From positions 62,001 to 126,000 of the forward strand of contig NZ_VIGW01000003.1 of NCBI RefSeq assembly GCF_007858435.1: a stretch of DNA of 64,000 nt, written 5' to 3'. This DNA is from Tsukamurella asaccharolytica (GTDB lineage: Bacteria > Actinomycetota > Actinomycetes > Mycobacteriales > Mycobacteriaceae). Below are positions 1 to 64,000 of this stretch, one piece after another. Both the position numbers and the translations under genes were made by a program. Under the pieces are notes generated by a model. The model made no database searches. It was not told where the DNA came from and saw only the letters and a program-made list of their open reading frames with translations. Within the stretch, counting starts at the first letter, position 1; each line of letters starts with the position of its first letter.

Positions 1-44
1 ACCCCCACAACGGGCGAAGCGGGCGAAAAGTTCCCCGCCCCCGG

Positions 45-107
45 CGATTGAACGACGTTATGGAGAGGAAACCCGCAGGTCGCGCTCTCCATAACGTCGT
101 TCAATCG
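45..107. terminator. Perfect 23-bp inverted repeat just after cobN
   Basis: Bases 45-67 and 85-107 are exact reverse complements, separated by a 17-base loop. The repeat ends three bases from the cobN stop codon at 110. A stem this long and perfect could terminate cobN transcription or stabilise its 3' end. There is no T-run immediately after it on the minus strand, so it is not a textbook intrinsic terminator. The arms are less GC-rich than the surroundings, and a recombination or protein-binding site is the alternative. Confidence 0.6.
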
Positions 108-109
108 AG

Positions 110-3100
110 TCAGCGGTCCTCGAGGTCGCCTTCGGTGTCGAGGTAGGCCTGCTGGAGGGCGGCGAGGAGCTCCGGGTCCGGCTCCTTCCACAGCTCGCGC
201 TGGGAGGCCTCGAGCAGGCGCTCGGCGATGCCGTGCAGGGCCCACGGATTCGACTCCTCCATGAACTTCCGGTTCTCGGGGTCGAGGACGTAGTTCTCGG
301 TGAGCTTCTCGTACATCCAGTCGGCCATCACGCCGGCGGTGGCGTCGAAGCCGAAGAGGTAGTCCACGGTCGCGGCCATCTCGAAGGCGCCCTTGTAGCC
401 GTGCCGGCGCATCGCCGCCATCCAGCGCGGGTTCACGACGCGGGCGCGGAAGACCCGGTTGGTCTCCTCGCTCAGGGTGCGGGTGCGCACCGAGTCCGGA
501 CGGGTCGAGTCGCCGACGTAGGCCTCGGGATCGGTGCCCGTGAGGTGGCGGACCGTCGCGACCATGCCGCCGTGGTACTGGAAGTAGTCGTCCGAGTCGG
601 CGATGTCGTGCTCGCGGGTGTCGATGTTCTTCGCGGCGACGTTGATCCGCCGGTACGCGGACCGCATGTCGTCCGCGGCGGGCGCACCGTCGAGCCCGCG
701 GCCGTAGGCGTAGCCGCACCATGCGGTGTAGACCTCCGCGAGGTCGGCGTCGCTGCGCCAGTTCTTCGAGTCGATGAGCTGCAGCAGGCCGGCGCCGTAG
801 GTGCCGGGCTTGGAGCCGAAGACGCGGGTCGTCGCCCGACGGGCGTCCCCGTGCTCGGCCAGGGCCGCGCGCGTGTGCGCGGCGACGTAGTTGGACTCGT
901 CCGGCTCGTCGAGCTGCGCGACCAGCTGGACGGCATCGTCGAGCATGGCCACGACGTGCGGGAAGGCGTCGCGGAAGAAGCCGGAGATGCGGACGGTCAC
1001 GTCGATGCGCGGGCGGCCCAGCTCCTGCAGGCCGATGACCTCCAGGCCGGAGACGCGGCGCGACTGCTCGTCCCACACCGGCGTCACGCCCAGGAGGGCC
1101 AGGACCTCCGCGATGTCGTCGCCCGCGGTCCGCATGGCCGAGGTGCCCCACACCGACAGCCCGACGGAGCGCGGGTACTCGCCGTGCTCGCCGAAGTACC
1201 GCGAGACCAGCGAGGCGGCCAACTCCTGACCCGTCGCCCACGCGAGCCGCGAGGGCACGGCTTTGGGATCGACGGAGTAGAAGTTGCGGCCCGTGGGCAG
1301 CACGTTGACCAGGCCGCGCAGCGGCGAGCCCGACGGTCCGGCGGGCACGAATCCGCCGGCCAGCGCGCGGAGCACGTGATCGATCTCGTCGCCGGTGCGG
1401 CGCAGCCGCGGCACGATCTCGGTCGCCGCGAAGTCGAGGATCTTCGCCACGGCCGGCTCGTCGGTGAGGCCCGCCATGGCCGACGGTGCCCACTCGGCGG
1501 CCGCCGCGGCGGCGACGAGCTCGCGGGCGCGGGCCTCGAACTCGTCGGTCCGCGCGCGCGATTCGGGCCCGCCCACCGAGCCCTCCTCGAGGCCGAGCGC
1601 TTCGCGCAGGCCGGGCGTGTGCACGGCGCCCGCCCACATCTGTTTGGCGCGCAGCATCGCGAGCACGAGATCGGTCTCGGCCTCGCCCGACGGTGCGGCG
1701 CCCAGGATGTGCAGGCCGTCGCGGATCTGGACGTCCTTGATCTCGCAGAGCCAGCCGTCGACGTGCAGGATCATGTCGTCGAAGGCGTCCTCGTCGGGCT
1801 GGTCGGTCAGGCCCAGGTCGTGGTCGAGCTTCGCCGCCTGCAGCAGCGTCCAGATCTGCTGGCGGATCATGGGCAGCTTCGCCGGGTCCAGGCTCTGCAC
1901 GTTGGCGTACTCGTCGAGGTGCTGCTCGAGGCGGGCGATGTCGCCGTAGCTTTCGGCGCGGGCCATCGGCGGGATGAGGTGGTCGACGAGCACCGCGTGG
2001 GCGCGCCGCTTCGCCTGCGTGCCCTCACCCGGGTCGTTGACCAGGAACGGATAGATCAGCGGCAGGTCGCCGAGCGCGGCGTCCGTGCCGCAGGACGCGG
2101 ACATGCCGAGCGTCTTCCCGGGCAGCCATTCGAGGTTGCCGTGCTTGCCGAGGTGGATCACCGCGTCGGCGCCGAAACCGTGCTCGCGGTCGGCGACCCA
2201 GCGGTAGCTGGCCAGGTAGTGGTGGCTCGGCGGCAGATCGGGGTCGTGGTAGATCGCGACGGGGTTCTCGCCGAAGCCGCGGGGCGGCTGCACCATCACC
2301 GTGAGGTTGCCGAACCGCAGCGCGGCGATCGCGATGTCGCCCGCGGCCGTGGTGAACAGCCCGCCGGGCGCCTCGCCCCAGTGCTCGGTCACCGCGTCGC
2401 GCAGGTCCTCCGGCAGCGTCGCGAACCAGGCGCGGTACGTCGCGGGGTCGACGGTGACCTCGCTCCCGTCGAGCCGCTCGTCGGAGAGCCAGTCCGGGTC
2501 CTGGCCGCCACGGGCGATGACGGCGTGGATGAACGCGTCCGAGTCGTCGGCCTCCAGCCCGGGGATATCCGGGGTGGCGCCGGGCCCCTTGCCCAGGTCG
2601 TAGCCCGCGGCCGCGAGCCGGCGGATCAGCTCGAGGGCCGACTGCGGCGTGTCCAGTCCGACGGCGTTGCCGATGCGGGCGTGCTTGGTGGGGTACGCCG
2701 AGAGCATGAGCGCGATGCGCTTCTCGGCGTTCGGGATGGACCGCAGCCGCGCGTGGCGCAGCGCGAGGCCCGCGACCCGGGCGGCGCGCTCGGCGTCCGG
2801 CACGTACGCGGGCAGCCCGTCGTCGCCGATCTCCTTGAAGGAGAAGGGCACGGTGATGATGCGGCCGTCGAACTCGGGGATCGCCACCTGCGTCGCCACG
2901 TCGAGCGGGCTGAGGCCGTCGTCGCTGCCCTCCCACTGCGCACGCGACGTGGTGAGTGCCAGGGCCTGCAGGATCGGGATGTCGAGCGCCGCGAGACGGC
3001 CCACGTCCCAGGACTCGTCGTCGCCGCCCGCGGCCGCTCCCGCGGCGTTCACGCCGCCCGCGGCGAGCACTGTCACGACCAGGGCGTCGAGGCTTCCGAG

Positions 3101-3709
3101 TTCGGCGAAGAGGTCATCGTCGGCGGTGCGCAGCGAGGCGCAGAAGATCGGCACGGCCACCGCTCCGCGCGCCTCGATCGCCGCGGCCAGGGCGTCGATG
3201 TAGGCGGTGTTCCCCGCCAGGTGCTGGGCGCGGTAGTACAGCACTCCGATCCGCGGACCGTCGGTGGTTCCGGCCGTCGGGGGCCGCTCCACGATCCCCC
3301 ACTGCGGCGCCACGACGGGCGGCGCGAAGCCGTCGCCCGTGAGCAGGATCGTGTCGGAGAGGAAGTGGTACAGCTGCGTCAGATTGTCGGGGCCGCCCTC
3401 GGCGAGATAGGCGTGGGCCTGCGTGGCGACGCCGGCGGCCACCGTCGAGGCCTCCATGAGGTCGGCGTCGGGCGCCTGCTCCCCCGAGACCACGACGACC
3501 GGCGTGCCGCTCGCGGCGAGCGCGTCGAGGCCGCTCTCCCAGTACCGGCGCCCGCCGAGGATGCGGACCACCACGATGTCGGCGCCGTCGAGCAGGCCGG
3601 GCAGATCGAGGTCGACGCTGATCCGTGCGGGATTGGCCCAGCGGTAGTCGGCGCCGCTGGCCTTCGCGCTGAGGAGGTCGGTGTCCGAAGTGGAGAGGAG
3701 AAGGATCAC
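110..3709 (-). CDS. cobN: Cobaltochelatase subunit CobN
   Basis: Large ATP-dependent chelatase subunit that inserts cobalt into hydrogenobyrinic acid a,c-diamide in the aerobic cobalamin pathway, working with CobS and CobT-type AAA subunits that are not in this window. At 1199 residues it has the normal CobN/Mg-chelatase H-subunit length, and the family motif HLGKHGNLEWLPGK is present near residue 520. The start is a GTG at 3709 with a TAGGGT -10 box seven bases upstream, which suggests a leaderless mRNA. It is the first of seven cob genes in the window but is separated from cobG by an unrelated TetR/KAS III module. No B12 riboswitch is visible upstream. A ChlH/BchH Mg-chelatase is very unlikely given the cob neighbours. 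Confidence 0.95.
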   Translation of the reverse strand: MILLLSTSDTDLLSAKASGADYRWANPARISVDLDLPGLLDGADIVVVRILGGRRYWESGLDALAASGTPVVVVSGEQAPDADLMEASTVAAGVATQAHAYLAEGGPDNLTQLYHFLSDTILLTGDGFAPPVVAPQWGIVERPPTAGTTDGPRIGVLYYRAQHLAGNTAYIDALAAAIEARGAVAVPIFCASLRTADDDLFAELGSLDALVVTVLAAGGVNAAGAAAGGDDESWDVGRLAALDIPILQALALTTSRAQWEGSDDGLSPLDVATQVAIPEFDGRIITVPFSFKEIGDDGLPAYVPDAERAARVAGLALRHARLRSIPNAEKRIALMLSAYPTKHARIGNAVGLDTPQSALELIRRLAAAGYDLGKGPGATPDIPGLEADDSDAFIHAVIARGGQDPDWLSDERLDGSEVTVDPATYRAWFATLPEDLRDAVTEHWGEAPGGLFTTAAGDIAIAALRFGNLTVMVQPPRGFGENPVAIYHDPDLPPSHHYLASYRWVADREHGFGADAVIHLGKHGNLEWLPGKTLGMSASCGTDAALGDLPLIYPFLVNDPGEGTQAKRRAHAVLVDHLIPPMARAESYGDIARLEQHLDEYANVQSLDPAKLPMIRQQIWTLLQAAKLDHDLGLTDQPDEDAFDDMILHVDGWLCEIKDVQIRDGLHILGAAPSGEAETDLVLAMLRAKQMWAGAVHTPGLREALGLEEGSVGGPESRARTDEFEARARELVAAAAAAEWAPSAMAGLTDEPAVAKILDFAATEIVPRLRRTGDEIDHVLRALAGGFVPAGPSGSPLRGLVNVLPTGRNFYSVDPKAVPSRLAWATGQELAASLVSRYFGEHGEYPRSVGLSVWGTSAMRTAGDDIAEVLALLGVTPVWDEQSRRVSGLEVIGLQELGRPRIDVTVRISGFFRDAFPHVVAMLDDAVQLVAQLDEPDESNYVAAHTRAALAEHGDARRATTRVFGSKPGTYGAGLLQLIDSKNWRSDADLAEVYTAWCGYAYGRGLDGAPAADDMRSAYRRINVAAKNIDTREHDIADSDDYFQYHGGMVATVRHLTGTDPEAYVGDSTRPDSVRTRTLSEETNRVFRARVVNPRWMAAMRRHGYKGAFEMAATVDYLFGFDATAGVMADWMYEKLTENYVLDPENRKFMEESNPWALHGIAERLLEASQRELWKEPDPELLAALQQAYLDTEGDLEDR

Positions 3710-3716
3710 CTCACCA

Positions 3717-3722
3717 ACCCTA
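3717..3722 (-). promoter_or_regulatory. Leaderless -10 box for cobN
   Basis: TAGGGT on the minus strand, followed by seven bases and then the GTG start at 3709. The match to TANNNT at leaderless spacing supports this start codon. Confidence 0.5.
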
Positions 3723-3824
3723 ACGGGCGCCGATCCGGGCGATCGTGCCCGCGTCGGCGGACGATGAACGATGCCCGAGTCGGTCGACTTCCACGCACCC
3801 CGCGCCCTGACGACCGGCAGTGCC

Positions 3825-4307
3825 TCAGAGCACGGCGCCGTGCATGACGATGCCGGGCGCGGCCGCGTCCACGAGGTCGGTACCGGCCTCGTCGCCGCCC
3901 GCGTAGGCGACGACGCTCGAGGTCTCGATGCGGGTCTTGCCGTCCACCCGCACGACGCAGTCCACGGTGAACAGGTCGATCCCCGCCCGCGTGACGCGGT
4001 CGGAGATCCGGGCGCCCAGCGACGCGACGTCGCCGATCCGGATCGGCTCCACCTGGCGGACAGTCTGCGAGACGTGGAGCAGCCGGCCGACGTTGAAGTC
4101 CGGGATCTGCTCGGCCAGCATCCGCGCGGCGAGCTTGAAGACGGGGTCGGCCACCATGAGCGGGGGCACCGGCGTGTCCCGCGGAATGATCCGGCTGCTG
4201 GCGTAGGGCACGTGCGGCGAGCGGGTGGCGCGGCCGTAGGACCGCAGGCTCTCCCTTTCGACGGTGTAGCAGTCGTCCAGCCAGTGGGTGAAGTCGCCGT
4301 CGGTCAT
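3825..4307 (-). CDS. FAS1-like (MaoC-type hot-dog) dehydratase domain protein
   Basis: A 160-residue protein resembling the N-terminal, FAS1-like dehydratase half of HadA/HadC-type hot-dog proteins (segments such as PPLMVADPVFKLAA and LLHVSQTVRQVEPIRIGD). Such domains bind beta-hydroxyacyl or enoyl thioesters, and many need a partner subunit for catalysis. The start codon overlaps the TetR stop by four bases (ATGA), so the two are translationally coupled. With the divergent KAS III gene it forms a small fatty-acyl module under likely TetR control. I see no clear catalytic Asp/His motif, so it could be a binding or partner subunit. The exact substrate is unknown. Confidence 0.65.
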   Translation of the reverse strand: MTDGDFTHWLDDCYTVERESLRSYGRATRSPHVPYASSRIIPRDTPVPPLMVADPVFKLAARMLAEQIPDFNVGRLLHVSQTVRQVEPIRIGDVASLGARISDRVTRAGIDLFTVDCVVRVDGKTRIETSSVVAYAGGDEAGTDLVDAAAPGIVMHGAVL

Positions 4308-4921
4308 TCGGCGACTGTAGCGCCCCGCACCGCGTCGGGAGCCGTCATCGTCAGGTCGAGGAGGGCCATCATCGAGTGATAGACGTCGGTGAGCGGGTAG
4401 ATGTCACGGGCCGCGCGGGCGCGGGCGACGGCGCCCTCGATCGAGCTCATGAAGACGGAGGCGAAGACCAGCGCGCCGCGCTCCTCGACTCCGTACTCGA
4501 CCAGCGCCGTGGCGAACCGGCGTTCGCACTCGGTGTACGCCGCGGTCGCGGCGTCCTGGACGCGCGGCGCACCGTCGGCGAGGGCGGCCGCGAGCAGCGG
4601 GCACCCCACCTGGAACTCGGACCGCACGAGGACCCGCTTCCACAGCTCGATGAACCGTCCGATCCACTCGCGCGGTTCGCCCTTGCTGGTCGCGGCGTCG
4701 ATGTAGCGCAGCAGCCGGCGGCCGGCGAGCGACGTGGACGCTTCCACCAGCTCCGCCTTGCCGCCCGGGAAGTACTGGTACAGCGAGTTCTTGGAGGCCT
4801 GCGACTGCGCGGTGAGTTCGGCGAGGCCGGCATCGGCGAAGCCGTGCCTGCCGACGAGGTTGAGCGCTGTGTTGACCAGCCGGACCCGGGGGCGGGGGCG
4901 CGGCTTGGGGGCGGCGGACAT
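4304..4921 (-). CDS. TetR/AcrR family transcriptional regulator
   Basis: About 205 residues. The N-terminal helix-turn-helix includes LVGRHGFADAGLAEL and SKNSLYQYFPGGKAELV, the usual TetR recognition-helix context, followed by an all-helical ligand-binding domain. The start at 4921 is chosen over an upstream ATG at 4984 because a GAGGAGGG Shine-Dalgarno sits about ten bases before it and the protein then starts near the family's normal N-terminus. It overlaps the downstream dehydratase gene by four bases. Two near-identical 16-bp palindromes lie between this gene and the divergent KAS III gene, so it probably represses both transcripts. The C-terminal architecture (cysteine in a GCPLLAA context) suits a small lipophilic or acyl ligand, but that is a guess. 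Confidence 0.88.
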   Translation of the reverse strand: MSAAPKPRPRPRVRLVNTALNLVGRHGFADAGLAELTAQSQASKNSLYQYFPGGKAELVEASTSLAGRRLLRYIDAATSKGEPREWIGRFIELWKRVLVRSEFQVGCPLLAAALADGAPRVQDAATAAYTECERRFATALVEYGVEERGALVFASVFMSSIEGAVARARAARDIYPLTDVYHSMMALLDLTMTAPDAVRGATVAE

Positions 4922-5005
4922 CGGGACCGGACCCTCCTCGACTCTTCGGAGCGACGATCCACCGCAGAGGTGGACTTTCGGCACGCAGGCGTGGCGGCGC
5001 TTGTT

Positions 5006-5021
5006 TGAACCGCTCGGTTCA
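5006..5021. promoter_or_regulatory. Putative TetR operator 1
   Basis: TGAACCGCTCGGTTCA has perfect 7-bp arms around a 2-base centre. It lies in the divergent intergenic region, 85 bases upstream of the tetR start. It would fall between a possible -35 (TTGTTT, 5001-5006) and -10 (TACCAA, 5025-5030) of the rightward promoter. Confidence 0.7.
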
Positions 5022-5041
5022 TGTTACCAATGACGAATCGG

Positions 5042-5057
5042 TGAACCGAATGGTTCA
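5042..5057. promoter_or_regulatory. Putative TetR operator 2
   Basis: TGAACCGAATGGTTCA shares the outer 6-bp arms and total 16-bp length of operator 1. It is 36 bases downstream of operator 1, start to start, and ends 33 bases before the KAS III ATG. Confidence 0.68.
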
Positions 5058-5090
5058 TCCCGTCGTCCCTTCGAACGGAGAACCTCTCGC

Positions 5091-6158
5091 ATGACCGCGC
5101 CCGCCCGGATCGCCCCTCCCGCCCCCGCTGAGCAGTCCAACGTCAGCTACCTCGGGATCGGCGCCTACCGACCGCGGCGGGTGGTGCCCAACTCGGAGAT
5201 CGTCGACAAGATCGACTCGAGCGACGAGTGGATCAAGACCCGTTCGGGCATCGAGTCGCGCCACTTCGCCGAGGACGACGAGACCATCCTCTCGATGTCG
5301 GTCAAGGCCGCCGAGCGTGCGGTGAAGGCGTCGGGCATCGATCCGCAGCAGATCGATTGCGTCATCTCCGCCACCAATACGCGCCTGGAGCTCGGCCCGT
5401 CGCTGGCTCCGCAGATCGCCAAGGAGCTGGGCCGCGTCGGCATCCCCGCCTTCGACATCACGGCGGGCTGCTCCGGCTTCACCACCGCCGCCGCCGTCGG
5501 CACCGACCTGATCCGGGCCGGCACCGCCAAGTACGTGGTGGTCGTGGGCGTCGAGCGCCTCTCGGACCTCATCTCGCCCGAGGACCGCACCTGCGCGTTC
5601 ATCTTCGCCGACGGGGCCGGCGCCGCCGTCCTCGGACCGTCCGAGGAGGTGGGCATCTCCCAGGTGTCGTGGGGCGCCGACGGCGACTTCACCACCGCGA
5701 TCTACCAGGACAAGGACTTCGGCACCTACTTCGACGAGGTCCACGCCTTCCGCGACGACACCGCGGGGACCGAGGCGCCGGTCCGCCCGTTCCTGCGCAT
5801 GGAGGGCCGCAAGGTCTTCCGCTGGGCGGCGACCGCGCTGCTGCCGGCCTGCCTAGAGGCGCTCAAGCTCGCCGGCATCACGTCGAAGGACATCGACGTC
5901 TTCGTGCCGCACCAGGCCAACCTGCGGATCACCCAGGTCCTCATCAAGGCGCTCGAACTGCGCGACGACTGTGTGGTCGCCGAGGACATCGTGACCACCG
6001 GCAACACGTCCGCGGCGTCGATCCCGCTCGCCGTCGAGGAACTGCTGCGCACGGGCAAGGCCCGGCCCGGGCAGACCGCCCTCGTCATGGCCTTCGGCTC
6101 CGGCCTGGCCTACGCCGGCCACGTCATCACCCTGCCGCCGGTCCACGTCGAGGACTGA
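5091..6158 (+). CDS. Beta-ketoacyl-ACP synthase III family protein (FabH-like)
   Basis: A 355-residue KAS III enzyme that would condense an acyl-CoA starter with malonyl-ACP. The catalytic triad is visible: Cys127 in AGCSGF, His274 in VPHQANLRI and Asn305 in GNTSAAS. The N-terminal segment GIGAYRPRRVVPNSEI and DEWIKTRSGIESRH is typical of FabH. It is divergent from the TetR gene, with operator 2 immediately upstream, and its TGA overlaps the apparent start of cobG. Housekeeping fabH normally sits elsewhere in Mycobacteriales genomes, so this is probably a dedicated paralogue that works with the adjacent hot-dog dehydratase. It could be a thiolase-fold enzyme with a different starter; the residues do not show the substrate. 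Confidence 0.88.
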   Translation: MTAPARIAPPAPAEQSNVSYLGIGAYRPRRVVPNSEIVDKIDSSDEWIKTRSGIESRHFAEDDETILSMSVKAAERAVKASGIDPQQIDCVISATNTRLELGPSLAPQIAKELGRVGIPAFDITAGCSGFTTAAAVGTDLIRAGTAKYVVVVGVERLSDLISPEDRTCAFIFADGAGAAVLGPSEEVGISQVSWGADGDFTTAIYQDKDFGTYFDEVHAFRDDTAGTEAPVRPFLRMEGRKVFRWAATALLPACLEALKLAGITSKDIDVFVPHQANLRITQVLIKALELRDDCVVAEDIVTTGNTSAASIPLAVEELLRTGKARPGQTALVMAFGSGLAYAGHVITLPPVHVED

Positions 6159-7231
6159 TCGCACTGCAGCCGAAGCAGCCCGACTCCTGCCCGGGTGTCC
6201 TGCGGCCGCACCAGGCGGCCGACGGGGCCCTGGCGCGGGTTCGGCTGCCCGGCGGCGCGCTGGAGCCCCCGCAGCTCGACGTGCTCGCGGAGATCGCCGG
6301 CGCGGAGCCGATCGAGCTGACCTCGCGCGGCAACGTGCAGCTGCGCGGGGTCGCCGATCTCGACGCCGCGCGCGAGCGCCTCACCGCGGCGGGGCTCCTG
6401 CCCTCGCCGACGCACGAGCGGGTGCGCAACATCGTCGCCTCGCCGCTCTCGGGTGAGCTCCGGGGGACCGCCGCGGCGCTCGACCGGGCGCTGAGGGCTC
6501 GCGCCGAGCTCGCCGCGCTCCCGGGACGGTTCCTCTTCGCCCTCGACGACGGTGCCGGTGACGTCGCGGCCCTCGCCGCGGACGCCGAGATCCGGGACGG
6601 CGTGCTGCATCTCGACGGACACCCGACCGACCTGGCGGCCACAGTGGACAGGCTGCTCGACGTGGCGCAGGCCTTCCTCGACCTCCGCGCCGACGAGTGG
6701 CGCCTGCGCGACCTGCCCGACGGTGCCCGCCGCATCGCCGCCGCGCTCGGTGGCACGGTGACCGGTCCGCGTGCGGTCCCGTCGCCCCCGATGCCGCCCC
6801 CCGTCGGCTGGTTCGATCGCCCCGATGCGACGGTGACGCTCGGTATGGGCGTTCCGCTCGGCCGACTCGACCCGCGGACGGCGCGGTTCGTCGCCGCCGT
6901 CGACCACCCGATCACGATCACGCCGTGGCGGACGCTGCACCTGCACGGCCTGGAGGAGGGCGTCGCGGAGACGGTGGTGCGCGTGCTGGCGCCGATGGGA
7001 CTGATCTTCGACGCGGCCGCGCCGCTGCTGCGCGTGAGCGCCTGCGTCGGCGACCACGGCTGCGCCCGCGCGCAGGGCGACGCACTCGCGCACGCCGCAG
7101 GCCTCGCCGCAGGTACCTACGGCGGGATCGACCACGACGAGCGCGTGCACGTCGTGGCCTGCGAGCGCGGTTGCGGCGCGCCCCCGGGCGAACACCGACG
7201 GGTGATCGTGACCGGGAAGCCCGACGAATAG
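6155..7231 (+). CDS. cobG: Precorrin-3B synthase CobG
   Basis: Iron-sulfur, oxygen-dependent ring-contraction enzyme of aerobic cobalamin synthesis, related to sulfite/nitrite reductases. The N-terminal motif CPGVLRPHQAADGALARVRL matches the family. The 4Fe-4S/siroheme-type cysteines are seen as C-x5-C (CVGDHGC) and C-x3-C (CERGC) near the C-terminus. The start is odd: no ATG, GTG or TTG lies in frame near the conserved N-terminus. A CTG at 6155 overlaps the preceding TGA, another CTG lies at 6164, and the first GTG (6281) would delete the conserved motif. I annotate the CTG at 6155, which gives about 358 residues, close to the family length. Translation probably depends on coupling to the KAS III gene. 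Confidence 0.85.
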   Translation: MIALQPKQPDSCPGVLRPHQAADGALARVRLPGGALEPPQLDVLAEIAGAEPIELTSRGNVQLRGVADLDAARERLTAAGLLPSPTHERVRNIVASPLSGELRGTAAALDRALRARAELAALPGRFLFALDDGAGDVAALAADAEIRDGVLHLDGHPTDLAATVDRLLDVAQAFLDLRADEWRLRDLPDGARRIAAALGGTVTGPRAVPSPPMPPPVGWFDRPDATVTLGMGVPLGRLDPRTARFVAAVDHPITITPWRTLHLHGLEEGVAETVVRVLAPMGLIFDAAAPLLRVSACVGDHGCARAQGDALAHAAGLAAGTYGGIDHDERVHVVACERGCGAPPGEHRRVIVTGKPDE

Positions 7232-7234
7232 ACT
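7229..7234 (+). promoter_or_regulatory. Leaderless -10 box for cobH inside the cobG stop codon
   Basis: TAGACT, whose first three bases are the cobG stop codon, is followed by six bases and then the cobH GTG at 7241. This would give cobHIJ an internal promoter. Confidence 0.4.
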
Positions 7235-7240
7235 TCCCGG

Positions 7241-7876
7241 GTGCACGAATACCTCACCGACGGCGCCGAGATCTACCGGCGATCGTTCGCCACGATCCGC
7301 GCCGAGGCCGATCTCGGCGCACTCGCCGCGGACGCGGAGACGGTGGCCGTCCGCATGATCCACGCCGCCGGCCAGACGGACCTCGATCGCGATATCCGCA
7401 TCTCGTCGGGCGCCGTCGCCGCGGGACGGGCGGCGTTGCGCGCCGGGGCGCCGATCCTCACCGACGCGAACATGGTAATGCAGGGTGTGACTCGCGCGCG
7501 TCTGCCCGCGGACAACGAGGTGCTGTGCCTGCTGCGCGATCCGCGCGTGCCCGCGCTGGCCACCGAGATCGGGAACACGCGCAGCGCCGCGGCGCTGCAG
7601 CTGTGGGGTGCACGGATGGAGGGCGCGGTGGTCGCGATCGGCAACGCGCCGACCGCCCTGTTCCACCTGCTCGACCTGCTCGGGGCGGGCGCGCCCAAAC
7701 CCGCAGTGATCGTGGGGATCCCCGTCGGTTTCATCGGCGCCGCCGAGTCGAAGGACGCGCTGGTCGCCGAGGCCGCCGGGCTGGGCGTGGAGTACATCAC
7801 CGTGCTGGGTCGCCGCGGCGGCAGCGCGATCACGGCGGCGGCGCTCAACGCGCTGGCGCGGGAGGAGGAGCTGTGA
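7241..7876 (+). CDS. cobH: Precorrin-8X methylmutase CobH
   Basis: A 211-residue enzyme that moves the C-11 methyl group to C-12, turning precorrin-8X into hydrogenobyrinic acid. The proposed catalytic histidine lies in RMIHAAGQTD near residue 41, and conserved blocks include TDANMVMQGV, IGNAPTALF and GIPVGFIGAAESK. The GTG start lies ten bases after the cobG stop and fits a leaderless -10 box. The stop overlaps the GTG of the next gene (GTGA), so cobH and cobIJ are coupled. Length and motifs are normal. Confidence 0.95.
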   Translation: MHEYLTDGAEIYRRSFATIRAEADLGALAADAETVAVRMIHAAGQTDLDRDIRISSGAVAAGRAALRAGAPILTDANMVMQGVTRARLPADNEVLCLLRDPRVPALATEIGNTRSAAALQLWGARMEGAVVAIGNAPTALFHLLDLLGAGAPKPAVIVGIPVGFIGAAESKDALVAEAAGLGVEYITVLGRRGGSAITAAALNALAREEEL

Positions 7877-9345
7877 CGGGAATCCTGTACGGCGTGGGGG
7901 TGGGCCCGGGCGATCCCGAGCTGGTCACCGTCAAGGCGGCACGGCTCATCGCCGACGCCGACGTGGTGGCGTATCACAGTGCGCGGCACGGCCGCTCGAA
8001 CGCGCGGGCCTGCGCGGCGCCGTACCTGCGCGAGGGCCAGACCGAGATCCGGCTCATGTACCCCGTGACCACCGAGACCACCGATCATCCCGGCGGCTAC
8101 CGCGGCGCGCTCGAGGACTTCTACGCCGGCGCGGCCGAGGAACTCGCCGCGCACCTCGCGGCCGGGCGGAACGTCGCGCTGCTCGCCGAGGGTGACCCGA
8201 TGTTCTACAGCTCCTACATGCACATGCACAAGCGGCTTCGGGATCGGTTCGAGTGCATCGTCGTCCCCGGTGTCACCTCCATCAGCGCCGCGGCGGCCGC
8301 CACCGGCGTCCCGCTCGTCGAGGCCGACGAGGTGCTCACCGTGCTGCCCGGCACGCTCCCCGCGTCCGAACTGCGCCGCCGACTCGCCGACACCGACGCC
8401 GCCGCGATCATGAAGCTGGGCAGGACCTTCCCGACGGTCCGCGGCGCGCTACAGGGAGCAGACCGCGACGGGGCGGCCTGGTACGTCGAGCGCGCCAGCC
8501 GGGCGGACGAGCGGGTGCTCGCGCTGGGCGACGTGAGCGCCGAGGACGTCCCGTACTTCGCCACCGTGCTCGTGCCCGGCCGGATCAACGCGCCCACGGC
8601 ACCGTCGGGCGGCGAGGTCGTGGTCGTCGGCCTGGGGCCGGGCGACGAGGCCTGGACCACGCCGGAGGTGCGGCACGAGCTGTCCGAGGCGACGGACATC
8701 GTCGGGTATCGGACCTACACCGATCGGGTGCACCCGAGGCCCGGCCAGCGCGTGCACGCCTCCGAGAACCGGGTCGAGGCCGAGCGGTCCCGGCACGCCC
8801 TGGAGCTCGCGGCGAGCGGCGCGCGCGTCGCGGTGGTCAGCTCGGGCGACCCCGGGGTCTTCGCGATGGCATCGGCCGTTGCGGAGGTCGCGGCGGATCC
8901 CGCCTTCCACGACGTCACCGTGCGCGTACTGCCCGGCATGACCGCGGCGAACGCCGTCGCGAGCCGGGCGGGCGCTCCGCTCGGCCACGACTACGCGGTG
9001 CTCTCGCTCTCCGACTACCTCAAGCCCTGGGCGGTCATCGAGGAGCGGCTGCGCGCCATCGCCGCGGCGGATCTCGCGCTCGCCGTCTACAACCCGGCCT
9101 CGAGGACGCGGCGCGAGCAACTGGTGCGGATGCGTGAGGTGCTGCTCGAGGTGCGCGCCCGCGAGACGGTGGTCATCATCGGTCGCGCCGTCGGCTCGGC
9201 CGACGAATCGGTCACGGTCACCACGCTCGGCGCTTTCGATCCGGCGCAGGTGGACATGCGCTGCCTGCTCATCGTCGGGTCCTCGCGCACGGAGGTCACC
9301 GAGCGCGCCGCCGGCCGGATCGTGCACACTCCCCGTAGGTACTAG
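7873..9345 (+). CDS. cobIJ: Fused CobI-CobJ: precorrin-2 C20- and precorrin-3B C17-methyltransferase
   Basis: About 490 residues containing two tetrapyrrole methylase domains in series. Residues 1-240 are CobI, with VGVGPGDPELVTVKAARLI and LAEGDPMFYSSYMHM. Residues 250-490 are CobJ, with VVGLGPGDEAWTTPEV, SSGDPGVFAMAS and the terminal LIVGSS region. The first adds a methyl at C-20, the second methylates C-17 during ring contraction after CobG. The same fusion occurs in M. tuberculosis Rv2066. The start is a GTG overlapping the cobH stop by four bases. The fusion and coupling would keep consecutive steps stoichiometric. Confidence 0.95.
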   Translation: MTGILYGVGVGPGDPELVTVKAARLIADADVVAYHSARHGRSNARACAAPYLREGQTEIRLMYPVTTETTDHPGGYRGALEDFYAGAAEELAAHLAAGRNVALLAEGDPMFYSSYMHMHKRLRDRFECIVVPGVTSISAAAAATGVPLVEADEVLTVLPGTLPASELRRRLADTDAAAIMKLGRTFPTVRGALQGADRDGAAWYVERASRADERVLALGDVSAEDVPYFATVLVPGRINAPTAPSGGEVVVVGLGPGDEAWTTPEVRHELSEATDIVGYRTYTDRVHPRPGQRVHASENRVEAERSRHALELAASGARVAVVSSGDPGVFAMASAVAEVAADPAFHDVTVRVLPGMTAANAVASRAGAPLGHDYAVLSLSDYLKPWAVIEERLRAIAAADLALAVYNPASRTRREQLVRMREVLLEVRARETVVIIGRAVGSADESVTVTTLGAFDPAQVDMRCLLIVGSSRTEVTERAAGRIVHTPRRY

Positions 9346-9362
9346 GTGAAGGAGACGGACAC

Positions 9363-9653
9363 ATGGCGAAGGCGTACTGGATCGCGTTCTACCAGGAGAT
9401 CAAGGATCCCGAGAAGATGGCGGAGTACGCCCGGATCGGTGGCCCCGCGATCCTCGCGGGCGGCGGACGCTTCATCGTGCGCGGTCAGGCCGCCGTCGCC
9501 TACGAGGCGGGGAAGCTCGAGCGCACGACGGTGATCGAGTTCGACAGCCTCGAGCAGGCCGTCGCGACCCACGACTCCGCCGCCTACCAGGAGGCGCTCG
9601 CCGCCCTCGGCGACGGCGCCGTCCGCGAGATCCGCATCTGCGAAGGCTCCTGA
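9363..9653 (+). CDS. DUF1330 family protein
   Basis: A 96-residue protein of the DUF1330 alpha-beta barrel family, seen from AYWIAFYQEIKDPEKMAEY at the N-terminus, GPAILAGGGRFIVRG and the closing REIRICEG. The family has no established function; members are small dimeric ferredoxin-like folds. A GGAG Shine-Dalgarno precedes the ATG. It starts 17 bases after cobIJ on the same strand, so it may be read through from the cob transcript. I see no sequence evidence of a role in corrin synthesis. Confidence 0.85.
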   Translation: MAKAYWIAFYQEIKDPEKMAEYARIGGPAILAGGGRFIVRGQAAVAYEAGKLERTTVIEFDSLEQAVATHDSAAYQEALAALGDGAVREIRICEGS

Positions 9654-9697
9654 CCCGCTTCGATGCGCCGCGGCATCACACAGCGGGCCGCGGCGCC

Positions 9698-9742
9698 GCT
9701 GGGTCCAGAACAGCCGGGCCCGGAACAGTCGGGCCCGACGGC
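9698..9742. repeat. Three 15-bp tandem repeats upstream of a PPOX gene
   Basis: Units start at 9698, 9713 and 9728 and share a GGGYCC core followed, in the first two, by AGAACA or GGAACA. Units 2 and 3 contain perfect palindromes, CCGGGCCCGG (9714-9723) and GTCGGGCCCGAC (9728-9739). The array ends 14 bases before the next start codon. It may be a regulator site, or slippage debris. Confidence 0.6.
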
Positions 9743-9756
9743 GCGTTGCACCCGTC

Positions 9757-10188
9757 ATGGCCTCGACCGAGTTCGACCCTCGCACCCTGATCGCCGCCAG
9801 CCGGATCGGCGTCCTCGCGACGCTCCGGGCCAGCGGAATGCCGCAGCTCTCCCCCGTCACCACGGTGTACGACGCGGAGGCCGACCGGATCCTGGTCTCC
9901 ATGACCGCCGGTCGCGCGAAGGAGGCGAATCTCCGCCGCGATCCCCGCGCGGCGATCGAGTTCACCAGTGCCGACGGGTACACCTGGGCCACTGCGGAGG
10001 GGACGGCGACGCTGATCGGCCCGTCGACCGACCCCGATGGCCCCGAGGTGGACGCGCTCGTCGACTACTACCGCAGCGGCGCCGGCGAGCACCCGGACTG
10101 GCGCGAGTACCGCGAGGTGATGGTCGCCGACCGGCGCGTGCTGCTGGTCCTGCGGATCACGCACACCTACGGCGCGAAGCTGCGCTGA
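9757..10188 (+). CDS. PPOX-class F420-dependent oxidoreductase family protein
   Basis: A 143-residue split-barrel flavin/deazaflavin-binding protein. The N-terminal ASRIGVLATLRASGMPQLSP and SMTAGRAKEANLRRDPRAAI segments are characteristic of the family, where they help bind flavin or F420 phosphate. The closing RVLLVLRITHTYGAKLR resembles F420-dependent PPOX proteins. The physiological substrate is unknown. It follows the 15-bp tandem repeats and faces the same way as DUF1330, 103 bases downstream of it. It is one of three F420-type family members in the window. Confidence 0.8.
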   Translation: MASTEFDPRTLIAASRIGVLATLRASGMPQLSPVTTVYDAEADRILVSMTAGRAKEANLRRDPRAAIEFTSADGYTWATAEGTATLIGPSTDPDGPEVDALVDYYRSGAGEHPDWREYREVMVADRRVLLVLRITHTYGAKLR

Positions 10189-10257
10189 TCCGGAGCCTCC
10201 TCTCCCTCATGGTCGCGGCGTGACCCGGAGAATTGTTCGAGTATGACTAGCTATATC

Positions 10258-10268
10258 GAACAGTTCGG
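10258..10268. promoter_or_regulatory. Palindrome in the HNH gene promoter
   Basis: CGAACAGTTCG has 5-bp arms around one base. It sits just upstream of the -10 box at 10271, where a repressor would block RNA polymerase. A flanking pair TGTTCGA (10234-10240) and TCGAACA (10256-10262) forms a second, wider inverted repeat. Confidence 0.4.
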
Positions 10269-10270
10269 CG

Positions 10271-10276
10271 TACCAT
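10271..10276 (+). promoter_or_regulatory. Leaderless -10 box for the HNH gene
   Basis: TACCAT is followed by six bases and then the ATG at 10283. Confidence 0.5.
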
Positions 10277-10282
10277 TGAGTC

Positions 10283-12133
10283 ATGGACCTTCCCAGCGGG
10301 TTGCGCGAACTACCGGGGCATCTGTTGCCTCCGGAGCTCGCCGGTGCCGCGGGTTTCCGGGAGAGGACGGCAGACCTGTTGTTCGAACAAAGGCGGTGCG
10401 AGAACCTCGCGTTCTGCCGCACCGTCACCACTCTGTACAGCCTGTACCGCACCGTCTACGCTGACGCGGAGGCCGAGTACCTGGCGCTGCCTGCCGCCGA
10501 TGCCACTGACCGAGAGCTCCTGGCCCGCAGGAGGGACCTGCGGCTGCGGGAGATCGCCTTGAACGCACAGGTCTCCACGCAGCTGCGGTTAGGAACCGAT
10601 GCCACCGACCGGGCGTTGACCGAGGCGGTCGGGTTCGTCGAACGCCTCCCCCAGGTGCTGGCCCTCGTCGGGGAGAACACCATCTCGGTGCGCGCCGGAC
10701 AGGAGGCGTTGCGACGAAGTCGAGTCCTCACCGGCGAGCAGGCTCGCCGATTCGACGAACTGATCGCCGAACGGCTGCGCCGTGACCCGCTCGAGCTGCT
10801 GGCGATCCCCGCGGTCCGGGAGGCAGCGGACAAGATCGTCGAAGGCATCGACCCGCATGCTGCGGAGAAGCGCCGCAAGCGGGCGCGGGAGGACCGCACC
10901 GTGGTGTTCCGGGCGGAGGACGACGGTATGGCCGCCGCCTACGCACTACTGCCGGCTGAAGACATCCTCGAGATCAACGCCAAGGTCGAGGAGATCATCG
11001 AGACCGTGTGCGATCACGACCCACGGACCGTCGCGCAGAGACGCGCCGATGGCCTGACTGCTCGCGTCCGCGGGTCGATCACCCTCGGCTGCCAATGCGA
11101 ACAGCCCGGGTGCCCGTACCGCGAGGAGCGCGGGATCGAAGACGGTTCGGTCGACGGGGCGATCATCCGCTACCGCACTCTCATCCACGTCGTGATCAAC
11201 GAAACCACCCTGGCCGGGCGCAACGACGACGCCGGCTACCTCGTCGGCCACGGTCCGGTCACCGCGGAGCATGCCCGCGGCCTCGCCGCCCGGGACGACG
11301 CCGTCGTCCGCGAATTCGGTGAACGCATCACCGCGCCTGTTGAACCCGAACCCGCGACCACGCCTGCCCTCGATGCGCCTGCGCCTGTGATCGAGGTGTC
11401 CGAGCCGGCCACGGTCGAGTCGGAGGCCGCACCGGACGCGCCCGAGTCTGTGCGGCCGCTGGTCAAGGCGCGCGGCACGGCCGGGTACCGGCTCACCGCC
11501 GACCTCGCCCGCTACCTGACCCTGCTCTACCCCCGGTGCGTATTCCCGATGTGCACCCGCCCCGCCGCACGCTGCGAGATCGACCACTCCACCGAGTACG
11601 ACCACCACGACCCCGCCGCGGGCGGCGCCTCCAGCGCGGACAACCTACAGCCCCTCTGCAAAGCCCACCACCGATTGAAGACCGCCGGCGGCTGGATCGA
11701 CGCGCGACTGCCCGACGGCCGCATCCTGTGGACCAGTCCCACTGGCCAGATGATCACCGTCGACCCCGCAGGCACCGTCCTCGACCTGTTCCCCGACCTT
11801 CGCCGGATCGACTGGATTACACCACTACCCGCAGCAGGGTCCCCGATGGTGCGGCACCGCAACGGCCCCACCCGCCTCGAACGCGAACACGCCCGCCGCG
11901 CTGGCGCCCGCGCGGCCAGCGTCGCCCTCCTCAACGACCGCGAACACCCGGAGCCGAACACGCCCCAATCCGAATTCGAGCGCAGCCTCGCGATCGCCAT
12001 CCTCGACTTCACGCACACCCGCCGCTACGAATCGCGCCGGAGCATGGGGCCGCCCACGCGGTTCCCTGATGTGGCGCCTCATCCCCGACCGCCGGAACCC
12101 GCGCACCCCGACGACGAGCCGCCACCGTTCTGA
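10283..12133 (+). CDS. HNH endonuclease, DUF222 (13E12-type) family
   Basis: A 616-residue protein with an N-terminal DUF222 region (about residues 20-370) and a C-terminal HNH nuclease domain around residues 419-466. The domain shows CVFPMCTRPAARCEIDHS, then DNLQPLCKAHHRLK, with zinc-type cysteine pairs and the catalytic histidine. Between them lies a Pro/Ala/Glu-rich linker (about 350-390). The family corresponds to mycobacterial REP13E12 proteins, often present in several copies per actinobacterial genome; its role is uncertain. The promoter appears leaderless with a palindromic operator. No flanking repeats or integrase were found, so it is not shown to be mobile here. It interrupts the cob region. 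Confidence 0.88.
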   Translation: MDLPSGLRELPGHLLPPELAGAAGFRERTADLLFEQRRCENLAFCRTVTTLYSLYRTVYADAEAEYLALPAADATDRELLARRRDLRLREIALNAQVSTQLRLGTDATDRALTEAVGFVERLPQVLALVGENTISVRAGQEALRRSRVLTGEQARRFDELIAERLRRDPLELLAIPAVREAADKIVEGIDPHAAEKRRKRAREDRTVVFRAEDDGMAAAYALLPAEDILEINAKVEEIIETVCDHDPRTVAQRRADGLTARVRGSITLGCQCEQPGCPYREERGIEDGSVDGAIIRYRTLIHVVINETTLAGRNDDAGYLVGHGPVTAEHARGLAARDDAVVREFGERITAPVEPEPATTPALDAPAPVIEVSEPATVESEAAPDAPESVRPLVKARGTAGYRLTADLARYLTLLYPRCVFPMCTRPAARCEIDHSTEYDHHDPAAGGASSADNLQPLCKAHHRLKTAGGWIDARLPDGRILWTSPTGQMITVDPAGTVLDLFPDLRRIDWITPLPAAGSPMVRHRNGPTRLEREHARRAGARAASVALLNDREHPEPNTPQSEFERSLAIAILDFTHTRRYESRRSMGPPTRFPDVAPHPRPPEPAHPDDEPPPF

Positions 12134-12138
12134 GCGAG

Positions 12139-12723
12139 CTACGTGGCTAGCCGCGTCACGGCCTCTTCCGCCGTGACGCGCCCGGCGGTCGCCAGGTCCA
12201 GATTCGCCAGCGATGCGGCGTGCACCGCGGGATCGGCCGCTGCGACACAATCCTCGACGACATGGACGATCAGTCCCAGGTCGGTGCCGTGGCGCGCGGT
12301 CTGCTCGACGGTGAGGTTGGTGGCGACGCCCGTCAGGTAGATCGTGTCGATCCCGTGTTCCGCCAGCCATTCCGTGGCGGGGCCCGCAAGTCCGGAGAGG
12401 CGCTGGTTGTCGTAAACGGCGGTCGGCTGATCCGCCATCGCGGGGATGATCCGCGCGCCGTCGCCGTCCGGGCGGAAGGCCTCCTGCGCCTCGCCGACCG
12501 CCTGCATGAACGCCGTGTTCCGCACCAGGTCACCCTCGCCTTCGGGCACGGTGAATCGGGTGAAGATCACCGGCACGCCGGCCGCGAGCGCCGCGTCATG
12601 GAAGGCGGCCGCCCGGTCCACGACGCCGGACTCCTCGACCGGCGCGGCCAGCATCGGGCCGAAGAAGCCCTCCGGCTCGATGACGTTCACCTGCCAGTGC
12701 AGGGCGAGAACAGCAGCTGTCAT
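12139..12723 (-). CDS. Isochorismatase-fold protein lacking the catalytic triad
   Basis: A 194-residue member of the isochorismatase-like cysteine hydrolase fold, recognised from AALAAGVPVIFTRF, GIDTIYLTGVATNLTVEQTAR and the terminal helix. Known members use Asp, Lys and Cys. Here the Asp position near the first strand is His9 (LALHWQ), no lysine is present at residues 101-112, and the expected Cys is Thr138. It therefore either is not a hydrolase of the usual type or belongs to a divergent clade. The stop codon is five bases from the convergent HNH gene. It begins near 12723, about 75 bases from the SnoaL-like gene on the same strand. Confidence 0.75.
   Translation of the reverse strand: MTAAVLALHWQVNVIEPEGFFGPMLAAPVEESGVVDRAAAFHDAALAAGVPVIFTRFTVPEGEGDLVRNTAFMQAVGEAQEAFRPDGDGARIIPAMADQPTAVYDNQRLSGLAGPATEWLAEHGIDTIYLTGVATNLTVEQTARHGTDLGLIVHVVEDCVAAADPAVHAASLANLDLATAGRVTAEEAVTRLAT
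12152..12180. terminator. Hairpin between converging HNH and isochorismatase-fold genes
   Basis: CGCGTCACGG (12152-12161) and CCGTGACGCG (12171-12180) form a perfect 10-bp stem with a 9-base loop. It lies inside the last codons of the minus-strand gene and 19 bases beyond the HNH stop. It could terminate the rightward transcript, though there is no T-run. Confidence 0.35.
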
Positions 12724-12800
12724 GCCATGATCATGCCGCGGTCACTCCTCGAGTGCCGGGCCGATCCCGATCGTGACGACGGTGAACGCCCGCCCGGCCG

Positions 12801-13130
12801 TCAGCCCTCGCGAATCGTCATGGAACGCAGGCGCTCACCCGCGACGACGAAGGTGAACTCACTGAGCCCGTTCGCGTGGTTGCTGCGCCAGTCGCCGACC
12901 ACCGTGACGGTGTCGCCGTCGACGGTGACCTTCTCCGGCGTCAGCACGCCCTTCGCGCCGATGAACTCGTTCGCGCTCCACGCCTGCATCGCGGCGCGGT
13001 CGCCGAAGACGCGGCCCCAGTCGTCGATGTAGCCATCGGGAGTGAATGCGTCGAGGACGGCGGCTTCGTCGCCGGCGTTCACGGAGTCGATGAACTCCTT
13101 GACCGGGCTGGGGATGTCGATGTTCGTCAT
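12801..13130 (-). CDS. NTF2-fold (SnoaL-like) nuclear transport factor 2 family protein
   Basis: A 109-residue protein with the alpha plus beta cone fold of the NTF2/SnoaL superfamily: VKEFIDSVNAGDEAAVLDAF, then DGYIDDWGRVFGDRAAMQAW and a C-terminal sheet (VVGDWRSNHANG). Members range from isomerases and dehydratases to binding proteins, so the activity is unassigned. The start at 13130 is preferred over the ATG at 13136 because GAGGAG lies exactly six bases upstream of it. It is on the same strand as the isochorismatase-fold gene, which follows it. Confidence 0.75.
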   Translation of the reverse strand: MTNIDIPSPVKEFIDSVNAGDEAAVLDAFTPDGYIDDWGRVFGDRAAMQAWSANEFIGAKGVLTPEKVTVDGDTVTVVGDWRSNHANGLSEFTFVVAGERLRSMTIREG

Positions 13131-13246
13131 GCGCATCTCCTCGTCGTTGCGTTCGCGGAGCTGTAGCCCCGCAGTCGCCATGGTAGGGGCGCGACCGCGG
13201 CCGTGCCGCTCACCTTCCGGGGTGATCGACAACCTCCGATGGCGAA

Positions 13247-13981
13247 TCACGCGAGCGCGGCGTACGCGGCCGCGGCGGTGGGCACCTCCGGGACGCCGGA
13301 GGGCCGAGCGGGTCGATCGACCACCAGCACCTCGACGCCGAGTTCTCGTGCCGCCGCGAGCTTCGCGGAGACCAGATCCCCGCCGCTGTTCTTGGTCACG
13401 AGCACGTCGACGCTGTTCTCGCGCAACAGCGCCCGCTCGGAGTCGAGGGTGTACGGGCCGCGATCGCGGCGCAGCTCGTGCCGGCGCGGCAGCGGACCCG
13501 ACGGTGCGTCCACGACGCGGATCAGGAACCACCAGTCGTCGAGGGCGGCGAACTCGTGCGCGTCCTGCCGGCCGGTGGTGAGCATCGCCCGGCCTCCGTC
13601 CCGCTCCCCGAGCAGCGCCGCAGCGTCGCGCACCGTCGGGACGCGGGTCCAACGGTCTCCCGCCCCCGGCGACCAGGCCGGGCGGACGACCGCGAGCAGC
13701 GGCACGCGCGCCGCGTCCGCGGCCAGTGCGGCGTTGCGGGAGATGGTCGCCGCGAACGGGTGCGTCGCGTCCACCAGCACGTCGACGCCGTCGGCCGCCA
13801 GGAACGCCGCGAGGCCCGACGGTCCGCCGAACCCGCCGATCCGCTTCTCCCCCACCGGCAGGCGGGGATCCGCCACCCGGCCGGCGAGCGAGCTCAGGAC
13901 CGCGAACCGCGGGTCCGCGTGCAATAACCGAGCCAGTTCCCGTGCCTCGGCGGTGCCGCCGAGGATGAGCACCCGACGCAT
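13247..13981 (-). CDS. cobK: Precorrin-6A reductase CobK
   Basis: NADPH-dependent enzyme of about 244 residues that reduces precorrin-6A to precorrin-6B (dihydro form). The Rossmann-like start MRRVLILGGTAEARELARLL and the blocks DATHPFAATISRNA and LTTGRQDAHEFA identify it. The ATG at 13981 overlaps the cobM stop by four bases (ATGA); an upstream in-frame extension reaching 14134 is a shadow of cobM. It is the last gene of the cobL-cobM-cobK operon. Length is normal. Confidence 0.93.
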   Translation of the reverse strand: MRRVLILGGTAEARELARLLHADPRFAVLSSLAGRVADPRLPVGEKRIGGFGGPSGLAAFLAADGVDVLVDATHPFAATISRNAALAADAARVPLLAVVRPAWSPGAGDRWTRVPTVRDAAALLGERDGGRAMLTTGRQDAHEFAALDDWWFLIRVVDAPSGPLPRRHELRRDRGPYTLDSERALLRENSVDVLVTKNSGGDLVSAKLAAARELGVEVLVVDRPARPSGVPEVPTAAAAYAALA

Positions 13982-14739
13982 CAGTGGCTCGCACCCGGGG
14001 CGCGCAGCCGACGCGCCGAGTACAGGTAGCTCTCCTCGAAGGCGCCCGCGTCGAGCACCTTCCCGACGAAGATCACCGCGGTCCGCGTGATCCCCTCCGT
14101 CTCGAGGCGCTGCGGCAGGTCCGCGAGGCGGCACCGCACGATCCGCTCGTCCTCCCGGCTCGCGAAAGCCACGACCGCCACGGGGCAGTCGGCGCCGTAA
14201 TGGGGCACCAGGTCGTCGGTCAGCGCCTGCGCGCGGTGCGCGGCGAGGTGGAGCGCGAGCGTCACGCCCGTGCGGGCCAGTGACGCGAGGTCCTCCCCCG
14301 CGGGCATGTCAGTCGAGAGGGTGGAGACGCGGGTGATCAGCAGGGACTGGCCGACGCCCGGGACGGTCAGCTCCCGGCCGAGTGCGGCGGAGGCGGCCGC
14401 GAAGGCGGGGACCCCCGGGACGATCTCGTACGGAACGCCGGCCGCGTCGAGGCGGCGCGCCTGCTCGGTGAACGCGGAGTAGAGCGAGATGTCGCCAGAG
14501 TGCAGGCGCGCGACGTCGAGCCCGTCGGCGTGCGCCGCGACCAGTGCGTCGATGATCTCGGGCAGCGGCATCCGCGCCGTATCGACGAGCGTCGCGCCGG
14601 GCGGACACCGCTCCAGCATCTGCCGCGGCACCAGCGAACCCGCGTACAGGCACACCGTGCAGCGGGCGAGGACCTCCGCGCCGCGCAGCGTCAGCAGGTC
14701 GGGGGCGCCGGGACCGGCGCCGATGAAGTAGACGGTCAC
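13981..14739 (-). CDS. cobM: Precorrin-4 C11-methyltransferase CobM
   Basis: SAM-dependent tetrapyrrole methylase of about 252 residues that converts precorrin-4 to precorrin-5. The motifs VYFIGAGPGAPDLLTLRGAE, LHSGDISLYSAF and the GVPAFAAASAALGREL block are typical. The start is a GTG at 14739 overlapping the cobL TGA (GTGA), preferred over an upstream ATG at 14790 inside cobL. Four-base overlaps on both sides show strict translational coupling through the operon. Confidence 0.94.
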   Translation of the reverse strand: MTVYFIGAGPGAPDLLTLRGAEVLARCTVCLYAGSLVPRQMLERCPPGATLVDTARMPLPEIIDALVAAHADGLDVARLHSGDISLYSAFTEQARRLDAAGVPYEIVPGVPAFAAASAALGRELTVPGVGQSLLITRVSTLSTDMPAGEDLASLARTGVTLALHLAAHRAQALTDDLVPHYGADCPVAVVAFASREDERIVRCRLADLPQRLETEGITRTAVIFVGKVLDAGAFEESYLYSARRLRAPGASH

Positions 14740-15875
14740 GTCTGTCCCTTCCGGTGCACCCACTGCACGATCGGCCGCCGCGGTTGCCATGCAGTTCCGC
14801 CGCCCAGCGGCGCCAGATCGGCGACGGAGTAGCTGCGGAGCTCCCCTCCGTACCGGGCTCGCAGTGCCGCAGCCAGGTTCTGCCCTTCGACCGTGACCGC
14901 GTTCGCGACGAGCCGGCCGCCCGCGGGGAGCACGCCGACGCAGGCCGCCGCGAGGGTCTCGGTGAGACCGCCGCCGACGAAGATCGCGTCGGGCACGGGG
15001 AGGTCGGCCGTGAGGTCGGCGGTGTCACCGACGACCACCTCGACGTGCACGCCGGCGCGGGCGGCATTGCGCTCCACCCGCTCGGCCCGGTCGGCGCGGC
15101 GTTCCACGGCGAGCACGGAGCCCCCGCCCTGCAGCGCCCAGGTGATCCCGACCGACCCCGAGCCGGCGCCGAAGTCCCAGATCCAACCCGGCGTCGGCCG
15201 CAGCGCGGCCACCGTCAGGGCCCGCACGTCGGCCTTGGTGATCTGACCGTCGTGGTCGAAAACGAACTCCCCGGCGGGCTCGGCGGGATCGAGGGCGACC
15301 ACGTTCAGGTCGTCGATCCGCAGGTTCCTCCGGAACGGGCGCACCTTCTCGCGGGCGCCGCCCAGCTGCTCCAGAACGGTGATCGCCGGGCTCAGTCCCG
15401 CATCGCGCAGCAGGTCGGCCAGCTGAGCGGGGGTGGCGCCGGACTCGCTGAGCACGATGGTGCGCCGGCCCGCACGCACCGCCCGCACGACCGGGGACGG
15501 GTCCCGGGCCACCGCGGAGACGACCGTGACCTCCTCCGCCGGCCAGCGCAGGCGGGCGCAGGCCAGCGCGAACGACGACAGGTGCGGGATCACGCGCAGG
15601 TCCAGGTCGGGCCGGCGCCGGGCGATCGTCGCGCCGACGCCGTAGAACATCGGGTCTCCGCTCGCGAGCACGTGCGCGCCGTCGGACAGCGCGTCGATCG
15701 CGGGCAGCAGCGGCGAGGGCCACGGACGCGCGACCTCCCGCGCCGGCCCCGGCGGGAGGTACTCCAGGTGCCGGGGCGCGCCGTGGATGACGGGCGCGTC
15801 GAGCAGGGCGCGGCGCGCGACATCGGTGAGGCCCGGCCAGCCGTCGGCTCCGATGCCGACCACCGTCACCGTCAT
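14736..15875 (-). CDS. cobL: Precorrin-6Y C5,15-methyltransferase (decarboxylating) CobL
   Basis: Bifunctional enzyme of about 379 residues that methylates C-5 and C-15 of precorrin-6B and decarboxylates the acetate side chain, giving precorrin-8X. The N-terminal CbiE-type domain begins VTVVGIGADGWPGL and has LASGDPMFYGVGATI. The C-terminal CbiT-type methyltransferase carries the SAM loop WDFGAGSGSVGITW. The start at 15875 overlaps the stop of the SDR gene by four bases. It precedes cobM and cobK, so three consecutive or near-consecutive steps are co-translated. Confidence 0.95.
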   Translation of the reverse strand: MTVTVVGIGADGWPGLTDVARRALLDAPVIHGAPRHLEYLPPGPAREVARPWPSPLLPAIDALSDGAHVLASGDPMFYGVGATIARRRPDLDLRVIPHLSSFALACARLRWPAEEVTVVSAVARDPSPVVRAVRAGRRTIVLSESGATPAQLADLLRDAGLSPAITVLEQLGGAREKVRPFRRNLRIDDLNVVALDPAEPAGEFVFDHDGQITKADVRALTVAALRPTPGWIWDFGAGSGSVGITWALQGGGSVLAVERRADRAERVERNAARAGVHVEVVVGDTADLTADLPVPDAIFVGGGLTETLAAACVGVLPAGGRLVANAVTVEGQNLAAALRARYGGELRSYSVADLAPLGGGTAWQPRRPIVQWVHRKGQT

Positions 15876-16657
15876 CGCGGCATCCGCCGCCAGATCGCCT
15901 GCGGGACGAAGCGCAGCCCGGCGTACAGCGGACGCAGGACCGGCGGTATCCACACGACACGGCGGCCGCGGCGCAGCGCGTGCACCGTCGCCTCGGCGAC
16001 CTGGGGTGCCGTGCGGCTGAAGGGCGCGGGCTTCACCCCGGACGCCATGAGCTCGCGCGTCATCGCCCCGACGATGAAGCCGGGCCGGGCGAGCAGCACG
16101 TGGATCCCGCTGCCGTGCAGCGAGTCCGTGAATCCCTGGACGAAGCCGTCGAGGCCCGCCTTCGTGCTCCCGTAGACGAAGTTGGCCTTGCGCACCCGGA
16201 CCCCTGCGACGGACGAGAACGCGATGATGGCCCCGCGACCGCCGGCCCGCGGTTCCTGGGCGCGCAGCAGGTTCGCCAGCCCAAGCAGGATCGACACCTG
16301 CGCCACGTAGTCGGTCTGCGCGATCCGCACCGCGTGCGACGGATCGGCCTCCGCCCGCGCCTGATCCCCCAGGATCCCGAAGGCGACGATCGCGACACCG
16401 ATCCGGCCGAACCGGTCGGCGATCTCGCCGAGGAGGGCGGCGTGCAGCTCGGTGCGGTCGGCGTCGAATTCGATGGGGAAGACGCCGGTGGCGCCCACCC
16501 CGCGCAGCGTCGCGATCTGCTCGTCCAGATGCTCGGAGCGCCGGGCCGCGAGGATCACGTCGCGGCCCGGCGCGATCCGCCGCGCCACCTCCAGTCCGAC
16601 CTCGCTTCGGCCGCCCAGGAGAAGCACCGCCCCGTCGGGAATCCTGTCCGCAGTCAC
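15872..16657 (-). CDS. SDR family oxidoreductase, DprE2-like (Rv2073c-type)
   Basis: A 261-residue short-chain dehydrogenase. The nucleotide-binding start is [18 protein letters not shown], the strand [11 protein letters not shown] follows, and the active site shows Ser ([12 protein letters not shown]) and Tyr-x3-Lys in [12 protein letters not shown]. These last blocks closely resemble DprE2, the decaprenylphosphoryl-2-keto-ribose reductase, but the arabinan-synthesis partner dprE1 is absent here. It is translationally coupled to cobL, and M. tuberculosis has an SDR (Rv2073c) at the same place, so a link to corrin metabolism is possible. The start is a GTG fitting a leaderless promoter. Function is uncertain. 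Confidence 0.85.
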
Positions 16658-16663
16658 CGGACC

Positions 16664-16669
16664 AGACTA
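16664..16669 (-). promoter_or_regulatory. Leaderless -10 box for the SDR-cobLMK operon
   Basis: TAGTCT, then six bases, then the GTG at 16657. It is back to back with the promoter at 16687. Confidence 0.5.
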
Positions 16670-16686
16670 GACGCGCGGCGCGCGGC

Positions 16687-16692
16687 TACCGT
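16687..16692 (+). promoter_or_regulatory. Leaderless -10 box for the Rv2074-like gene
   Basis: TACCGT, then six bases, then the ATG at 16699. The two divergent -10 boxes are 17 bases apart, so the polymerases would compete. Confidence 0.5.
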
Positions 16693-16698
16693 GGCGGT

Positions 16699-17106
16699 AT
16701 GCCCGACGCCAACCGCCCCGTCCTCAATCCCGACGCCCTCGCCTTCGTGACCGACCGTCACCTCGCGACGCTGAGCACCGTGCGCCGCGACGGGACGCCG
16801 CACACCGTCGCGATCGCCTTCACCTACGACCCCGAGACGGGCCTCGCCCGCGTCATCACCTCCGGCGACAGTCAGAAGGCCCGCAACGCCGGCCGCGCCG
16901 GGTACGCCGCGGTGACGCAGGTCGACGGTGCGCGGTGGCTCACCCTGGAGGGGCCGGCGCGGGTCCTGACCGACCCGGAGTCGGTCCGCGACGCCGAGGC
17001 CCGGTACGCGGTGCGCTACAAGCCGCCGCGGGAGAACCCGAAGCGCGTGGTGATCGAGATCGACGTGACCAGGGTGCTGGGATCGAGCACCCTCCGCGCG
17101 CAGTGA
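16699..17106 (+). CDS. F420-dependent oxidoreductase, Rv2074 (biliverdin reductase) family
   Basis: A 135-residue split-barrel protein. The segments [50 protein letters not shown] and [20 protein letters not shown] align by eye, nearly block for block, with M. tuberculosis Rv2074, reported as an F420H2-dependent biliverdin reductase. It starts 42 bases from the divergent SDR-cobLMK operon, the same neighbourhood as in M. tuberculosis. A tetrapyrrole substrate next to corrin genes is suggestive but unproven. Its end converges with the MFS gene 10 bases away. Confidence 0.88.
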
Positions 17107-17116
17107 GCCGAGCCCG

Positions 17117-18559
17117 CTACCGGGCGGGAATGTTCCCGTCCATGTCCTCCAGCGTCTTGCCCTTGGTCTCCGGCACGAACCGGTAGACGAAGAAGAGCGA
17201 TAGGAGCGCGAAGGTCGCATAGAGGCCGTACGCCAGCGTGAGGTTGCCCTCCATCTTCGGGAAGGTCACGGTGATGGCCCAGTTGGCCGCCCACTGCGCG
17301 GCCGCGGCCAGGGAGAGCGCCGCGGCGCGGATCCGGTTGGGGAACATCTCGCCCAGCAGCACCCACACGACGGGGCCCCAGCTGACGCCGAAGAAGATCA
17401 CGAACAGGTTCGCGGCGACGAGCGCGAGAACGCCGACGGCGCCGGTCAGCGTCGGCTTACCGTCCACGATCTCGGCGGTGCTGAAGCAGAGCGCCATGGT
17501 GGCGAGGGAGACCGTCATGCCGATCGAGCCGGTGAGCAGCAGCGGGCGGCGGCCGATCCGGTCGACGAGCAGGATCGCGACGATGGTCACGATGACGTTG
17601 ACGATCGAGGTGAAGACGCTGATCAGGTTCGACTGCGACTCCTCGAAACCGACGGCCTGCCACAGCATGTTCGAGTAGTAGAAGATCACGTTGATGCCCA
17701 CGGCCTGCTGGAAGATCGACAGCAGCAGGCCCACCCAGACGATCGGGTAGACGCCCCCGCCGGGCTTGATCAGGTCGCGCCAGGAGTGCTTCTCCTCGCC
17801 CGCGAGGCTCTGCTCGATCCGCGTGACGGTGATGTCCAAGTTCCTCTCGCCCAACAGCATCGAGAGGACCTTGCGGGCCTCGGGAATGCGGTGCCGGGAG
17901 ACGAGGTAGCGCGGGGACTCGGGGATCGTGGTCGACGCCACGCCGTAGATGATCGCCGGGATCGCCATGACGAGGAACATCCAGCGCCAGGCCTCCATCC
18001 CCAACCACAGCTCGTTCGAGGCGCCGCCGGCGAGCGCCGCGAGCATCCAGTCGACCAGCAGTGAGAGGAAGATGCCGAGCACGATCGCCATCTGCTGCAG
18101 CGATCCGAGCCGGCCGCGGATCCGGGCCGGCGACACCTCCGCTATGTAGGCCGGCGCGATCACCGACGCCACGCCGACGCCGATGCCGCCGACGACCCGG
18201 AACAGGATCAGGGTCGCGGTATTGGTGGCGAACGCGCAGCCCAGGGCGCTGACAAAGAACAGAACGGCCGCGATCTGCATGACGCGCAGGCGCCCGATCC
18301 GGTCGGCGATGCGGCCCGCCGTCATGGCGCCGGCCGCCGCGCCGAGGAGCGCCGACGCGACCGCGAAGCCCAGGGCGTAGCCGTGGATCCCGAACCGCTC
18401 CTCGATCGCCTTGGTGGCGCCGTTGATCACGGCGCTGTCGTAGCCGAACAGCAGGCCACCCATCGCCGCGACGACCGCGATCTGGACGACGCGCCGACTA
18501 TCGCCGTCGCCCTCGTCGAAGATCGATGGACCGTCGGCCGTACCGCCGCCGTGCGTCAT
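17117..18559 (-). CDS. Sugar porter family MFS transporter
   Basis: A 480-residue, 12-helix major facilitator of the sugar porter (SP) family. Diagnostic motifs are RIADRIGRLRVMQ after helix 2, PESPRYLVSRHR after helix 6, QQAVGINVIFYYSN in helix 7, DRIGRRPLLL and the C-terminal FVPETKGKTLEDMDG. It probably imports a hexose, pentose or polyol by proton symport; the substrate cannot be read from the motifs. A GGAGGCAGC Shine-Dalgarno precedes the ATG. It lies 19 bases after pepE on the same strand, so the two may be co-transcribed. Confidence 0.92.
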   Translation of the reverse strand: MTHGGGTADGPSIFDEGDGDSRRVVQIAVVAAMGGLLFGYDSAVINGATKAIEERFGIHGYALGFAVASALLGAAAGAMTAGRIADRIGRLRVMQIAAVLFFVSALGCAFATNTATLILFRVVGGIGVGVASVIAPAYIAEVSPARIRGRLGSLQQMAIVLGIFLSLLVDWMLAALAGGASNELWLGMEAWRWMFLVMAIPAIIYGVASTTIPESPRYLVSRHRIPEARKVLSMLLGERNLDITVTRIEQSLAGEEKHSWRDLIKPGGGVYPIVWVGLLLSIFQQAVGINVIFYYSNMLWQAVGFEESQSNLISVFTSIVNVIVTIVAILLVDRIGRRPLLLTGSIGMTVSLATMALCFSTAEIVDGKPTLTGAVGVLALVAANLFVIFFGVSWGPVVWVLLGEMFPNRIRAAALSLAAAAQWAANWAITVTFPKMEGNLTLAYGLYATFALLSLFFVYRFVPETKGKTLEDMDGNIPAR

Positions 18560-18578
18560 GCTGCCTCCAGTGTCGCGC

Positions 18579-19703
18579 CTACAGGATCGTCAAGCTATGC
18601 GGCCTGGTGTTCACGGGCTCGCAGCCGTCCTCGGTGACGATGACGATATCCTCGATCCGCGCTCCCCATAGGCCACTGAAGTAGATTCCCGGCTCGATCG
18701 AGAAGGCCATGCCCGTTTCGACCGGAATATCGTTGCCCGCAACGATGTAGGGCTCCTCGTGGACGGAGAGCCCGATGCCGTGCCCGGTGCGGTGCAGGAA
18801 GAACTCCCCCAGACCGGCGCCGGTGAGCAGATCGCGGCCGGCCGCGTCGATCGCCTCGGCGGGCACGCCGGGCCGCACGGCCTCGACCGAGGCGCGTTGA
18901 GCCTGCTCGAGCAGGGCGTACTGCTCCAGGATCTCCGCCGACGGCTCGCCCATCGCGTAGGTCCGGGTGCAATCCGAGTTGTAGCCCGAGGGCAGGGGGC
19001 CGCCGATGTCGACGACCACGACGTCTCCCGCCTCGATCACGCGGTCCGAGACCTCGTGGTGGGGATCCGCGCCGTGCGGGCCCGAGCCGACGATGATGAA
19101 CGCGGCCTCGGTGTGGCCCTCCTCGACGATGGCGGCGGCGATGTCGGCGGCCACCTCGCGCTCCGTCCGGCCGACCTGGAGGAAATCGCCGACGCGGGCG
19201 TGCACGCGGTCGATGGCGGCCCCCGCGGCGCGGAGCTCGTCGAGCTCCGCGGGGTCCTTGATCATCCGCAGCCGGCGCAGCACGGCAGTCGCCAGGCCGA
19301 CGGTCAGGCCCCGGTCCAGCAGCGGTACCAGGTGCAGCGCGGGCACGGCGTCGGCGACCGCGACCGTCGTGGCGCCGCCCAGCAGGTCGAGGACGAGGGC
19401 GTACGGGTCGTCACCGTCGACCCAGTCGTGGACCGCGAGCTCCACGCCCGCCGTGCCCAGGCCCGGAACCGGCGAGTCCTTGAGGATGGCGAGCTCGAGC
19501 CTAGGCACCACGAGACCGAAGCCGGCGTCGGTGATCACGAGGGCGGTCAGCCGCTCGAAGGACTCGCTGACAATGCCGGTCAGGTAGGCGAGATCCGGCC
19601 CCGGGGTGATGACGAGCGGGGTTCCCGCCGTGGTCGCGAGCTGCTGGGCCCGGGTGAGACGGGTCGCGTACACCGAGGCGGGAAAGGACTGGGGGTTACT
19701 CAT
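18579..19703 (-). CDS. pepE: Xaa-Pro dipeptidase / M24 aminopeptidase PepE
   Basis: A 374-residue M24 metallopeptidase (pita-bread fold) that releases N-terminal residues before proline. Metal ligands appear in order: Asp in VVVDIGG, Asp in NSDCTRTYAMG, His in GHGIGLSVHEEP, Glu in SIEPGIYFSG and Glu in ARIEDIVIV. The N-terminal third is the creatinase-like domain. The ATG at 19703 is 17 bases from the divergent exonuclease start, with a weak CACAAT box at leaderless spacing. The arrangement matches M. tuberculosis pepE (Rv2089c) beside Rv2090. Confidence 0.92.
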   Translation of the reverse strand: MSNPQSFPASVYATRLTRAQQLATTAGTPLVITPGPDLAYLTGIVSESFERLTALVITDAGFGLVVPRLELAILKDSPVPGLGTAGVELAVHDWVDGDDPYALVLDLLGGATTVAVADAVPALHLVPLLDRGLTVGLATAVLRRLRMIKDPAELDELRAAGAAIDRVHARVGDFLQVGRTEREVAADIAAAIVEEGHTEAAFIIVGSGPHGADPHHEVSDRVIEAGDVVVVDIGGPLPSGYNSDCTRTYAMGEPSAEILEQYALLEQAQRASVEAVRPGVPAEAIDAAGRDLLTGAGLGEFFLHRTGHGIGLSVHEEPYIVAGNDIPVETGMAFSIEPGIYFSGLWGARIEDIVIVTEDGCEPVNTRPHSLTIL

Positions 19704-19720
19704 GATCCGATTGTGACACG

Positions 19721-20674
19721 ATGATTCCCGTGACGAACGACGCGCGCCCCGTGATGCTGCTCGACTCCGCCGGGCTCTGGTTCCGCGCCTACTACGCGAT
19801 CCCCGACAAAGTGCAGGCGGCCGACGGCCGCTCCGTCAATGCGCTGCGCGGCTTCCTCGACATGACCTCGCAGCTGATCACGACCCATCGTCCCGGGCGG
19901 CTCGTGGCGTGCCTCGACCTGGACTGGCGTCCCGCCTTCCGGGTGGACCTCCTGCCCACCTACAAGACCCACCGCGTGGCGGAGGACGGCGACGGCAGCG
20001 CCGAGGAGGTCCCCGACACGCTCTCTCCCCAGGTCGACATGATCCTCGAGGTGCTCGAGGCGGTCGGCATCGCGACCGGCGGCGCCGTCGGGCTGGAGGC
20101 GGACGACGTGCTCGGCACGCTGGCCGCGCGGGAGCAGGTCGATCCGGTGATCGTGGTGTCCGGGGACCGCGACCTCCTGCAGGTCGCCGACGACACCGCG
20201 CCCGGCGTGCGCTGCCTGTACATCGGCCGCGGCATCGCGAAGGCGGAGATGTTCGGGCCGGCCGAGGTGGCGGAGAAGTACGGCCTGCCGCGGGATCGGG
20301 CCGGCGAGGCCTACGCCGAGCTCGCTCTGCTGCGCGGCGACCCGTCGGACGGGCTGCCCGGCGTGCCGGGCATCGGCGAGAAGACCGCGTCGAAGCTGCT
20401 CCTCGAGTACGGCTCGCTCGCGGCGATCCGCGAGGCAGCGGCCCGGACCCCGTCGCCGCTGGCCGCACGCGCCGCCTCGTCGATCGCGGCGTCGGCCGAC
20501 TACCTCGACGCGGCGTGGGACGTCGTCTGGGTCCGCCGCGACGCGGACGTCGCGCTCTCCGGGCCGGACGCCCTGCCACGGGAGGCACGCGATCCGCAGC
20601 GCCTGGCCGAACTGGCCGAGGAGCTGCGGATCGGTGCGCAGGTCGAGCGCCTGCTGGCCGCCCTCGCGGGCTGA
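19721..20674 (+). CDS. 5'-3' exonuclease (FEN/Pol I N-terminal type, Rv2090-like)
   Basis: A 317-residue stand-alone 5' nuclease domain. Acidic metal-binding motifs are visible in [29 protein letters not shown] and [13 protein letters not shown], and the helix-3-turn-helix DNA-binding motif is [17 protein letters not shown]. It would remove RNA primers or flaps during lagging-strand synthesis and repair. It is divergent from pepE and converges on the DUF4333 gene with a 9-base gap. A later in-frame ATG or GTG is possible, but the conserved region starts close to this ATG. Confidence 0.92.
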
Positions 20675-20683
20675 CCCAGCGGA

Positions 20684-21340
20684 TCAGGAGGGCGCGCCCA
20701 CCTGGTACTTGCCGTCGTCATCGAGCACCGTGACCTGGACCGTCTTCGCTTTGCCGCCGATGGTGGCGCTGCAGGTGAAAGTCTCGCCGGACTTGACCTT
20801 GACACCGTCGGTCTTGCAGGAGACGTCCTTGGTGTCGGTCTCGTTGTAGCTCTCGGTGAGCACCTTGGTGACGCCCTGGTTGACCTGGGCGTTGTCGAAT
20901 TTCTTGCTGAAGAAGGCGCCGGTCAGCCAGCCCACCAGCACGACGACGGCGACGATCACGATGATCGCCGCGGCGGCGAGGCCGACGATGAGGCCGGTCT
21001 TCGACTTCTTGGGGCCGCCGAACTGCGGCTGGCCGTACTGCTGCCCGAACTGCTGACCAGCGAACTGCGGGTGACCCGGCTGCTGGCCGAACTGGTCCTG
21101 CCCGAACTGCGGGGGCTGCTGCGGCTGCTGGTAGCCGCCGTACTGCTGTCCCTGCGGCTGCGGCTGCTGCCCCCACTGCCCCTGGTACTGCGGCGAGATC
21201 TGGGTCTGATCACCCGCCGGTGCACCGAAACCCTGCTGGCCGTACTGCGGTGCGATCTGGGTCTGATCCTGCGGAGGCTGCTGTCCCGGCTGCTGCCAGC
21301 CCTGCTGCCCCCACTGGTTCGGATCCTGCGGGTTGCTCAT
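20684..21340 (-). CDS. Gln-rich DUF4333 membrane protein
   Basis: A 218-residue protein with three parts. Residues 1-110 are low-complexity Gln/Pro/Gly/Tyr; one transmembrane helix spans about 116-140 after a KKSK anchor; the extracytoplasmic DUF4333 domain occupies 149-218, with Cys174 and Cys190 probably disulfide-bonded. The cytoplasmic tail repeats the sequence DQTQI at 25-29 and 44-48, resembling Ser/Thr-kinase phosphosites in actinobacterial FHA ligands (inference). AGGGGAGGG precedes the ATG. It is downstream of helY on the same strand, as Rv2091c is in M. tuberculosis. Function is unknown. Confidence 0.82.
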   Translation of the reverse strand: MSNPQDPNQWGQQGWQQPGQQPPQDQTQIAPQYGQQGFGAPAGDQTQISPQYQGQWGQQPQPQGQQYGGYQQPQQPPQFGQDQFGQQPGHPQFAGQQFGQQYGQPQFGGPKKSKTGLIVGLAAAAIIVIVAVVVLVGWLTGAFFSKKFDNAQVNQGVTKVLTESYNETDTKDVSCKTDGVKVKSGETFTCSATIGGKAKTVQVTVLDDDGKYQVGAPS

Positions 21341-21411
21341 CGGTTCATCCCTCCCCTAGTCGCCGGTCGAAGGCCCGCGACGTACCCATCTTCGGTCAAG
21401 ATACCCGATCA

Positions 21412-24162
21412 TCAACCGGACTCCGCGACGACGCCACGCCGGACGGCGGCGATCGCCGACGTGGCGACGGTCGCGAGGCCAGGGCGTGTGTCGAAGGAGG
21501 TCTGCCTGATCTGATCGAGCAGGTCGATCACCTGCCGGCACCACCGGACGAAGTCGCCCGCGGGCAGCGGACGGCCCCGCTCGCCCGCTGCGAGGAGCAC
21601 CGCGGCGAGGGTGCCCCCCGCGGCCCACTGGTGCATCGGGGCGACGAAGCCGATGTCGGGCTCGCGGCTCGGCTCCAGCCGGTGCGCGGCCTCCGCGGCG
21701 ACGATGTCGGTCCACCGGTCCGCGACGTCGCGCAGTGCGGAGCGGACCGCGCCGGGGACCTTCTCGCCGGTCAGGAGCATGCCGCCGCGTTCGCCGCGGG
21801 ACTCGAAGACCAGCGCGCTGACGACCGCCGCGAGACCCGCGGGGTCGAGGCCGTCGAAGACGCCGTCCTCGATGCACTCGCACACCAGCAGGTCGGACTC
21901 GCTGTAGACCCGGGCCAGCCGGTGTCCCGACTCCGTGAGTGCGGGCTCCCCATCCACCGTCTCGATGTACCCGCGGTCGCCGAGCAGCGCGACGATCCGC
22001 TCGAACGTGACCGCCAGCGACGACGTCGTGGCGCGGACCGTGGCCGCCGACGCGGTGATCTCCCGTTCCAGGCGGGCGTAGCGCTCGGCGAGCCGGTCCA
22101 GTTCCGGTGCGCGCTGCCCGGTGTGTGCGGGGTGCGCCCGCATGCGGGCGCGCAGGTCGGCGAGCTGGGTGTCGGTCGCGGCGGGCCGCGACGCCTTCGT
22201 CTGCTGCCGCGGCGCGGAGATGTTGCTGTTGCGCAGCGTGGACGCGAGGTCGCGCTTGCCGCGACCGGAGCGGTAGTCGGCGTTCTTCGGCACCCGGAGC
22301 GTGCCGAGGACCTCCACGTCGCCCACGAAGTCGCCGGCACCGACGCGGCCCGACCAACTGCTCTCGGTGACCACCACGGGCTTCGGGTCCCGGCGGTCGC
22401 CCGAGGGCTCCACGACCAGGGCCAGGCCGCGGCGGCGGCCGCCGGTCACGGCGATGACGTCGCCACGGCGCAGCTCGGCCAGCGCGGTGGCCGTCCCGTC
22501 GCGGCGGTCCGCGAGGTGCTCGCGGCGCAGCGAGCGCTCGCGGGTGCGGACGGCCTCGCGCAGCCGCACGTACTCGAGGTAGTCGGCGCCGCCCGCCGCC
22601 TCCGTGATCTGGGCGCCGAGCGTCGCGAGTTCCTTCTCGCCGCGGTCGACCCGCTTCGCCAGTCCGACGACGGAGCGGTCCGCCTGGAACTGCGCGAAGC
22701 TCGCCTCGAGCAGGCGCTCGGCGCCGTCGCGGCCCAGGCGGTCGAGCAGGTTGATCGACATGTTGTACCCGGGCAGGAAGGAGCTGACCAGGGGGAAGGT
22801 GCGGGCGCCGGCGAGGCCGGCCACCTCCTGCGGGCGCACCCCGGTCTGCCACAGCACCACGGCGTGGCCCTCGATGTCGATGCCGCGGCGGCCCGCCCGC
22901 CCGGTGAGCTGGGTGTACTCGCCCGGCGTCAGCTCGACGTGCGACTCCCCGTTGTACTTGACGAGGCGCTCCAGTACGACGGTGCGCGCGGGCATGTTGA
23001 TGCCCAGCGCGAGGGTCTCCGTCGCGAAGACGGCCCGCACCAGCCCCCTGACGAACAACTCTTCGACGGCGTGCCGGAAGGCGGGCAACATCCCGGCGTG
23101 GTGCGCCGCGAAGCCGCGGAGCAGCGCCGCGCGCCACTCCTCGTAGCCGAGCAGGTCGAGGTCGGCGGGCGAGAACTCCGCGACGTGCTTGTCGACGATG
23201 CGGCCGATCTCGTCGGCCTGCGCCTGGTCGGTGAGCACCACGGGCGACCGCAGGCACTGGGTGAGCGCCTGCTCGCAGCCGGACCGCGAGAAGACGAACG
23301 TGATCGCCGGCAGCAGGCCCTCGGCGTCGAGCAGCGCGATGACGTCGGGCCTCGGTATCGGTCGGCGCGTCATCTGCGGGCGGCCCCGGCCCCCGGCCCG
23401 TCGACCCGTGCGGCTGTTGATCCCCGGCTCGAAGCTGCGGTCCAGCGTTTCGCGCTGCTTGACGTAGCGCACCAGGTCGGCGTCGAGGACGAGGTTGCGC
23501 TGCCCGGACTCCTGCGCGGTGCGCAGCGCCGCGGTGTCGAAGAGGTCGAAGAGCCGGCGGCCCACCAGCATGTGCTGCCAGAGCGGCACGGGACGGTGCT
23601 CGTCGACGATCACCTCGGTGCTGCCGCGGACCTCGGTGATCCAGGCGCCGAACTCCTCGGCGTTGGAGACCGTCGCGGACAGGCTGACCAGCCGCACGTC
23701 CTGCGGGAGATGCAGGATCACCTCCTCCCACACTGCGCCGCGGAACCGGTCCGCGAGGTAGTGCACCTCGTCCATCACCACGTGACTGAGCCCGTCGAGG
23801 GTGGCCGAGTTCGCGTAGAGCATGTTCCGCAGCACCTCGGTGGTCATCACGACCACGGGCGCCGACGAATTGATCGCGGTGTCGCCGGTGAGCAGGCCGA
23901 CGTTCTGCGCGCCGTAGCGCGCCGTCAGCTCCGCGTGCTTCTGGTTCGAGAGCGCCTTGATCGGGGTCGTGTAGAAGCACTTCGTGCCGCCCGCGAGCGC
24001 GAGGTGCACGGCGAACTCGCCGACCACGGTCTTTCCCGCACCCGTCGGGGCGCACACCAGCACGCCGCGCCCCTGCTCGAGAGCACGGCAGCCCTGGATC
24101 TGGAACGGGTCGAGGGTGAAGGCGAGCGCGGCGGTGAAGCTGTCGAACTCAGAGGACGTCAT
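21412..24162 (-). CDS. helY: Ski2/Mtr4-like DEAD/DEAH RNA helicase HelY
   Basis: A 916-residue superfamily 2 helicase. Walker A is APTGAGKT at 38-45; motif II is MDEVHYLADRF; SLSATVSN is motif III; motif VI is QLTGRAGRRGIDIEGH. A beta-rich insertion and the C-terminal helical DSHCT domain follow. It probably unwinds structured RNA for processing or decay. Its ATG lies 14 bases inside the 3' end of tatC, so it is translationally linked to tat genes, as in M. tuberculosis. Length is normal. Confidence 0.94.
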   Translation of the reverse strand: MTSSEFDSFTAALAFTLDPFQIQGCRALEQGRGVLVCAPTGAGKTVVGEFAVHLALAGGTKCFYTTPIKALSNQKHAELTARYGAQNVGLLTGDTAINSSAPVVVMTTEVLRNMLYANSATLDGLSHVVMDEVHYLADRFRGAVWEEVILHLPQDVRLVSLSATVSNAEEFGAWITEVRGSTEVIVDEHRPVPLWQHMLVGRRLFDLFDTAALRTAQESGQRNLVLDADLVRYVKQRETLDRSFEPGINSRTGRRAGGRGRPQMTRRPIPRPDVIALLDAEGLLPAITFVFSRSGCEQALTQCLRSPVVLTDQAQADEIGRIVDKHVAEFSPADLDLLGYEEWRAALLRGFAAHHAGMLPAFRHAVEELFVRGLVRAVFATETLALGINMPARTVVLERLVKYNGESHVELTPGEYTQLTGRAGRRGIDIEGHAVVLWQTGVRPQEVAGLAGARTFPLVSSFLPGYNMSINLLDRLGRDGAERLLEASFAQFQADRSVVGLAKRVDRGEKELATLGAQITEAAGGADYLEYVRLREAVRTRERSLRREHLADRRDGTATALAELRRGDVIAVTGGRRRGLALVVEPSGDRRDPKPVVVTESSWSGRVGAGDFVGDVEVLGTLRVPKNADYRSGRGKRDLASTLRNSNISAPRQQTKASRPAATDTQLADLRARMRAHPAHTGQRAPELDRLAERYARLEREITASAATVRATTSSLAVTFERIVALLGDRGYIETVDGEPALTESGHRLARVYSESDLLVCECIEDGVFDGLDPAGLAAVVSALVFESRGERGGMLLTGEKVPGAVRSALRDVADRWTDIVAAEAAHRLEPSREPDIGFVAPMHQWAAGGTLAAVLLAAGERGRPLPAGDFVRWCRQVIDLLDQIRQTSFDTRPGLATVATSAIAAVRRGVVAESG

Positions 24163-25156
24163 CGAACCCCGAACGCGGGATCGACGCGCGGGTCACCTTC
24201 TCCGGCTCGCCCAGGGGGGCGGGGGCGGCGAGGGCGGTGCTCGACGGGCCCGCGGACGCGCCGACCGGCTGCGGGGCCGACGGTGCTGGCGACGCCACCT
24301 CGTCGTCGAGGTCGCCCTCCCAGGCGTCCGCAACGGCGGCGCGGCGCGCCTTACGCCTGTCGTTCCACCGCGCGAACTGGATGGAGAGCTCGAGGAGGAC
24401 CGCGAGCGCCGCGCCCAGGGCCAGCATCGTGAACGGATCGCCCGTCGGCGTCAGGAAGGCGGCGAAGATGAACATCGACAGCAGCAGGCCCCGCCGCCAC
24501 TGCCTGAGCTTCTCGTACTTGAGGACGCCAACCAGATTGAGCGCGATGATGAACAGCGGCAGCTCGAAGCTGATGCCGAAGATCGCCATGACGTTCAGCA
24601 CGAAACTGAAGTAGTCCCGACCCTGCAGGGCCGTCACCTGGGTCTCGTTGCCGACCGTGAGGAAGAAGCTGAAGGCACTGGTGATCATCAGGTAGCCGAG
24701 CACCGCGCCGCTGACGAAGAGCGTTCCGCCGAGGGCCACGAAGGCCGCCGTGTAACGCTTCTCACTGCGGTGCAGGGCGGGCACGATGAACGCCCAGATC
24801 TGGTACAGCCATACCGGGCACGCGAGGAGCACGCCCGTGGCGACGGCCACCTTGAGCCGGAGGTTGAACTGATCGAAGACGCCGGTCGCGAGGAGGCGGC
24901 ACTCACCATCGCGGGTGATCTCGGCCCGCGACGTCGCGGGGAGGTCGCAGTACGGCCCGGTCAGCAGGTGGCCGGTCGAGGGCAGTCCGAAGGGGCCGTG
25001 GCTGTACCACCAGAAGCCGATGACCGAGGTGACGACGATCGCGAGGATCGACCACAGCAGCCGGGTCCGGAGCTCGTAGAGGTGCTCCACGATCGACATC
25101 GTGCCGTCGGGATTGACGACGGCACGACGACGACGCGGATCGAACGGGATCTTCAA
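24149..25156 (-). CDS. tatC: Twin-arginine translocase subunit TatC
   Basis: A 335-residue inner-membrane protein with six predicted helices, the receptor for twin-arginine signal peptides. TatC-specific blocks are MSIVEHLYELRTRLLWS before helix 1, ACPVWLYQIWAFI, and SFELPLFIIALN in the fourth to fifth helix region. The C-terminus has a 60-residue Ala/Pro-rich cytoplasmic tail. The start is a TTG at 25156; the later ATG (MSIVEH) would remove a leader that is also present in mycobacterial TatC. tatA ends 12 bases upstream, and helY overlaps the 3' end by 14 bases. Confidence 0.93.
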   Translation of the reverse strand: MKIPFDPRRRRAVVNPDGTMSIVEHLYELRTRLLWSILAIVVTSVIGFWWYSHGPFGLPSTGHLLTGPYCDLPATSRAEITRDGECRLLATGVFDQFNLRLKVAVATGVLLACPVWLYQIWAFIVPALHRSEKRYTAAFVALGGTLFVSGAVLGYLMITSAFSFFLTVGNETQVTALQGRDYFSFVLNVMAIFGISFELPLFIIALNLVGVLKYEKLRQWRRGLLLSMFIFAAFLTPTGDPFTMLALGAALAVLLELSIQFARWNDRRKARRAAVADAWEGDLDDEVASPAPSAPQPVGASAGPSSTALAAPAPLGEPEKVTRASIPRSGFDDVL

Positions 25157-25168
25157 AAGGTCAGGCGG

Positions 25169-25420
25169 CTACGCCGACTTGCGGTCGGACTCGGACGGCT
25201 GGACCGTCTGCACGTCGATCGGCTTGTCGGTGACCTGGGCCTGAGGCTGCTCAGCGGCGGCCTTCTTCTCGCCCTCGGTCTTCATCTCTTCCATCTCGCT
25301 CTTGAAGATGCGCATGGACCGACCGAGGCCGCGCGCGGCGTCAGGCAGCTTCTTGCCGCCGAACAGGATCAGCAGGACCACCGCAGCGATGATCCAGAAC
25401 CAGGGGGTATGCCAGCCCAT
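25169..25420 (-). CDS. tatA: Twin-arginine translocase subunit TatA
   Basis: An 83-residue pore-forming subunit. A short N-terminal transmembrane helix ([15 protein letters not shown]), the hinge [16 protein letters not shown] and an amphipathic helix ([18 protein letters not shown]) are followed by an acidic, disordered tail. It works with TatC (downstream) and a TatB that is not in this window. It is separated from pafC by 95 bases holding a likely promoter. Confidence 0.95.
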
Positions 25421-25456
25421 GATGATGCCTCACTAACTTCGCGAATATCTCTGCTG

Positions 25457-25462
25457 AGACTA
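25457..25462 (-). promoter_or_regulatory. Possible -10 box for tatA-tatC-helY
   Basis: TAGTCT on the minus strand, 36 bases before the tatA ATG, giving a short leader. A small hairpin (CCGCCG / CGGCGG, 25487-25504) just after pafC could separate the two units. Confidence 0.35.
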
Positions 25463-25515
25463 CCGGATCACGCCGACCGCGAACGCCCGCCGGAGTATCG
25501 GCGGACATGTCCACT

Positions 25516-26490
25516 TCATGAATAGTTGGCAAGCCCGGCGGCAGCGCGCTCGGCGACGGCGTCGGCCAGCGACTGCGGGCCGCGGACCGTGAGCTCCCCG
25601 CCGAAGCTGAGCACGAACCGCACCATCCACGCCTCGGTCGCGTACTGCATCGTCGCGATCACCGGGCCGCCCGCCTCGTCCGAGAGCACCGAGAACGGGT
25701 GGTACTCGAGCGCCCACGCGGCGCCCGGTCCGACCGCGAGCGTCGCGGTGGTCAGCTCGTCGGCGGCGGCACCGTCGAACAGGCCCGACGCCGGCTCGAC
25801 GTGCTGGGGTACCGACGCGGCCTCGTCGAGGACGACCACCTCGTCGATCCGGTCGAGCCGGAACATTCGCAGCCCTTCGCTGGCGCGGCACCAGGCCTGC
25901 AGGTAGCTGTGCCCGTCGAAGGTGTCGAGGGCGATGGGGTCCACGTCGCGCTCCGTGGCGGCGTCGCGGGTGGCGGAGTAGTAGCGCAGGTGCAGGGCGC
26001 GGCCGTCGCGCAGGGCGCCGCGCACGGTGCCGGCGATCGCGGCCACGGGCCCGGCGTCCTGCGCGCCGTCGATCGACGCGACGGTGTCGCGTCCGGCCCC
26101 GGCGACGGCGGCCTCGAGCTTCGCGATGGCCCGCAGCACCGCCGCCGGGTCCGCGACGCCGGGCGAATCGGCCAGCGCCCGCAGGGCGAGCAGCAGCGAC
26201 GCCGCTTCGGGGCCGGTCAGCTTGAGCGGCCGGTCCAGGTTCGCGCTGAACTCGATGTCGACCCCGGCCTCGTCGTAGTCGATCTCGATGAGGTCGCCCG
26301 GGAACATGCCCGGCAGCCCGCACATCGTGAGGCCCGTAATGTCCTTGCGCAGCTGGGCGACGGTCACGCCCAGGTCGGCCGCGGCCCTCTCGAGATCGGC
26401 CTCCGGGTGCGAGCGGAAGTACGGGATCACGTTGAGCCAGCGCGCGAGGCGCTGCATCTGCCGGCTCGGCTGCTTCGACTGCGTGCTCAT
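25516..26490 (-). CDS. pafC: WYL-domain transcriptional regulator PafC
   Basis: A 324-residue regulator with an N-terminal winged HTH (about 8-70) and a WYL domain (HSYLQAWCRASEGLRMFRLDRI, residues about 205-225) followed by the WCX extension. In mycobacteria PafB and PafC form a complex that activates the main RecA/LexA-independent DNA-damage regulon, probably by sensing ssDNA through WYL. Its ATG overlaps the pafB stop by four bases, consistent with 1:1 production. It lies in the conserved pafA-pafB-pafC order. Confidence 0.92.
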   Translation of the reverse strand: MSTQSKQPSRQMQRLARWLNVIPYFRSHPEADLERAAADLGVTVAQLRKDITGLTMCGLPGMFPGDLIEIDYDEAGVDIEFSANLDRPLKLTGPEAASLLLALRALADSPGVADPAAVLRAIAKLEAAVAGAGRDTVASIDGAQDAGPVAAIAGTVRGALRDGRALHLRYYSATRDAATERDVDPIALDTFDGHSYLQAWCRASEGLRMFRLDRIDEVVVLDEAASVPQHVEPASGLFDGAAADELTTATLAVGPGAAWALEYHPFSVLSDEAGGPVIATMQYATEAWMVRFVLSFGGELTVRGPQSLADAVAERAAAGLANYS

Positions 26491-27461
26491 CGCTCCCCTG
26501 CCAGTGCCGTGAGGCGGTCGACGACGGCGTCGCGCAATTGCTGGGGCTCGTAGACCACCGCGTCGGGTCCGAGGCCGCTGACCTCGCGGGCCACCGCGTC
26601 CACCGAGCGCATCTCCACCGTCAGCTCCGTGCCGGGCCGGCCGCGGAAGTCACTGTCGGCCTGCGCGGAGGCGAGCCGACGCAGCCCGTCGCCCCGGCCC
26701 TGCGCGACCCAGAGCCGGGCGGTGCCGATCGGATCACGTTCGGCGACCGTGGCCACGACGTGCGCGTGCAGGTCGAAACCGTCCGGAGGCCGGACGGTGG
26801 CGGGGTCGCTGGTGACCGCGCCGCCGCGGACGCGGCTGAGCTTGAAGGTGCGTACGGCGTCGCGAGTGACGTCGTGGCCGACGGCGTACGCGCTCCCGCG
26901 GAAGGTGACCACGCCCCACGGGTGAAGCGTTCGGTCGACGTAGGGCTGTGCCGGGTTCGCCCTGTGCTCGAACGTGACCTGCCGGCGGCGGTCCACGCCC
27001 TCGAGCATGGCGAGCAGCGCGCCCTCGGCCCCGCGGTCGGGGGCGATCCCCGGGGTCACGCCCGCTCCGGGGCCGTCGACGTCCATGCCGCCCGCGCGCA
27101 GCTTCTGGACCGCTGACTGGGCGGCGGCGGACAGCTCGGGCGACTGCCACAGCGCCGAGGCGACGGCGACGGCGGTGGCCTCCTCGGGATCGAGGTCGAT
27201 GTCACCGAGGGCGTACTCGTCGAGCGCGATGCGGTAGCCCACGGCCGAGTTGATCCGGGAGACCGGGGCCACCTCGATGGGTACCCCGAGCTCGCGCAGG
27301 TCGGCCTTGTCGCGCTCGAACATGCGCTCGAAGGCCTCGTCGTCGGAGTTCGGGTCGTACCCGAAGACGTTCGCCCGGATGTAGTCCCGGTCGAGCGGAC
27401 GTTGCGTGTACAGGAGGCAGATCACCAGATTGGTGAGACGCTCGATCCGCGAAGTTGCCAC
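26487..27461 (-). CDS. pafB: WYL-domain transcriptional regulator PafB
   Basis: A 324-residue paralogue and partner of PafC with the same layout: N-terminal helices (MATSRIERLTNLVICLLYT), HTH, WYL domain (TLHPWGVVTFRGSAYAVGHD) and WCX domain ending LRDAVVDRLTAL. The start is a GTG at 27461 with TAAGAT six bases upstream, so a leaderless pafBC transcript is likely, starting 54 bases after the pafA stop. Activation of DNA-repair genes is known for mycobacterial PafBC, and is inferred here. Confidence 0.92.
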   Translation of the reverse strand: MATSRIERLTNLVICLLYTQRPLDRDYIRANVFGYDPNSDDEAFERMFERDKADLRELGVPIEVAPVSRINSAVGYRIALDEYALGDIDLDPEEATAVAVASALWQSPELSAAAQSAVQKLRAGGMDVDGPGAGVTPGIAPDRGAEGALLAMLEGVDRRRQVTFEHRANPAQPYVDRTLHPWGVVTFRGSAYAVGHDVTRDAVRTFKLSRVRGGAVTSDPATVRPPDGFDLHAHVVATVAERDPIGTARLWVAQGRGDGLRRLASAQADSDFRGRPGTELTVEMRSVDAVAREVSGLGPDAVVYEPQQLRDAVVDRLTALAGER

Positions 27462-27467
27462 GTGTCG

Positions 27468-27473
27468 ATCTTA
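27468..27473 (-). promoter_or_regulatory. Leaderless -10 box for pafBC
   Basis: TAAGAT, then six bases, then the GTG at 27461. Confidence 0.5.
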
Positions 27474-27515
27474 CGTTCTACGCCGGCGCGCGGCCCGGAT
27501 CGACGCGATGTCGCG

Positions 27516-28874
27516 TCACATCGACGCGATGAGTCGCTCGACGCGCTCGTCGACGTTGCGGAACGGGTCCTTGCACAGCACGGTGCGCTGGGCCTGGTCG
27601 TTGAGCTTGAGGTGCACCCAATCGACGGTGAAGTCGCGCCCAGCGGCCTGGGCTGCGGTGATGAAGTCGCCGCGGAGCTTCGCGCGGGTGGTCTCGGGAG
27701 GGTTCTTCACCGCGGCCTCGACGGCCTCGTCGGTGGTCACCCGCGCGGCCATCCCGCGCCGCTGCAGCAGGTCGAAGACGCCGCGGCCGCGCTTGATGTC
27801 GTGGTACGCGAGGTCGAGCTGCGCGATCTTCGGATCCGACAGGTCCATCGAGTACTTGTCCAGGTAGCGCTGGAAGAGCTTGCGCTTGATGACCCAGTCG
27901 ATCTCGGTGTCGACCCCGGAGAAGTCCTGCGTCTCGACGGCGTCCAGGGTGCGGCCCCACAGGTCGACGACCCGACTCAGCTGCTCGTCGGGCTCGCGCG
28001 TCGCGAGGTAGTCGACGGCCTTGGCGTAGTACTCGCGCTGGATGTCCAGGGCGCCCGCCTGCCGGCCACCGGCGAGCCGGACCTCGTGCCGGCCGGTCGT
28101 GTCGTGGCTGACCTCGCGGATGGCGCGGATCGGGTTGTCCAGCGAGAAGTCCCGGAACTGGACCCCGGCCTCGATCATCTCGAGCACCAGGTGGGCGGTG
28201 CCCACCTTGAGCATGGTGGTGGTCTCGGACATGTTCGAGTCGCCGACGATCACGTGCAGGCGCCGGTACTTTTCGGCGTCGGCGTGCGGCTCGTCGCGGG
28301 TGTTGATGATGGGCCGGCTGCGGGTGGTGGCGCTCGAGACCCCCTCCCAGATGTGCTCGGCGCGCTGACTCAGGCAGTACGTGGCGTTCTTGGGCGTGAG
28401 CAGCACCTTCCCGGCGCCGCAGATCAGCTGCCGGGTCACGAGGAAGGGCAGGAGCACGTCGGCGATGCGCGAGAACTCCCCCACGCGGCCGACGAGGTAG
28501 TTCTCGTGGCAGCCGTAGGAGTTGCCCGCCGAATCGGTGTTGTTCTTGAACAGGTAGATGTCGCCGCCGATGCCCTCGTCCTGCAGGCGCTGCTCGGCGT
28601 CGAGCAGTAGGTCCTCGAGCACGCGCTCGCCGGCCTTGTCGTGCGTGACCAGCTGGAGCACCGAATCGCACTCCGCGGTCGCGTACTCGGGGTGACTGCC
28701 CACGTCGAGGTACAGGCGCGAGCCGTTCTGCAGGAAGACGTTCGAGCTGCGGCCCCAGGAGACCACGCGCCGGAACAGGTATCGCGCGATCTCGTCGGGG
28801 CTCAGTCGACGATGCCCGTGAAAGGTACACGTGACACCGAACTCGGTCTCGATTCCCATGATTCGGCGCTGCAC
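27516..28874 (-). CDS. pafA: Pup--protein ligase PafA
   Basis: A 452-residue carboxylate-amine ligase related to glutamine synthetase. It joins the C-terminal Glu of deamidated Pup to substrate lysines, using ATP. The catalytic N-terminus MGIETEFGV, the block [13 protein letters not shown] and [20 protein letters not shown] are near-invariant in the family. The start is a GTG at 28874, giving the mycobacterial-type N-terminus MQRRIMG; a TAGTGT box seven bases upstream fits leaderless initiation. An alternative ATG at 28859 would trim five residues. It is upstream of pafBC and in the same window as prcBA, pup, dop and arc. Confidence 0.97.
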
Positions 28875-28881
28875 CTGACGA

Positions 28882-28887
28882 ACACTA
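28882..28887 (-). promoter_or_regulatory. Leaderless -10 box for pafA
   Basis: TAGTGT, then seven bases, then the GTG at 28874. It supports GTG rather than the internal ATG. Confidence 0.5.
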
Positions 28888-28898
28888 CTCCGCGACCG

Positions 28899-29012
28899 TC
28901 AGTCGTCCCCGCCCGGTTCCGGGTGCCGGCGGAAGTTGATCACCGCGGCGATCAACCCGCCCCACACCACCACGATCGAGATGATCAGCATCACGATGGC
29001 GCCGCTACTCAT
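28899..29012 (-). CDS. MetS-like small subunit of an NSS amino-acid importer
   Basis: A 37-residue protein consisting of one transmembrane helix (IVMLIISIVVVWGGLIAAVI) and a short charged tail (NFRRHPEPGGDD). Small proteins of this shape are encoded directly after actinobacterial NSS transporters; in Corynebacterium MetS is required with MetP for methionine and alanine uptake. The ATG overlaps the transporter stop by four bases. It is easily missed because a longer frame-shifted reading covers it. The assignment rests on size, topology and position. Confidence 0.82.
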   Translation of the reverse strand: MSSGAIVMLIISIVVVWGGLIAAVINFRRHPEPGGDD

Positions 29013-30553
29013 GCGGACACCTCCTTCGTCTCGGAATCCTCGTCGGGCCGGTACGCGTCGGCCCCACGATCGGGGAGCAGCGACATACCGACGCCGAACA
29101 GCAGCGCCAGTCCTGCCACGCCCCAGCCGGCCGCCAATAGGAAATCGGTGCTGTAGCCGCTGTAGTTCTCCTCGAACTCCCCGATGAGGCTGTCCACGCT
29201 CATCCAGATCAGCATGATCGGAGTGACGACGCCCAGCAGCACCTGCCACGTGCGGCCCACCCGGAAACTCGACACGGCGTCGACGTGCCGCTGCAGCAAG
29301 GGCAGCCTGCGCAGCACGTACGTCGCCACGACGATCGCGGCGAGCGCCGCGAGCACGATGCCGTAGGCGTTGATGAAGTGGTCCACCGAGTCGAGGATGT
29401 AGAGCCCGTTCTCCGTGGGGTAGAAGGCGATCGAAACGACCGCCGTGAGGCCACCGACGGCCAGCACCGCGGGCACGCGCCCGAGGCCCGTCCTGTCCTC
29501 GACCGCCGCGACGATCACCTGGACGATACTGATCAGCGAGGTGACGCCGGCGATGAGCAGACTGCCGAAGAAGAGCACGCCGAACAGCGCGGAGCCGCCG
29601 CTGATCTCGGAGATGATCTGCGGGAAGGCGATGAAGGCCAGCCCGGTCCCGCCCTGAACCACCTCGCTCACCGGCAACTGCGCCTGCAGCGCCATGAAGC
29701 CCAGCGTGGCGAAGACACCGATGCCCGCGAGAATCTCGAACGCGCTGTTGGCGAACCCGGCGACCAGCGCTGAACCGGTGAGGTCGGCCTTGCGCTTGAG
29801 GTACGAGGAGTAGGTGACCATGATGCCGAAGCCCACCGACAGCGAGAAGAAGATCTGGCCGTAGGCCGAGCGCCACACCTCCCCGTCGGTGATCGCGGAC
29901 CAGTCGGGCGAGAACAGCGCGTTGAGCCCGTCGGCGGCGCCGGGCAGGAACAACGCCCGCACGACCAGGATCCCGAACAGGACCACCAGCAGCGGGATGA
30001 AGATGCGATTGGCGAGCTCGATGCCGCGCTTGACGCCCAGCGCAAGCACGCCGAGCGTCACGATCCAGATCCCGATCAGCGGCCACAGCACGCCCGGCAC
30101 GTAGGCGCCGAGCAGCGCCGGCGTGTCCGAGACGTGCAGGAAGTCCTTCTGGAAGAACGACGCCGGGTCGTCACCCCACCGTTTGTCCAGCGAGAACCCG
30201 ATGTACCGGACCGACCAGGCCAGGATCACCGCGTAGTAGGTGGCGATGAAGAAGCAGATCGCCACCTGCCACCAGCCGACGAAGGCCGCCGGACGCCCCA
30301 GCCGGCGCATCGCCCGCGGCGCCGAGGCCCGGTACCGATGCCCCACCGCGTACTCGAAGATCAGCAGCGGGATGCCGGCGGACAGCAACGCGATCAGGTA
30401 CGGCACCATGAACGCGCCGCCGCCGTTGTCGTACGCCTCCTTCGGGAAGCGCCAGATGTTGCCGAGACCCACCGCGGACCCGATGGCCGCGAACAGGAAC
30501 CCGGCGCGGGTCCCCCACTGTTCGCGCGGCCGGTCGATCGTCGCCTCCGTCAC
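29009..30553 (-). CDS. NSS-family sodium-dependent amino-acid transporter (MetP-like)
   Basis: About 514 residues with the LeuT-type fold of 11-12 helices. The N-terminal signature RAGFLFAAIGSAVGLGNIWR and GGGAFMVPYL, with unwound helix 1 for sodium and substrate binding, identifies the NSS family. The start is uncertain. The GTG at 30553 has AAGGGGAGG six bases upstream; a GTG at 30571 also has a good site, and a TTG at 30595 is the longest. The coupled 37-residue small subunit points to a methionine/alanine importer. It sits between pafA and prcA, breaking the proteasome cluster. Confidence 0.88.
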   Translation of the reverse strand: MTEATIDRPREQWGTRAGFLFAAIGSAVGLGNIWRFPKEAYDNGGGAFMVPYLIALLSAGIPLLIFEYAVGHRYRASAPRAMRRLGRPAAFVGWWQVAICFFIATYYAVILAWSVRYIGFSLDKRWGDDPASFFQKDFLHVSDTPALLGAYVPGVLWPLIGIWIVTLGVLALGVKRGIELANRIFIPLLVVLFGILVVRALFLPGAADGLNALFSPDWSAITDGEVWRSAYGQIFFSLSVGFGIMVTYSSYLKRKADLTGSALVAGFANSAFEILAGIGVFATLGFMALQAQLPVSEVVQGGTGLAFIAFPQIISEISGGSALFGVLFFGSLLIAGVTSLISIVQVIVAAVEDRTGLGRVPAVLAVGGLTAVVSIAFYPTENGLYILDSVDHFINAYGIVLAALAAIVVATYVLRRLPLLQRHVDAVSSFRVGRTWQVLLGVVTPIMLIWMSVDSLIGEFEENYSGYSTDFLLAAGWGVAGLALLFGVGMSLLPDRGADAYRPDEDSETKEVSA

Positions 30554-30656
30554 CCAGAACCTCCCCTTCACGCGGTCCTCCGTCGTCGCTGTCAACCGTA
30601 TCGGTCATAGCGATATAAACGGTGCGTTTTGGGACGATACCGGGCAGCTCGACGCC

Positions 30657-31370
30657 TCAGCTCAGCAGCTCCCCGACGCGCTCGTCCGAGAGTCGCTTGA
30701 AGGCGCGGCGGGGTCGGGTGTGGTCGAGGATCGCGACCTCGAGTTCACTCGCCCGAAAGGTCTTCGCCTCGGCGGTCGCCGACGACGAGCCGTTCGACGG
30801 TGCCGGCGCACCCAGCGCCTTCACCGCCAGCGCGACGGCGGCCGCGAGATCGAGCGCCTCGGCGTAGCCCTCGGTGAGCACCGGCGTGATCGACTCCGTC
30901 TGCCCGCCCATGACGACGAACTGCTTCTCGTCGCCCACGGAACCGTCGTAGCCCACGCGATAGAGCCGGGACCCCGGATTCGCGGGGGTGCCCACCTCGG
31001 CGACACACAGCTCCACCTCGTAGGGCTTGGCCTGCTCGGTGAAGACGGTGCCGAGCGTCGAGGCGTAGGCGTTGGTCAGCGACCACCCGGTCACGTCGCG
31101 CCGCGAATACTGGTAGCCGCGGGTGTCGGCGAACTGGATGCCCGCGCGGCGCAGCGACTCGAACTCGTTGTACTTGCCGACGGCGGCGAAGCCGATCCGG
31201 TCGTAGATCTCGCTGATCTTGTACAGCGAGCTCGGGTTATCGGCCACGAAGACCACGCCGTCGGCGTACTTGAGCACGACGACGCTCCGACCGCGCGCGA
31301 TGCCCTTGCGCGCCAGCTCCGAGCGATCGCGCATGATCTGCTCGGCGGAGGCGTAGTACGGGAACGTCAT
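30657..31370 (-). CDS. prcA: 20S proteasome alpha subunit PrcA
   Basis: A 237-residue non-catalytic subunit forming the outer rings of the actinobacterial 20S proteasome. The N-terminal gate region [20 protein letters not shown] and [15 protein letters not shown] match the family. The C-terminal third is Ala/Ser-rich and variable. The ATG overlaps the prcB stop by four bases, so the order is pup-prcB-prcA as in other actinobacteria. Confidence 0.97.
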
Positions 31371-32143
31371 GCCCGACCTCCCCTCGCCGCGATCACCCGG
31401 TCCGTGGCAGCCGCCACGTCCTGCTCCGCGACCTCGACGGCACCGTCAGCGGTGATGACGATCGCCGTCGGGTACAGCTTGCGGAGCACGTCGGGGCCGC
31501 CCGTGGCGGTGTCGTCATCGGCGGCGTCGAACAGGGCCTCGGCGGCCACGTCGAGCGCACCGTCGGCGTCGAGGCCGGGCCGGAAGCGCTTCTTGATCGA
31601 CGACTTCGCCCACGCCGAGCCCGAGCCGATGGAGTGGTAACCCACCTCGTCGTGCCAGTCACCGGTGACGTCGTAGGAGACGATCCGGCCGCGTGCCTCG
31701 GCCTCGTCGAAGCCGACCAGCAGGGGAACGGCCGCGAGGCCCTGCAACGCGGCGCCGAAATTGCTCCGCACCATGCCGGCCAGGCGGTTCGCCTTACCTT
31801 CGAAGGTCAGCGGCACGCCCTCGATCTTCTCGTAGTGCTCGAGCTCGACGGTGAACAGCTTGACGATCTGCTTGGCGATGCCCGCGGTGCCGGCGATGCC
31901 GACCGCGGTGAGCTCGTCCGTCACGAAGGTCTTGACGATATCGCGCTGCGCGATGAGATTGCCCATGGTGGCGCGGCGGTCGCCCGCGAGCAGCACCCCG
32001 TCCGCGAAGGCCACGGCGACGATCGTGGTGCCGTGCGGCACGTCCGGCGCACCGTCGGACCCGGAACTCCCGCCGGGCAGCGCCTCCGGCGCCACCGCGG
32101 CGAGATGTTCGACGAACGACGATCCGCCGTGCAGCGGCGTCAC
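31367..32143 (-). CDS. prcB: 20S proteasome beta subunit PrcB
   Basis: A 258-residue threonine protease precursor. A 38-residue propeptide ends in PHG, and autocleavage exposes Thr39 (mature Thr1) in [11 protein letters not shown]. In mature numbering Asp17 (LLAGDRR) and Lys33 (RDIVKTF) are in place, so the active site is intact. The start is a GTG overlapping the pup stop (GTGA). It degrades pupylated proteins delivered by Arc/Mpa, encoded about 5 kb away. Confidence 0.97.
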
Positions 32144-32334
32144 TGGCCGCCCTTCTGGACGTAGGCGCGCACGAAGTCCTCCGCGTTCTCCTCGAGGACG
32201 TCGTCGATCTCGTCGAGCAGATCGTCCGTTTCGTCGGTCAGCTTCTCGATGCGCTCCTGGCCGGCGCCCGACGGGCCGCCCGCAGCATCCTCGTCGTCGC
32301 CGCCGCCGCCACGCTTGACCTGCTCCTGCGCCAT
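32140..32334 (-). CDS. pup: Prokaryotic ubiquitin-like protein Pup
   Basis: A 64-residue disordered modifier ending in Gly-Gly-Gln. Dop must deamidate the final Gln to Glu before PafA can ligate it. The central helix region ([20 protein letters not shown]) binds the coiled coil of Arc/Mpa, and the acidic composition is normal. A good Shine-Dalgarno (AAGGAGG) lies seven bases before the ATG. It is the first gene of pup-prcB-prcA. Confidence 0.98.
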
Positions 32335-32396
32335 CTCGCTGCCTCCTTAGCGACCGTATCCGTGCCGTACGGCCCGATGTGCCAACACTACCGGCC

Positions 32397-32402
32397 TACA
32401 CT
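32397..32402 (+). promoter_or_regulatory. Leaderless -10 box for the membrane protein at 32409
   Basis: TACACT, then six bases, then a GTG at 32409. This favours the GTG over an upstream ATG at 32379 that would lie before the promoter. Confidence 0.55.
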
Positions 32403-32408
32403 TCTCCC

Positions 32409-32795
32409 GTGGATCCGTACACGCCGCCCAACTTGCCCGATCCGGTGCTCGTGAGCATCGGCGACATCCATTGCACCCGGACCGATGTGATCACCCCGGC
32501 GGGCACCTTTCCCATCGCGGGAGCGCAGTGGACCGTGACGAACCAGAGCGTGACGACCCGGGAGATCCCGACGTGGGCCACCGTGCTGGCGATCGTCGGC
32601 GCGTTCGTCGTCTGCCTGTTCTCGCTGCTCTTCCTGCTCGTCAAGGAGGACCGCACGCAGGGTTTCGTCCAGGTCAGCGTCTTCGGCCCCGAAGGCCGCT
32701 CGTACACCACCAACATCCCGGTGCACTCGCCCCTCGCGGTGCAGGACGTCTTCCAGCGCGTCGACTTCGCCCGCAACCTCGCGATCGGCATGTAG
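32409..32795 (+). CDS. Hypothetical single-pass membrane protein
   Basis: About 128 residues, not recognised as a named family. One transmembrane helix (about 55-78, ATVLAIVGAFVVCLFSLLFL) separates an N-terminal domain containing SIGDIHCTRTDVITPAGTFP from a C-terminal domain with VQVSVFGPEGRSYTTNIPV. It is encoded divergently from pup and converges on the Ddn-like gene, ten bases away. It sits inside the proteasome cluster, but nothing in the sequence links it to pupylation. Codon pattern and a consistent start support a real gene. Confidence 0.8.
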   Translation: MDPYTPPNLPDPVLVSIGDIHCTRTDVITPAGTFPIAGAQWTVTNQSVTTREIPTWATVLAIVGAFVVCLFSLLFLLVKEDRTQGFVQVSVFGPEGRSYTTNIPVHSPLAVQDVFQRVDFARNLAIGM

Positions 32796-32804
32796 CCCGA
32801 CCGG

Positions 32805-33263
32805 TCAGGCGGGGCGGAGGCGGACCACCGGGATCGGGCGCTTCGTCTTGCGCTGGTACGCGGCGTAGCGGCCGCCGTTGTTCGCGTCGGCGAGGTCCCA
32901 GAGGCGCTGGTAGTCGCCGTCGCCGGGCTTGAGTGCCTCGACGGTGGCCGGGAAGCGATCCGTGCCGACCTGCACGTCCACGGTGCCGGCCTTGACCAGG
33001 TTGTGGTACCACGCCGGGTTGCGCGGGGCGCCGCCCTTGGAGGCGACCACCACGTAGTCGTCGCCGTCGCGCACGTAGGTGAGGACGGTGGTGCGGGGCT
33101 CGCCCGACTTCGCCCCGACGGTGCGAACGATCAGGCTGGGCACGCCGAGGAGCAGCTTGTGGCCGATCCGGCCGCCCGAACGCACGTACAGCGCGCCGTG
33201 CGCCTTGAGCACCTCGGGGAACGCCTTCGCGTAGAGCCTTTCCACTTCGCGACCGATGTCCAT
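32805..33263 (-). CDS. Deazaflavin (F420)-dependent nitroreductase family protein (Ddn-like)
   Basis: A 152-residue split-barrel protein of the DDN/F420H(2)-dependent quinone reductase family. The diagnostic segment is VVASKGGAPRNPAWYHNLVK, with RTVGAKSGEPRTTVLTYV before it; these contact F420 in characterised members, which reduce quinones and activate nitroimidazoles. Substrate here is unknown. It starts only four bases after the dop stop on the same strand, so it is probably co-transcribed with dop, an unusual pairing. Confidence 0.88.
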   Translation of the reverse strand: MDIGREVERLYAKAFPEVLKAHGALYVRSGGRIGHKLLLGVPSLIVRTVGAKSGEPRTTVLTYVRDGDDYVVVASKGGAPRNPAWYHNLVKAGTVDVQVGTDRFPATVEALKPGDGDYQRLWDLADANNGGRYAAYQRKTKRPIPVVRLRPA

Positions 33264-33267
33264 GGCC

Positions 33268-34758
33268 CTAGCCTCGCAGAGAATCCACGAGCTCGCGCGC
33301 GGTGGCCGCCTCGTCGAGCAGGTCGCCGACGTGCTCCTTCGTGCCCCGCAGAGGCTCGAGCGTCGGGATCCGCACCAGCGACTCGGCCCCGACGTCGAAG
33401 ATCACCGAGTCCCAGCTGGCGGCGGCGATGTCGGTGCCGAACCGGCGCATGCACTCGCCGCGGAAGTACGCGCGCGTCGACTCGGGCGGGGTGGTGACGG
33501 CGTCCATCACCTGCTGCTCGGTCACCAGGCGCTTCATCGAGCCGCGCGCGACGAGCCGGTTGTACAGGCCCTTGTCGAGCCGCACGTCGGAGTACTGCAG
33601 GTCCACGAGCTGCAGCTTCGACGCCGCCCAGCCCAGGCCCTCGCGCTGTCGGATGCCTTCGAGCAGGCGCAGCTTAGCCGGCCAGTCCAACTCGTCCGCG
33701 AGCCGCAGCGGATCGTCGGCGAGGGTGTCGAGCACCCGCACCCAGGTCGCGTGCACGTCGAGCGCGCGGGCATCGTCGGAGCCCTCGAGGAAGGCCCCGA
33801 CACGGTCGGCATAGGCGCGCTGGACGTCGAGCGCCGTCATGCGGCGACCGTCGGCCAGCTCCAGGCGGCCGGCCAAGGACAGGTCCCGCGACACCTGGTG
33901 CACGGCGGTCACCGGCGCCGCGAGCTGCAGGTCCGACAGGTCGACGCCCGCCTCGATCAGGTCCAGCACCAGCGCCGACGTGCCGACCTTGAGGTAGGTG
34001 GAGGTCTCCGCGAGGTTGGCGTCGCCGATGATCACGTGCAGCCGGCGGTACTTGTCCGGGTCGGCGTGCGGCTCGTCGCGGGTGTTGATGATGCCGCGTT
34101 TGAGCGTGGTCTCGAGGCCGACCTCGACCTCGATGTAGTCGGCGCGCTGCGAGAGCTGGAAGCCCGGCTCGTCGCCGTTGGCGCCGATGCCGACGCGGCC
34201 GCTGCCGGTGAAGACCTGCCGGGTCGCGAAGAAGGGCGTGAGTCCGGTGACGATCGCCGCGAACGGCGTCTCGCGCCGGCACAGGTAGTTCTCGTGCGTT
34301 CCGTACGAGGCGCCCTTGCCGTCGATGTTGTTCTTGTACAGCTGCAGTGCCGAGGCGCCGGGCACCGTCGACGCGTAGCGGGCCGCGGCGTCCATGACCC
34401 GCTCCCCCGCCTTGTCCCAGATGACCGCGTCGAGCGGATCGGTGACCTCGGGCGCCGAGTACTCGGGGTGCGCGTGGTCCACGTACAGCCGGGCGCCGTT
34501 GGTGAGGATCATGTTCGCCGCGCCGATCTCGTCGGCGTCGATGATCGGCGCCGGTCCGCCGCGGCCGAGGTCGAAGCCGCGGGCGTCGCGCAGCGGCGAC
34601 TCGAGGTCGTAGTCCCATCGGGTGCGCTTGGCGCGCGGCACCGCCGCCGCGGCGGCGTACGCGAGCACGGCCTGCGTCGACGTGAGGATCGGATTGGCGG
34701 TGGGATCCTTCGGCGCGGAGATCCCGTATTCCACCTCTGTCCCGATGATGCGCTGCAT
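33268..34758 (-). CDS. dop: Pup deamidase/depupylase Dop
   Basis: A 496-residue PafA paralogue that converts the Pup C-terminal Gln to Glu and removes Pup from substrates. The catalytic start is [11 protein letters not shown]; it has the Dop-specific loop rich in Ala and basic residues after [19 protein letters not shown], and the shared [20 protein letters not shown] block. The ATG has TAGGCT six bases upstream, suggesting a leaderless mRNA. It is separated from pup by two genes and from arc by an FHA-ABC gene, unlike the tight pup-dop order in mycobacteria. Confidence 0.96.
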
Positions 34759-34764
34759 GGCGCC

Positions 34765-34770
34765 AGCCTA
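34765..34770 (-). promoter_or_regulatory. Leaderless -10 box for dop
   Basis: TAGGCT, then six bases, then the dop ATG at 34758. Confidence 0.5.
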
Positions 34771-34832
34771 TCGGGGGTGATCCCGTTCGCTCGCTCGCCC
34801 CGCTCCCATGACGGCGACCGGCCGACGCCCCG

Positions 34833-37382
34833 TCAGGCCGACTGCCGTGCGATGCGCCACCGCGTGGCCGCCCACAGGACCACCGCCATGAGCGCGAGCA
34901 CGCCGATCGCGATGCCCCACTGCATGGGCGTCGAGTCCCACAGCGGGTCCACCTCCGCCGGCATCGGGCGTCCCGAGACCGGGTCGGTCACCTCGGTCAC
35001 CTTCTGCAGGTCGATGGTGGACGCGCTGGCGGCGAAGCCCCAACGCGACGGGAACAGCCACGACACCTGCTCCAGGCCGGGCCGGTCGTGCAGGCCGAAC
35101 AGGCCACCGCTCATCACGAGCTGCGAGATCACGACCACCACGAGCAGCGGCATGACCTGCTCGGCGGACCTCGCGATCGCCGAGATCAGCAGGCCCACCA
35201 GCGTCGAGACGCAGGCCAGGACGGCGATGTCGATGATCAGCTCCAGCGGCACCATCGCCAGGATCGCGCCCTGCTGGGGCACCTCCGTGCGGAGGAGTGT
35301 GATGCCTACCATGATCGCCGCCTGGATGCTCGCGGCCGCGAAGAAGACGATCGTCTTCGCCGAGAGGTAGGCGCCGGGCCGCAGGCCGACGGCGCGTTCG
35401 CGCTGGAAGATCGCCCGCTCGCCGACCAGGTCGCGCGCGGTGAGCGCCGCACCCATGAAGCAGGCGCCGATCACCAGTAGCACCAGGATCATCTTGGGCG
35501 TCGCGACCTCGGATTCGACGACGCCGACGAGGCCCTTCTCCGCCGGCACCAGCAGGGTGACGCCGCCGAGCACGAAGGGCAGCGCGACGAGGAACGCGAG
35601 GTAGGCCTTGTCGGAGAGGATCAGCCGCAGTTGCCGCCGCGCGACCACCGACAGTTGCTTGCGCGTCGAGGTCCGCGGTGCCTTCGTCGGCGCCGGCGGG
35701 GCTCCGGTGGGCGCGGGCGGATGCGGGACGGGGTGCGCGGAGCGGTACCGCTGCCAGGCCACGTCGGGCTGCTTGGCGGCGAAGTCGAAGATCTCCGCCC
35801 AGTCGTCGGTGCCCATCGCGGCCTTCACGCCCTTCGGCGAGCCGCAGTAGGCGGTCTTGCCGCCGGGCGCGAGCAGGAGCACCTGGTCGCACATGTCGAT
35901 GTGCGTCAGGGAGTGTGTGACGACGATGACCACGCGGCCGGCATCGGCCAACCGGCGCAGCGTCTGCATGACCTGCCGGTCCAGCGCCGGGTCCAGGCCC
36001 GACGTGGGCTCGTCGAGGATCAGCAGGGACGGGCCGGTGAGCAGCTCCATCGCCACCGAAGCGCGCTTGCGCTGGCCGCCCGAGAGCTTGTCGACCCGCG
36101 TCTGCTTGTGCTCGGTGAGCTGCAGCTCCGAGAGCACGCCGTCGATCACCTGATCGCGGTCCGCCTTCGACATGTCGGGCGGCAGCCGCAGTTCGGCGGC
36201 GAACCGGAGCGCCTGCTGCAGCGTCAGCTGCCGGTGCAGCACGTCGTCCTGCGGGACCATGCCGATACGGGAGCGGAGCGCGTCGAAGTCGCGGTGCACG
36301 TCGCGGCCCTCGAATTCGACCCGGCCCGCGGTCGGCGCGACCGCGCCGGAGACGACCCGCGACACCGTCGACTTGCCGGCGCCGGACGGGCCGATCACGG
36401 CCGTCAGCGTGCCAGGCGAGGCGCGGAAGTCCACGCCGTGCAGCAGCGTCTTGTTGCCGTCGACCGTGAGCGTGATGCCCTGCACCGCGAGGCCGGCCCC
36501 CGCGAACTCCTGGGCCTTCGGGCGCTCGAGGCGCCCCTGGTCGACGATGAGGTCGGAGTTGCCGACGGTGACCAAGTCGCCCTCGCGCAGCGCGGTCGGA
36601 CCGGCGATCCTGCGACCGTTGACCTGGGTGCCGTTCGCCGAACCCAGGTCCTCGATGACGAGGCCCTGCGGGCCGCTGAGCAGGCGCGCGTGCCGCCGCG
36701 AGACCAGCATGTCGCCGATCGCGATGTCGTTGTCCGGGGTGCGGCCGATGGTCATCTGCCCGGTGCCCACGGGCCGCGCCGGCATCTTCGCCACCTGGTA
36801 CAGGCCGGTGTTGCCGGCCATGGCGCGCAGGTGCGGCGGCACGTCGCCCGTGAGCCGCTGTGGCGGCACCGGAGCCTGCGGGCGGGATATCGGGGCCGGC
36901 TGGCGCGGCGGCAGCGGCATCGGCCGGGAGGGAGGTGCCGGGCTGGCCTGGGGCGCCGGGCCCGCGGCCCGTCCGGGGTTCGACGGTGCGCGCCGCGCGG
37001 CCGGGAGCTGCTGGACAGGCTGCTGCGGGGCCGCGGACGGCGGCGTCCGGGCCGGCGGCGGGGGCGGGGTGTTCGATCGTGCCGCCGTCGAGAACGTGAC
37101 CGCAGCGCCGGTCCGCGGGTCGCCGAACATCAGCTGCTGCGTGCCGGTCAGCGCGATCGTGGGCCGTCGGACGCCCCCCGCGAAGACGCCGTTGGTGCTG
37201 CGGTCGGCGAGGCTCCACCCCGTCGGGCCCGCGGACGCGACGGCGTGCGTCCGCGAGACCAACGGGTGGTTGATCGTCACGTCCGATTCGAGCGTGCGCC
37301 CGAAGGTCACCGTCTTACCGGGGGTGAAGGTCAGCGTCTGCCCGTCCACAGTGACGGTGAGAACCGCGGTATCCGTACTCAT
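34833..37382 (-). CDS. Double-FHA ABC transporter, fused ATPase and permease (Rv1747-like)
   Basis: About 849 residues. FHA1 lies at about 10-95 (VTFGRTLESDV, LVSRTHAV, DRSTNGVF). A Pro-rich linker covers 100-195. FHA2 lies at about 215-295 (TIGRTPDNDI, LVSRRHARLL, LGSANGTQVNG). The ABC ATPase follows at 300-540, with Walker A IGPSGAGKST, signature LSGGQRKR and Walker B LLILDEPTSGLDP, then an ABC2-type permease domain with about six helices. FHA domains bind phosphothreonine, so control by Ser/Thr kinases is expected, as known for Rv1747. The GTG at 37385 and the ATG at 37382 are both possible starts. It lies between arc and dop. Confidence 0.9.
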   Translation of the reverse strand: MSTDTAVLTVTVDGQTLTFTPGKTVTFGRTLESDVTINHPLVSRTHAVASAGPTGWSLADRSTNGVFAGGVRRPTIALTGTQQLMFGDPRTGAAVTFSTAARSNTPPPPPARTPPSAAPQQPVQQLPAARRAPSNPGRAAGPAPQASPAPPSRPMPLPPRQPAPISRPQAPVPPQRLTGDVPPHLRAMAGNTGLYQVAKMPARPVGTGQMTIGRTPDNDIAIGDMLVSRRHARLLSGPQGLVIEDLGSANGTQVNGRRIAGPTALREGDLVTVGNSDLIVDQGRLERPKAQEFAGAGLAVQGITLTVDGNKTLLHGVDFRASPGTLTAVIGPSGAGKSTVSRVVSGAVAPTAGRVEFEGRDVHRDFDALRSRIGMVPQDDVLHRQLTLQQALRFAAELRLPPDMSKADRDQVIDGVLSELQLTEHKQTRVDKLSGGQRKRASVAMELLTGPSLLILDEPTSGLDPALDRQVMQTLRRLADAGRVVIVVTHSLTHIDMCDQVLLLAPGGKTAYCGSPKGVKAAMGTDDWAEIFDFAAKQPDVAWQRYRSAHPVPHPPAPTGAPPAPTKAPRTSTRKQLSVVARRQLRLILSDKAYLAFLVALPFVLGGVTLLVPAEKGLVGVVESEVATPKMILVLLVIGACFMGAALTARDLVGERAIFQRERAVGLRPGAYLSAKTIVFFAAASIQAAIMVGITLLRTEVPQQGAILAMVPLELIIDIAVLACVSTLVGLLISAIARSAEQVMPLLVVVVISQLVMSGGLFGLHDRPGLEQVSWLFPSRWGFAASASTIDLQKVTEVTDPVSGRPMPAEVDPLWDSTPMQWGIAIGVLALMAVVLWAATRWRIARQSA

Positions 37383-37390
37383 CACGGATG

Positions 37391-37396
37391 ACTATA
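37391..37396 (-). promoter_or_regulatory. -10 box for the FHA-ABC gene
   Basis: TATAGT, five bases before GTG 37385 and eight before ATG 37382. The spacing brackets the leaderless optimum and does not choose between them. Confidence 0.45.
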
Positions 37397-37456
37397 TTCG
37401 GACGCCGCTTGCGCTGGACTTATGCCGCGCTTGCCGGGCGCGCAGAGCCCGGTGGC

Positions 37457-39184
37457 CTACAGGTACTGGCCGGTGTTGTTCTCCGTGTCGATCGCCCGGG
37501 AGGCGCTCGAATTCTTGCCCGTCACGAGCGTGCGGATGTAGACGATGCGCTCGCCCTTCTTGCCGGAGATCCGAGCCCAGTCGTCGGGATTCGTGGTGTT
37601 GGGCAGGTCCTCGTTCTCGGCGAACTCGTCGACGATGGACTCCAGCAGGTGGGTGATCCGCAGACCGGGCTGGCCGGTGTCGAGGAAGCCCTTGATGGCG
37701 TGCTTCTTGGCCCGGTCCACGACGTTCTGGATCATCGCGCCCGAGTTGAAGTCCTTGAAGTACATGACCTCCTTGTCGCCGTTGGCGTAGGTCACCTCCA
37801 GGAACCGGTTGTCGTCGGTCTCCGCGTACATCCGCTCGACGACCCGCTCGATCATCGCCTTCACGCAGGCCTCGCGGTCGCCGCCGAACTCGGCCAGGTC
37901 CTCCTCGTGGATCGGCAGGGCGGTCGTCAGGTACTTGGAGAAGATGTCGATCGCACCCTCGGCGTCGGGCCGCTCGATCTTGATCTTCACGTCGAGACGT
38001 CCGGGCCGCAGGATCGCGGGGTCGATCATGTCCTCGCGGTTCGACGCGCCGATCACGATGACGTTCTCGAGGCCCTCGACACCGTCGATCTCCGACAGCA
38101 GCTGCGGCACGACCGTGGTCTCGACGTCGGAGCTCACACCCGAGCCGCGCGTACGGAAGATCGAATCCATCTCGTCGAAGAAGACGATGACGGGCGTCCC
38201 CTCGGACGCCTTCTCACGGGCGCGCTGGAAGATCAGGCGGATGTGCCGCTCGGTCTCGCCGACGAACTTGTTGAGCAGCTCGGGGCCCTTGATGTTGAGG
38301 AAGTAGGACTTGACCTCGCGCGAGTCGTCGCCGCGGATCTCTGCGATCTTCTTCGCGAGCGAGTTCGCGACGGCCTTCGCAATGAGCGTCTTGCCGTTGC
38401 CGGGCGGGCCGTAGAGCAGCACGCCCTTCGGCGGGCGCAGCGCGTACTCCTTGAACAGATCCTTGTGCAGGAAGGGCAGCTCGACGGCGTCGCGGATGAG
38501 CTCGATCTGCCGGCCCAGGCCGCCGATGTCGGAGTAGTCGACGTCCGGGACCTCCTCGAGCACCAGGTCCTCGACCTCGGCCTTGGGGATCCGCTCGAAG
38601 GCGTAGCCCGCCTTGGCGTCGACCAGCAGTGAGTCGCCCACGCGGAGCTTGCGCCGGGGCAGCCCGAACTCGTCGAGGCCCGGATCCTCGGAGGCCTGCA
38701 ACGCCAGCGGGGCGGCCAGCCGCACCACACGCTCCTCGTCGGCGTGGCCGACGACCAGGGCGCGGGCCCCGTCGTCGAGGATTTCGCGCAGGGTGGAGAT
38801 CTCCCCGACCGTTTCGTAATCGGAGGCCTCGACCACGGTCAGCGCTTCGTTGAGGCGCACAGTCTGGCCCGTGCGCAAGGCTGCCACGTCGAGGTTCGGG
38901 GAGCAGGTGAGCCGCATCTTGCGCCCGGAGGTGAAGACGTCCACGGTGTCGTCCTCGAAGGTGCCCAGGAGCACGCCGTAACCCGACGGCGGCTGGCCGA
39001 GCCGCTCGACCTCTTCACGGAGGGTGAGCAGCTGGTTACGCGCATCGCGCAGCGTCTCGAGCAGCTTCGCGTTCCGGGTGGTGAGCGCATCGACGCGCTC
39101 GCGCAGCACGGCCGCGGACGTGGCCTGCGGGCCGGACGAGTCCGCCGCAGCGGCCGGGGTACGAGTCGGATCCGGTTCCGTCAC
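37457..39184 (-). CDS. arc: Proteasome-associated AAA ATPase Arc/Mpa
   Basis: A 575-residue hexameric unfoldase that recognises Pup and feeds substrates into the 20S core. An N-terminal coiled coil (about 25-62) binds Pup; tandem OB domains follow. The AAA module has Walker [10 protein letters not shown], Walker [13 protein letters not shown] and the arginine finger region. The C-terminus ends GQYL, the penultimate-tyrosine motif that docks in the proteasome alpha ring. The GTG start at 39184 has a GGGAG Shine-Dalgarno. It lies 33 bases downstream of trmI. Confidence 0.97.
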
Positions 39185-39217
39185 GAATGCACTCCCTTTC
39201 CGTGGGGACCTCTCACG

Positions 39218-40090
<873 letters not shown>

Positions 40091-40109
40091 CTATCGGTAG
40101 GACTGGTGC

Positions 40110-40940
40110 ATGGCTGATGACGCGTTCTTCCACCCCGCCGGCCCCCTCGCCGCCGACGGCCTCGAGTACGAGGTCTTCGACCCCACGCCGTCCACCGCGA
40201 GCGTCTGGGCCGACACCATGCAGCACGGGGCGCCGCCCGCGGCGATCATGGTGCGCGCGATGGAGAAGCTCGTCGGTGAGCAGGCGCGGATCTCCCGCGT
40301 GACCATCGACCTGCTCGGCGTCGTGCCGATCACCCGGACCCGCGTGCGGGCCTGGGTCACGCGGCCCGGGCGGACCATCTCGCTCATCGCCGCGGAGATG
40401 GACTGCGTCGACGGTGCCGGGGAGTACCGCACCGTCGCTCGGGCGCAGGCATGGGCGCTCGCGGCGTCGGACACCGCCGCGATCGCCCGCGACCTCTCCC
40501 CCGCGCTCCCCCCGGCGGGTGCGGAGCAGGGCGCCATGCCGGACTTCTTCGCGCATCTCAAGGACCACGGCTTCCTCGCCGCGTGCGAGTGGAAGTTCGT
40601 CGATCACCCCGACGGGCCCGGCGGCGCCAAGCAGTGCTGGGTCCGCGCGACGATACCGCTCGTCGCCGGCGAGGAACCGTCGCGGCTGGTCCAGGTCTTC
40701 TCGGTGGTCGACGCCGCGAACGGCATCTCCGCCTATCTCGACCCCACGGCTGTGACCTGGATGAACCTCGATATGACGGTCCACTTCCACCGATCGCCAC
40801 GGCCCGTCGACGGCTGGGTCGGCCTCCTGGGCGACCAACTGGTCGGTGGCGAGGGCATCGGCACCACGATCTCCCGTCTTTACGACGGTGACGGTGCCTT
40901 CGCCGTCGGCGCCCAGACGCTGCTCGTCGCCGCGCGCTGA
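40110..40940 (+). CDS. Acyl-CoA thioesterase family protein (double hot-dog)
   Basis: A 276-residue protein with two hot-dog repeats, like TesB/4HBT_3 thioesterases. It is recognised from HGAPPAAIMVRAMEKL, ISRVTIDLLGVVPITRTRV and, in the second repeat, VTWMNLDMTVHFHRSPRP and TTISRLYDGDGAFAVGAQTL. It would hydrolyse an acyl-CoA; the chain length cannot be told. It is divergent from trmI and converges on hisG with a 10-base gap. A small hairpin (CTGACC/GGTCAG, 40937-40954) spans both stop codons. Confidence 0.85.
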   Translation: MADDAFFHPAGPLAADGLEYEVFDPTPSTASVWADTMQHGAPPAAIMVRAMEKLVGEQARISRVTIDLLGVVPITRTRVRAWVTRPGRTISLIAAEMDCVDGAGEYRTVARAQAWALAASDTAAIARDLSPALPPAGAEQGAMPDFFAHLKDHGFLAACEWKFVDHPDGPGGAKQCWVRATIPLVAGEEPSRLVQVFSVVDAANGISAYLDPTAVTWMNLDMTVHFHRSPRPVDGWVGLLGDQLVGGEGIGTTISRLYDGDGAFAVGAQTLLVAAR

Positions 40941-40950
40941 CCGGTCCGGG

Positions 40951-41820
40951 TCAGAAGCGGCAGCTGCGGATGTCGGTCATGAGGATCGCCTTCGCGCCGA
41001 GCTCGGCGAGGTCGTCCATGACCGTGTTGGCCTCCTTGCGGAGCACCATGGCACGCACCGCCACCCACTTGTCGTCGGCCATCGGCGACACGGTGGGCGA
41101 CTCCAGGCCCGGCGTGACGGCGATGGCACCGTCGAGCAGCGTGCGCGGGCAGTCGTAGTCGAGCAACACGTACTGCCGACCGAAGACGACGCCCTTCAGC
41201 CGCGCTGTGAGCTGGTCCCGGCCGCGCGCGGTCTCCAGCCCCCTGGCGCGGTCCGCCTCGGTGCCGACGCGCTCGATCAGCACGCCCTCGGAGTCGCAGA
41301 GCGATTCGCCGAAGGCGACGAGGTTGTTCTGCCGTAGCGAGCGGCCGGACTCCACGACGTCGGCGATGAGGTCGGCGACGCCCAGCTGGACGGAGATCTC
41401 GACGGCGCCGTCGAGGCGGATCACCGTGGCGTCGAGGCCGCGTGCGGCGAGGTCGCGGCGCACCAGGTTGGGATACGACGTGGCGACGCGCTTACCGTCG
41501 AGGTCGGCGACGGTCCAGTCCCTCCCGGCCGGGCCGGCGTAGCGGAGGGTCGAGCGGCCGAAGCCCAGCGCCAGGCGCTCGGTGAACGCGGCGCCGGAGT
41601 CCCGCGCGAGGTCGCGGCCGGTGATGCCCATGTCGAGATCGCCGGAGCCCACGTAGTGGGCGATGTCCTTGGGGCGGAGGAAGAAGAATTCGACCTCGTT
41701 GGTGTTGTCGAGGACCGTGAGGTCCTTGGCGTCGGTGCGGCGGCGGTAGCCCGCCTCGCTCAGGATGGCGGCGGCGGCCTCGGAAAGCGCGCCCTTGTTC
41801 GGTACGGCGACCCGCAACAT
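40951..41820 (-). CDS. hisG: ATP phosphoribosyltransferase HisG (long form)
   Basis: First committed enzyme of histidine synthesis, joining ATP and PRPP. Its 289 residues are the long form with a C-terminal ACT-like domain for histidine feedback ([21 protein letters not shown]). The PRPP-binding segment is [20 protein letters not shown]. It follows hisE by 34 bases on the same strand, so the first two steps of the pathway are co-expressed; the remaining his genes are elsewhere. Confidence 0.96.
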
Positions 41821-41854
41821 GTGTCTGTCAGATCCTTCGAAGAAGAGAGTCGGG

Positions 41855-42127
41855 CTACAGGTAGGAGTAGACGTCGTCGAGCGTCAGACCGCGCTTGATC
41901 AGGAGCACCTGCAGCCAGTACAGCAGCTGCGAGGCCTCCTCGGCGAGGTCCTCGTCGCTCTGGTGCTCGGCGGCCATCCAGACCTCGCCGGCCTCCTCGA
42001 GCACCTTCTTGCCCAGGAAATGGATACCGCGGTCCAGCGCTTCGACGGTCCCGCTTCCGGCGGGCCGCTCCTCGGCCTTGACGGCCAACTCCGCGAACAG
42101 CGTCTCCATGGTCTTCACGGAGGTCAT
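41855..42127 (-). CDS. hisE: Phosphoribosyl-ATP pyrophosphatase HisE
   Basis: A 90-residue all-helical pyrophosphohydrolase acting on the HisG product. The metal-binding Glu cluster is clear: [16 protein letters not shown] and [17 protein letters not shown]. The start at 42127 is followed by a second ATG six codons on; the longer form matches the mycobacterial N-terminus better. The gene lies inside a much longer spurious reading frame. It is upstream of hisG and divergent from the alpha/beta-hydrolase gene, 27 bases away. Confidence 0.95.
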
Positions 42128-42141
42128 TCTCCCACGCGAAC

Positions 42142-42147
42142 TACAGT
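42142..42147 (+). promoter_or_regulatory. Leaderless -10 box for the alpha/beta-hydrolase gene
   Basis: TACAGT, then seven bases, then an in-frame GTG at 42155. Confidence 0.5.
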
Positions 42148-42154
42148 GGTCCGT

Positions 42155-44053
42155 GTGGAGGGCAGGGGGACCGAGGCGAGCGCACCGTCGGCCCCGCATT
42201 CCGACGCTCCCGCCACCACGCCCGCGAAGGGCGCCGCCCAGTACCGGTACGCCCGCGCCCTGATCCGGGCGAGGCTGAGGTTCGTGCGCGCCGCGCGGGA
42301 CCCCGACCGCTTCCTGCGGGAGAGCTACGACGACTTCGCCGCCCGGCATCCACTCCTCGCATGGGCGTGGAGCCTGCTGCACCTCGACTTCGCGGGCCTG
42401 TTCGTGGGCGGCCTGTTCCTGATGAGCAGCCTGACCGTCTCGCTGCTCCCCCGCTCCTGGTTCTTCCAGGGCATCGTCTCGGGGATCAACGCGGTGATCG
42501 GCTACGCGATCGGCGTCTTCCTCAAGTGGGTGATCGTCGAACTGCTGGTGCGCGCGCACCCCATCCGCGACGATCCCCGGCGCGCCCGGTTGGTGCCCGT
42601 CTGGCGGGCGCTGATCGTCCTCGGCGTGCTCCTGGGCGGGTTCACGATGATGGTCGCCGCGAAGCGCTGGCAGGACGAGGTCCGGGCGCTGATGGGCATG
42701 CCTCCGGGGTCCAACCTCTGGTACGTGCTCACGCCGATCGTGGCCTTCCTCGTGGCCGCCGCTCTCATCTCGACCTTCCGCGTCCTCCGCGACCTCGGGT
42801 TGTTCCTGGCGCGGCGCGCCAATACGTACCTGCGGGTGCCGCAGCCCGCGGCCAAGGTGCTGGGCTTCGGACTGGTGGTGATCCTGGTGGTCTTCGCGAT
42901 CAACGACGTGGGCCTGCGGGCGTTCACCGCGACGGCGAACACGGTGGCATCGTCGACCAACGACCAGGAGTCGCCCGAGTTCCCGCAGCCGGCCGAGAGC
43001 TGGCGCTCGGGGTCCGAGGGCTCCGCCGCGCGGTGGTCGGGTCTCGGGAACGAGGGGCGCAAGTTCGTTTCCGGCGGGTTGCGCGCCGCCGAAATAGCGC
43101 GGTTCACCACCCGGCCCGTGACCGAGCCGGTGCGCGTCTACGTGGGCCTCGAGAACGCGGACAGCCCCGAGGACCGGATCGCACTCCTGCACCGCGAGTT
43201 GGCCCGGACCGGCGCGCTCGAGCGCCGGCACGTCGTGGTGGTACCGACCACCGGCTCCGGCTGGGTGAACCCGACGGCCGCCCGCGCCGTCGAGCTCATG
43301 TACGACGGTGACGTCGCCCTGGTCGCGATGCAGTACTCGTACCTGCCGAGCTGGATCTCGTTCCTCACCGACGGCGAGGCCTCCCTCGCATCCGGGAAGC
43401 GGCTCATCGACGCGGTCGTCGCCGACGTCCGCGCCCGGCCCACCGAGACGCGCCCCAAGCTCCTGGTCATGGGAGAAAGCCTGGGTACCCGCGCCGGCGA
43501 GGGTGCGTTCACGGGGCTGTCCGACATCCGGAGCGAGGTCGACGGTGTCGTCTGGCTCGGCCCGCCACGGGCGAACCCCCTCCACTCGGCGATCACCGAG
43601 CGTCGCGACCTGGGCACCCCCGAGGTGCTTCCCACGTACACCGACGGGCTGATCGTCCGGTTCACCGACGGGCAGCGCCCCCTGACCGGCGAGGACGGTA
43701 GCGGTGGGGCCGAGTGGCTCACGCCGCACATCGTCTACGTGCAGCACCCGTCGGATCCGGTGGTGTGGTGGTCCACCGACCTGATGCTGCGCCAGCCGGA
43801 CTGGCTCCGGGAGGCTCCCGGGCGCGACCGCAGCGCGGCGATGGCCTGGTATCCGTTCGTCACGTTCTGGCAGGTCTCCGCGGACCTCGCCAACGCGGCC
43901 GGGGTGCCCGACGGGCACGGGCACAACTACGGGACCGCCGTGGTCGACGCCTTCGCCGCGGTTCTCCCGCCGGCCGGCTGGACGCCCGCGGACACCGAGC
44001 GCGTGCGGATGGCCGTCATGGCCAGCGCCGCGGTCGACGGCGCGGAGAAGTAG
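42155..44053 (+). CDS. Membrane-anchored alpha/beta-hydrolase family protein
   Basis: About 632 residues. The N-terminal half carries several transmembrane helices ([70 protein letters not shown] and a fifth after [11 protein letters not shown]), matching the Abhydrolase_9 N-terminal domain. The C-terminal hydrolase has the nucleophile elbow GESLG with Ser near residue 442, and a His near the end (GHGHNYGT). It is probably a surface-facing esterase or lipase; substrate unknown. The GTG start is chosen from the leaderless promoter. Confidence 0.85.
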
Positions 44054-44139
44054 TCCGGCCGCACCTCGGCGGGACCGGGAAAACAGTGACGCCCAACACT
44101 TCCGGGTCGTCTCGCCGGGCGCGGGCGACCGGCCGGCGC

Positions 44140-44145
44140 TAGCGT
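44140..44145 (+). promoter_or_regulatory. Leaderless -10 box for the lipoprotein at 44153
   Basis: TAGCGT, then seven bases, then the ATG. Confidence 0.5.
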
Positions 44146-44152
44146 TCTGGCA

Positions 44153-44554
44153 ATGAACCTACGTTGGCTGGCGGTGAGCGGCCTGCTGCTGCTCCCTCTC
44201 GCGGGATGCGCGATTGCGAACGACGATGCGGCGGCGAGCGAGGTGAGCTTCTCCTCCATCGCGGGCACGTCGACCGCGCCGTCCGCGGCGCCGATCGACG
44301 TCGTCGACCTCGCGGCGCCGGGGACGATCTGCGGCTCCGTCGCCGCCGCGCAGGACGACGCGCCCGTCGTGATCCGCAGCGGCTCGGCGAACTGCGTGCG
44401 AGTGCTGCGGGCGGCACGCGCCTACTCCTCGGCGGCGGCGCACGCCGACGGCCAGGCGGTCACCGTCGAGACGGGAGGCTGGCGCTGCACCGCGACTGTC
44501 TCGCGCGGTCCGGCGACCTGCCGCGCCGGCGACGCCTCGTTCAGCGTCGGCTGA
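44153..44554 (+). CDS. Hypothetical lipoprotein
   Basis: A 133-residue secreted lipoprotein. The signal peptide ([18 protein letters not shown]) ends in a lipobox LAGC with acylated Cys19. The mature part is Ala/Ser-rich and holds four further cysteines (about residues 63, 83, 102 and 123), which could form two disulfides. No family is recognised. The last 14 bases overlap the end of the convergent HAD gene. Confidence 0.8.
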
Positions 44555-45203
44555 GCCGCGCGAAGTCCGCCAGGGTCGCGCCGGACAGCGTGCCGAGGTG
44601 GCGGGCACCGTCGAGCACCGGCGCGGGGCCGACGGTGAGGACCGTGCAGCCCGCGGCGAGCGCGGAGCGGGAGCCGGTCGGTGAGTCCTCCACGGCGACG
44701 CAGTCCGTGGCCGGGAAGCCGGCGAGCTTCGCGCCGCGCAGGTACGGGTCGGGGGCGGGCTTGGGGCTGGGCACCTCGTCGCCGCAGACGGTGGCCACGA
44801 ACCGGTCCCGCCCGAGCGTGCCCAGCGCGTGCTCGGTGACCTCGCGGATCGTGTTGGTGACCAGGACCAACGGAACGTCCGCCGCGGCCAGGAGGTCCAG
44901 CGCCTCGCGGGCGCCCGGCTGCCACGGGATACCGCCGTCGAACAGCTCGACCACGCGGTCCGACACCCACCGCTCGGCTCCGGCGTAGTCGCGGTCCACC
45001 TCCGGGACCCGTGCGAAGTCGAACAGCTTGCGCAGCGCATCCGCGGTCGCGTTGCCCAGCGTCGACTCCCGCGCCTCCGCGGTGATCTCCATGCCGAGGT
45101 CGCGGGTGAACTCGGCGACGGCGATGTCCCAGAGCTTCTCGGAATCGAGGAGGGTGCCGTCCATGTCGAACAGGACCGCGGCGGGCAGCGACGGAGAGGT
45201 CAT
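44541..45203 (-). CDS. HAD-superfamily hydrolase (beta-phosphoglucomutase-like subfamily)
   Basis: About 220 residues. HAD motif I is VLFDMDGTLLDSEKLWD, motif II is LVTNT, motif III has PKPAPDPYLRGA, and motif IV is AVEDSPTGSRSALAAG. This is a phosphatase or phosphomutase of subfamily IA; the substrate is not evident. The ATG at 45203 is chosen because TAGGGT lies seven bases upstream; earlier ATG (45209) and GTG (45212) codons are possible. The 3' end overlaps the convergent lipoprotein gene by 14 bases. Confidence 0.9.
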   Translation of the reverse strand: MTSPSLPAAVLFDMDGTLLDSEKLWDIAVAEFTRDLGMEITAEARESTLGNATADALRKLFDFARVPEVDRDYAGAERWVSDRVVELFDGGIPWQPGAREALDLLAAADVPLVLVTNTIREVTEHALGTLGRDRFVATVCGDEVPSPKPAPDPYLRGAKLAGFPATDCVAVEDSPTGSRSALAAGCTVLTVGPAPVLDGARHLGTLSGATLADFARLSRR

Positions 45204-45210
45204 GCCCATC

Positions 45211-45216
45211 ACCCTA
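45211..45216 (-). promoter_or_regulatory. Leaderless -10 box for the HAD gene
   Basis: TAGGGT, then seven bases, then the ATG at 45203. Confidence 0.45.
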
Positions 45217-45287
45217 GGGTGGAGCGCGCACGCGGTGTTAATTCATTCGTCACCCGAACGATGGTTGTCTGTGCTCGAATTCCTGCC

Positions 45288-47015
45288 ATGCGCAATCGCA
45301 GGCTGCACACCGTCCTGGCACTCACCGCGACCGCCGCGCTCCTCGCGAGCTGCGGCACCTCCGGGAACGACGCGTCGCCGTCGTCCGGCGCGGCATCGTC
45401 CTCCGGAGCGGCGTCGTCAGCCGCGCAGGCGAGCTTCACGGTGCCCGGCGTCGACGATCTGCCGGCGGCGAACCCGGACCAGGTGCACCTGCTCGCGTTC
45501 AACGACTTCCACGGCAACCTGCAGCCGCCCACCGGCTCGACGGGGAAGATCGCCGGCCAGGATGCGGGCGGCGCCGCGTACTTCGCCACGGCGCTGCAGC
45601 GCCTGAAGAAGCAGTACCCGAACAACCTCACGGTCGCGGCGGGCGACCTGGTCAGCGCCAGCCCGCTGGTCTCCGCCCTGTTCCGCGACGAGCCGACGAT
45701 CAAGTTCCTGAACTCCGTGGGATTGCAGGCGAGCTCGGTGGGCAACCACGAGTTCGACCACGGCACCATCGAGCTGGAGCGGCTGCAGAAGGGCGGCTGC
45801 GCGCCGCAGGGCTGCGAGCCGGGCGAGCCCTTCACCGGCACCGCGTACCAGTACCTCGCCGCGAACGTCACCAACGAGCAGGGCCAACTGCCGCCCGGCA
45901 CCGTCCCGTGGAAGATGTTCGAGGTCGGCGGGAAGAAGATCGCGGTCATCGGCACGGTCACGCCGGAGACCGCGACCATCGTCGCCCCGGAGGGCGTGCG
46001 CGGCTACAGCTTCGGAGACGAGGCCGACGCCATCAACAAGGACGTACCCGAGATCAAGGCCGCCGGAGCGCAGGCCATCGTCGCGACCATGCACAACGGC
46101 GGCTCCCAGAAGGGCTCCGGCGAGGCCGATCCGAACGCGTGCAAGGACGTCTCCGCGCCCGTGCCCGACCTCGCGAAGCGGATCGATCCGGCCGTCACCT
46201 CGCTCGTCACGGGGCACTCGCATCAGGCCTACACCTGCACCATCGACGGCCGGACGATCACGCAGGCCGCGTCCTACGGCCGTCTCATCACCGACATCAC
46301 CCTCGACTTCAGCGGTCCGACGGCGAAGGCCACGGCCGTGAACCGGGTCGTGCGCCGGACCCTCCCCGCCGACGCCGCGACACAGCGCCTCGTCGAGTTC
46401 TACGAGAAGGAGGCCAAGCCGCGGGCCGACCGGGTGATCGGCACGATCCCGGCCGACCTCAAGCGGGAGGCCTTCCCCGGCGGTGACTCGCCGCTCGGTG
46501 ATGTCATCGCCGACGGGATGCTCTTCACCACCCGGCCCCCGAACGAGGCCGCCGGACAGATCGCGCTCATGAACCCGGGCGGCGTCCGCGCCGATCTCAA
46601 GGGCGGCGACGTCACCTACGGCGCCGCGTACACGGTGCAGCCCTTCGGCAACCAGGTCGTCACCGTCTCGCTCACCGGCCAGCAGATCATCGACCTGCTC
46701 GAGCAGCAGTGGCAGAACCCCGCCAAGACCACGATCCTGGCACCGTCGGGCATCACGTACAGCTACGACCCGAACGGTGCGCCGAACCGAAAGGTGGTGC
46801 GCGACAGCGTGAAGGTCGGCGACCAGCCGCTCAACACAGTCGCCAAGTACCGGGTGACCACGAACAACTTCCTGGCGGCGGGCGGCGACGGCTTCAGCGT
46901 CTTCACCCAGTCCACCGACCTCACCGTCGGCGGGATCGACCTGGACGCGCTGGAGAAGTACCTGCAGGCCACCCCGGACCTGCAGGTCCCCACCAGCCGG
47001 ATCACGAAGCTGTAG
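45288..47015 (+). CDS. 5'-nucleotidase / 2',3'-cyclic phosphodiesterase lipoprotein
   Basis: A 575-residue UshA/YfkN-type enzyme. It has a signal peptide with lipobox LLASC (Cys22) and a Ser/Ala-rich linker. The metallophosphoesterase domain has HLLAFNDFHGNL, AAGDLVSASPLVSAL, SVGNHEFDHG and TGHSHQAYTC as metal motifs. The C-terminal substrate-binding domain includes NPGGVRADLKGG and GDGFSVF. It would act outside the membrane to scavenge nucleosides and phosphate. The ATG at 45288 is the start that yields the signal peptide; longer upstream readings overlap the HAD gene. Confidence 0.93.
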   Translation: MRNRRLHTVLALTATAALLASCGTSGNDASPSSGAASSSGAASSAAQASFTVPGVDDLPAANPDQVHLLAFNDFHGNLQPPTGSTGKIAGQDAGGAAYFATALQRLKKQYPNNLTVAAGDLVSASPLVSALFRDEPTIKFLNSVGLQASSVGNHEFDHGTIELERLQKGGCAPQGCEPGEPFTGTAYQYLAANVTNEQGQLPPGTVPWKMFEVGGKKIAVIGTVTPETATIVAPEGVRGYSFGDEADAINKDVPEIKAAGAQAIVATMHNGGSQKGSGEADPNACKDVSAPVPDLAKRIDPAVTSLVTGHSHQAYTCTIDGRTITQAASYGRLITDITLDFSGPTAKATAVNRVVRRTLPADAATQRLVEFYEKEAKPRADRVIGTIPADLKREAFPGGDSPLGDVIADGMLFTTRPPNEAAGQIALMNPGGVRADLKGGDVTYGAAYTVQPFGNQVVTVSLTGQQIIDLLEQQWQNPAKTTILAPSGITYSYDPNGAPNRKVVRDSVKVGDQPLNTVAKYRVTTNNFLAAGGDGFSVFTQSTDLTVGGIDLDALEKYLQATPDLQVPTSRITKL

Positions 47016-47171
47016 CGACCGCCCGCCGCGACGTGTACGGCGTGGCTGCTAGCGCACCCCACCAGACGTGAGGCGGGACGTCGCCCGAGTCACGGGGCGC
47101 ATCGCGATCGACGGTGCCTTCCCCCTCATCGTCGATCTGTCCGAACTGCGCTGACGCCGACTTCCTCGCCG

Positions 47172-47348
47172 TCAGGCGTCGTCGAGGCCGAGATCCACGG
47201 ACACCTGCTTCACGGCATCGAGAGCATCCACGAGCGACGCGGCCCAGGATGCCGCGATCTGCAGGCCGGCGGCGTCGTCGAGTCGCCAGAACCAGGCGCC
47301 CTCGTCGCCCGGCTCGCCGGCCTGGAGGTGCAGGCGGTAGTCGTCCAT
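47172..47348 (-). CDS. Hypothetical 58-residue protein downstream of metH
   Basis: A small acidic protein (MDDYRLHLQAGEPGDEGAWF, then alternating helix-like segments ending VSVDLGLDDA). It begins six bases after the metH stop on the same strand, so it would share that transcript. No Shine-Dalgarno stands out, and initiation may depend on coupling to metH. Two Trp residues and an amphipathic second half suggest a folded domain rather than chance. No family is recognised. Confidence 0.55.
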   Translation of the reverse strand: MDDYRLHLQAGEPGDEGAWFWRLDDAAGLQIAASWAASLVDALDAVKQVSVDLGLDDA

Positions 47349-47354
47349 CGCGGC

Positions 47355-50300
47355 CTAGGTGTTGAAGTACTTCGCCTCAGGATGCGTCAGGACGAAGGCG
47401 TCGGTGGACTGCTCCGGGTGCAGCTGCAACTCCTCGGACAGCTCCACGCCGATCCGCTCGGGCTGCAGCAGGTCGACCATTTTCGCGCGGTCCTCGAGGT
47501 CCGGGCAGGCGCCGTAGCCGAAGCTGTAGCGCGCGCCGAGGTACTTGAGGTCGAAGAAGTCGGTGACCGCCGACGGGTCCGTGTCCGCGACCGTCCGGCC
47601 GCCGGGCAGGATCAGCTCCTGCCGCACGCGCTGGTGCCAGCGCTCCGCGAGGGCCTCGGTGAGCTGCACGCCGATGCCGTGCAGTTCCAGGTAGTCGCGG
47701 TAGCTGTTGGCGGCGAAGAGCTCGTTGGCCGCGTCCGCGATGGGCTGCCCCATCGTGACCAGCTGGAAGGGCAGCACGTCCACCTCGCCGCGCGCGCGGG
47801 CGGTGTCGCGGTCGCGGATGAAGTCCGAGATCGCGAGGAACCGGCCGCGCTGCTGCCGCGGGAACTCGAACGAGTACCGCACGGGTGCATCGGGATCCGG
47901 GGACTCCAGGACGTCGATGACATTGCCGTGGCTGACGGCCGGGAAGTAGCCGTAGACCACGGCCGCGTGGTCGAGGATCTTCTCGGACTTGAGCTTGTCG
48001 AGCCAGTACCGCAGCCGGGGCCGGCCCTCGGTCTCGACGAGTTCCTCGTACGACGGGCCCTCGCCCTTGCGGGCGCCGCGCAGGCCCCACTGACCGAAGA
48101 ACAGCGCCCGCTCGTCGAGCAGAGAGGCGTACTCGCTGATCGCGATGCCCTTGACCACGCGGGTGCCCCAGAACGGCGGAGTCGCGACCTCGAAGTCGGC
48201 CGCCACGTCGGAACGCTCCGGCACCACGACCGGCGCCGCCTCGGCCTTGCGCTTCTCGGCGATGCGACGGCTGCGGGCGTGCCGCTCCTTGCGCTCGCGC
48301 GCCTTCTCCGCGGCCGCGAGGGCCTCGGGGCTGTCGGGATCGGGACCGTCGCCGCGCTTGAGCGCCATGATGTCGTCCATCAGGCGCAGGCCCTCGAAGG
48401 CGTCGCGGGCGTAGCTGACCTCGCCCGCGTAGACCTCCGCGAGGTCGTTCTCCACGTACGCGCGGGTCAGAGCGGCGCCGCCCAGCAGCACGGGGTACTT
48501 CTCCCCCAGGCCGCGGGTGTTGAGCTCCTCGAGGTTCTCCTTCATCACGACGGTGGACTTCACGAGCAGGCCGGACATACCGATCACGTCGGCGTGCTTG
48601 TCCTCGGCGGCCTCGACGATGGCGGCGATCGGCTGTTTGATGCCGATGTTGACCACCTCGTAGCCGTTGTTGGACAGGATGATGTCGACGAGGTTCTTGC
48701 CGATGTCGTGCACATCGCCCTTGACGGTGGCGAGCACGATCCGGCCCTTGCCCGCGTCGTCCTCGGCCTTCTCCATGTGCGGCTCGAGGTAGGCGACGGC
48801 GGCCTTCATCACCTCGGCGGACTGCAGCACGAAGGGCAGCTGCATCTGGCCGGAGCCGAACAGCTCGCCGACGGTCTTCATGCCGGACAGCAGCGTCTCG
48901 TTGATGATCGCCAGTGCCGGCTTCTCCTGCAGCGCGGCGTCCAGGTCCGCGTCGAGGCCCTCGCGCTCGCCGTCGACGATGCGGCGCTCCAGCCGCTCGA
49001 ACAGCGGCAGCTTCGCGAGTTCCTGGGCGCGGGACTCGCGGGCCCCGGCGGCGGAGACGCCCTCGAACAGCTCCATCAGCTTCGACAGTGGGTTGTAGTC
49101 CGGGTCGCCCTGGGACTGCAGGCCGTCGAGGCCGCGGCGGTCGTACACGAGATCGAGTGCGGTCTCGCGCTGCACGTCCTCGATCTTGCTCATCGGCAGG
49201 ATCTTCGACGCGTGCAGGATCGCGGAGTCGAGACCCGCCTCGGTCAGCTCGTGCAGGAACACCGAGTTCAGCACCTGCCGCGCGGCGGGGTTCAAACCGA
49301 ACGAGACATTCGACAGGCCGACGGTGAAGTGCAGGCTCGGGTACTTCGCGTGCAGGATCTTCACGGCCTCGATGGTCTCGAGCGCGTCGCGCCGGACCTC
49401 CTCCTGACCGGTCGAGATCGGGAACACCAGCGGATCGATGATGACGTCGTCGAGCGACAGGCCCCAGTTCCCGGTGAGATCGGCGATGAGCCGCTCGGCG
49501 ATCCGCACCTTCCACTCGGCGGTACGGGCCTGCCCCTCCTCGTCGATCGTGAGAGCCACCACCGCGGCGCCGTGCGCCACGACCTGCTCCATGATCTTGG
49601 TGAACCGCGACTCCGGGCCGTCACCGTCCTCGTAGTTGACGGAGTTCACCGCGCACCGGCCGCCGAGGTGTTCCAGACCGGCCCGGATGACCGCGGGCTC
49701 GGTCGAGTCGATCATCACCGGCAGCGTCGACGCGGTCGCGAACCGGGACGCCAGCGCAGCCATGTCCGCGGCGCCGTCGCGGCCCACGTAGTCGACATTC
49801 AGGTCCAGCATGTGGGCGCCGTCGCGCACCTGGTCCTTGGCGATGTCCACGCACTTGTCGTGGTCGCCGGCGAGCATCGCCTCGCGGAAGGCCTTGGAGC
49901 CGTTGGAGTTCGTGCGCTCGGCGATCATCAGGATCGAGCTGTCCTGCGCGAAGGGCACCGACGTGTACAGCGAGCTGACCGCGCTCTCGGTCTCCGGAAC
50001 CCGCTGTAGGCGCTCGGTCCCGCGCACCGCCTCGGCGACCTGGCGGATGTGCTCCGGGGTGGTGCCGCAGCAGCCACCCACGAAGCTCAGCCCGAACTCG
50101 GCGACGAACCCGGACAGCGCCTCGGCCAGTTCCTCCGGCGTGAGCGGGTACTCCGCGCCGTTCTTGCCCAGCACGGGCAGGCCGGCGTTCGGCATCACCG
50201 ACACCGGGATGCCGGCGTGCTTCGACAGGTGCCGCAAATGCTCGCTCATCTCGGCCGGGCCGGTGGCGCAGTTCAGGCCGATCATGTCGATGCCCAACGG

Positions 50301-50960
50301 CTCCAGCGCCGTGAGCGCGGCGCCGATCTCCGAGCCGAGCAGCATGGTGCCGGTGGTCTCGACCGTGACGTGCACGATGATCGGGATCCGCTGGTCCAGC
50401 TCGTCCATCGCGGCGTGGCAGCCCAGGACTGCGGCCTTCGACTGCAGGATGTCCTGGCAGGTCTCGATGAGGAAGGCGTCGGCGCCACCGTCGAGCATGC
50501 CCCGCGCGGCCTCGGCGTAGGCGTCGCGGATCACCGCGAACGAGGTGTGGCCCAGCGTGGGCAACTTGGTGCCGGGGCCAATGGACCCCAGGACGAACCG
50601 GGGCGTGCCGTCCGCGGCGAACTCGTCGGCCACCCGCCGGGCGATAGCGACGCCCTTCTCCGACAGCTCCCGGATGCGATCGGCGATGTCGTAATCGCCG
50701 AGGTTGCTCAGATTGCAGCCGAACGTGTTGGTCTCCACCGCGTCCGCGCCGGCGGCGAAATACGCGCGGTGGATCCCCTCCAGCACGTCCGGCCGGGTGT
50801 CGTTGAGGATCTCGTTGCAGCCCTCCAGCCCCAGGAAATCGTCCAGGGTCAGGTCCGCTGCCTGCAACATCGTGCCCATCGCACCGTCGCCTATGAGAAC
50901 ACGGCGTGACGCCGCCTCCAGGAAACTCGACTGCAGCGGCTGCTGATGCGTACGGGTCAT
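47355..50960 (-). CDS. metH: Cobalamin-dependent methionine synthase MetH
   Basis: About 1201 residues covering all four modules. First is a homocysteine-binding barrel with zinc cysteines (NTFGCN and GGCCGTTPEHI). A pterin (methyl-THF) barrel follows (about 340-610, MIAERTNSNGSKAF). The cobalamin domain has the cobalt-ligating DVHDIGKNLVD and SGLLVKSTVVMKEN. Last is a SAM-dependent reactivation domain near the C-terminus. The start at 50960 (MTRTHQQPL) fits a leaderless TACCCT box; a longer frame to 50999 is unlikely. It uses the cofactor made by the cob genes at the other end of the window. No B12 riboswitch is visible. Confidence 0.97.
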   Translation of the reverse strand: MTRTHQQPLQSSFLEAASRRVLIGDGAMGTMLQAADLTLDDFLGLEGCNEILNDTRPDVLEGIHRAYFAAGADAVETNTFGCNLSNLGDYDIADRIRELSEKGVAIARRVADEFAADGTPRFVLGSIGPGTKLPTLGHTSFAVIRDAYAEAARGMLDGGADAFLIETCQDILQSKAAVLGCHAAMDELDQRIPIIVHVTVETTGTMLLGSEIGAALTALEPLGIDMIGLNCATGPAEMSEHLRHLSKHAGIPVSVMPNAGLPVLGKNGAEYPLTPEELAEALSGFVAEFGLSFVGGCCGTTPEHIRQVAEAVRGTERLQRVPETESAVSSLYTSVPFAQDSSILMIAERTNSNGSKAFREAMLAGDHDKCVDIAKDQVRDGAHMLDLNVDYVGRDGAADMAALASRFATASTLPVMIDSTEPAVIRAGLEHLGGRCAVNSVNYEDGDGPESRFTKIMEQVVAHGAAVVALTIDEEGQARTAEWKVRIAERLIADLTGNWGLSLDDVIIDPLVFPISTGQEEVRRDALETIEAVKILHAKYPSLHFTVGLSNVSFGLNPAARQVLNSVFLHELTEAGLDSAILHASKILPMSKIEDVQRETALDLVYDRRGLDGLQSQGDPDYNPLSKLMELFEGVSAAGARESRAQELAKLPLFERLERRIVDGEREGLDADLDAALQEKPALAIINETLLSGMKTVGELFGSGQMQLPFVLQSAEVMKAAVAYLEPHMEKAEDDAGKGRIVLATVKGDVHDIGKNLVDIILSNNGYEVVNIGIKQPIAAIVEAAEDKHADVIGMSGLLVKSTVVMKENLEELNTRGLGEKYPVLLGGAALTRAYVENDLAEVYAGEVSYARDAFEGLRLMDDIMALKRGDGPDPDSPEALAAAEKARERKERHARSRRIAEKRKAEAAPVVVPERSDVAADFEVATPPFWGTRVVKGIAISEYASLLDERALFFGQWGLRGARKGEGPSYEELVETEGRPRLRYWLDKLKSEKILDHAAVVYGYFPAVSHGNVIDVLESPDPDAPVRYSFEFPRQQRGRFLAISDFIRDRDTARARGEVDVLPFQLVTMGQPIADAANELFAANSYRDYLELHGIGVQLTEALAERWHQRVRQELILPGGRTVADTDPSAVTDFFDLKYLGARYSFGYGACPDLEDRAKMVDLLQPERIGVELSEELQLHPEQSTDAFVLTHPEAKYFNT

Positions 50961-50966
50961 AGTCCC

Positions 50967-50972
50967 AGGGTA
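50967..50972 (-). promoter_or_regulatory. Leaderless -10 box for metH
   Basis: TACCCT, then six bases, then the ATG at 50960. Confidence 0.5.
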
Positions 50973-51009
50973 GTGGGTGCGGGCAAATCGAATCGGCACG
51001 ACCTGCGCG

Positions 51010-51015
51010 TACTCT
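51010..51015 (+). promoter_or_regulatory. Leaderless -10 box for the PAC2 gene
   Basis: TACTCT, then seven bases, then the GTG at 51023. Confidence 0.5.
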
Positions 51016-51022
51016 GTTCGAA

Positions 51023-51877
51023 GTGACGTCCTTCCCGAAGCTCGACCGCCCGGTCCTCATCGCGGCGTTCGAGGGCTGGAACGATGCGGGTGACGCCGCG
51101 TCGGGTGCCGTTGAGCACCTCGAACTGACCTGGGACGCGAAGCTCATCACCGAGGTCGACTCGGACGACTTCTACGACTTCCAGGTCAACCGGCCCATCA
51201 TCAAGCAGGTCGACGGGGTGACCCGGGCCGTCGAGTGGCCGTCGACCACGCTCTCCGTGTGCCGGCCGCCCAAGGCGGACCGCGACGTGGTGCTGCTCCG
51301 CGGCACCGAGCCGAACTTCCGTTGGCGCGCCTTCTGCGACCAACTGCTGGCCGTCTTCGCCGAGCTGCACATCGACAGCGTCGTGATCCTGGGCTCATTG
51401 CTCGCCGACACGCCGCACACCCGCCCTGTTCCGGTGACGGGGGCCGGCTACGACGCGGAGTCGGCGAAGCGCTTCGGGCTCGAGCAGAATCGCTACGAGG
51501 GCCCTACGGGGATCACCGGCGTGTTGCAGGACGCGTGCGTGCGCGCGGGCTTCCCCGCGGTCTCGTTCTGGGCCGCCGTGCCGCACTACGTCTCTCAGCC
51601 CCCGAACCCGAAGGCCACCGTCGCACTGCTGCAGCGGGTGGAGCAGGCCCTCGACCTCGCGGTGCCGCTGAGCGATCTGCCGACCCGCGCCGAGGCCTGG
51701 GAATCGTCGGTGACGGAGATGACCGAGGACGACGAGGACGTCGCCGACTACGTCCGCGGCCTCGAGGAGCGCGGCGACGCGGAGGCGAAGGACGTCGAGC
51801 AGCACATCGACGCCGACGCGATCGCCGCGGAGTTCGAGAAGTACCTGCGGCGCCGGGACCCGGGCACTGGTCCCTAG
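51023..51877 (+). CDS. PAC2 family protein
   Basis: A 284-residue protein of the PAC2 (proteasome assembly chaperone 2-like) family, seen from LIAAFEGWNDAGDAASGAVE, VVLLRGTEPNFRW, VVILGSLLADTPHTRP and the block YEGPTGITGVLQDACVRAGF. Bacterial members have no firmly established function; the name comes from a eukaryotic proteasome chaperone. It is divergent from metH, as Rv2125 is from Rv2124c in M. tuberculosis. Co-occurrence with proteasome genes in this window is notable but the distance is more than 10 kb. Confidence 0.92.
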   Translation: MTSFPKLDRPVLIAAFEGWNDAGDAASGAVEHLELTWDAKLITEVDSDDFYDFQVNRPIIKQVDGVTRAVEWPSTTLSVCRPPKADRDVVLLRGTEPNFRWRAFCDQLLAVFAELHIDSVVILGSLLADTPHTRPVPVTGAGYDAESAKRFGLEQNRYEGPTGITGVLQDACVRAGFPAVSFWAAVPHYVSQPPNPKATVALLQRVEQALDLAVPLSDLPTRAEAWESSVTEMTEDDEDVADYVRGLEERGDAEAKDVEQHIDADAIAAEFEKYLRRRDPGTGP

Positions 51878-51893
51878 ACGGGCCCGTTCGGTT

Positions 51894-52205
51894 CTAGCCG
51901 ATCCGTTCGATCGAGACCACCGGGGTGGTGATGCGCCAGGTGCGCACGTCGGGGTCGTCGGCGGCGCGGACCCAGAACTGGGCCGACTCCCCCACCCGGC
52001 AGCTCTTGATGCCCAGCAGCGGGATGTCCTCCGAGTCGCGGCGCAGCGAGCTGATGCTCCACTGCTCGCCCTCCGAGTCGCCCCCGATGCCGGGGGCGCG
52101 CATCAGGGTCATCTCACCCAGGTCGACCACGTACGTGGACGTGCGGGTCTGTACGGTCCACACGCCCTCGGTCAGATCCGGGGCCAACTCGCTGACGGTC
52201 CTCAC
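51894..52205 (-). CDS. Conserved-looking hypothetical protein
   Basis: About 103 residues, probably a small beta-rich protein (VWTVQTRTSTYVVDLGEMTL, VGESAQFWVRAADD, VRTWRITTPVVSIERIG). No signal peptide, membrane segment or known motif. The GTG start at 52205 is preceded by a strong TATATT -10 at leaderless spacing, which argues for the short form rather than a 151-residue reading to 52349 that would overlap mshC. It lies between mshC and the convergent PAC2 gene. Confidence 0.7.
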   Translation of the reverse strand: MRTVSELAPDLTEGVWTVQTRTSTYVVDLGEMTLMRAPGIGGDSEGEQWSISSLRRDSEDIPLLGIKSCRVGESAQFWVRAADDPDVRTWRITTPVVSIERIG

Positions 52206-52211
52206 AGGCGC

Positions 52212-52217
52212 AATATA
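52212..52217 (-). promoter_or_regulatory. Leaderless -10 box (TATATT) for the gene at 51894-52205
   Basis: TATATT, then six bases, then the GTG at 52205. It is the closest match to consensus among the boxes listed here. Confidence 0.6.
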
Positions 52218-52230
52218 GCGTGTCGAGCTG

Positions 52231-53475
52231 TCAGGCCGCGCCAGGTACACCGAGTAGCGCGTCGACCGCGGTCGCCACGGCGGTCGGGGCGCTCGCGTCG
52301 GGGCCGCCGACGGTGACGGCCCTCTCCGCCCAGGCGTCGATCGCGGCAAGGGCGCGCGGGGTATCCAGATCGTCCGCCAGGTACCGGCGGACCCGGGCGA
52401 TGAGTTCGTCGCCCTCGGGGCCCGAGGACGCGCGGAAGGCGCGTCGCCACAGGTCCAACCGCGCCAGCGCGCGCTGCAGCACCTCGTCGGACCACGGCCG
52501 GTCCTGCCGGTAGTGGCCTTCGAGCAGGCCCAACCGGATCCCCGCGGGATCGACGCCGGAGCGTCGCAGCGTCGAGACGAAGACGAGGTTGCCGCGGCTC
52601 TTGGACATCTTCTCGCCGTCGAGGCCGATCATGGCGGCGTGGACGTAGTGCCGGGCGAATCGGCGTTCGCCGGTCGCCGCCTCGACGTGCGCGGCGGAAT
52701 ACTCGTGGTGCGGGAAGATCAGGTCGCTGCCACCGCCCTGGATGTCGAACGTCGCGCCCAGGCGGTTCGCCGCGATCGCGGCGCACTCGATGTGCCAGCC
52801 GGGTCGGCCGGGACCGTACGGCGAGGGCCACGACGGTTCGCCGGGCCGCGCGGCGCGCCACAGGATCGGGTCGATGGCGTCGCGCTTGCCGGGGCGATCG
52901 GGGTCGCCGCCCCGTTCGGCGAACAACGTCTCCATGGTCGCTCGGTCGTAGCCGGACTCGTAGCCGAACTGCTCCGTGGCGTCGGCACGGTAGTAGACGT
53001 CCGGGTACTCGGGGTCGTCGACGACGTACGCGGAGCCGTTGTCCAGGAGCTTCCCGACGAGGTCGACCACCTCCCCGACCGATTCCACGGCACCGATGTA
53101 GTCGCGCGGCGGGATGACCCGCAGCGCCTCCATGTCCTCGCGGAACAGGTCCGTCTCGCGGGCGCCCAGATCGCGCCAGTCGATCCCGTCGCGCTCGGCC
53201 CGCTCGAACAGCGGGTCGTCGACGTCGGTCACGTTCTGCACGTAGTGCACGTCGTGCCCGTTGTCCCGCAGCACGCGGCCCACCAGGTCGAACGCGAGGT
53301 AGGTGGCGGCGTGCCCGAGGTGCGTGGCGTCGTACGGGGTGATACCGCAGACGTACATGCCCGCCACCGGCCCGGGGTTGACCGGTCGCACCGCGGCGTC
53401 GGACGTGTCGTAGAGGCGCAGCGGGACCGACGGTCCGGGCACGGTGGGGACGGTGGGACTCGGCCAGGAACGCAT
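52231..53475 (-). CDS. mshC: Cysteine:GlcN-Ins ligase MshC (mycothiol synthesis)
   Basis: A 414-residue ATP-dependent ligase that joins cysteine to glucosaminyl-inositol, the third step of mycothiol synthesis. It is a cysteinyl-tRNA synthetase relative: the zinc/HIGH region is [23 protein letters not shown] is [10 protein letters not shown], and the anticodon domain of CysRS is missing, which separates MshC from CysS. The ATG at 53475 has TAGGGT six bases upstream. Mycothiol is the main thiol of actinobacteria, which supports the taxonomic call. Confidence 0.95.
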
Positions 53476-53481
53476 GCCCCC

Positions 53482-53487
53482 ACCCTA
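53482..53487 (-). promoter_or_regulatory. Leaderless -10 box for mshC
   Basis: TAGGGT, then six bases, then the ATG at 53475. Confidence 0.5.
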
Positions 53488-53705
53488 TGCGCCCGTGCGC
53501 GGACGGAGATTCCGGGCCGCGCCGGAGCGCAGCCGCTCCCCGCGAATCCCGACGCGCACCGATGCCGGCGAGATGTGGACGAAGAGCGAACATCGAGGGG
53601 CAGTCCTGTGCCACAGGAACTCTCAGCAAACTCTTGCCCCCGGTCTCTAGCGGGCGGCGCGATCTGACGCCATGCTTTACCCACATTCGACGAAGAGCTC
53701 GTACC

Positions 53706-53714
53706 AGGAGGTGA
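53706..53714 (+). promoter_or_regulatory. Strong ribosome binding site of the Cys-tail operon
   Basis: AGGAGGTGA is a perfect Shine-Dalgarno five bases before the ATG at 53720. It decides this start over an ATG at 53672 and implies a leadered, efficiently translated mRNA, unlike the many leaderless neighbours. Confidence 0.85.
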
Positions 53715-53719
53715 ATGTC

Positions 53720-54667
53720 ATGTCCCGCAATGAATTCGAGGAAGTCCTGCACCGACTGTTCCCCGCCGAGACCCGCTGGTTCCTCTACCTCCTCCTCGGA
53801 GCACTTGCGTTCGCCCTGACCTGGCGTTTTCTGACCGCGGTACGGCGTCCGGTGGTCGCCTACCCGCCGCTCACCGTGGCGGAGATCGCCTGCCTACGGT
53901 CTTGGCAGGCCCCGCTGCTCGCGACGATGGGCCTGCTCCGGGCGGGCGGACACCTCGACGCCGAGGGCCGCGCGGACCCCGCGCACCCGTTGCCCCCGGA
54001 CGCGGACGAGTTCACCCGGCGCATGCTGCACCGGCTCGACGGCTCGCAGTTCTCCGTGAACCTGCTGCTCCACGACCAGCTCGCACCGCTGAAGGAGCTC
54101 GAGGACGGGCTCGCGGCACGCGGCTACCTGCGCACGAGCACCGAGCGCTGGCGTTCCCGGTTCGGCGTGGTGCCGCTCGCGGCCGTGGTGGTCGCGGGAA
54201 TCGTCTGCACGCCGGTGGTGATCCTGACCGGGCGCGTTCCCGTGGGAGCGGCCATCCTGTCCTACCTCGTCCCGTCCGTGCTCACGGCCGTCTTCCTCCT
54301 CCGCCCGCTGGCGTCGGTGCCCCGCACCACCCGCGCCGGAGCGCGGCTCTGTGCGGCTGCGAAGGCCCGCGCGAGCTACCTCAAGCCGGCCCTGCGACCC
54401 GCCTTCTCCACCTACGGCGCCACGGCTGTGGGCATGTCCGTCGCGCTCTTCGGTACCGCCGCGCTCTGGCAGATCGACCCGCGCTACGCCGCGACGATGG
54501 CCGTGGCAGGCGGAGCCGGAGGAGGAGGCGGAGGAGGTGGGGGCTCGTCCTGCGGTAGCTCCTTCACCTGTGGTGGCTCCTCCTGCAGCGGCGGCGGATC
54601 GTCGTGTGGCGGCGGAGGCGGCTGTGGAGGCGGAGGGTGCGGGGGCGGAGGGGGGTGCGGAGGATGA
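53720..54667 (+). CDS. TIGR04222-type membrane protein with Gly/Cys-rich tail
   Basis: A 315-residue protein. Transmembrane segments are at about 21-38, 150-170, 178-198 and 232-250. Between the first two lies a soluble region (50-145) with LTVAEIACLRSWQAPLLATM and a FTRRMLHRLDG motif. Residues 264-315 are almost only Gly, Ser and Cys, with cysteines at 278, 284, 289, 296, 302, 307 and 313, spaced 5-7 apart. This is the architecture of the TIGR04222 family, whose tail is thought to be modified. The next gene, overlapping by four bases, is a DUF692/MNIO oxidase, the enzyme class that modifies cysteines in RiPP precursors. I infer a membrane-anchored modified peptide; its function is unknown. 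Confidence 0.85.
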   Translation: MSRNEFEEVLHRLFPAETRWFLYLLLGALAFALTWRFLTAVRRPVVAYPPLTVAEIACLRSWQAPLLATMGLLRAGGHLDAEGRADPAHPLPPDADEFTRRMLHRLDGSQFSVNLLLHDQLAPLKELEDGLAARGYLRTSTERWRSRFGVVPLAAVVVAGIVCTPVVILTGRVPVGAAILSYLVPSVLTAVFLLRPLASVPRTTRAGARLCAAAKARASYLKPALRPAFSTYGATAVGMSVALFGTAALWQIDPRYAATMAVAGGAGGGGGGGGGSSCGSSFTCGGSSCSGGGSSCGGGGGCGGGGCGGGGGCGG

Positions 54668-55530
54668 GCGTCATGACGCGCACCGTTCCCGCCCTCGGCC
54701 CGCTCGGCCTGGGGTGGCGGCGCGAGATCGCTGGCGTCATCGCCGACCTGCGCCCGGGATTCTGCGAGGTCATCGCGGAATCGGTCGGCCTGCGGCGCGG
54801 CCGGGCAGTGCCGGACCCGTTGCTGCTGGCGCTCCGTGACCGAAGAGTGCCCGTGGTGCCGCACGGGGTCGCGCTCTCCCTGGGCGGGGTCGACGAGCTC
54901 GAGCCGGCACGGGTGCACCGTCTGGCGGCGTGCGCCGAGGCCTTCGACGCGCCCCTCGTCAGCGAGCACATCGCCTTCGTCCGCGCGGGCGGCGTCGAGG
55001 CCGGGCACCTGCTGCCCGTGCCCCGCACCCGCGAGGCGCTGGACGTGCTGGTGCGCAACATCGCCCGCACGCAGGATGCGCTGCCGGTGCCGCTCGCGGT
55101 GGAGAACATCGCGGCATTCCTGCGGTGGCCCGAGGAGGAGTACACCGAGGCGGAGTTCCTGACCGAGCTGCTGGAGCGCACCGGAGCCCTCCTCGTGCTG
55201 GACGTGGCGAACGTCTACGCGAACGCGCTCAACCGTGGCCGCGACCCGCACGACGAGCTGTCGCGGCTGCCCGTCGACCGGATCGCCTACAGTCACGTCG
55301 CCGGCGGCGCGGAGGGCGGCGGCCGGTACCACGACACGCACACCGATCCGGTGAATGCCGGAGTCCTGGCGCTGGTCACGGCCCTGCGGGGGCGCGCCGA
55401 CGTTCCGTTCATGCTGGAGCGCGACGGGCGTTACCCGCCCGCGGCGGAACTCTTCGACGAGCTCGACGCGATCGCCGCGGCGGCGCGGTGCGCGCCGATC
55501 ACCGAGCACGCGAGGGCGGCGTGGACATGA
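54664..55530 (+). CDS. DUF692 / MNIO family multinuclear iron oxidase
   Basis: A 288-residue TIM-barrel protein of the DUF692 family, now called MNIO (MbnB, TglH, ChrH type). Candidate iron ligands are all present: His67 (VPHGVALSLG), His102 (SEHIAF), Glu147 (AVENIAAF), Asp180 (VLDVANVYANALN), His211 (YSHVAGG), His223/His226 (YHDTHTDP) and Glu252 (MLERDG). Characterised members oxidatively rearrange cysteines in precursor peptides. The start at 54664 overlaps the upstream TGA (ATGA); an ATG at 54673 is an alternative. The obvious substrate is the Cys-rich tail encoded just upstream. It overlaps the small gene downstream by four bases. Confidence 0.9.
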   Translation: MSVMTRTVPALGPLGLGWRREIAGVIADLRPGFCEVIAESVGLRRGRAVPDPLLLALRDRRVPVVPHGVALSLGGVDELEPARVHRLAACAEAFDAPLVSEHIAFVRAGGVEAGHLLPVPRTREALDVLVRNIARTQDALPVPLAVENIAAFLRWPEEEYTEAEFLTELLERTGALLVLDVANVYANALNRGRDPHDELSRLPVDRIAYSHVAGGAEGGGRYHDTHTDPVNAGVLALVTALRGRADVPFMLERDGRYPPAAELFDELDAIAAAARCAPITEHARAAWT

Positions 55531-55712
55531 GCCTGCGGGAGCGCCAGGAGGCGCTGGTACGGGCCCTCGTCGCCGATGGCCCCGTGCCCGAGGGCTTCGA
55601 TCCGGACGAGGTCGCCGCCGCCGGCGCGGTGTGCCGGCACAAGCGGGACGCGCACGCGGCGCACGCACAACAGCACCGTCGACCGCGGTGGCTGCCGTGG
55701 CGGCGCGGCTGA
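55527..55712 (+). CDS. Small basic protein coupled to the MNIO gene
   Basis: A 61-residue protein: an N-terminal helix (MSLRERQEALVRALVADG), a PVPEGFDPDEVAAAGAVC linker with one cysteine, then a His/Arg-rich, Trp-containing tail (RPRWLPWRRG). Its ATG overlaps the MNIO stop by four bases. Many MNIO enzymes need a partner protein to bind the precursor; this may be a minimal partner. It also resembles, from memory and unverified, a short domain fused C-terminally to DUF692 proteins in streptomycetes. It converges on the SCO1664-family gene. Confidence 0.75.
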   Translation: MSLRERQEALVRALVADGPVPEGFDPDEVAAAGAVCRHKRDAHAAHAQQHRRPRWLPWRRG

Positions 55713-55728
55713 TCTGTTCAGCGGGAGG

Positions 55729-56505
55729 TCAGAAGGGCGGCCACGGGATCGGCCGGCTCGGGGTCGGCAGCGGCATCGCGCCGAGCTCGGTGAGGATCGC
55801 GGCCCGCGCGACGAGGGCCTCCTGCTCCTCGGCGGTCACGAGCCCGGCCAGGTCCGGCGGCGCGGAGCGGAAGGACTCGATGTCGGCGAGCAGCTCGTCG
55901 CCGACGGGCCGACCCGCCCACCCCCACAGCACCGTGCGGAGTTTCGGCGCGGCATGCAGGCAGATGCCGTGGTCCACGCCGCGGACGCGGCCGTCCGGGC
56001 CGGTGAGCACATGGCCGCCCTTGCGGTCGGCGTTGTTGATGAGCACGTCGAGCACCGCGAGGCGCCGCAGCCGCGGGTCGTCGGCGTGCGCGAGCGCGAC
56101 CTCGGCGATGCCGTCCGGCGCGTCCGCGTCCTCGACGTAGCCGGTGAAGACCGTGAGGTAGCCGTCGGGCACCCCGTCGAGCGGGAACAGGTCCACGAGC
56201 TCAGGGCTCTCATCCGGCTCGTCGATCCACCGCTGCACCATCCCCGGGCCGAGCGGGCCGTCGCGCAGCACCGTCTCGGGGATCAGACCCCAACCGAGTG
56301 CCTCCGAGACGCGGTACGACGCGACCTCGCGGCCCGCAAGTGTGCCGTCGGGGAAGTCCCACAGCGGGACCTCGCCGCGGACGGGCTTGTAGACCGCCCG
56401 CTCCCCCGTCTCGCCGAGCTCGCAGAGCAGGGTGGCGTTGGAGGCACTGGTGATCCGGCCGAGGATCGTCAGATCGGCGCTCTCGAGGTCCACCGCGACA
56501 TCCAC
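55729..56505 (-). CDS. SCO1664 family protein (PI3/4-kinase-like fold)
   Basis: A 258-residue protein of the SCO1664 family (Rv2133c in M. tuberculosis). Kinase-like features are visible: a lysine in RAVYKPVRGE, a catalytic-loop-like VLDVLINNADRKGGHVL and a metal-binding-like GVDHGICLH. Its role is not established; the conserved neighbours are a histidine phosphatase and DUF3090. The GTG start at 56505 directly follows the DUF3090 stop with no spacer, so the genes are co-translated. Confidence 0.88.
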   Translation of the reverse strand: MDVAVDLESADLTILGRITSASNATLLCELGETGERAVYKPVRGEVPLWDFPDGTLAGREVASYRVSEALGWGLIPETVLRDGPLGPGMVQRWIDEPDESPELVDLFPLDGVPDGYLTVFTGYVEDADAPDGIAEVALAHADDPRLRRLAVLDVLINNADRKGGHVLTGPDGRVRGVDHGICLHAAPKLRTVLWGWAGRPVGDELLADIESFRSAPPDLAGLVTAEEQEALVARAAILTELGAMPLPTPSRPIPWPPF

Positions 56506-57087
56506 CTACTCGCCCTCGGAGCCGAAGGCGCCGCCGCGCCGATAGCCGTTCAGACGCACGCACATGTGCCCGTCGGCGTCGAGGGGCTCCCCGCACAGCG
56601 GGCACGCCGGGCGACCCGCGCCGAGGACCTTCTCGGAACGGTTGGCGAACTCCCGCGCCGCGACGGGCGTGAGGAAGACGCGGACCGCGTCGGGCCCCTC
56701 CTCGGCGTCGTCGGCCAGCACCACCGACTCGTCGAGCTCCTGCTCGGTGATCGCGAGCAGCTCGATGACCACCGCCTTCGCCTCGGAGTCCCAGCCCAGG
56801 CCCATGGTGCCCACGCGGAACTCCGCATCGACGGGCATGACGAGCGGCTGCAGGTCGGTGACGGGCGTGTCGGCGTCCGGCATCGCGGTGCCGAAGCGAC
56901 GGGCCACCTCGTCGAGCAGGGCGGCGATGCGCTCGGCGAGCACTTCGACCTGCTGCTTCTCCAGGAGCACGGAGATGATGCGCGACTCGTGCACCGCCTG
57001 CAGGTAGAAGGCGCGATCGCCGGGTTGGCCGACGGTGCCCACGACGAACCTGTCGGGGGCGCGGAAAACATGGACGGAGCGGCTCAT
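56506..57087 (-). CDS. DUF3090 family protein
   Basis: About 193 residues. Conserved blocks are SVHVFRAPDRFVVGTVGQPG, FYLQAVHESRIISVLLEKQQ, and a C-terminal zinc-knuckle-like CPLCGEPLDADGHMC. Found as the middle gene of an actinobacterial operon with a phosphoglycerate-mutase-like phosphatase and an SCO1664 kinase-fold protein (Rv2135c-Rv2134c-Rv2133c). Function unknown. The ATG overlaps the upstream stop by four bases; a longer reading to 57441 belongs to another frame of the upstream gene. Confidence 0.92.
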   Translation of the reverse strand: MSRSVHVFRAPDRFVVGTVGQPGDRAFYLQAVHESRIISVLLEKQQVEVLAERIAALLDEVARRFGTAMPDADTPVTDLQPLVMPVDAEFRVGTMGLGWDSEAKAVVIELLAITEQELDESVVLADDAEEGPDAVRVFLTPVAAREFANRSEKVLGAGRPACPLCGEPLDADGHMCVRLNGYRRGGAFGSEGE

Positions 57088-57743
57088 GCCTCGCCTCCCA
57101 CAGTGGCCTCCTTGGCCGGGTGGTGGGGCAGCGTGACGCTGCCGGAGGAGTTCACGCACTGCACGAGCGGGCGCGCCGGGCCGTACGTCACGACCGATAC
57201 CGACGCCGGCGCCACGAACAACCGCTGAAACTGGTCGAGGTGCGTGCCGAGCGCGTCGGCGACGACGGCCTTGATGACGTCGCCGTGGCTGCAGGCGACC
57301 CACACGGCGCCGGGACCGTGCTGTGCGGTGAATCGCAGGTCCGCCTCGCGCACCGCTGCCACCGCACGGGCCTGGACGTCGGCGAGCCCCTCCCCGCCGG
57401 GGAAGACCGCCGCCGAGGGCTGCTGCTGCACGACCTTCCACAGCGGCTCCTGCAGCAGGTCCTTGATCGCCCGGCCGGTCCAGGATCCGTAGTCCACCTC
57501 CACGAGCCGATCGTCGACCTCGGGGGTGAGGCCGTGCGCTGCGGCGAGCGGCGCGAGGGTCTGCTCGCAGCGCAGCAACGGGGAGCGGACGGCGGCCACC
57601 AGGTCGACGCCGGCGAGGCGGCCGACGAGGTCGGCGGCCTGGGAGCGGCCGGCGTCGTCGAGCGCGACACCCTCGGCCCGGCCCGCGAGCACCCCGGAGG
57701 TGTTCGCGGTCGAGCGGCCGTGGCGCAGCAGGATCACGGTCAT
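57084..57743 (-). CDS. Histidine phosphatase (phosphoglycerate mutase-like, Rv2135c type)
   Basis: About 219 residues. The catalytic motif LLRHGRSTAN carries the phospho-accepting histidine, a Glu lies in VEVDYGSWTGR, and the second catalytic histidine is in VACSHGDVIKAV. Members act as phosphatases on small or peptide substrates. The ATG at 57743 is chosen over 57776 because it begins just before the motif and TAGACT lies seven bases upstream. First gene of the three-gene operon with DUF3090 and SCO1664. Confidence 0.92.
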   Translation of the reverse strand: MTVILLRHGRSTANTSGVLAGRAEGVALDDAGRSQAADLVGRLAGVDLVAAVRSPLLRCEQTLAPLAAAHGLTPEVDDRLVEVDYGSWTGRAIKDLLQEPLWKVVQQQPSAAVFPGGEGLADVQARAVAAVREADLRFTAQHGPGAVWVACSHGDVIKAVVADALGTHLDQFQRLFVAPASVSVVTYGPARPLVQCVNSSGSVTLPHHPAKEATVGGEA

Positions 57744-57750
57744 GTCCTCG

Positions 57751-57756
57751 AGTCTA
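57751..57756 (-). promoter_or_regulatory. Leaderless -10 box for the phosphatase-DUF3090-SCO1664 operon
   Basis: TAGACT, then seven bases, then the ATG at 57743. A GAGGA also overlaps the spacer, so a very short leader is the alternative. Confidence 0.45.
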
Positions 57757-57805
57757 TGCGTGCGGGACGTCCGCACCGGCTCGCTGATCGCTCAGGGCAT
57801 AACTG

Positions 57806-58702
57806 CTACACCGCCCCGACGGACGGCACGAGCGCCGAGGCTGCGGCGACGGCGGAGGCGGAGGCGGGGAGCAACGGGAGCCGCACCGCGGGCGTGGCGA
57901 TCCGCCCCTGAGCGGCGAGGACGCCCTTGATCACCGTGGGATTGGGCTCGGCGAACAGCGCGGCGGAGAGGTCACAGAGCGCGCCTCCGATGACGCGGGC
58001 CTGCTCGATCCGGTGCTCGCGCCACGCCGCGAGCAGCCGGGCGAACTCCCCTGCGGCGACGTTCGCGGTGGCGGAGATCGCGCCGTGCCCGCCCAGGGCC
58101 AGCACCGCGCCGACGAAGGGGTCGTCGCCAGCGAGGACCGAGACGGCGCCCGGACTCGCCGTGGTGAGTGCGGCGAGCAGCCGCACCGTCGTCTCCGTGA
58201 CGCCGCCCGCGGCGTGCTTGAACCCACCCACCCCGTCGATCGCGGCGAGCTCGAGGAGCGTCTCGAGCGAGAGCGTGCGGCCCGTGCGCTGGGGCACGTC
58301 GTAGACGATCAGTGGCACGGGGCTCGCGGCCACGACCCGGCGGTAGTGCTCGATCACCCCCGCCTCGGAGGGCCGGGTGTAGTACGGCACCACGACCAGG
58401 GCGAAATCGGCCCGCGAATCGATGCGCCCGAACGCGGCCGCGGTGTCCGCGGTCGCATTGCTGCCCGCGCCCACCGTGAAGACGGCGCGGTGCTCGGCGC
58501 AGACGCCTCCGATCCGGTCGGTCACCGCGGCCCGCTCGGCGGGCGTCAGGGTCGCGGGTTCGCCGGTGGTGCCGAGCGCGACGAGGCCGTCGGCACCGTC
58601 GGCGAGGCTCTCGTGCGCGAGGCGCTCGAGCGAGGCGAGGTCGACGGTGCCGTCGGCTGCGAAGGGCGTGACGAGCGGGACGTGGAGGCCGGTGAGCTGC
58701 AT
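57806..58702 (-). CDS. Dihydrodipicolinate synthase / N-acetylneuraminate lyase family protein
   Basis: About 298 residues, a (beta/alpha)8 class I aldolase. Family features are LVALGTTGEPATLTPAERAA, the tyrosine in IVYDVPQRTGRTLS and the Schiff-base lysine in GVGGFKHAAGGVTETT. The active site looks complete for a DHDPS-type enzyme, but housekeeping dapA is normally near dapB, so this may be a catabolic aldolase or a second dapA. The ATG at 58702 avoids an Arg-rich extension that would overlap the divergent LysR gene. Confidence 0.85.
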   Translation of the reverse strand: MQLTGLHVPLVTPFAADGTVDLASLERLAHESLADGADGLVALGTTGEPATLTPAERAAVTDRIGGVCAEHRAVFTVGAGSNATADTAAAFGRIDSRADFALVVVPYYTRPSEAGVIEHYRRVVAASPVPLIVYDVPQRTGRTLSLETLLELAAIDGVGGFKHAAGGVTETTVRLLAALTTASPGAVSVLAGDDPFVGAVLALGGHGAISATANVAAGEFARLLAAWREHRIEQARVIGGALCDLSAALFAEPNPTVIKGVLAAQGRIATPAVRLPLLPASASAVAAASALVPSVGAV

Positions 58703-58760
58703 GGTCTCAGGTTCCGGCACGGTGAGCGGTAGGTCCAGCGCGAGAATGCGATGTCGAGCG

Positions 58761-58766
58761 TAAGCT
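58761..58766 (+). promoter_or_regulatory. Leaderless -10 box for the LysR gene
   Basis: TAAGCT, then six bases, then the ATG at 58773. An overlapping inverted repeat AAGC-TGC-GCTT (58762-58772) could serve autoregulation. Confidence 0.5.
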
Positions 58767-58772
58767 GCGCTT

Positions 58773-59636
58773 ATGCTCGATGTGCATCGCCTGCGCCTCC
58801 TGCGGGAGCTCTCGCTGCGGGGCACGATCGCCGCCGTCGCGCAGGCGCTCGATTACACGCCGTCGGCCGTGTCGCAGCAGCTCGCGACGCTCGAGAAGGA
58901 GGCCGGGCGGCCACTGCTCGAACGCACCGGCCGCAGCGTCCGCCTCACCGAGGCGGGCCGGATCCTGGTCGGCCACGCCGACGCGGTGCTCGAACGCCTC
59001 GAGCGTGCCCGCGCCGACCTCGACGCCCTCGGCGCCGAGGTCGCCGGGGAGCTGCGGATCGGGGCCTTCGGATCCGCCATGCGCACCGTGATCACCCCGG
59101 CGCTCCTGCGGCTCTCGCGCGACCATCCGCTCCTGCGCGTACGCGTGACCGAGATCGACCCCGCGACCGCGCCCGAGCAGCTGCGCTCACGCCAGCTCGA
59201 TGTCGCGCTGATCCAGCGCTACGACTGCCTCCCGGAGCGGGACGAGCCCGCGCTCGACACCGAACCGCTCTTCGACGAGGCCGTCCACCTCGCGACCCGC
59301 CGCGACCGGCCGCGCGCGCTCGCCGCCTGCGCGCAGGAGAGCTGGATCTCCGGCACCATCGGCACGCTGTGCGACGACGCCACGGTGCGGACCTGCGAGA
59401 ACGCCGGCTTCACGCCGCGCGTGCGGCACCGCACGGATGACTTCGCCGCCGTCCTTGCCCTCGTGGAGGCCGGGCAGGGAGTGGCCGTGATCCCCGACCT
59501 GGCCGCGGTCGACCTACCAGAGAACGTGCTGCTCACTCCACTCGACGTGGTGCGGCACACCGCGCTGGCCTACCGGAGCGGCGCGGCCGACGACCCCCTC
59601 ATCGGGGCGGCGCGGGCGGCACTCAGGTCGCGCTGA
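58773..59636 (+). CDS. LysR family transcriptional regulator
   Basis: A 287-residue LysR-type regulator. The winged HTH covers residues 1-60 ([37 protein letters not shown]), then a linker helix and a periplasmic-binding-like effector domain from about 88 ([20 protein letters not shown]). It is divergent from the DHDPS-family gene with 70 bases between starts, the usual LysR arrangement, so it probably controls that gene in response to its substrate. Its last 14 bases overlap the convergent uppP gene. Confidence 0.9.
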
Positions 59637-60474
59637 TCACCCCGCCCCACAGCAGCCCGAGCACCAGGAAGCCGACCACGATGCGGTAGCCGACGAACCA
59701 ATTGAGCGAATGCTTGGCCACGAAGCTCAGCAGCCAGGCGATCGCCGCGTAGCCCACGACGAAAGCGATCACGGTCGCCACGAGCAGCTGCGGCCCCGAG
59801 GCGTGCAGGCCCTCACCCGCCGGCGCGAACGCGTCCGGAAGGCTGAACAGGCCCGACGCCGTGACCGCGGGGATCGCCAACAGGAAGGAGAAGCGCACAG
59901 CCGCCTCGCGCGTGAGGCCCAGGAACAGGCCGGCACTCGAGGTGGCGCCGGAGCGGGAGACGCCGGGAATGAGGGCGAGGCACTGCGCCAGGCCCATGAG
60001 GATGCCATCGCGCGCCGTCACCTGCTCCAGGGAGCGCTGCCGGTTCGCGTAGACCTTGGAGCTCACGTACTCCGCGGCGAAGATGACGATCGAGAAGACG
60101 ATCAGCATGGTCGCGACCAGGTACAGGTTGCGGGCGGCCGTACGGATCTCGTCCTTAAACAGGTATCCCAGCACGCCGATCGGGATGGTGCCGATGATCA
60201 CATACCAGCCGATGCGGTAGTCCACGCCGCGCTGAGCCTGGTCGAACAGCCCCCGGAACCACGCGATGACGATCCGATAGATGTCCTTGGCGAAGTAGAT
60301 CAGCACCGCCAGCTCGGTGCCGAGTTGGGTGACCGCGGTGAACGAGGCCCCCGCATCGTCGCCGAACCAGAGCTCCGAGACGATCCGAAGGTGCCCCGAG
60401 GACGAGACGGGGAGGAACTCCGTCAACCCCTGCACCAAGCCCAGCACGATCGCCTGCAACCACGTCATGTCCAC
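59623..60474 (-). CDS. uppP: Undecaprenyl-diphosphatase UppP (BacA)
   Basis: A 283-residue polytopic membrane enzyme that recycles undecaprenyl or decaprenyl diphosphate for cell-wall synthesis and gives bacitracin tolerance. The two signature motifs are [13 protein letters not shown] (Glu, Ser and His) and [16 protein letters not shown]. Eight helices are expected. The start is a GTG at 60474 (MDMTWLQAI), with TAGCCT six bases upstream. Gene neighbours match Rv2136c. Confidence 0.95.
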
Positions 60475-60480
60475 CCGGGC

Positions 60481-60486
60481 AGGCTA
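60481..60486 (-). promoter_or_regulatory. Leaderless -10 box for uppP
   Basis: TAGCCT, then six bases, then the GTG at 60474. Confidence 0.45.
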
Positions 60487-60515
60487 CCGGCCGGAGCCGG
60501 AGTGGGCCCGGGCGG

Positions 60516-60521
60516 TAGTTT
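60516..60521 (+). promoter_or_regulatory. Probable -10 box for lppL
   Basis: TAGTTT, then nine bases, then the ATG at 60531. The spacing is slightly long for leaderless initiation, but no Shine-Dalgarno is present. Confidence 0.35.
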
Positions 60522-60530
60522 CGAAGCATC

Positions 60531-61550
60531 ATGACCCGCACCTTCGCCACCCGGACCGCCGCCCTCGCGGTCGTCGCAGCAGTCGCCCTCACCGCCTGTT
60601 CCACGACGCCCGCACGGGAGGACCGCCCGACGATCGTCCCGGCTCAGCCGGCGGTCGCGCCGGAGCCCGCCACCTCCCCGGCCGGTGCCGTCGTGCCCTC
60701 CGCCGCGGGCGAGGGCCTCGCCTTCGACCCGGTCGGTCGACGGCTCGCGGCGCTGTCCGGCTCCGAAGTGGTGCTGTACTCGGTCGACGGTGGACTCAAG
60801 GAGGTCGCCCGGTCGTCGTTCTCCGCGCGCGCGAGCCAGGTCGTCCCGAACCGCGACGGCGGATTCCTCGTCGCGGCCGGGAAACAGGTCGTGGTACTCC
60901 CTCGGGACGCCGGCGCCGACGGCTCCGTGACGGTCGGACGCACGACCTTCGACGTCGACGGTGACGTCCTCACCGCGGCGCCGTACGGCGCCGACGGGAT
61001 CTCCGTGCTGGCCGGCACGTCCGACGGGCGGATCATCGGGCTCGGGGAGTCATCGGCACCGAGGACGATCACCGGCCCCGTCGAGGCGAGCCGGATCCTC
61101 GTGCACGGCGACGACGTGGCCGTGGTCGACCGGCTGCAGTCGTCGGTCGCCGAGGTCGACGTGGCGGGTGGCAAGCTCGGTAAGGGCCTGCGCGTCGGCC
61201 GCGGCGTCACCAACGCCGCCGTCGACCCGTACGGTCGACTGTTCGCGGTCGACACCGGCAAGAACCAGGTGATCGGCTACACCGTCGCGCCGCTGATGGC
61301 GAAGTTCCAGTACCCGGAGAAGGGCTCGCCCTGGGCGGTCGGCTACGACGAGACCGACAAGCTGATGTGGGTGACCCGCACCGCGACGAACGAGGTGGTC
61401 GGCTATGCGCTGAACACCGGCATCCCGGAGCAGCGCAAGCTGTACCCCACCGTCCGTCAGCCCAACGCGATCGCGGTGGACGCGAAGACCGGGACCCTCT
61501 ACGTGCAGTCGGCGACGGGTGCCGGCATCCAGGCGATCCCGACGCGATAG
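60531..61550 (+). CDS. lppL: LppL-like beta-propeller lipoprotein
   Basis: A 339-residue secreted lipoprotein. The signal peptide ends in the lipobox LTAC (Cys23), followed by a Pro/Ala-rich linker and repeated short beta units (SAAGEGLAFDPVGRRLAAL, GGKLGKGLRVGRGVTNAAVD, DETDKLMWVTRTATNEVVGY), indicating a beta-propeller. Probably a surface binding protein; ligand unknown. It is upstream of a DUF5703 gene and pyrD, as lppL (Rv2138) precedes pyrD (Rv2139) in M. tuberculosis. Confidence 0.85.
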   Translation: MTRTFATRTAALAVVAAVALTACSTTPAREDRPTIVPAQPAVAPEPATSPAGAVVPSAAGEGLAFDPVGRRLAALSGSEVVLYSVDGGLKEVARSSFSARASQVVPNRDGGFLVAAGKQVVVLPRDAGADGSVTVGRTTFDVDGDVLTAAPYGADGISVLAGTSDGRIIGLGESSAPRTITGPVEASRILVHGDDVAVVDRLQSSVAEVDVAGGKLGKGLRVGRGVTNAAVDPYGRLFAVDTGKNQVIGYTVAPLMAKFQYPEKGSPWAVGYDETDKLMWVTRTATNEVVGYALNTGIPEQRKLYPTVRQPNAIAVDAKTGTLYVQSATGAGIQAIPTR

Positions 61551-61560
61551 GGAACGGACA

Positions 61561-61800
61561 TTGACCAGCGGCACGCGGAGCGCCCCCGACGAGGACGAGT
61601 ACGATTTCCTGCCGTTGCGATTGCCGCGGGAGGTCTCCCGGGTGACCGCAGCGATGCGGCTGACCATCGAGGCCGAGTTCGGCGGGTGGGAACTGTCCCG
61701 CGTGCGGCTGTACACCGACGGTTCGCGGCGGGTCCTGCTCCGCCGCAAACGCACGAAAACGTCCGGCATGCTGCCGCCGGACGCCACGAAGGGGTTGTGA
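61561..61800 (+). CDS. DUF5703 family small protein
   Basis: About 79 residues. It matches the DUF5703 pattern: an N-terminal [16 protein letters not shown], an [18 protein letters not shown] core and a basic RRVLLRRKR end. Function unknown. The start is probably a TTG at 61561, ten bases after the lppL stop, with a weak GGGAACGG site; an in-frame ATG at 61519 lies inside lppL. Its stop overlaps an in-frame GTG of pyrD (GTGA), so the three genes form an operon. Confidence 0.75.
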
Positions 61801-61805
61801 GCACC

Positions 61806-62900
61806 ATGTCGGCGATATCTCAGGCGATCTACCGGTCGCTCCTGAACGTGCTGTTCCTCGTCTCCCCCGAGCGGATCCACCACCTCGTCTTCGGCCTGAT
61901 CCGGGGAACGACCGCCATCCCCCCGGTCCGGGCCGGTATTCGGCAGGGCCTCGCGGTCCGCGATCCGATCCTCGAGCAGACCGTCTTCGGCGTCCGCTTC
62001 CCCGCGCCCGTCGGCCTGGCCGCCGGCTTCGACAAGAACGCGCGCGCGGCCAACGGGTGGGGCGCGCTGGGCTTCGGCTTCGCCGAGATCGGTACGGTGA
62101 CCGCCCACGCGCAGCCCGGCAATCCCGCGCCGCGCCTGTTCCGGCTCCCCGCCGACCACGCCCTGATCAACCGGATGGGCTTCAACAACTACGGCGCCGG
62201 CGCCGCCGCCAACGAGCTGCGCAAACGCGACGCCGGCCCCACCGCGGTGCCGATCGGCGCCAACATCGGCAAGACGAAGGTCACCCCGCTCGAGGGCGCC
62301 GCCGACGACTACCGGGTCAGCGCCATGCTGCTCGGTCCCCTCGCCGATTTCATCGTCGTCAACGTCTCGTCGCCCAACACCCCCGGGCTGCGCGACCTGC
62401 AGGCGACCGAGTCGCTGCGTCCGCTCCTGCAGGCGGTCCTCGACACCGTGACGGTCCCGGTGCTGGTGAAGATCGCCCCGGACCTCGCCGACGAGGACAT
62501 CGACGCCGTCGCCGACCTGGCGGTGGAGCTGGGCCTCGCCGGCATCGTCGCGACCAACACCACGATCAGCCGCGCAGGCCTGTCCACGCCGGACGCCGAG
62601 GTCGAAGCCATCGGCGCGGGCGGCCTGTCCGGGCGCCCCGTCCGGGCGCGCTCGCTGCAGGTGCTGCGTCGCCTCGCCGCCCGCGTCGGCGACGACCTGG
62701 TGCTGATCTCCGTGGGCGGTATCGAGACCGTCGACGACGTCTACGAGCGCATCCGCGCGGGCGCGTCGCTGGTGCAGGTGTACACCCAGTTCATCTACGG
62801 CGGGCCGACGTGGACCCGTTCCGTGCACAAGGAGCTCGCGGCGCGGCTGCGCGCCGACGGCTTCGCGTCGATCGCGGACGCCGTGGGCGTCGACCGCTGA
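61806..62900 (+). CDS. pyrD: Quinone-dependent dihydroorotate dehydrogenase PyrD (class 2)
   Basis: About 364 residues; oxidises dihydroorotate to orotate in pyrimidine synthesis and passes electrons to membrane quinones. The N-terminal amphipathic region ([19 protein letters not shown]) marks class 2. FMN and substrate motifs are [15 protein letters not shown] and [14 protein letters not shown], whose serine is the catalytic base. Two starts are possible: the ATG at 61806, or a GTG at 61797 that overlaps the DUF5703 stop. A strong hairpin follows the stop. Confidence 0.95.
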
Positions 62901-62916
62901 GGCCCGGACCGTACGA

Positions 62917-62952
62917 CGAAGGCCGCGCCCGGAGTTCCGGGCGCGGCCTTCG
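62917..62952. terminator. Bidirectional terminator between pyrD and the PEBP gene
   Basis: CGAAGGCCGCGCCCGGA (62917-62933) is exactly complementary to 62936-62952, a 17-bp GC-rich stem with a minimal loop. Each side ends in GAA or TTC, giving only a weak T-run. It lies between two convergent genes and serves both. Confidence 0.8.
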
Positions 62953-62960
62953 CAGGTCGA

Positions 62961-63497
62961 TCAGACCTGCGCGTACGTGGCGGTGATGGAGCCGCGCGCG
63001 ATCGCGGCTCCGAAGAGGTTGAAGCCCAGGTACGCGGGCGTCGCGGTGGCCGGCAGATCCAGCTTCTCCACGCCGAGCGCATGCACCACGAAGATGTACC
63101 GGTGCGGGCCGTGCCCGGCGGGCGGCGCCGCGCCGACGTACCGCGGCAGGCTCGCGTCGTTGTTGAGCGTCAGGGCGCCCTCCGGCAGCGAGCCGGGCGC
63201 ACCGTCGCCCGCCCCCGCGGCGAGCGAGGTGACCGAGGCGGGGATGTTCGCGACCGCCCAGTGCCAGAACCCGGAGGCCGTGGGGGCGTCGGGGTCGTAG
63301 CAGGTCACCGCGTAGGACTTAGTGCCCGCGGGGGCGCCGGTCCAGGACAGCTGGGGCGAGACGTCCTCGCCGCCGGCGCCCATGATCCCGCTGCGGTGCG
63401 CGACAGGGAGCTCGGCACCGTCGACGATGCTCTCGGAGGTGACGGTGAGTGCGGGCAGGGCCGGCAGCCCCGCATACGGATCGAACGGAACGGTCAT
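62961..63497 (-). CDS. YbhB/YbcL family (PEBP-like, Raf kinase inhibitor-like) protein
   Basis: A 178-residue phosphatidylethanolamine-binding-like protein. The conserved ligand-pocket motifs are [20 protein letters not shown] and [17 protein letters not shown]. Bacterial members have no settled role; Rv2140c of M. tuberculosis is the positional homologue. A Shine-Dalgarno (GAAAGGA) precedes the ATG. It starts 36 bases after the M20 peptidase stop and is probably co-transcribed with it. Confidence 0.93.
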
Positions 63498-63533
63498 CTC
63501 GAATCCTTTCGTGTTGCGCGATTCTCTGTGGTT

Positions 63534-64000
63534 CTAGGAGTTCATCAGGAAGTGCTCGAAGACCTGCGTGCCGAACTTCAGCGCGTCGACGGGGACCCGC
63601 TCGTCGACGCCGTGGAACAGCGCCGCGAAGTCCAGCTCCTCGGGCAGTTGCAGGGGGGCGAACCCGAAGCAGCGGATCCCGAGCTTGGCGAAGGCCTTCG
63701 CGTCGGTCCCGCCCGACAGCATGTACGGCACGGTGCGGCCGTCGGCGTCGAACGCGAGGATCGCGTCATTCATCGCATCGACGAGGGCACCGTCGAAACC
63801 GGTCTCGTAGGAGTCCAGTTTGGTGATCCACTCCCGCTCGATGTCGGGCCCCAGGATCTCGTCGAGCTCCTTCTCGAACGCGGCCTGCCGGCCGGGCAGG
63901 ACGCGGCAGTCGATCACGGCCTCGGCGGTCTGCGGGATCACGTTGGCCTTGTAGCCGGCCTTGAGCATGGTGGGGTTGGCGGTGTCGCGGAGCGTCGCGC
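63534..64000 (-). CDS. M20 family metallopeptidase, 3' part (cut by the window edge)
   Basis: The C-terminal 155 or so residues of an M20/M25/M40 peptidase; the 5' end lies beyond 64000. The dimerisation-domain segment YKANVIPQTAEAVIDCRVLPG and the active-site end SGGTDAKAFAKLGIRCFGF (zinc-site region) followed by HGVDERVPVDALKFG are family features. Probably an aminoacyl-amidohydrolase or dipeptidase; M. tuberculosis has Rv2141c at this place. The internal ATG at 63968 is not the start, because coding continues upstream (TLRDTANPT). Confidence 0.9.
   Translation of the reverse strand, partial: ATLRDTANPTMLKAGYKANVIPQTAEAVIDCRVLPGRQAAFEKELDEILGPDIEREWITKLDSYETGFDGALVDAMNDAILAFDADGRTVPYMLSGGTDAKAFAKLGIRCFGFAPLQLPEELDFAALFHGVDERVPVDALKFGTQVFEHFLMNS

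Follow-up and report, generated by a model that had tools for sequence, protein, structure and literature searches.

The locus examined here raises the question of which molecule is modified by an MNIO (DUF692) oxidase whose gene lies between those of a membrane protein and a very small protein. The window analysed was a 64,000-nucleotide stretch of DNA from Tsukamurella asaccharolytica, and the locus and its surroundings comprise the following features:

53706-53711, + strand: AGGAGG ribosome-binding site ahead of the TIGR04222 gene, read from the sequence
53720-54667, + strand: gene of the TIGR04222 membrane protein, 315 residues (TIGR04222 profile, 83.7 bits; hydropathy; AlphaFold2)
54512-54664, + strand: Gly/Ser/Cys tail of that protein, residues 265-315 with seven cysteines, the predicted substrate segment (conserved end; MNIO dependence)
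54664-55530, + strand: gene of the MNIO (DUF692, PF05114) oxidase, 288 residues (PF05114 profile; iron-ligand positions)
55527-55712, + strand: gene of a reduced partner protein, 61 residues (profile of long partners; N-terminal module of a PME-type-2-like protein)
52231-53475, - strand: mshC, the divergent left neighbour, which marks the insertion site and lies outside the cassette (TIGR03447, 714.5 bits)
55729-56505, - strand: SCO1664-family gene, the right neighbour, outside the cassette (TIGR03843)

The original prediction described three genes coupled by ATGA overlaps beside mshC, and this layout was confirmed: the overlaps lie at 54664-54667 and 55527-55530, all three genes are on the + strand, and mshC and the SCO1664-family gene form the two flanks. 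The GGAGG of the ribosome-binding site was kept at the same place in all 11 aligned Tsukamurella loci. Alignment across 11 Tsukamurella revealed several conserved stretches in the mshC-cassette gap (53476-53719), among them CACCCTAT, close to mshC, and, farther from mshC, a CTCTCAG element; perhaps the conserved stretches of this gap are divergent promoters. No metal-regulator site ahead of the cassette was recognised by eye in the aligned mshC-TIGR04222 gap of the 11 Tsukamurella.

The second gene had been predicted to encode a DUF692/MNIO enzyme with a full set of iron ligands, and both parts of this claim held. The protein matched Pfam PF05114 at 260 bits (cut-off 25), and it contains equivalents of all nine TglH iron-ligand residues, H67, H102, E147, D180, N183, H211, D224, H226, and E252, for which PMC10880893 served as the reference. 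All nine positions were invariant in a ten-row MNIO alignment. The enzyme scored below the equivalog cut-offs of BufB (NF050167, 187.5 versus 310 bits) and of the methanobactin enzyme MbnB (TIGR04159, 26.5 versus 325 bits), and its named relatives at 85-86% identity were Tsukamurella. The source genome contains a single match each to TIGR04222 and PF05114, both in the cassette.

The first gene likewise encodes the TIGR04222-type membrane protein with a Gly/Cys tail that had been proposed; its score against NCBIfam TIGR04222 is 83.7 bits with a cut-off of 43, and the tail contains seven cysteines. Hydropathy analysis gave four hydrophobic segments (residues 21-39, 150-168, 175-193, and 234-252). 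The AlphaFold2 model of this protein had a mean pLDDT of 83.4 and values below 50 at residues 265-315, and the tail is predicted by the model to be disordered. The end of the tail was conserved: G312 and C313 did not vary in any of the 50 rows of alignment A2, whose mean column identity was 35%, and CGG, CGGG, or CGGS closed the protein in 58 of the 71 nearest upstream TIGR04222 relatives. The EGKCG motif is absent from the cassette tail, so the chemistry cannot be read from the tail sequence.

Some further features of this family were noted. The TIGR04222 protein of the window showed a weak similarity to DUF2207_C (E 0.062), which did not reach the Pfam cut-off. In several TIGR04222 matches with the lowest scores (L345, L346, L349, L350, L352, L353, and L355), the Gly-rich tail is closed by Trp and not by Cys/Gly. 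The window carries one copy of the TIGR04222 gene, and a tandem pair of matches was present in the Tsukamurella loci L130, L131, L132, and L139; in L130, L131, and L139, both tandem proteins have Cys tails, which differ from each other. The pN/pS value of TIGR04222 mixes paralogues and was set aside.

Antoine et al. 2025 (PMC12452194) proposed Cys-tailed TIGR04222 proteins as likely MNIO substrates and described TIGR04222-MNIO clusters as found mostly in Actinomycetota, with a Ser/Gly-rich tail containing Cys and without a DUF2063 gene. The window resembles these clusters in the adjacency of the two families and in the C-terminal Gly/Ser/Cys tail. The original prediction that the tail is the substrate is therefore not new, but it survived a test of adjacency, and it was strengthened by the dependence of Cys tails on MNIO and by a one-helix variant of the system, all given below. 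We consider it likely that the three genes encode an MNIO modification system anchored in the membrane. In the predicted mechanism, the MNIO enzyme, assisted by the 61-residue partner, would bind the Gly/Cys tail at the C-terminus of the TIGR04222 protein and oxidise the tail cysteines with O2 at its multi-iron site; the role of the modified tail at the membrane would most likely be to bind a metal, for instance copper.

A survey in which the two families were rarely adjacent had been named as a refutation of this proposal, and the survey was run on a class sample of 394 genomes, with TIGR04222 matches in 135 and MNIO matches in 94. The comparison covered the 150 TIGR04222 matches listed, from 119 of the 135 genomes, and 107 of the 109 MNIO matches listed, two short fragments of G198 being left out. 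Adjacency was not rare: a listed TIGR04222 match lay within 5 kb of 68 of the 107 MNIO matches, on the same strand in every one of the 68 pairs, with the membrane gene first in 40 and the enzyme gene first in 28. The adjacency of TIGR04222 and MNIO is above chance. Among the best 80 of 553 confirmed MNIO relatives, 71 had a same-strand TIGR04222 gene no more than 3 kb upstream; eight of the nine loci lacking one were at a contig start, and the ninth (L235) was not.

Within the genus, the three genes were inherited together. The trio was whole in 11 of 16 Tsukamurella genomes (MNIO scored at >250 bits), and all three genes were absent in the same five. All 11 cassettes were beside mshC, and the distance from mshC to the SCO1664 gene was 2175-3268 bases in these genomes; an empty site with a gap of 23-130 bases was found in four of the five cassette-free genomes, and mshC was not found at the cut-off in the fifth. 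That mshC adjoins the cassette in all 11 Tsukamurella that carry it could be taken to mean that the divergent neighbour is functionally linked and that the cassette belongs to mycothiol or other thiol redox metabolism. However, mshC remains where the cassette is absent, and among the 80 named loci, covering up to 5 kb on each side, mshC and the SCO1664 gene were found only in the two Tsukamurella, and we regard a role in mycothiol metabolism as highly improbable.

The relation of Cys tails to MNIO was surveyed over 165 listed TIGR04222 genes in 128 genomes, 89 with and 39 without MNIO. Fifteen of the 165 genes came from the genus search, in which three weak or doubled rows were unused, and several of the surveyed genes were weak matches under the TIGR04222 cut-off. 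A strict rule scored some short Cys tails as missing, and a looser rule was set after inspection. Under the looser rule, a Cys tail was present in 69 of 89 MNIO-positive genomes versus 1 of 39 MNIO-free genomes (Fisher p ~1e-16, kinship ignored); under the strict rule, the counts were 65 of 89 versus 1 of 39 (p ~8e-15, kinship again ignored). Counted per gene with the looser rule, Cys tails were found in 69 of 90 genes that had MNIO within 5 kb, in 10 of 33 whose genome encodes MNIO at another place, and in 1 of 42 whose genome has no MNIO. Within family f19, the strict rule applied to 125 of the 165 genes gave a Cys tail in 13 of 14 MNIO-positive versus none of 14 MNIO-free genomes, and the remaining 40 genes added one tail-less genome per side (G291 with and G071 without MNIO). 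In the sole MNIO-free exception, G079, the Cys-tailed gene ends about 140 bases from the contig end, and the MNIO gene may lie off the contig. Many MNIO-free genomes kept the Gly-rich tail, often with a Gly/Asp end, and the cysteines were gone.

These counts bear on an alternative in which the tail cysteines are never modified: the tail itself would bind metal or form disulfides, MNIO would act on some other peptide, and the TIGR04222 protein would be a scaffold or sensor. Such a division of roles fits the 13 genomes of family f21 in which a listed TIGR04222 gene is found no more than 5 kb from MNIO and no listed TIGR04222 protein has a Cys tail, but it sits poorly with the near disappearance of Cys tails from MNIO-free genomes. 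In total, 20 of the 89 MNIO-positive genomes lacked a Cys tail on all of their listed TIGR04222 genes under the looser rule. Fifteen of them belong to one genus, perhaps Streptomyces, of family f21, the 13 just mentioned being among these, and the other five are G181, G232, G038, G291, and G020; in G038, a Cys/Gly stretch is present but not terminal. Because the f21 enzyme lies near tail-less TIGR04222 genes in 13 genomes, it probably has another substrate there. When nine f21 loci were inspected by eye, a partner-like frame was seen in four (L022, L027, L031, and L032), and five (L011, L019, L021, L027, and L032) had a protein of 258-290 residues whose end is rich in proline. Ten Cys-tailed genes had their MNIO elsewhere in the genome and not adjoining (e.g. 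L005, L009, L140-L142, and L189-L191). In the Tsukamurella loci L140, L141, and L142, this is a further Cys-tailed TIGR04222 gene away from any MNIO, and an enzyme encoded at another place in these genomes may act on its tail in trans.

The third gene had been called a small partner, and this designation gained a basis in homology. The 61-residue protein matched no Pfam or NCBIfam family, and it scored 51 bits against a profile of 60 long partners, the family encoded after MNIO in relatives, whereas the best of 200 shuffled sequences reached 7.2. By this sequence comparison, it is a cut-down member of the partner family that comprises the N-terminal module of about 45 residues and is missing over half the length typical of partners. 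According to PMC12452194, many TIGR04222 clusters seem to be without a partner gene; here, a partner motif was found directly after MNIO in 73 of the 80 nearest relatives (the best 80 of 553 confirmed). The pN/pS value over residues 1-43 was 0.12 in 10 of the 11 Tsukamurella genomes, L135 being left out since its start motif was not found, and judged by this sequence measure the third gene is under purifying selection. Among the chains aligned, the predicted model of a long partner was nearest to MbnC (7dz9_C). The 61-residue protein quite probably acts as the MNIO partner.

The same protein is small, basic, and encoded directly after MNIO, and it has a single Cys, in VCRHKRD, that is conserved among the short forms from Tsukamurella and Mycolicibacterium/Mycobacterium; it could accordingly be thought the modified peptide itself, with the membrane protein serving only to anchor or export it. 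The aligned long relatives, however, have no Cys at this position (mostly LLRKR), the nine invariant columns exclude it, and the model of the long form most resembles an MNIO partner, which leaves a substrate role for the 61-residue protein very unlikely. For the partner role, PME-type 2 of PMC12452194 offers a parallel, as it is also encoded after MNIO; its Micromonospora matsumotoense example (158 residues) corresponds to the third gene of L261 by species and length. Unlike PME-type 2 as described there, the window protein consists of the N-terminal module only, about 45 residues, and it may be one of the very small "adjamnio-V" proteins of that paper. The same text leaves open how TIGR04222 systems function when no partner is evident. 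As a separate observation, a partner-like protein was fused in frame to a membrane protein in two Rhodococcus-group genomes (L242:5810-7354 and L258:5810-7369), and the fused membrane protein resembles, by eye, a cytochrome b/molybdopterin-type oxidoreductase.

A second, stripped-down MNIO system provided the main reason for placing the modification on the tail. A second MNIO (182-190 bits) was present in 11 of 16 Tsukamurella, and in three gene-called loci it was flanked by genes that appear to be dapC and dapD. The second loci (L119-L129 and L294-L302) consist of the enzyme, a partner-like gene, and one or two proteins of 75-121 residues with one N-terminal helix followed by a Cys-rich Gly/Ser tail, often with His. 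In all 11 Tsukamurella second loci, one or two such one-helix proteins are encoded after MNIO, together with the partner-like gene; within the same family, genus g144 has the set with two one-helix proteins in eight genomes, and genus g146 has one one-helix protein encoded ahead of the enzyme gene. The partner profile matched in all 20 second-MNIO loci (31.5-55.5 bits), and our own TIGR04222 profile matched in none of the 20. In a FastTree phylogeny that covered 170 MNIO segments, with midpoint rooting and with labels assigned from the locus, the second-system enzymes formed one clade of 17 (support 1.0; 15 labelled and two unlabelled), nested in a clade of 167 with a TIGR04222-associated majority (enclosing nodes 0.99, 0.99, 0.57, and 0.96), and three DUF2063-type enzymes stood apart. 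The pN/pS values of the one-helix proteins were 0.34-0.40 (three sets of eight).

Since the anchor is swapped while the enzyme, the partner, and the tail persist, the tail and not the TIGR04222 body is the likely substrate. The one-helix proteins have only the tail type in common with the TIGR04222 proteins, alongside a related enzyme and partner, and this further argues against unmodified tail cysteines, an alternative that we consider unlikely. Modification of the tail by MNIO is, in our view, probable. The balance of evidence also leans towards a more general unit, in which an anchored Cys tail is combined with MNIO and with a partner reducible to a module of about 60 residues; TIGR04222 would be one anchor among others, and the one-helix proteins would represent a family of MNIO substrates not described before, with genes that mostly follow that of the enzyme. 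No description of a one-helix Cys-tail family was found in the literature searched. Measured against that literature, the genome-by-genome comparison of Cys tails with MNIO, the assignment of the 61-residue protein to the partners, the empty Tsukamurella sites, and the one-helix proteins are new.

Known MNIO products are mostly peptides. The cassette resembles the bufferins/oxazolins (BufB, HvfB) and methanobactin (MbnB/MbnC) in combining MNIO with a partner, the action on cysteine being a prediction here. In those systems, the substrates are small peptides, mostly with signal peptides, whereas in the cassette the cysteines lie in the tail of a membrane protein, without EGKCG. The enzyme also has all nine iron-ligand positions in common with TglHI of the 3-thiaglutamate pathway; the substrate of TglH is a single C-terminal Cys that has been added to a peptide scaffold, and here several cysteines lie near the end of a membrane protein. 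By analogy with the bufferins/oxazolins, as described in PMC12452194 and PMC13419390, from which the proposals for product chemistry and metal derive, a thiooxazole-like heterocycle is a tentative candidate for the product, and binding of copper by that product is somewhat more doubtful still. A modified tail fixed to a membrane protein, if true, would be a new place for MNIO chemistry. The one-helix version would offer substrates of about 100 residues that can be directly expressed and measured, and the 60-residue partner would show the minimum helper protein that MNIO needs.

Charge distributions were used to consider whether the tail lies inside or outside the cell membrane. Among 50 TIGR04222 proteins, charge counts favoured a cytoplasmic position of loops 1 and 3 at TM2 in 50, at TM3 in 43, and at TM1 in 36, and the signal at TM4 was weak (28 for and 12 against). 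If TM4 spans the membrane, these counts, weak as they are at TM4, favour an N-out/C-out arrangement with the tail outside. They place the large loop in the cytoplasm, in contrast to the "large periplasmic domain(s)" given by Antoine et al. 2025 (PMC12452194). All 30 called one-helix proteins had no Lys/Arg ahead of the helix window and three to nine in the next 20 residues after it, and the same charge rule predicts that their tails are inside, in the cytoplasm.
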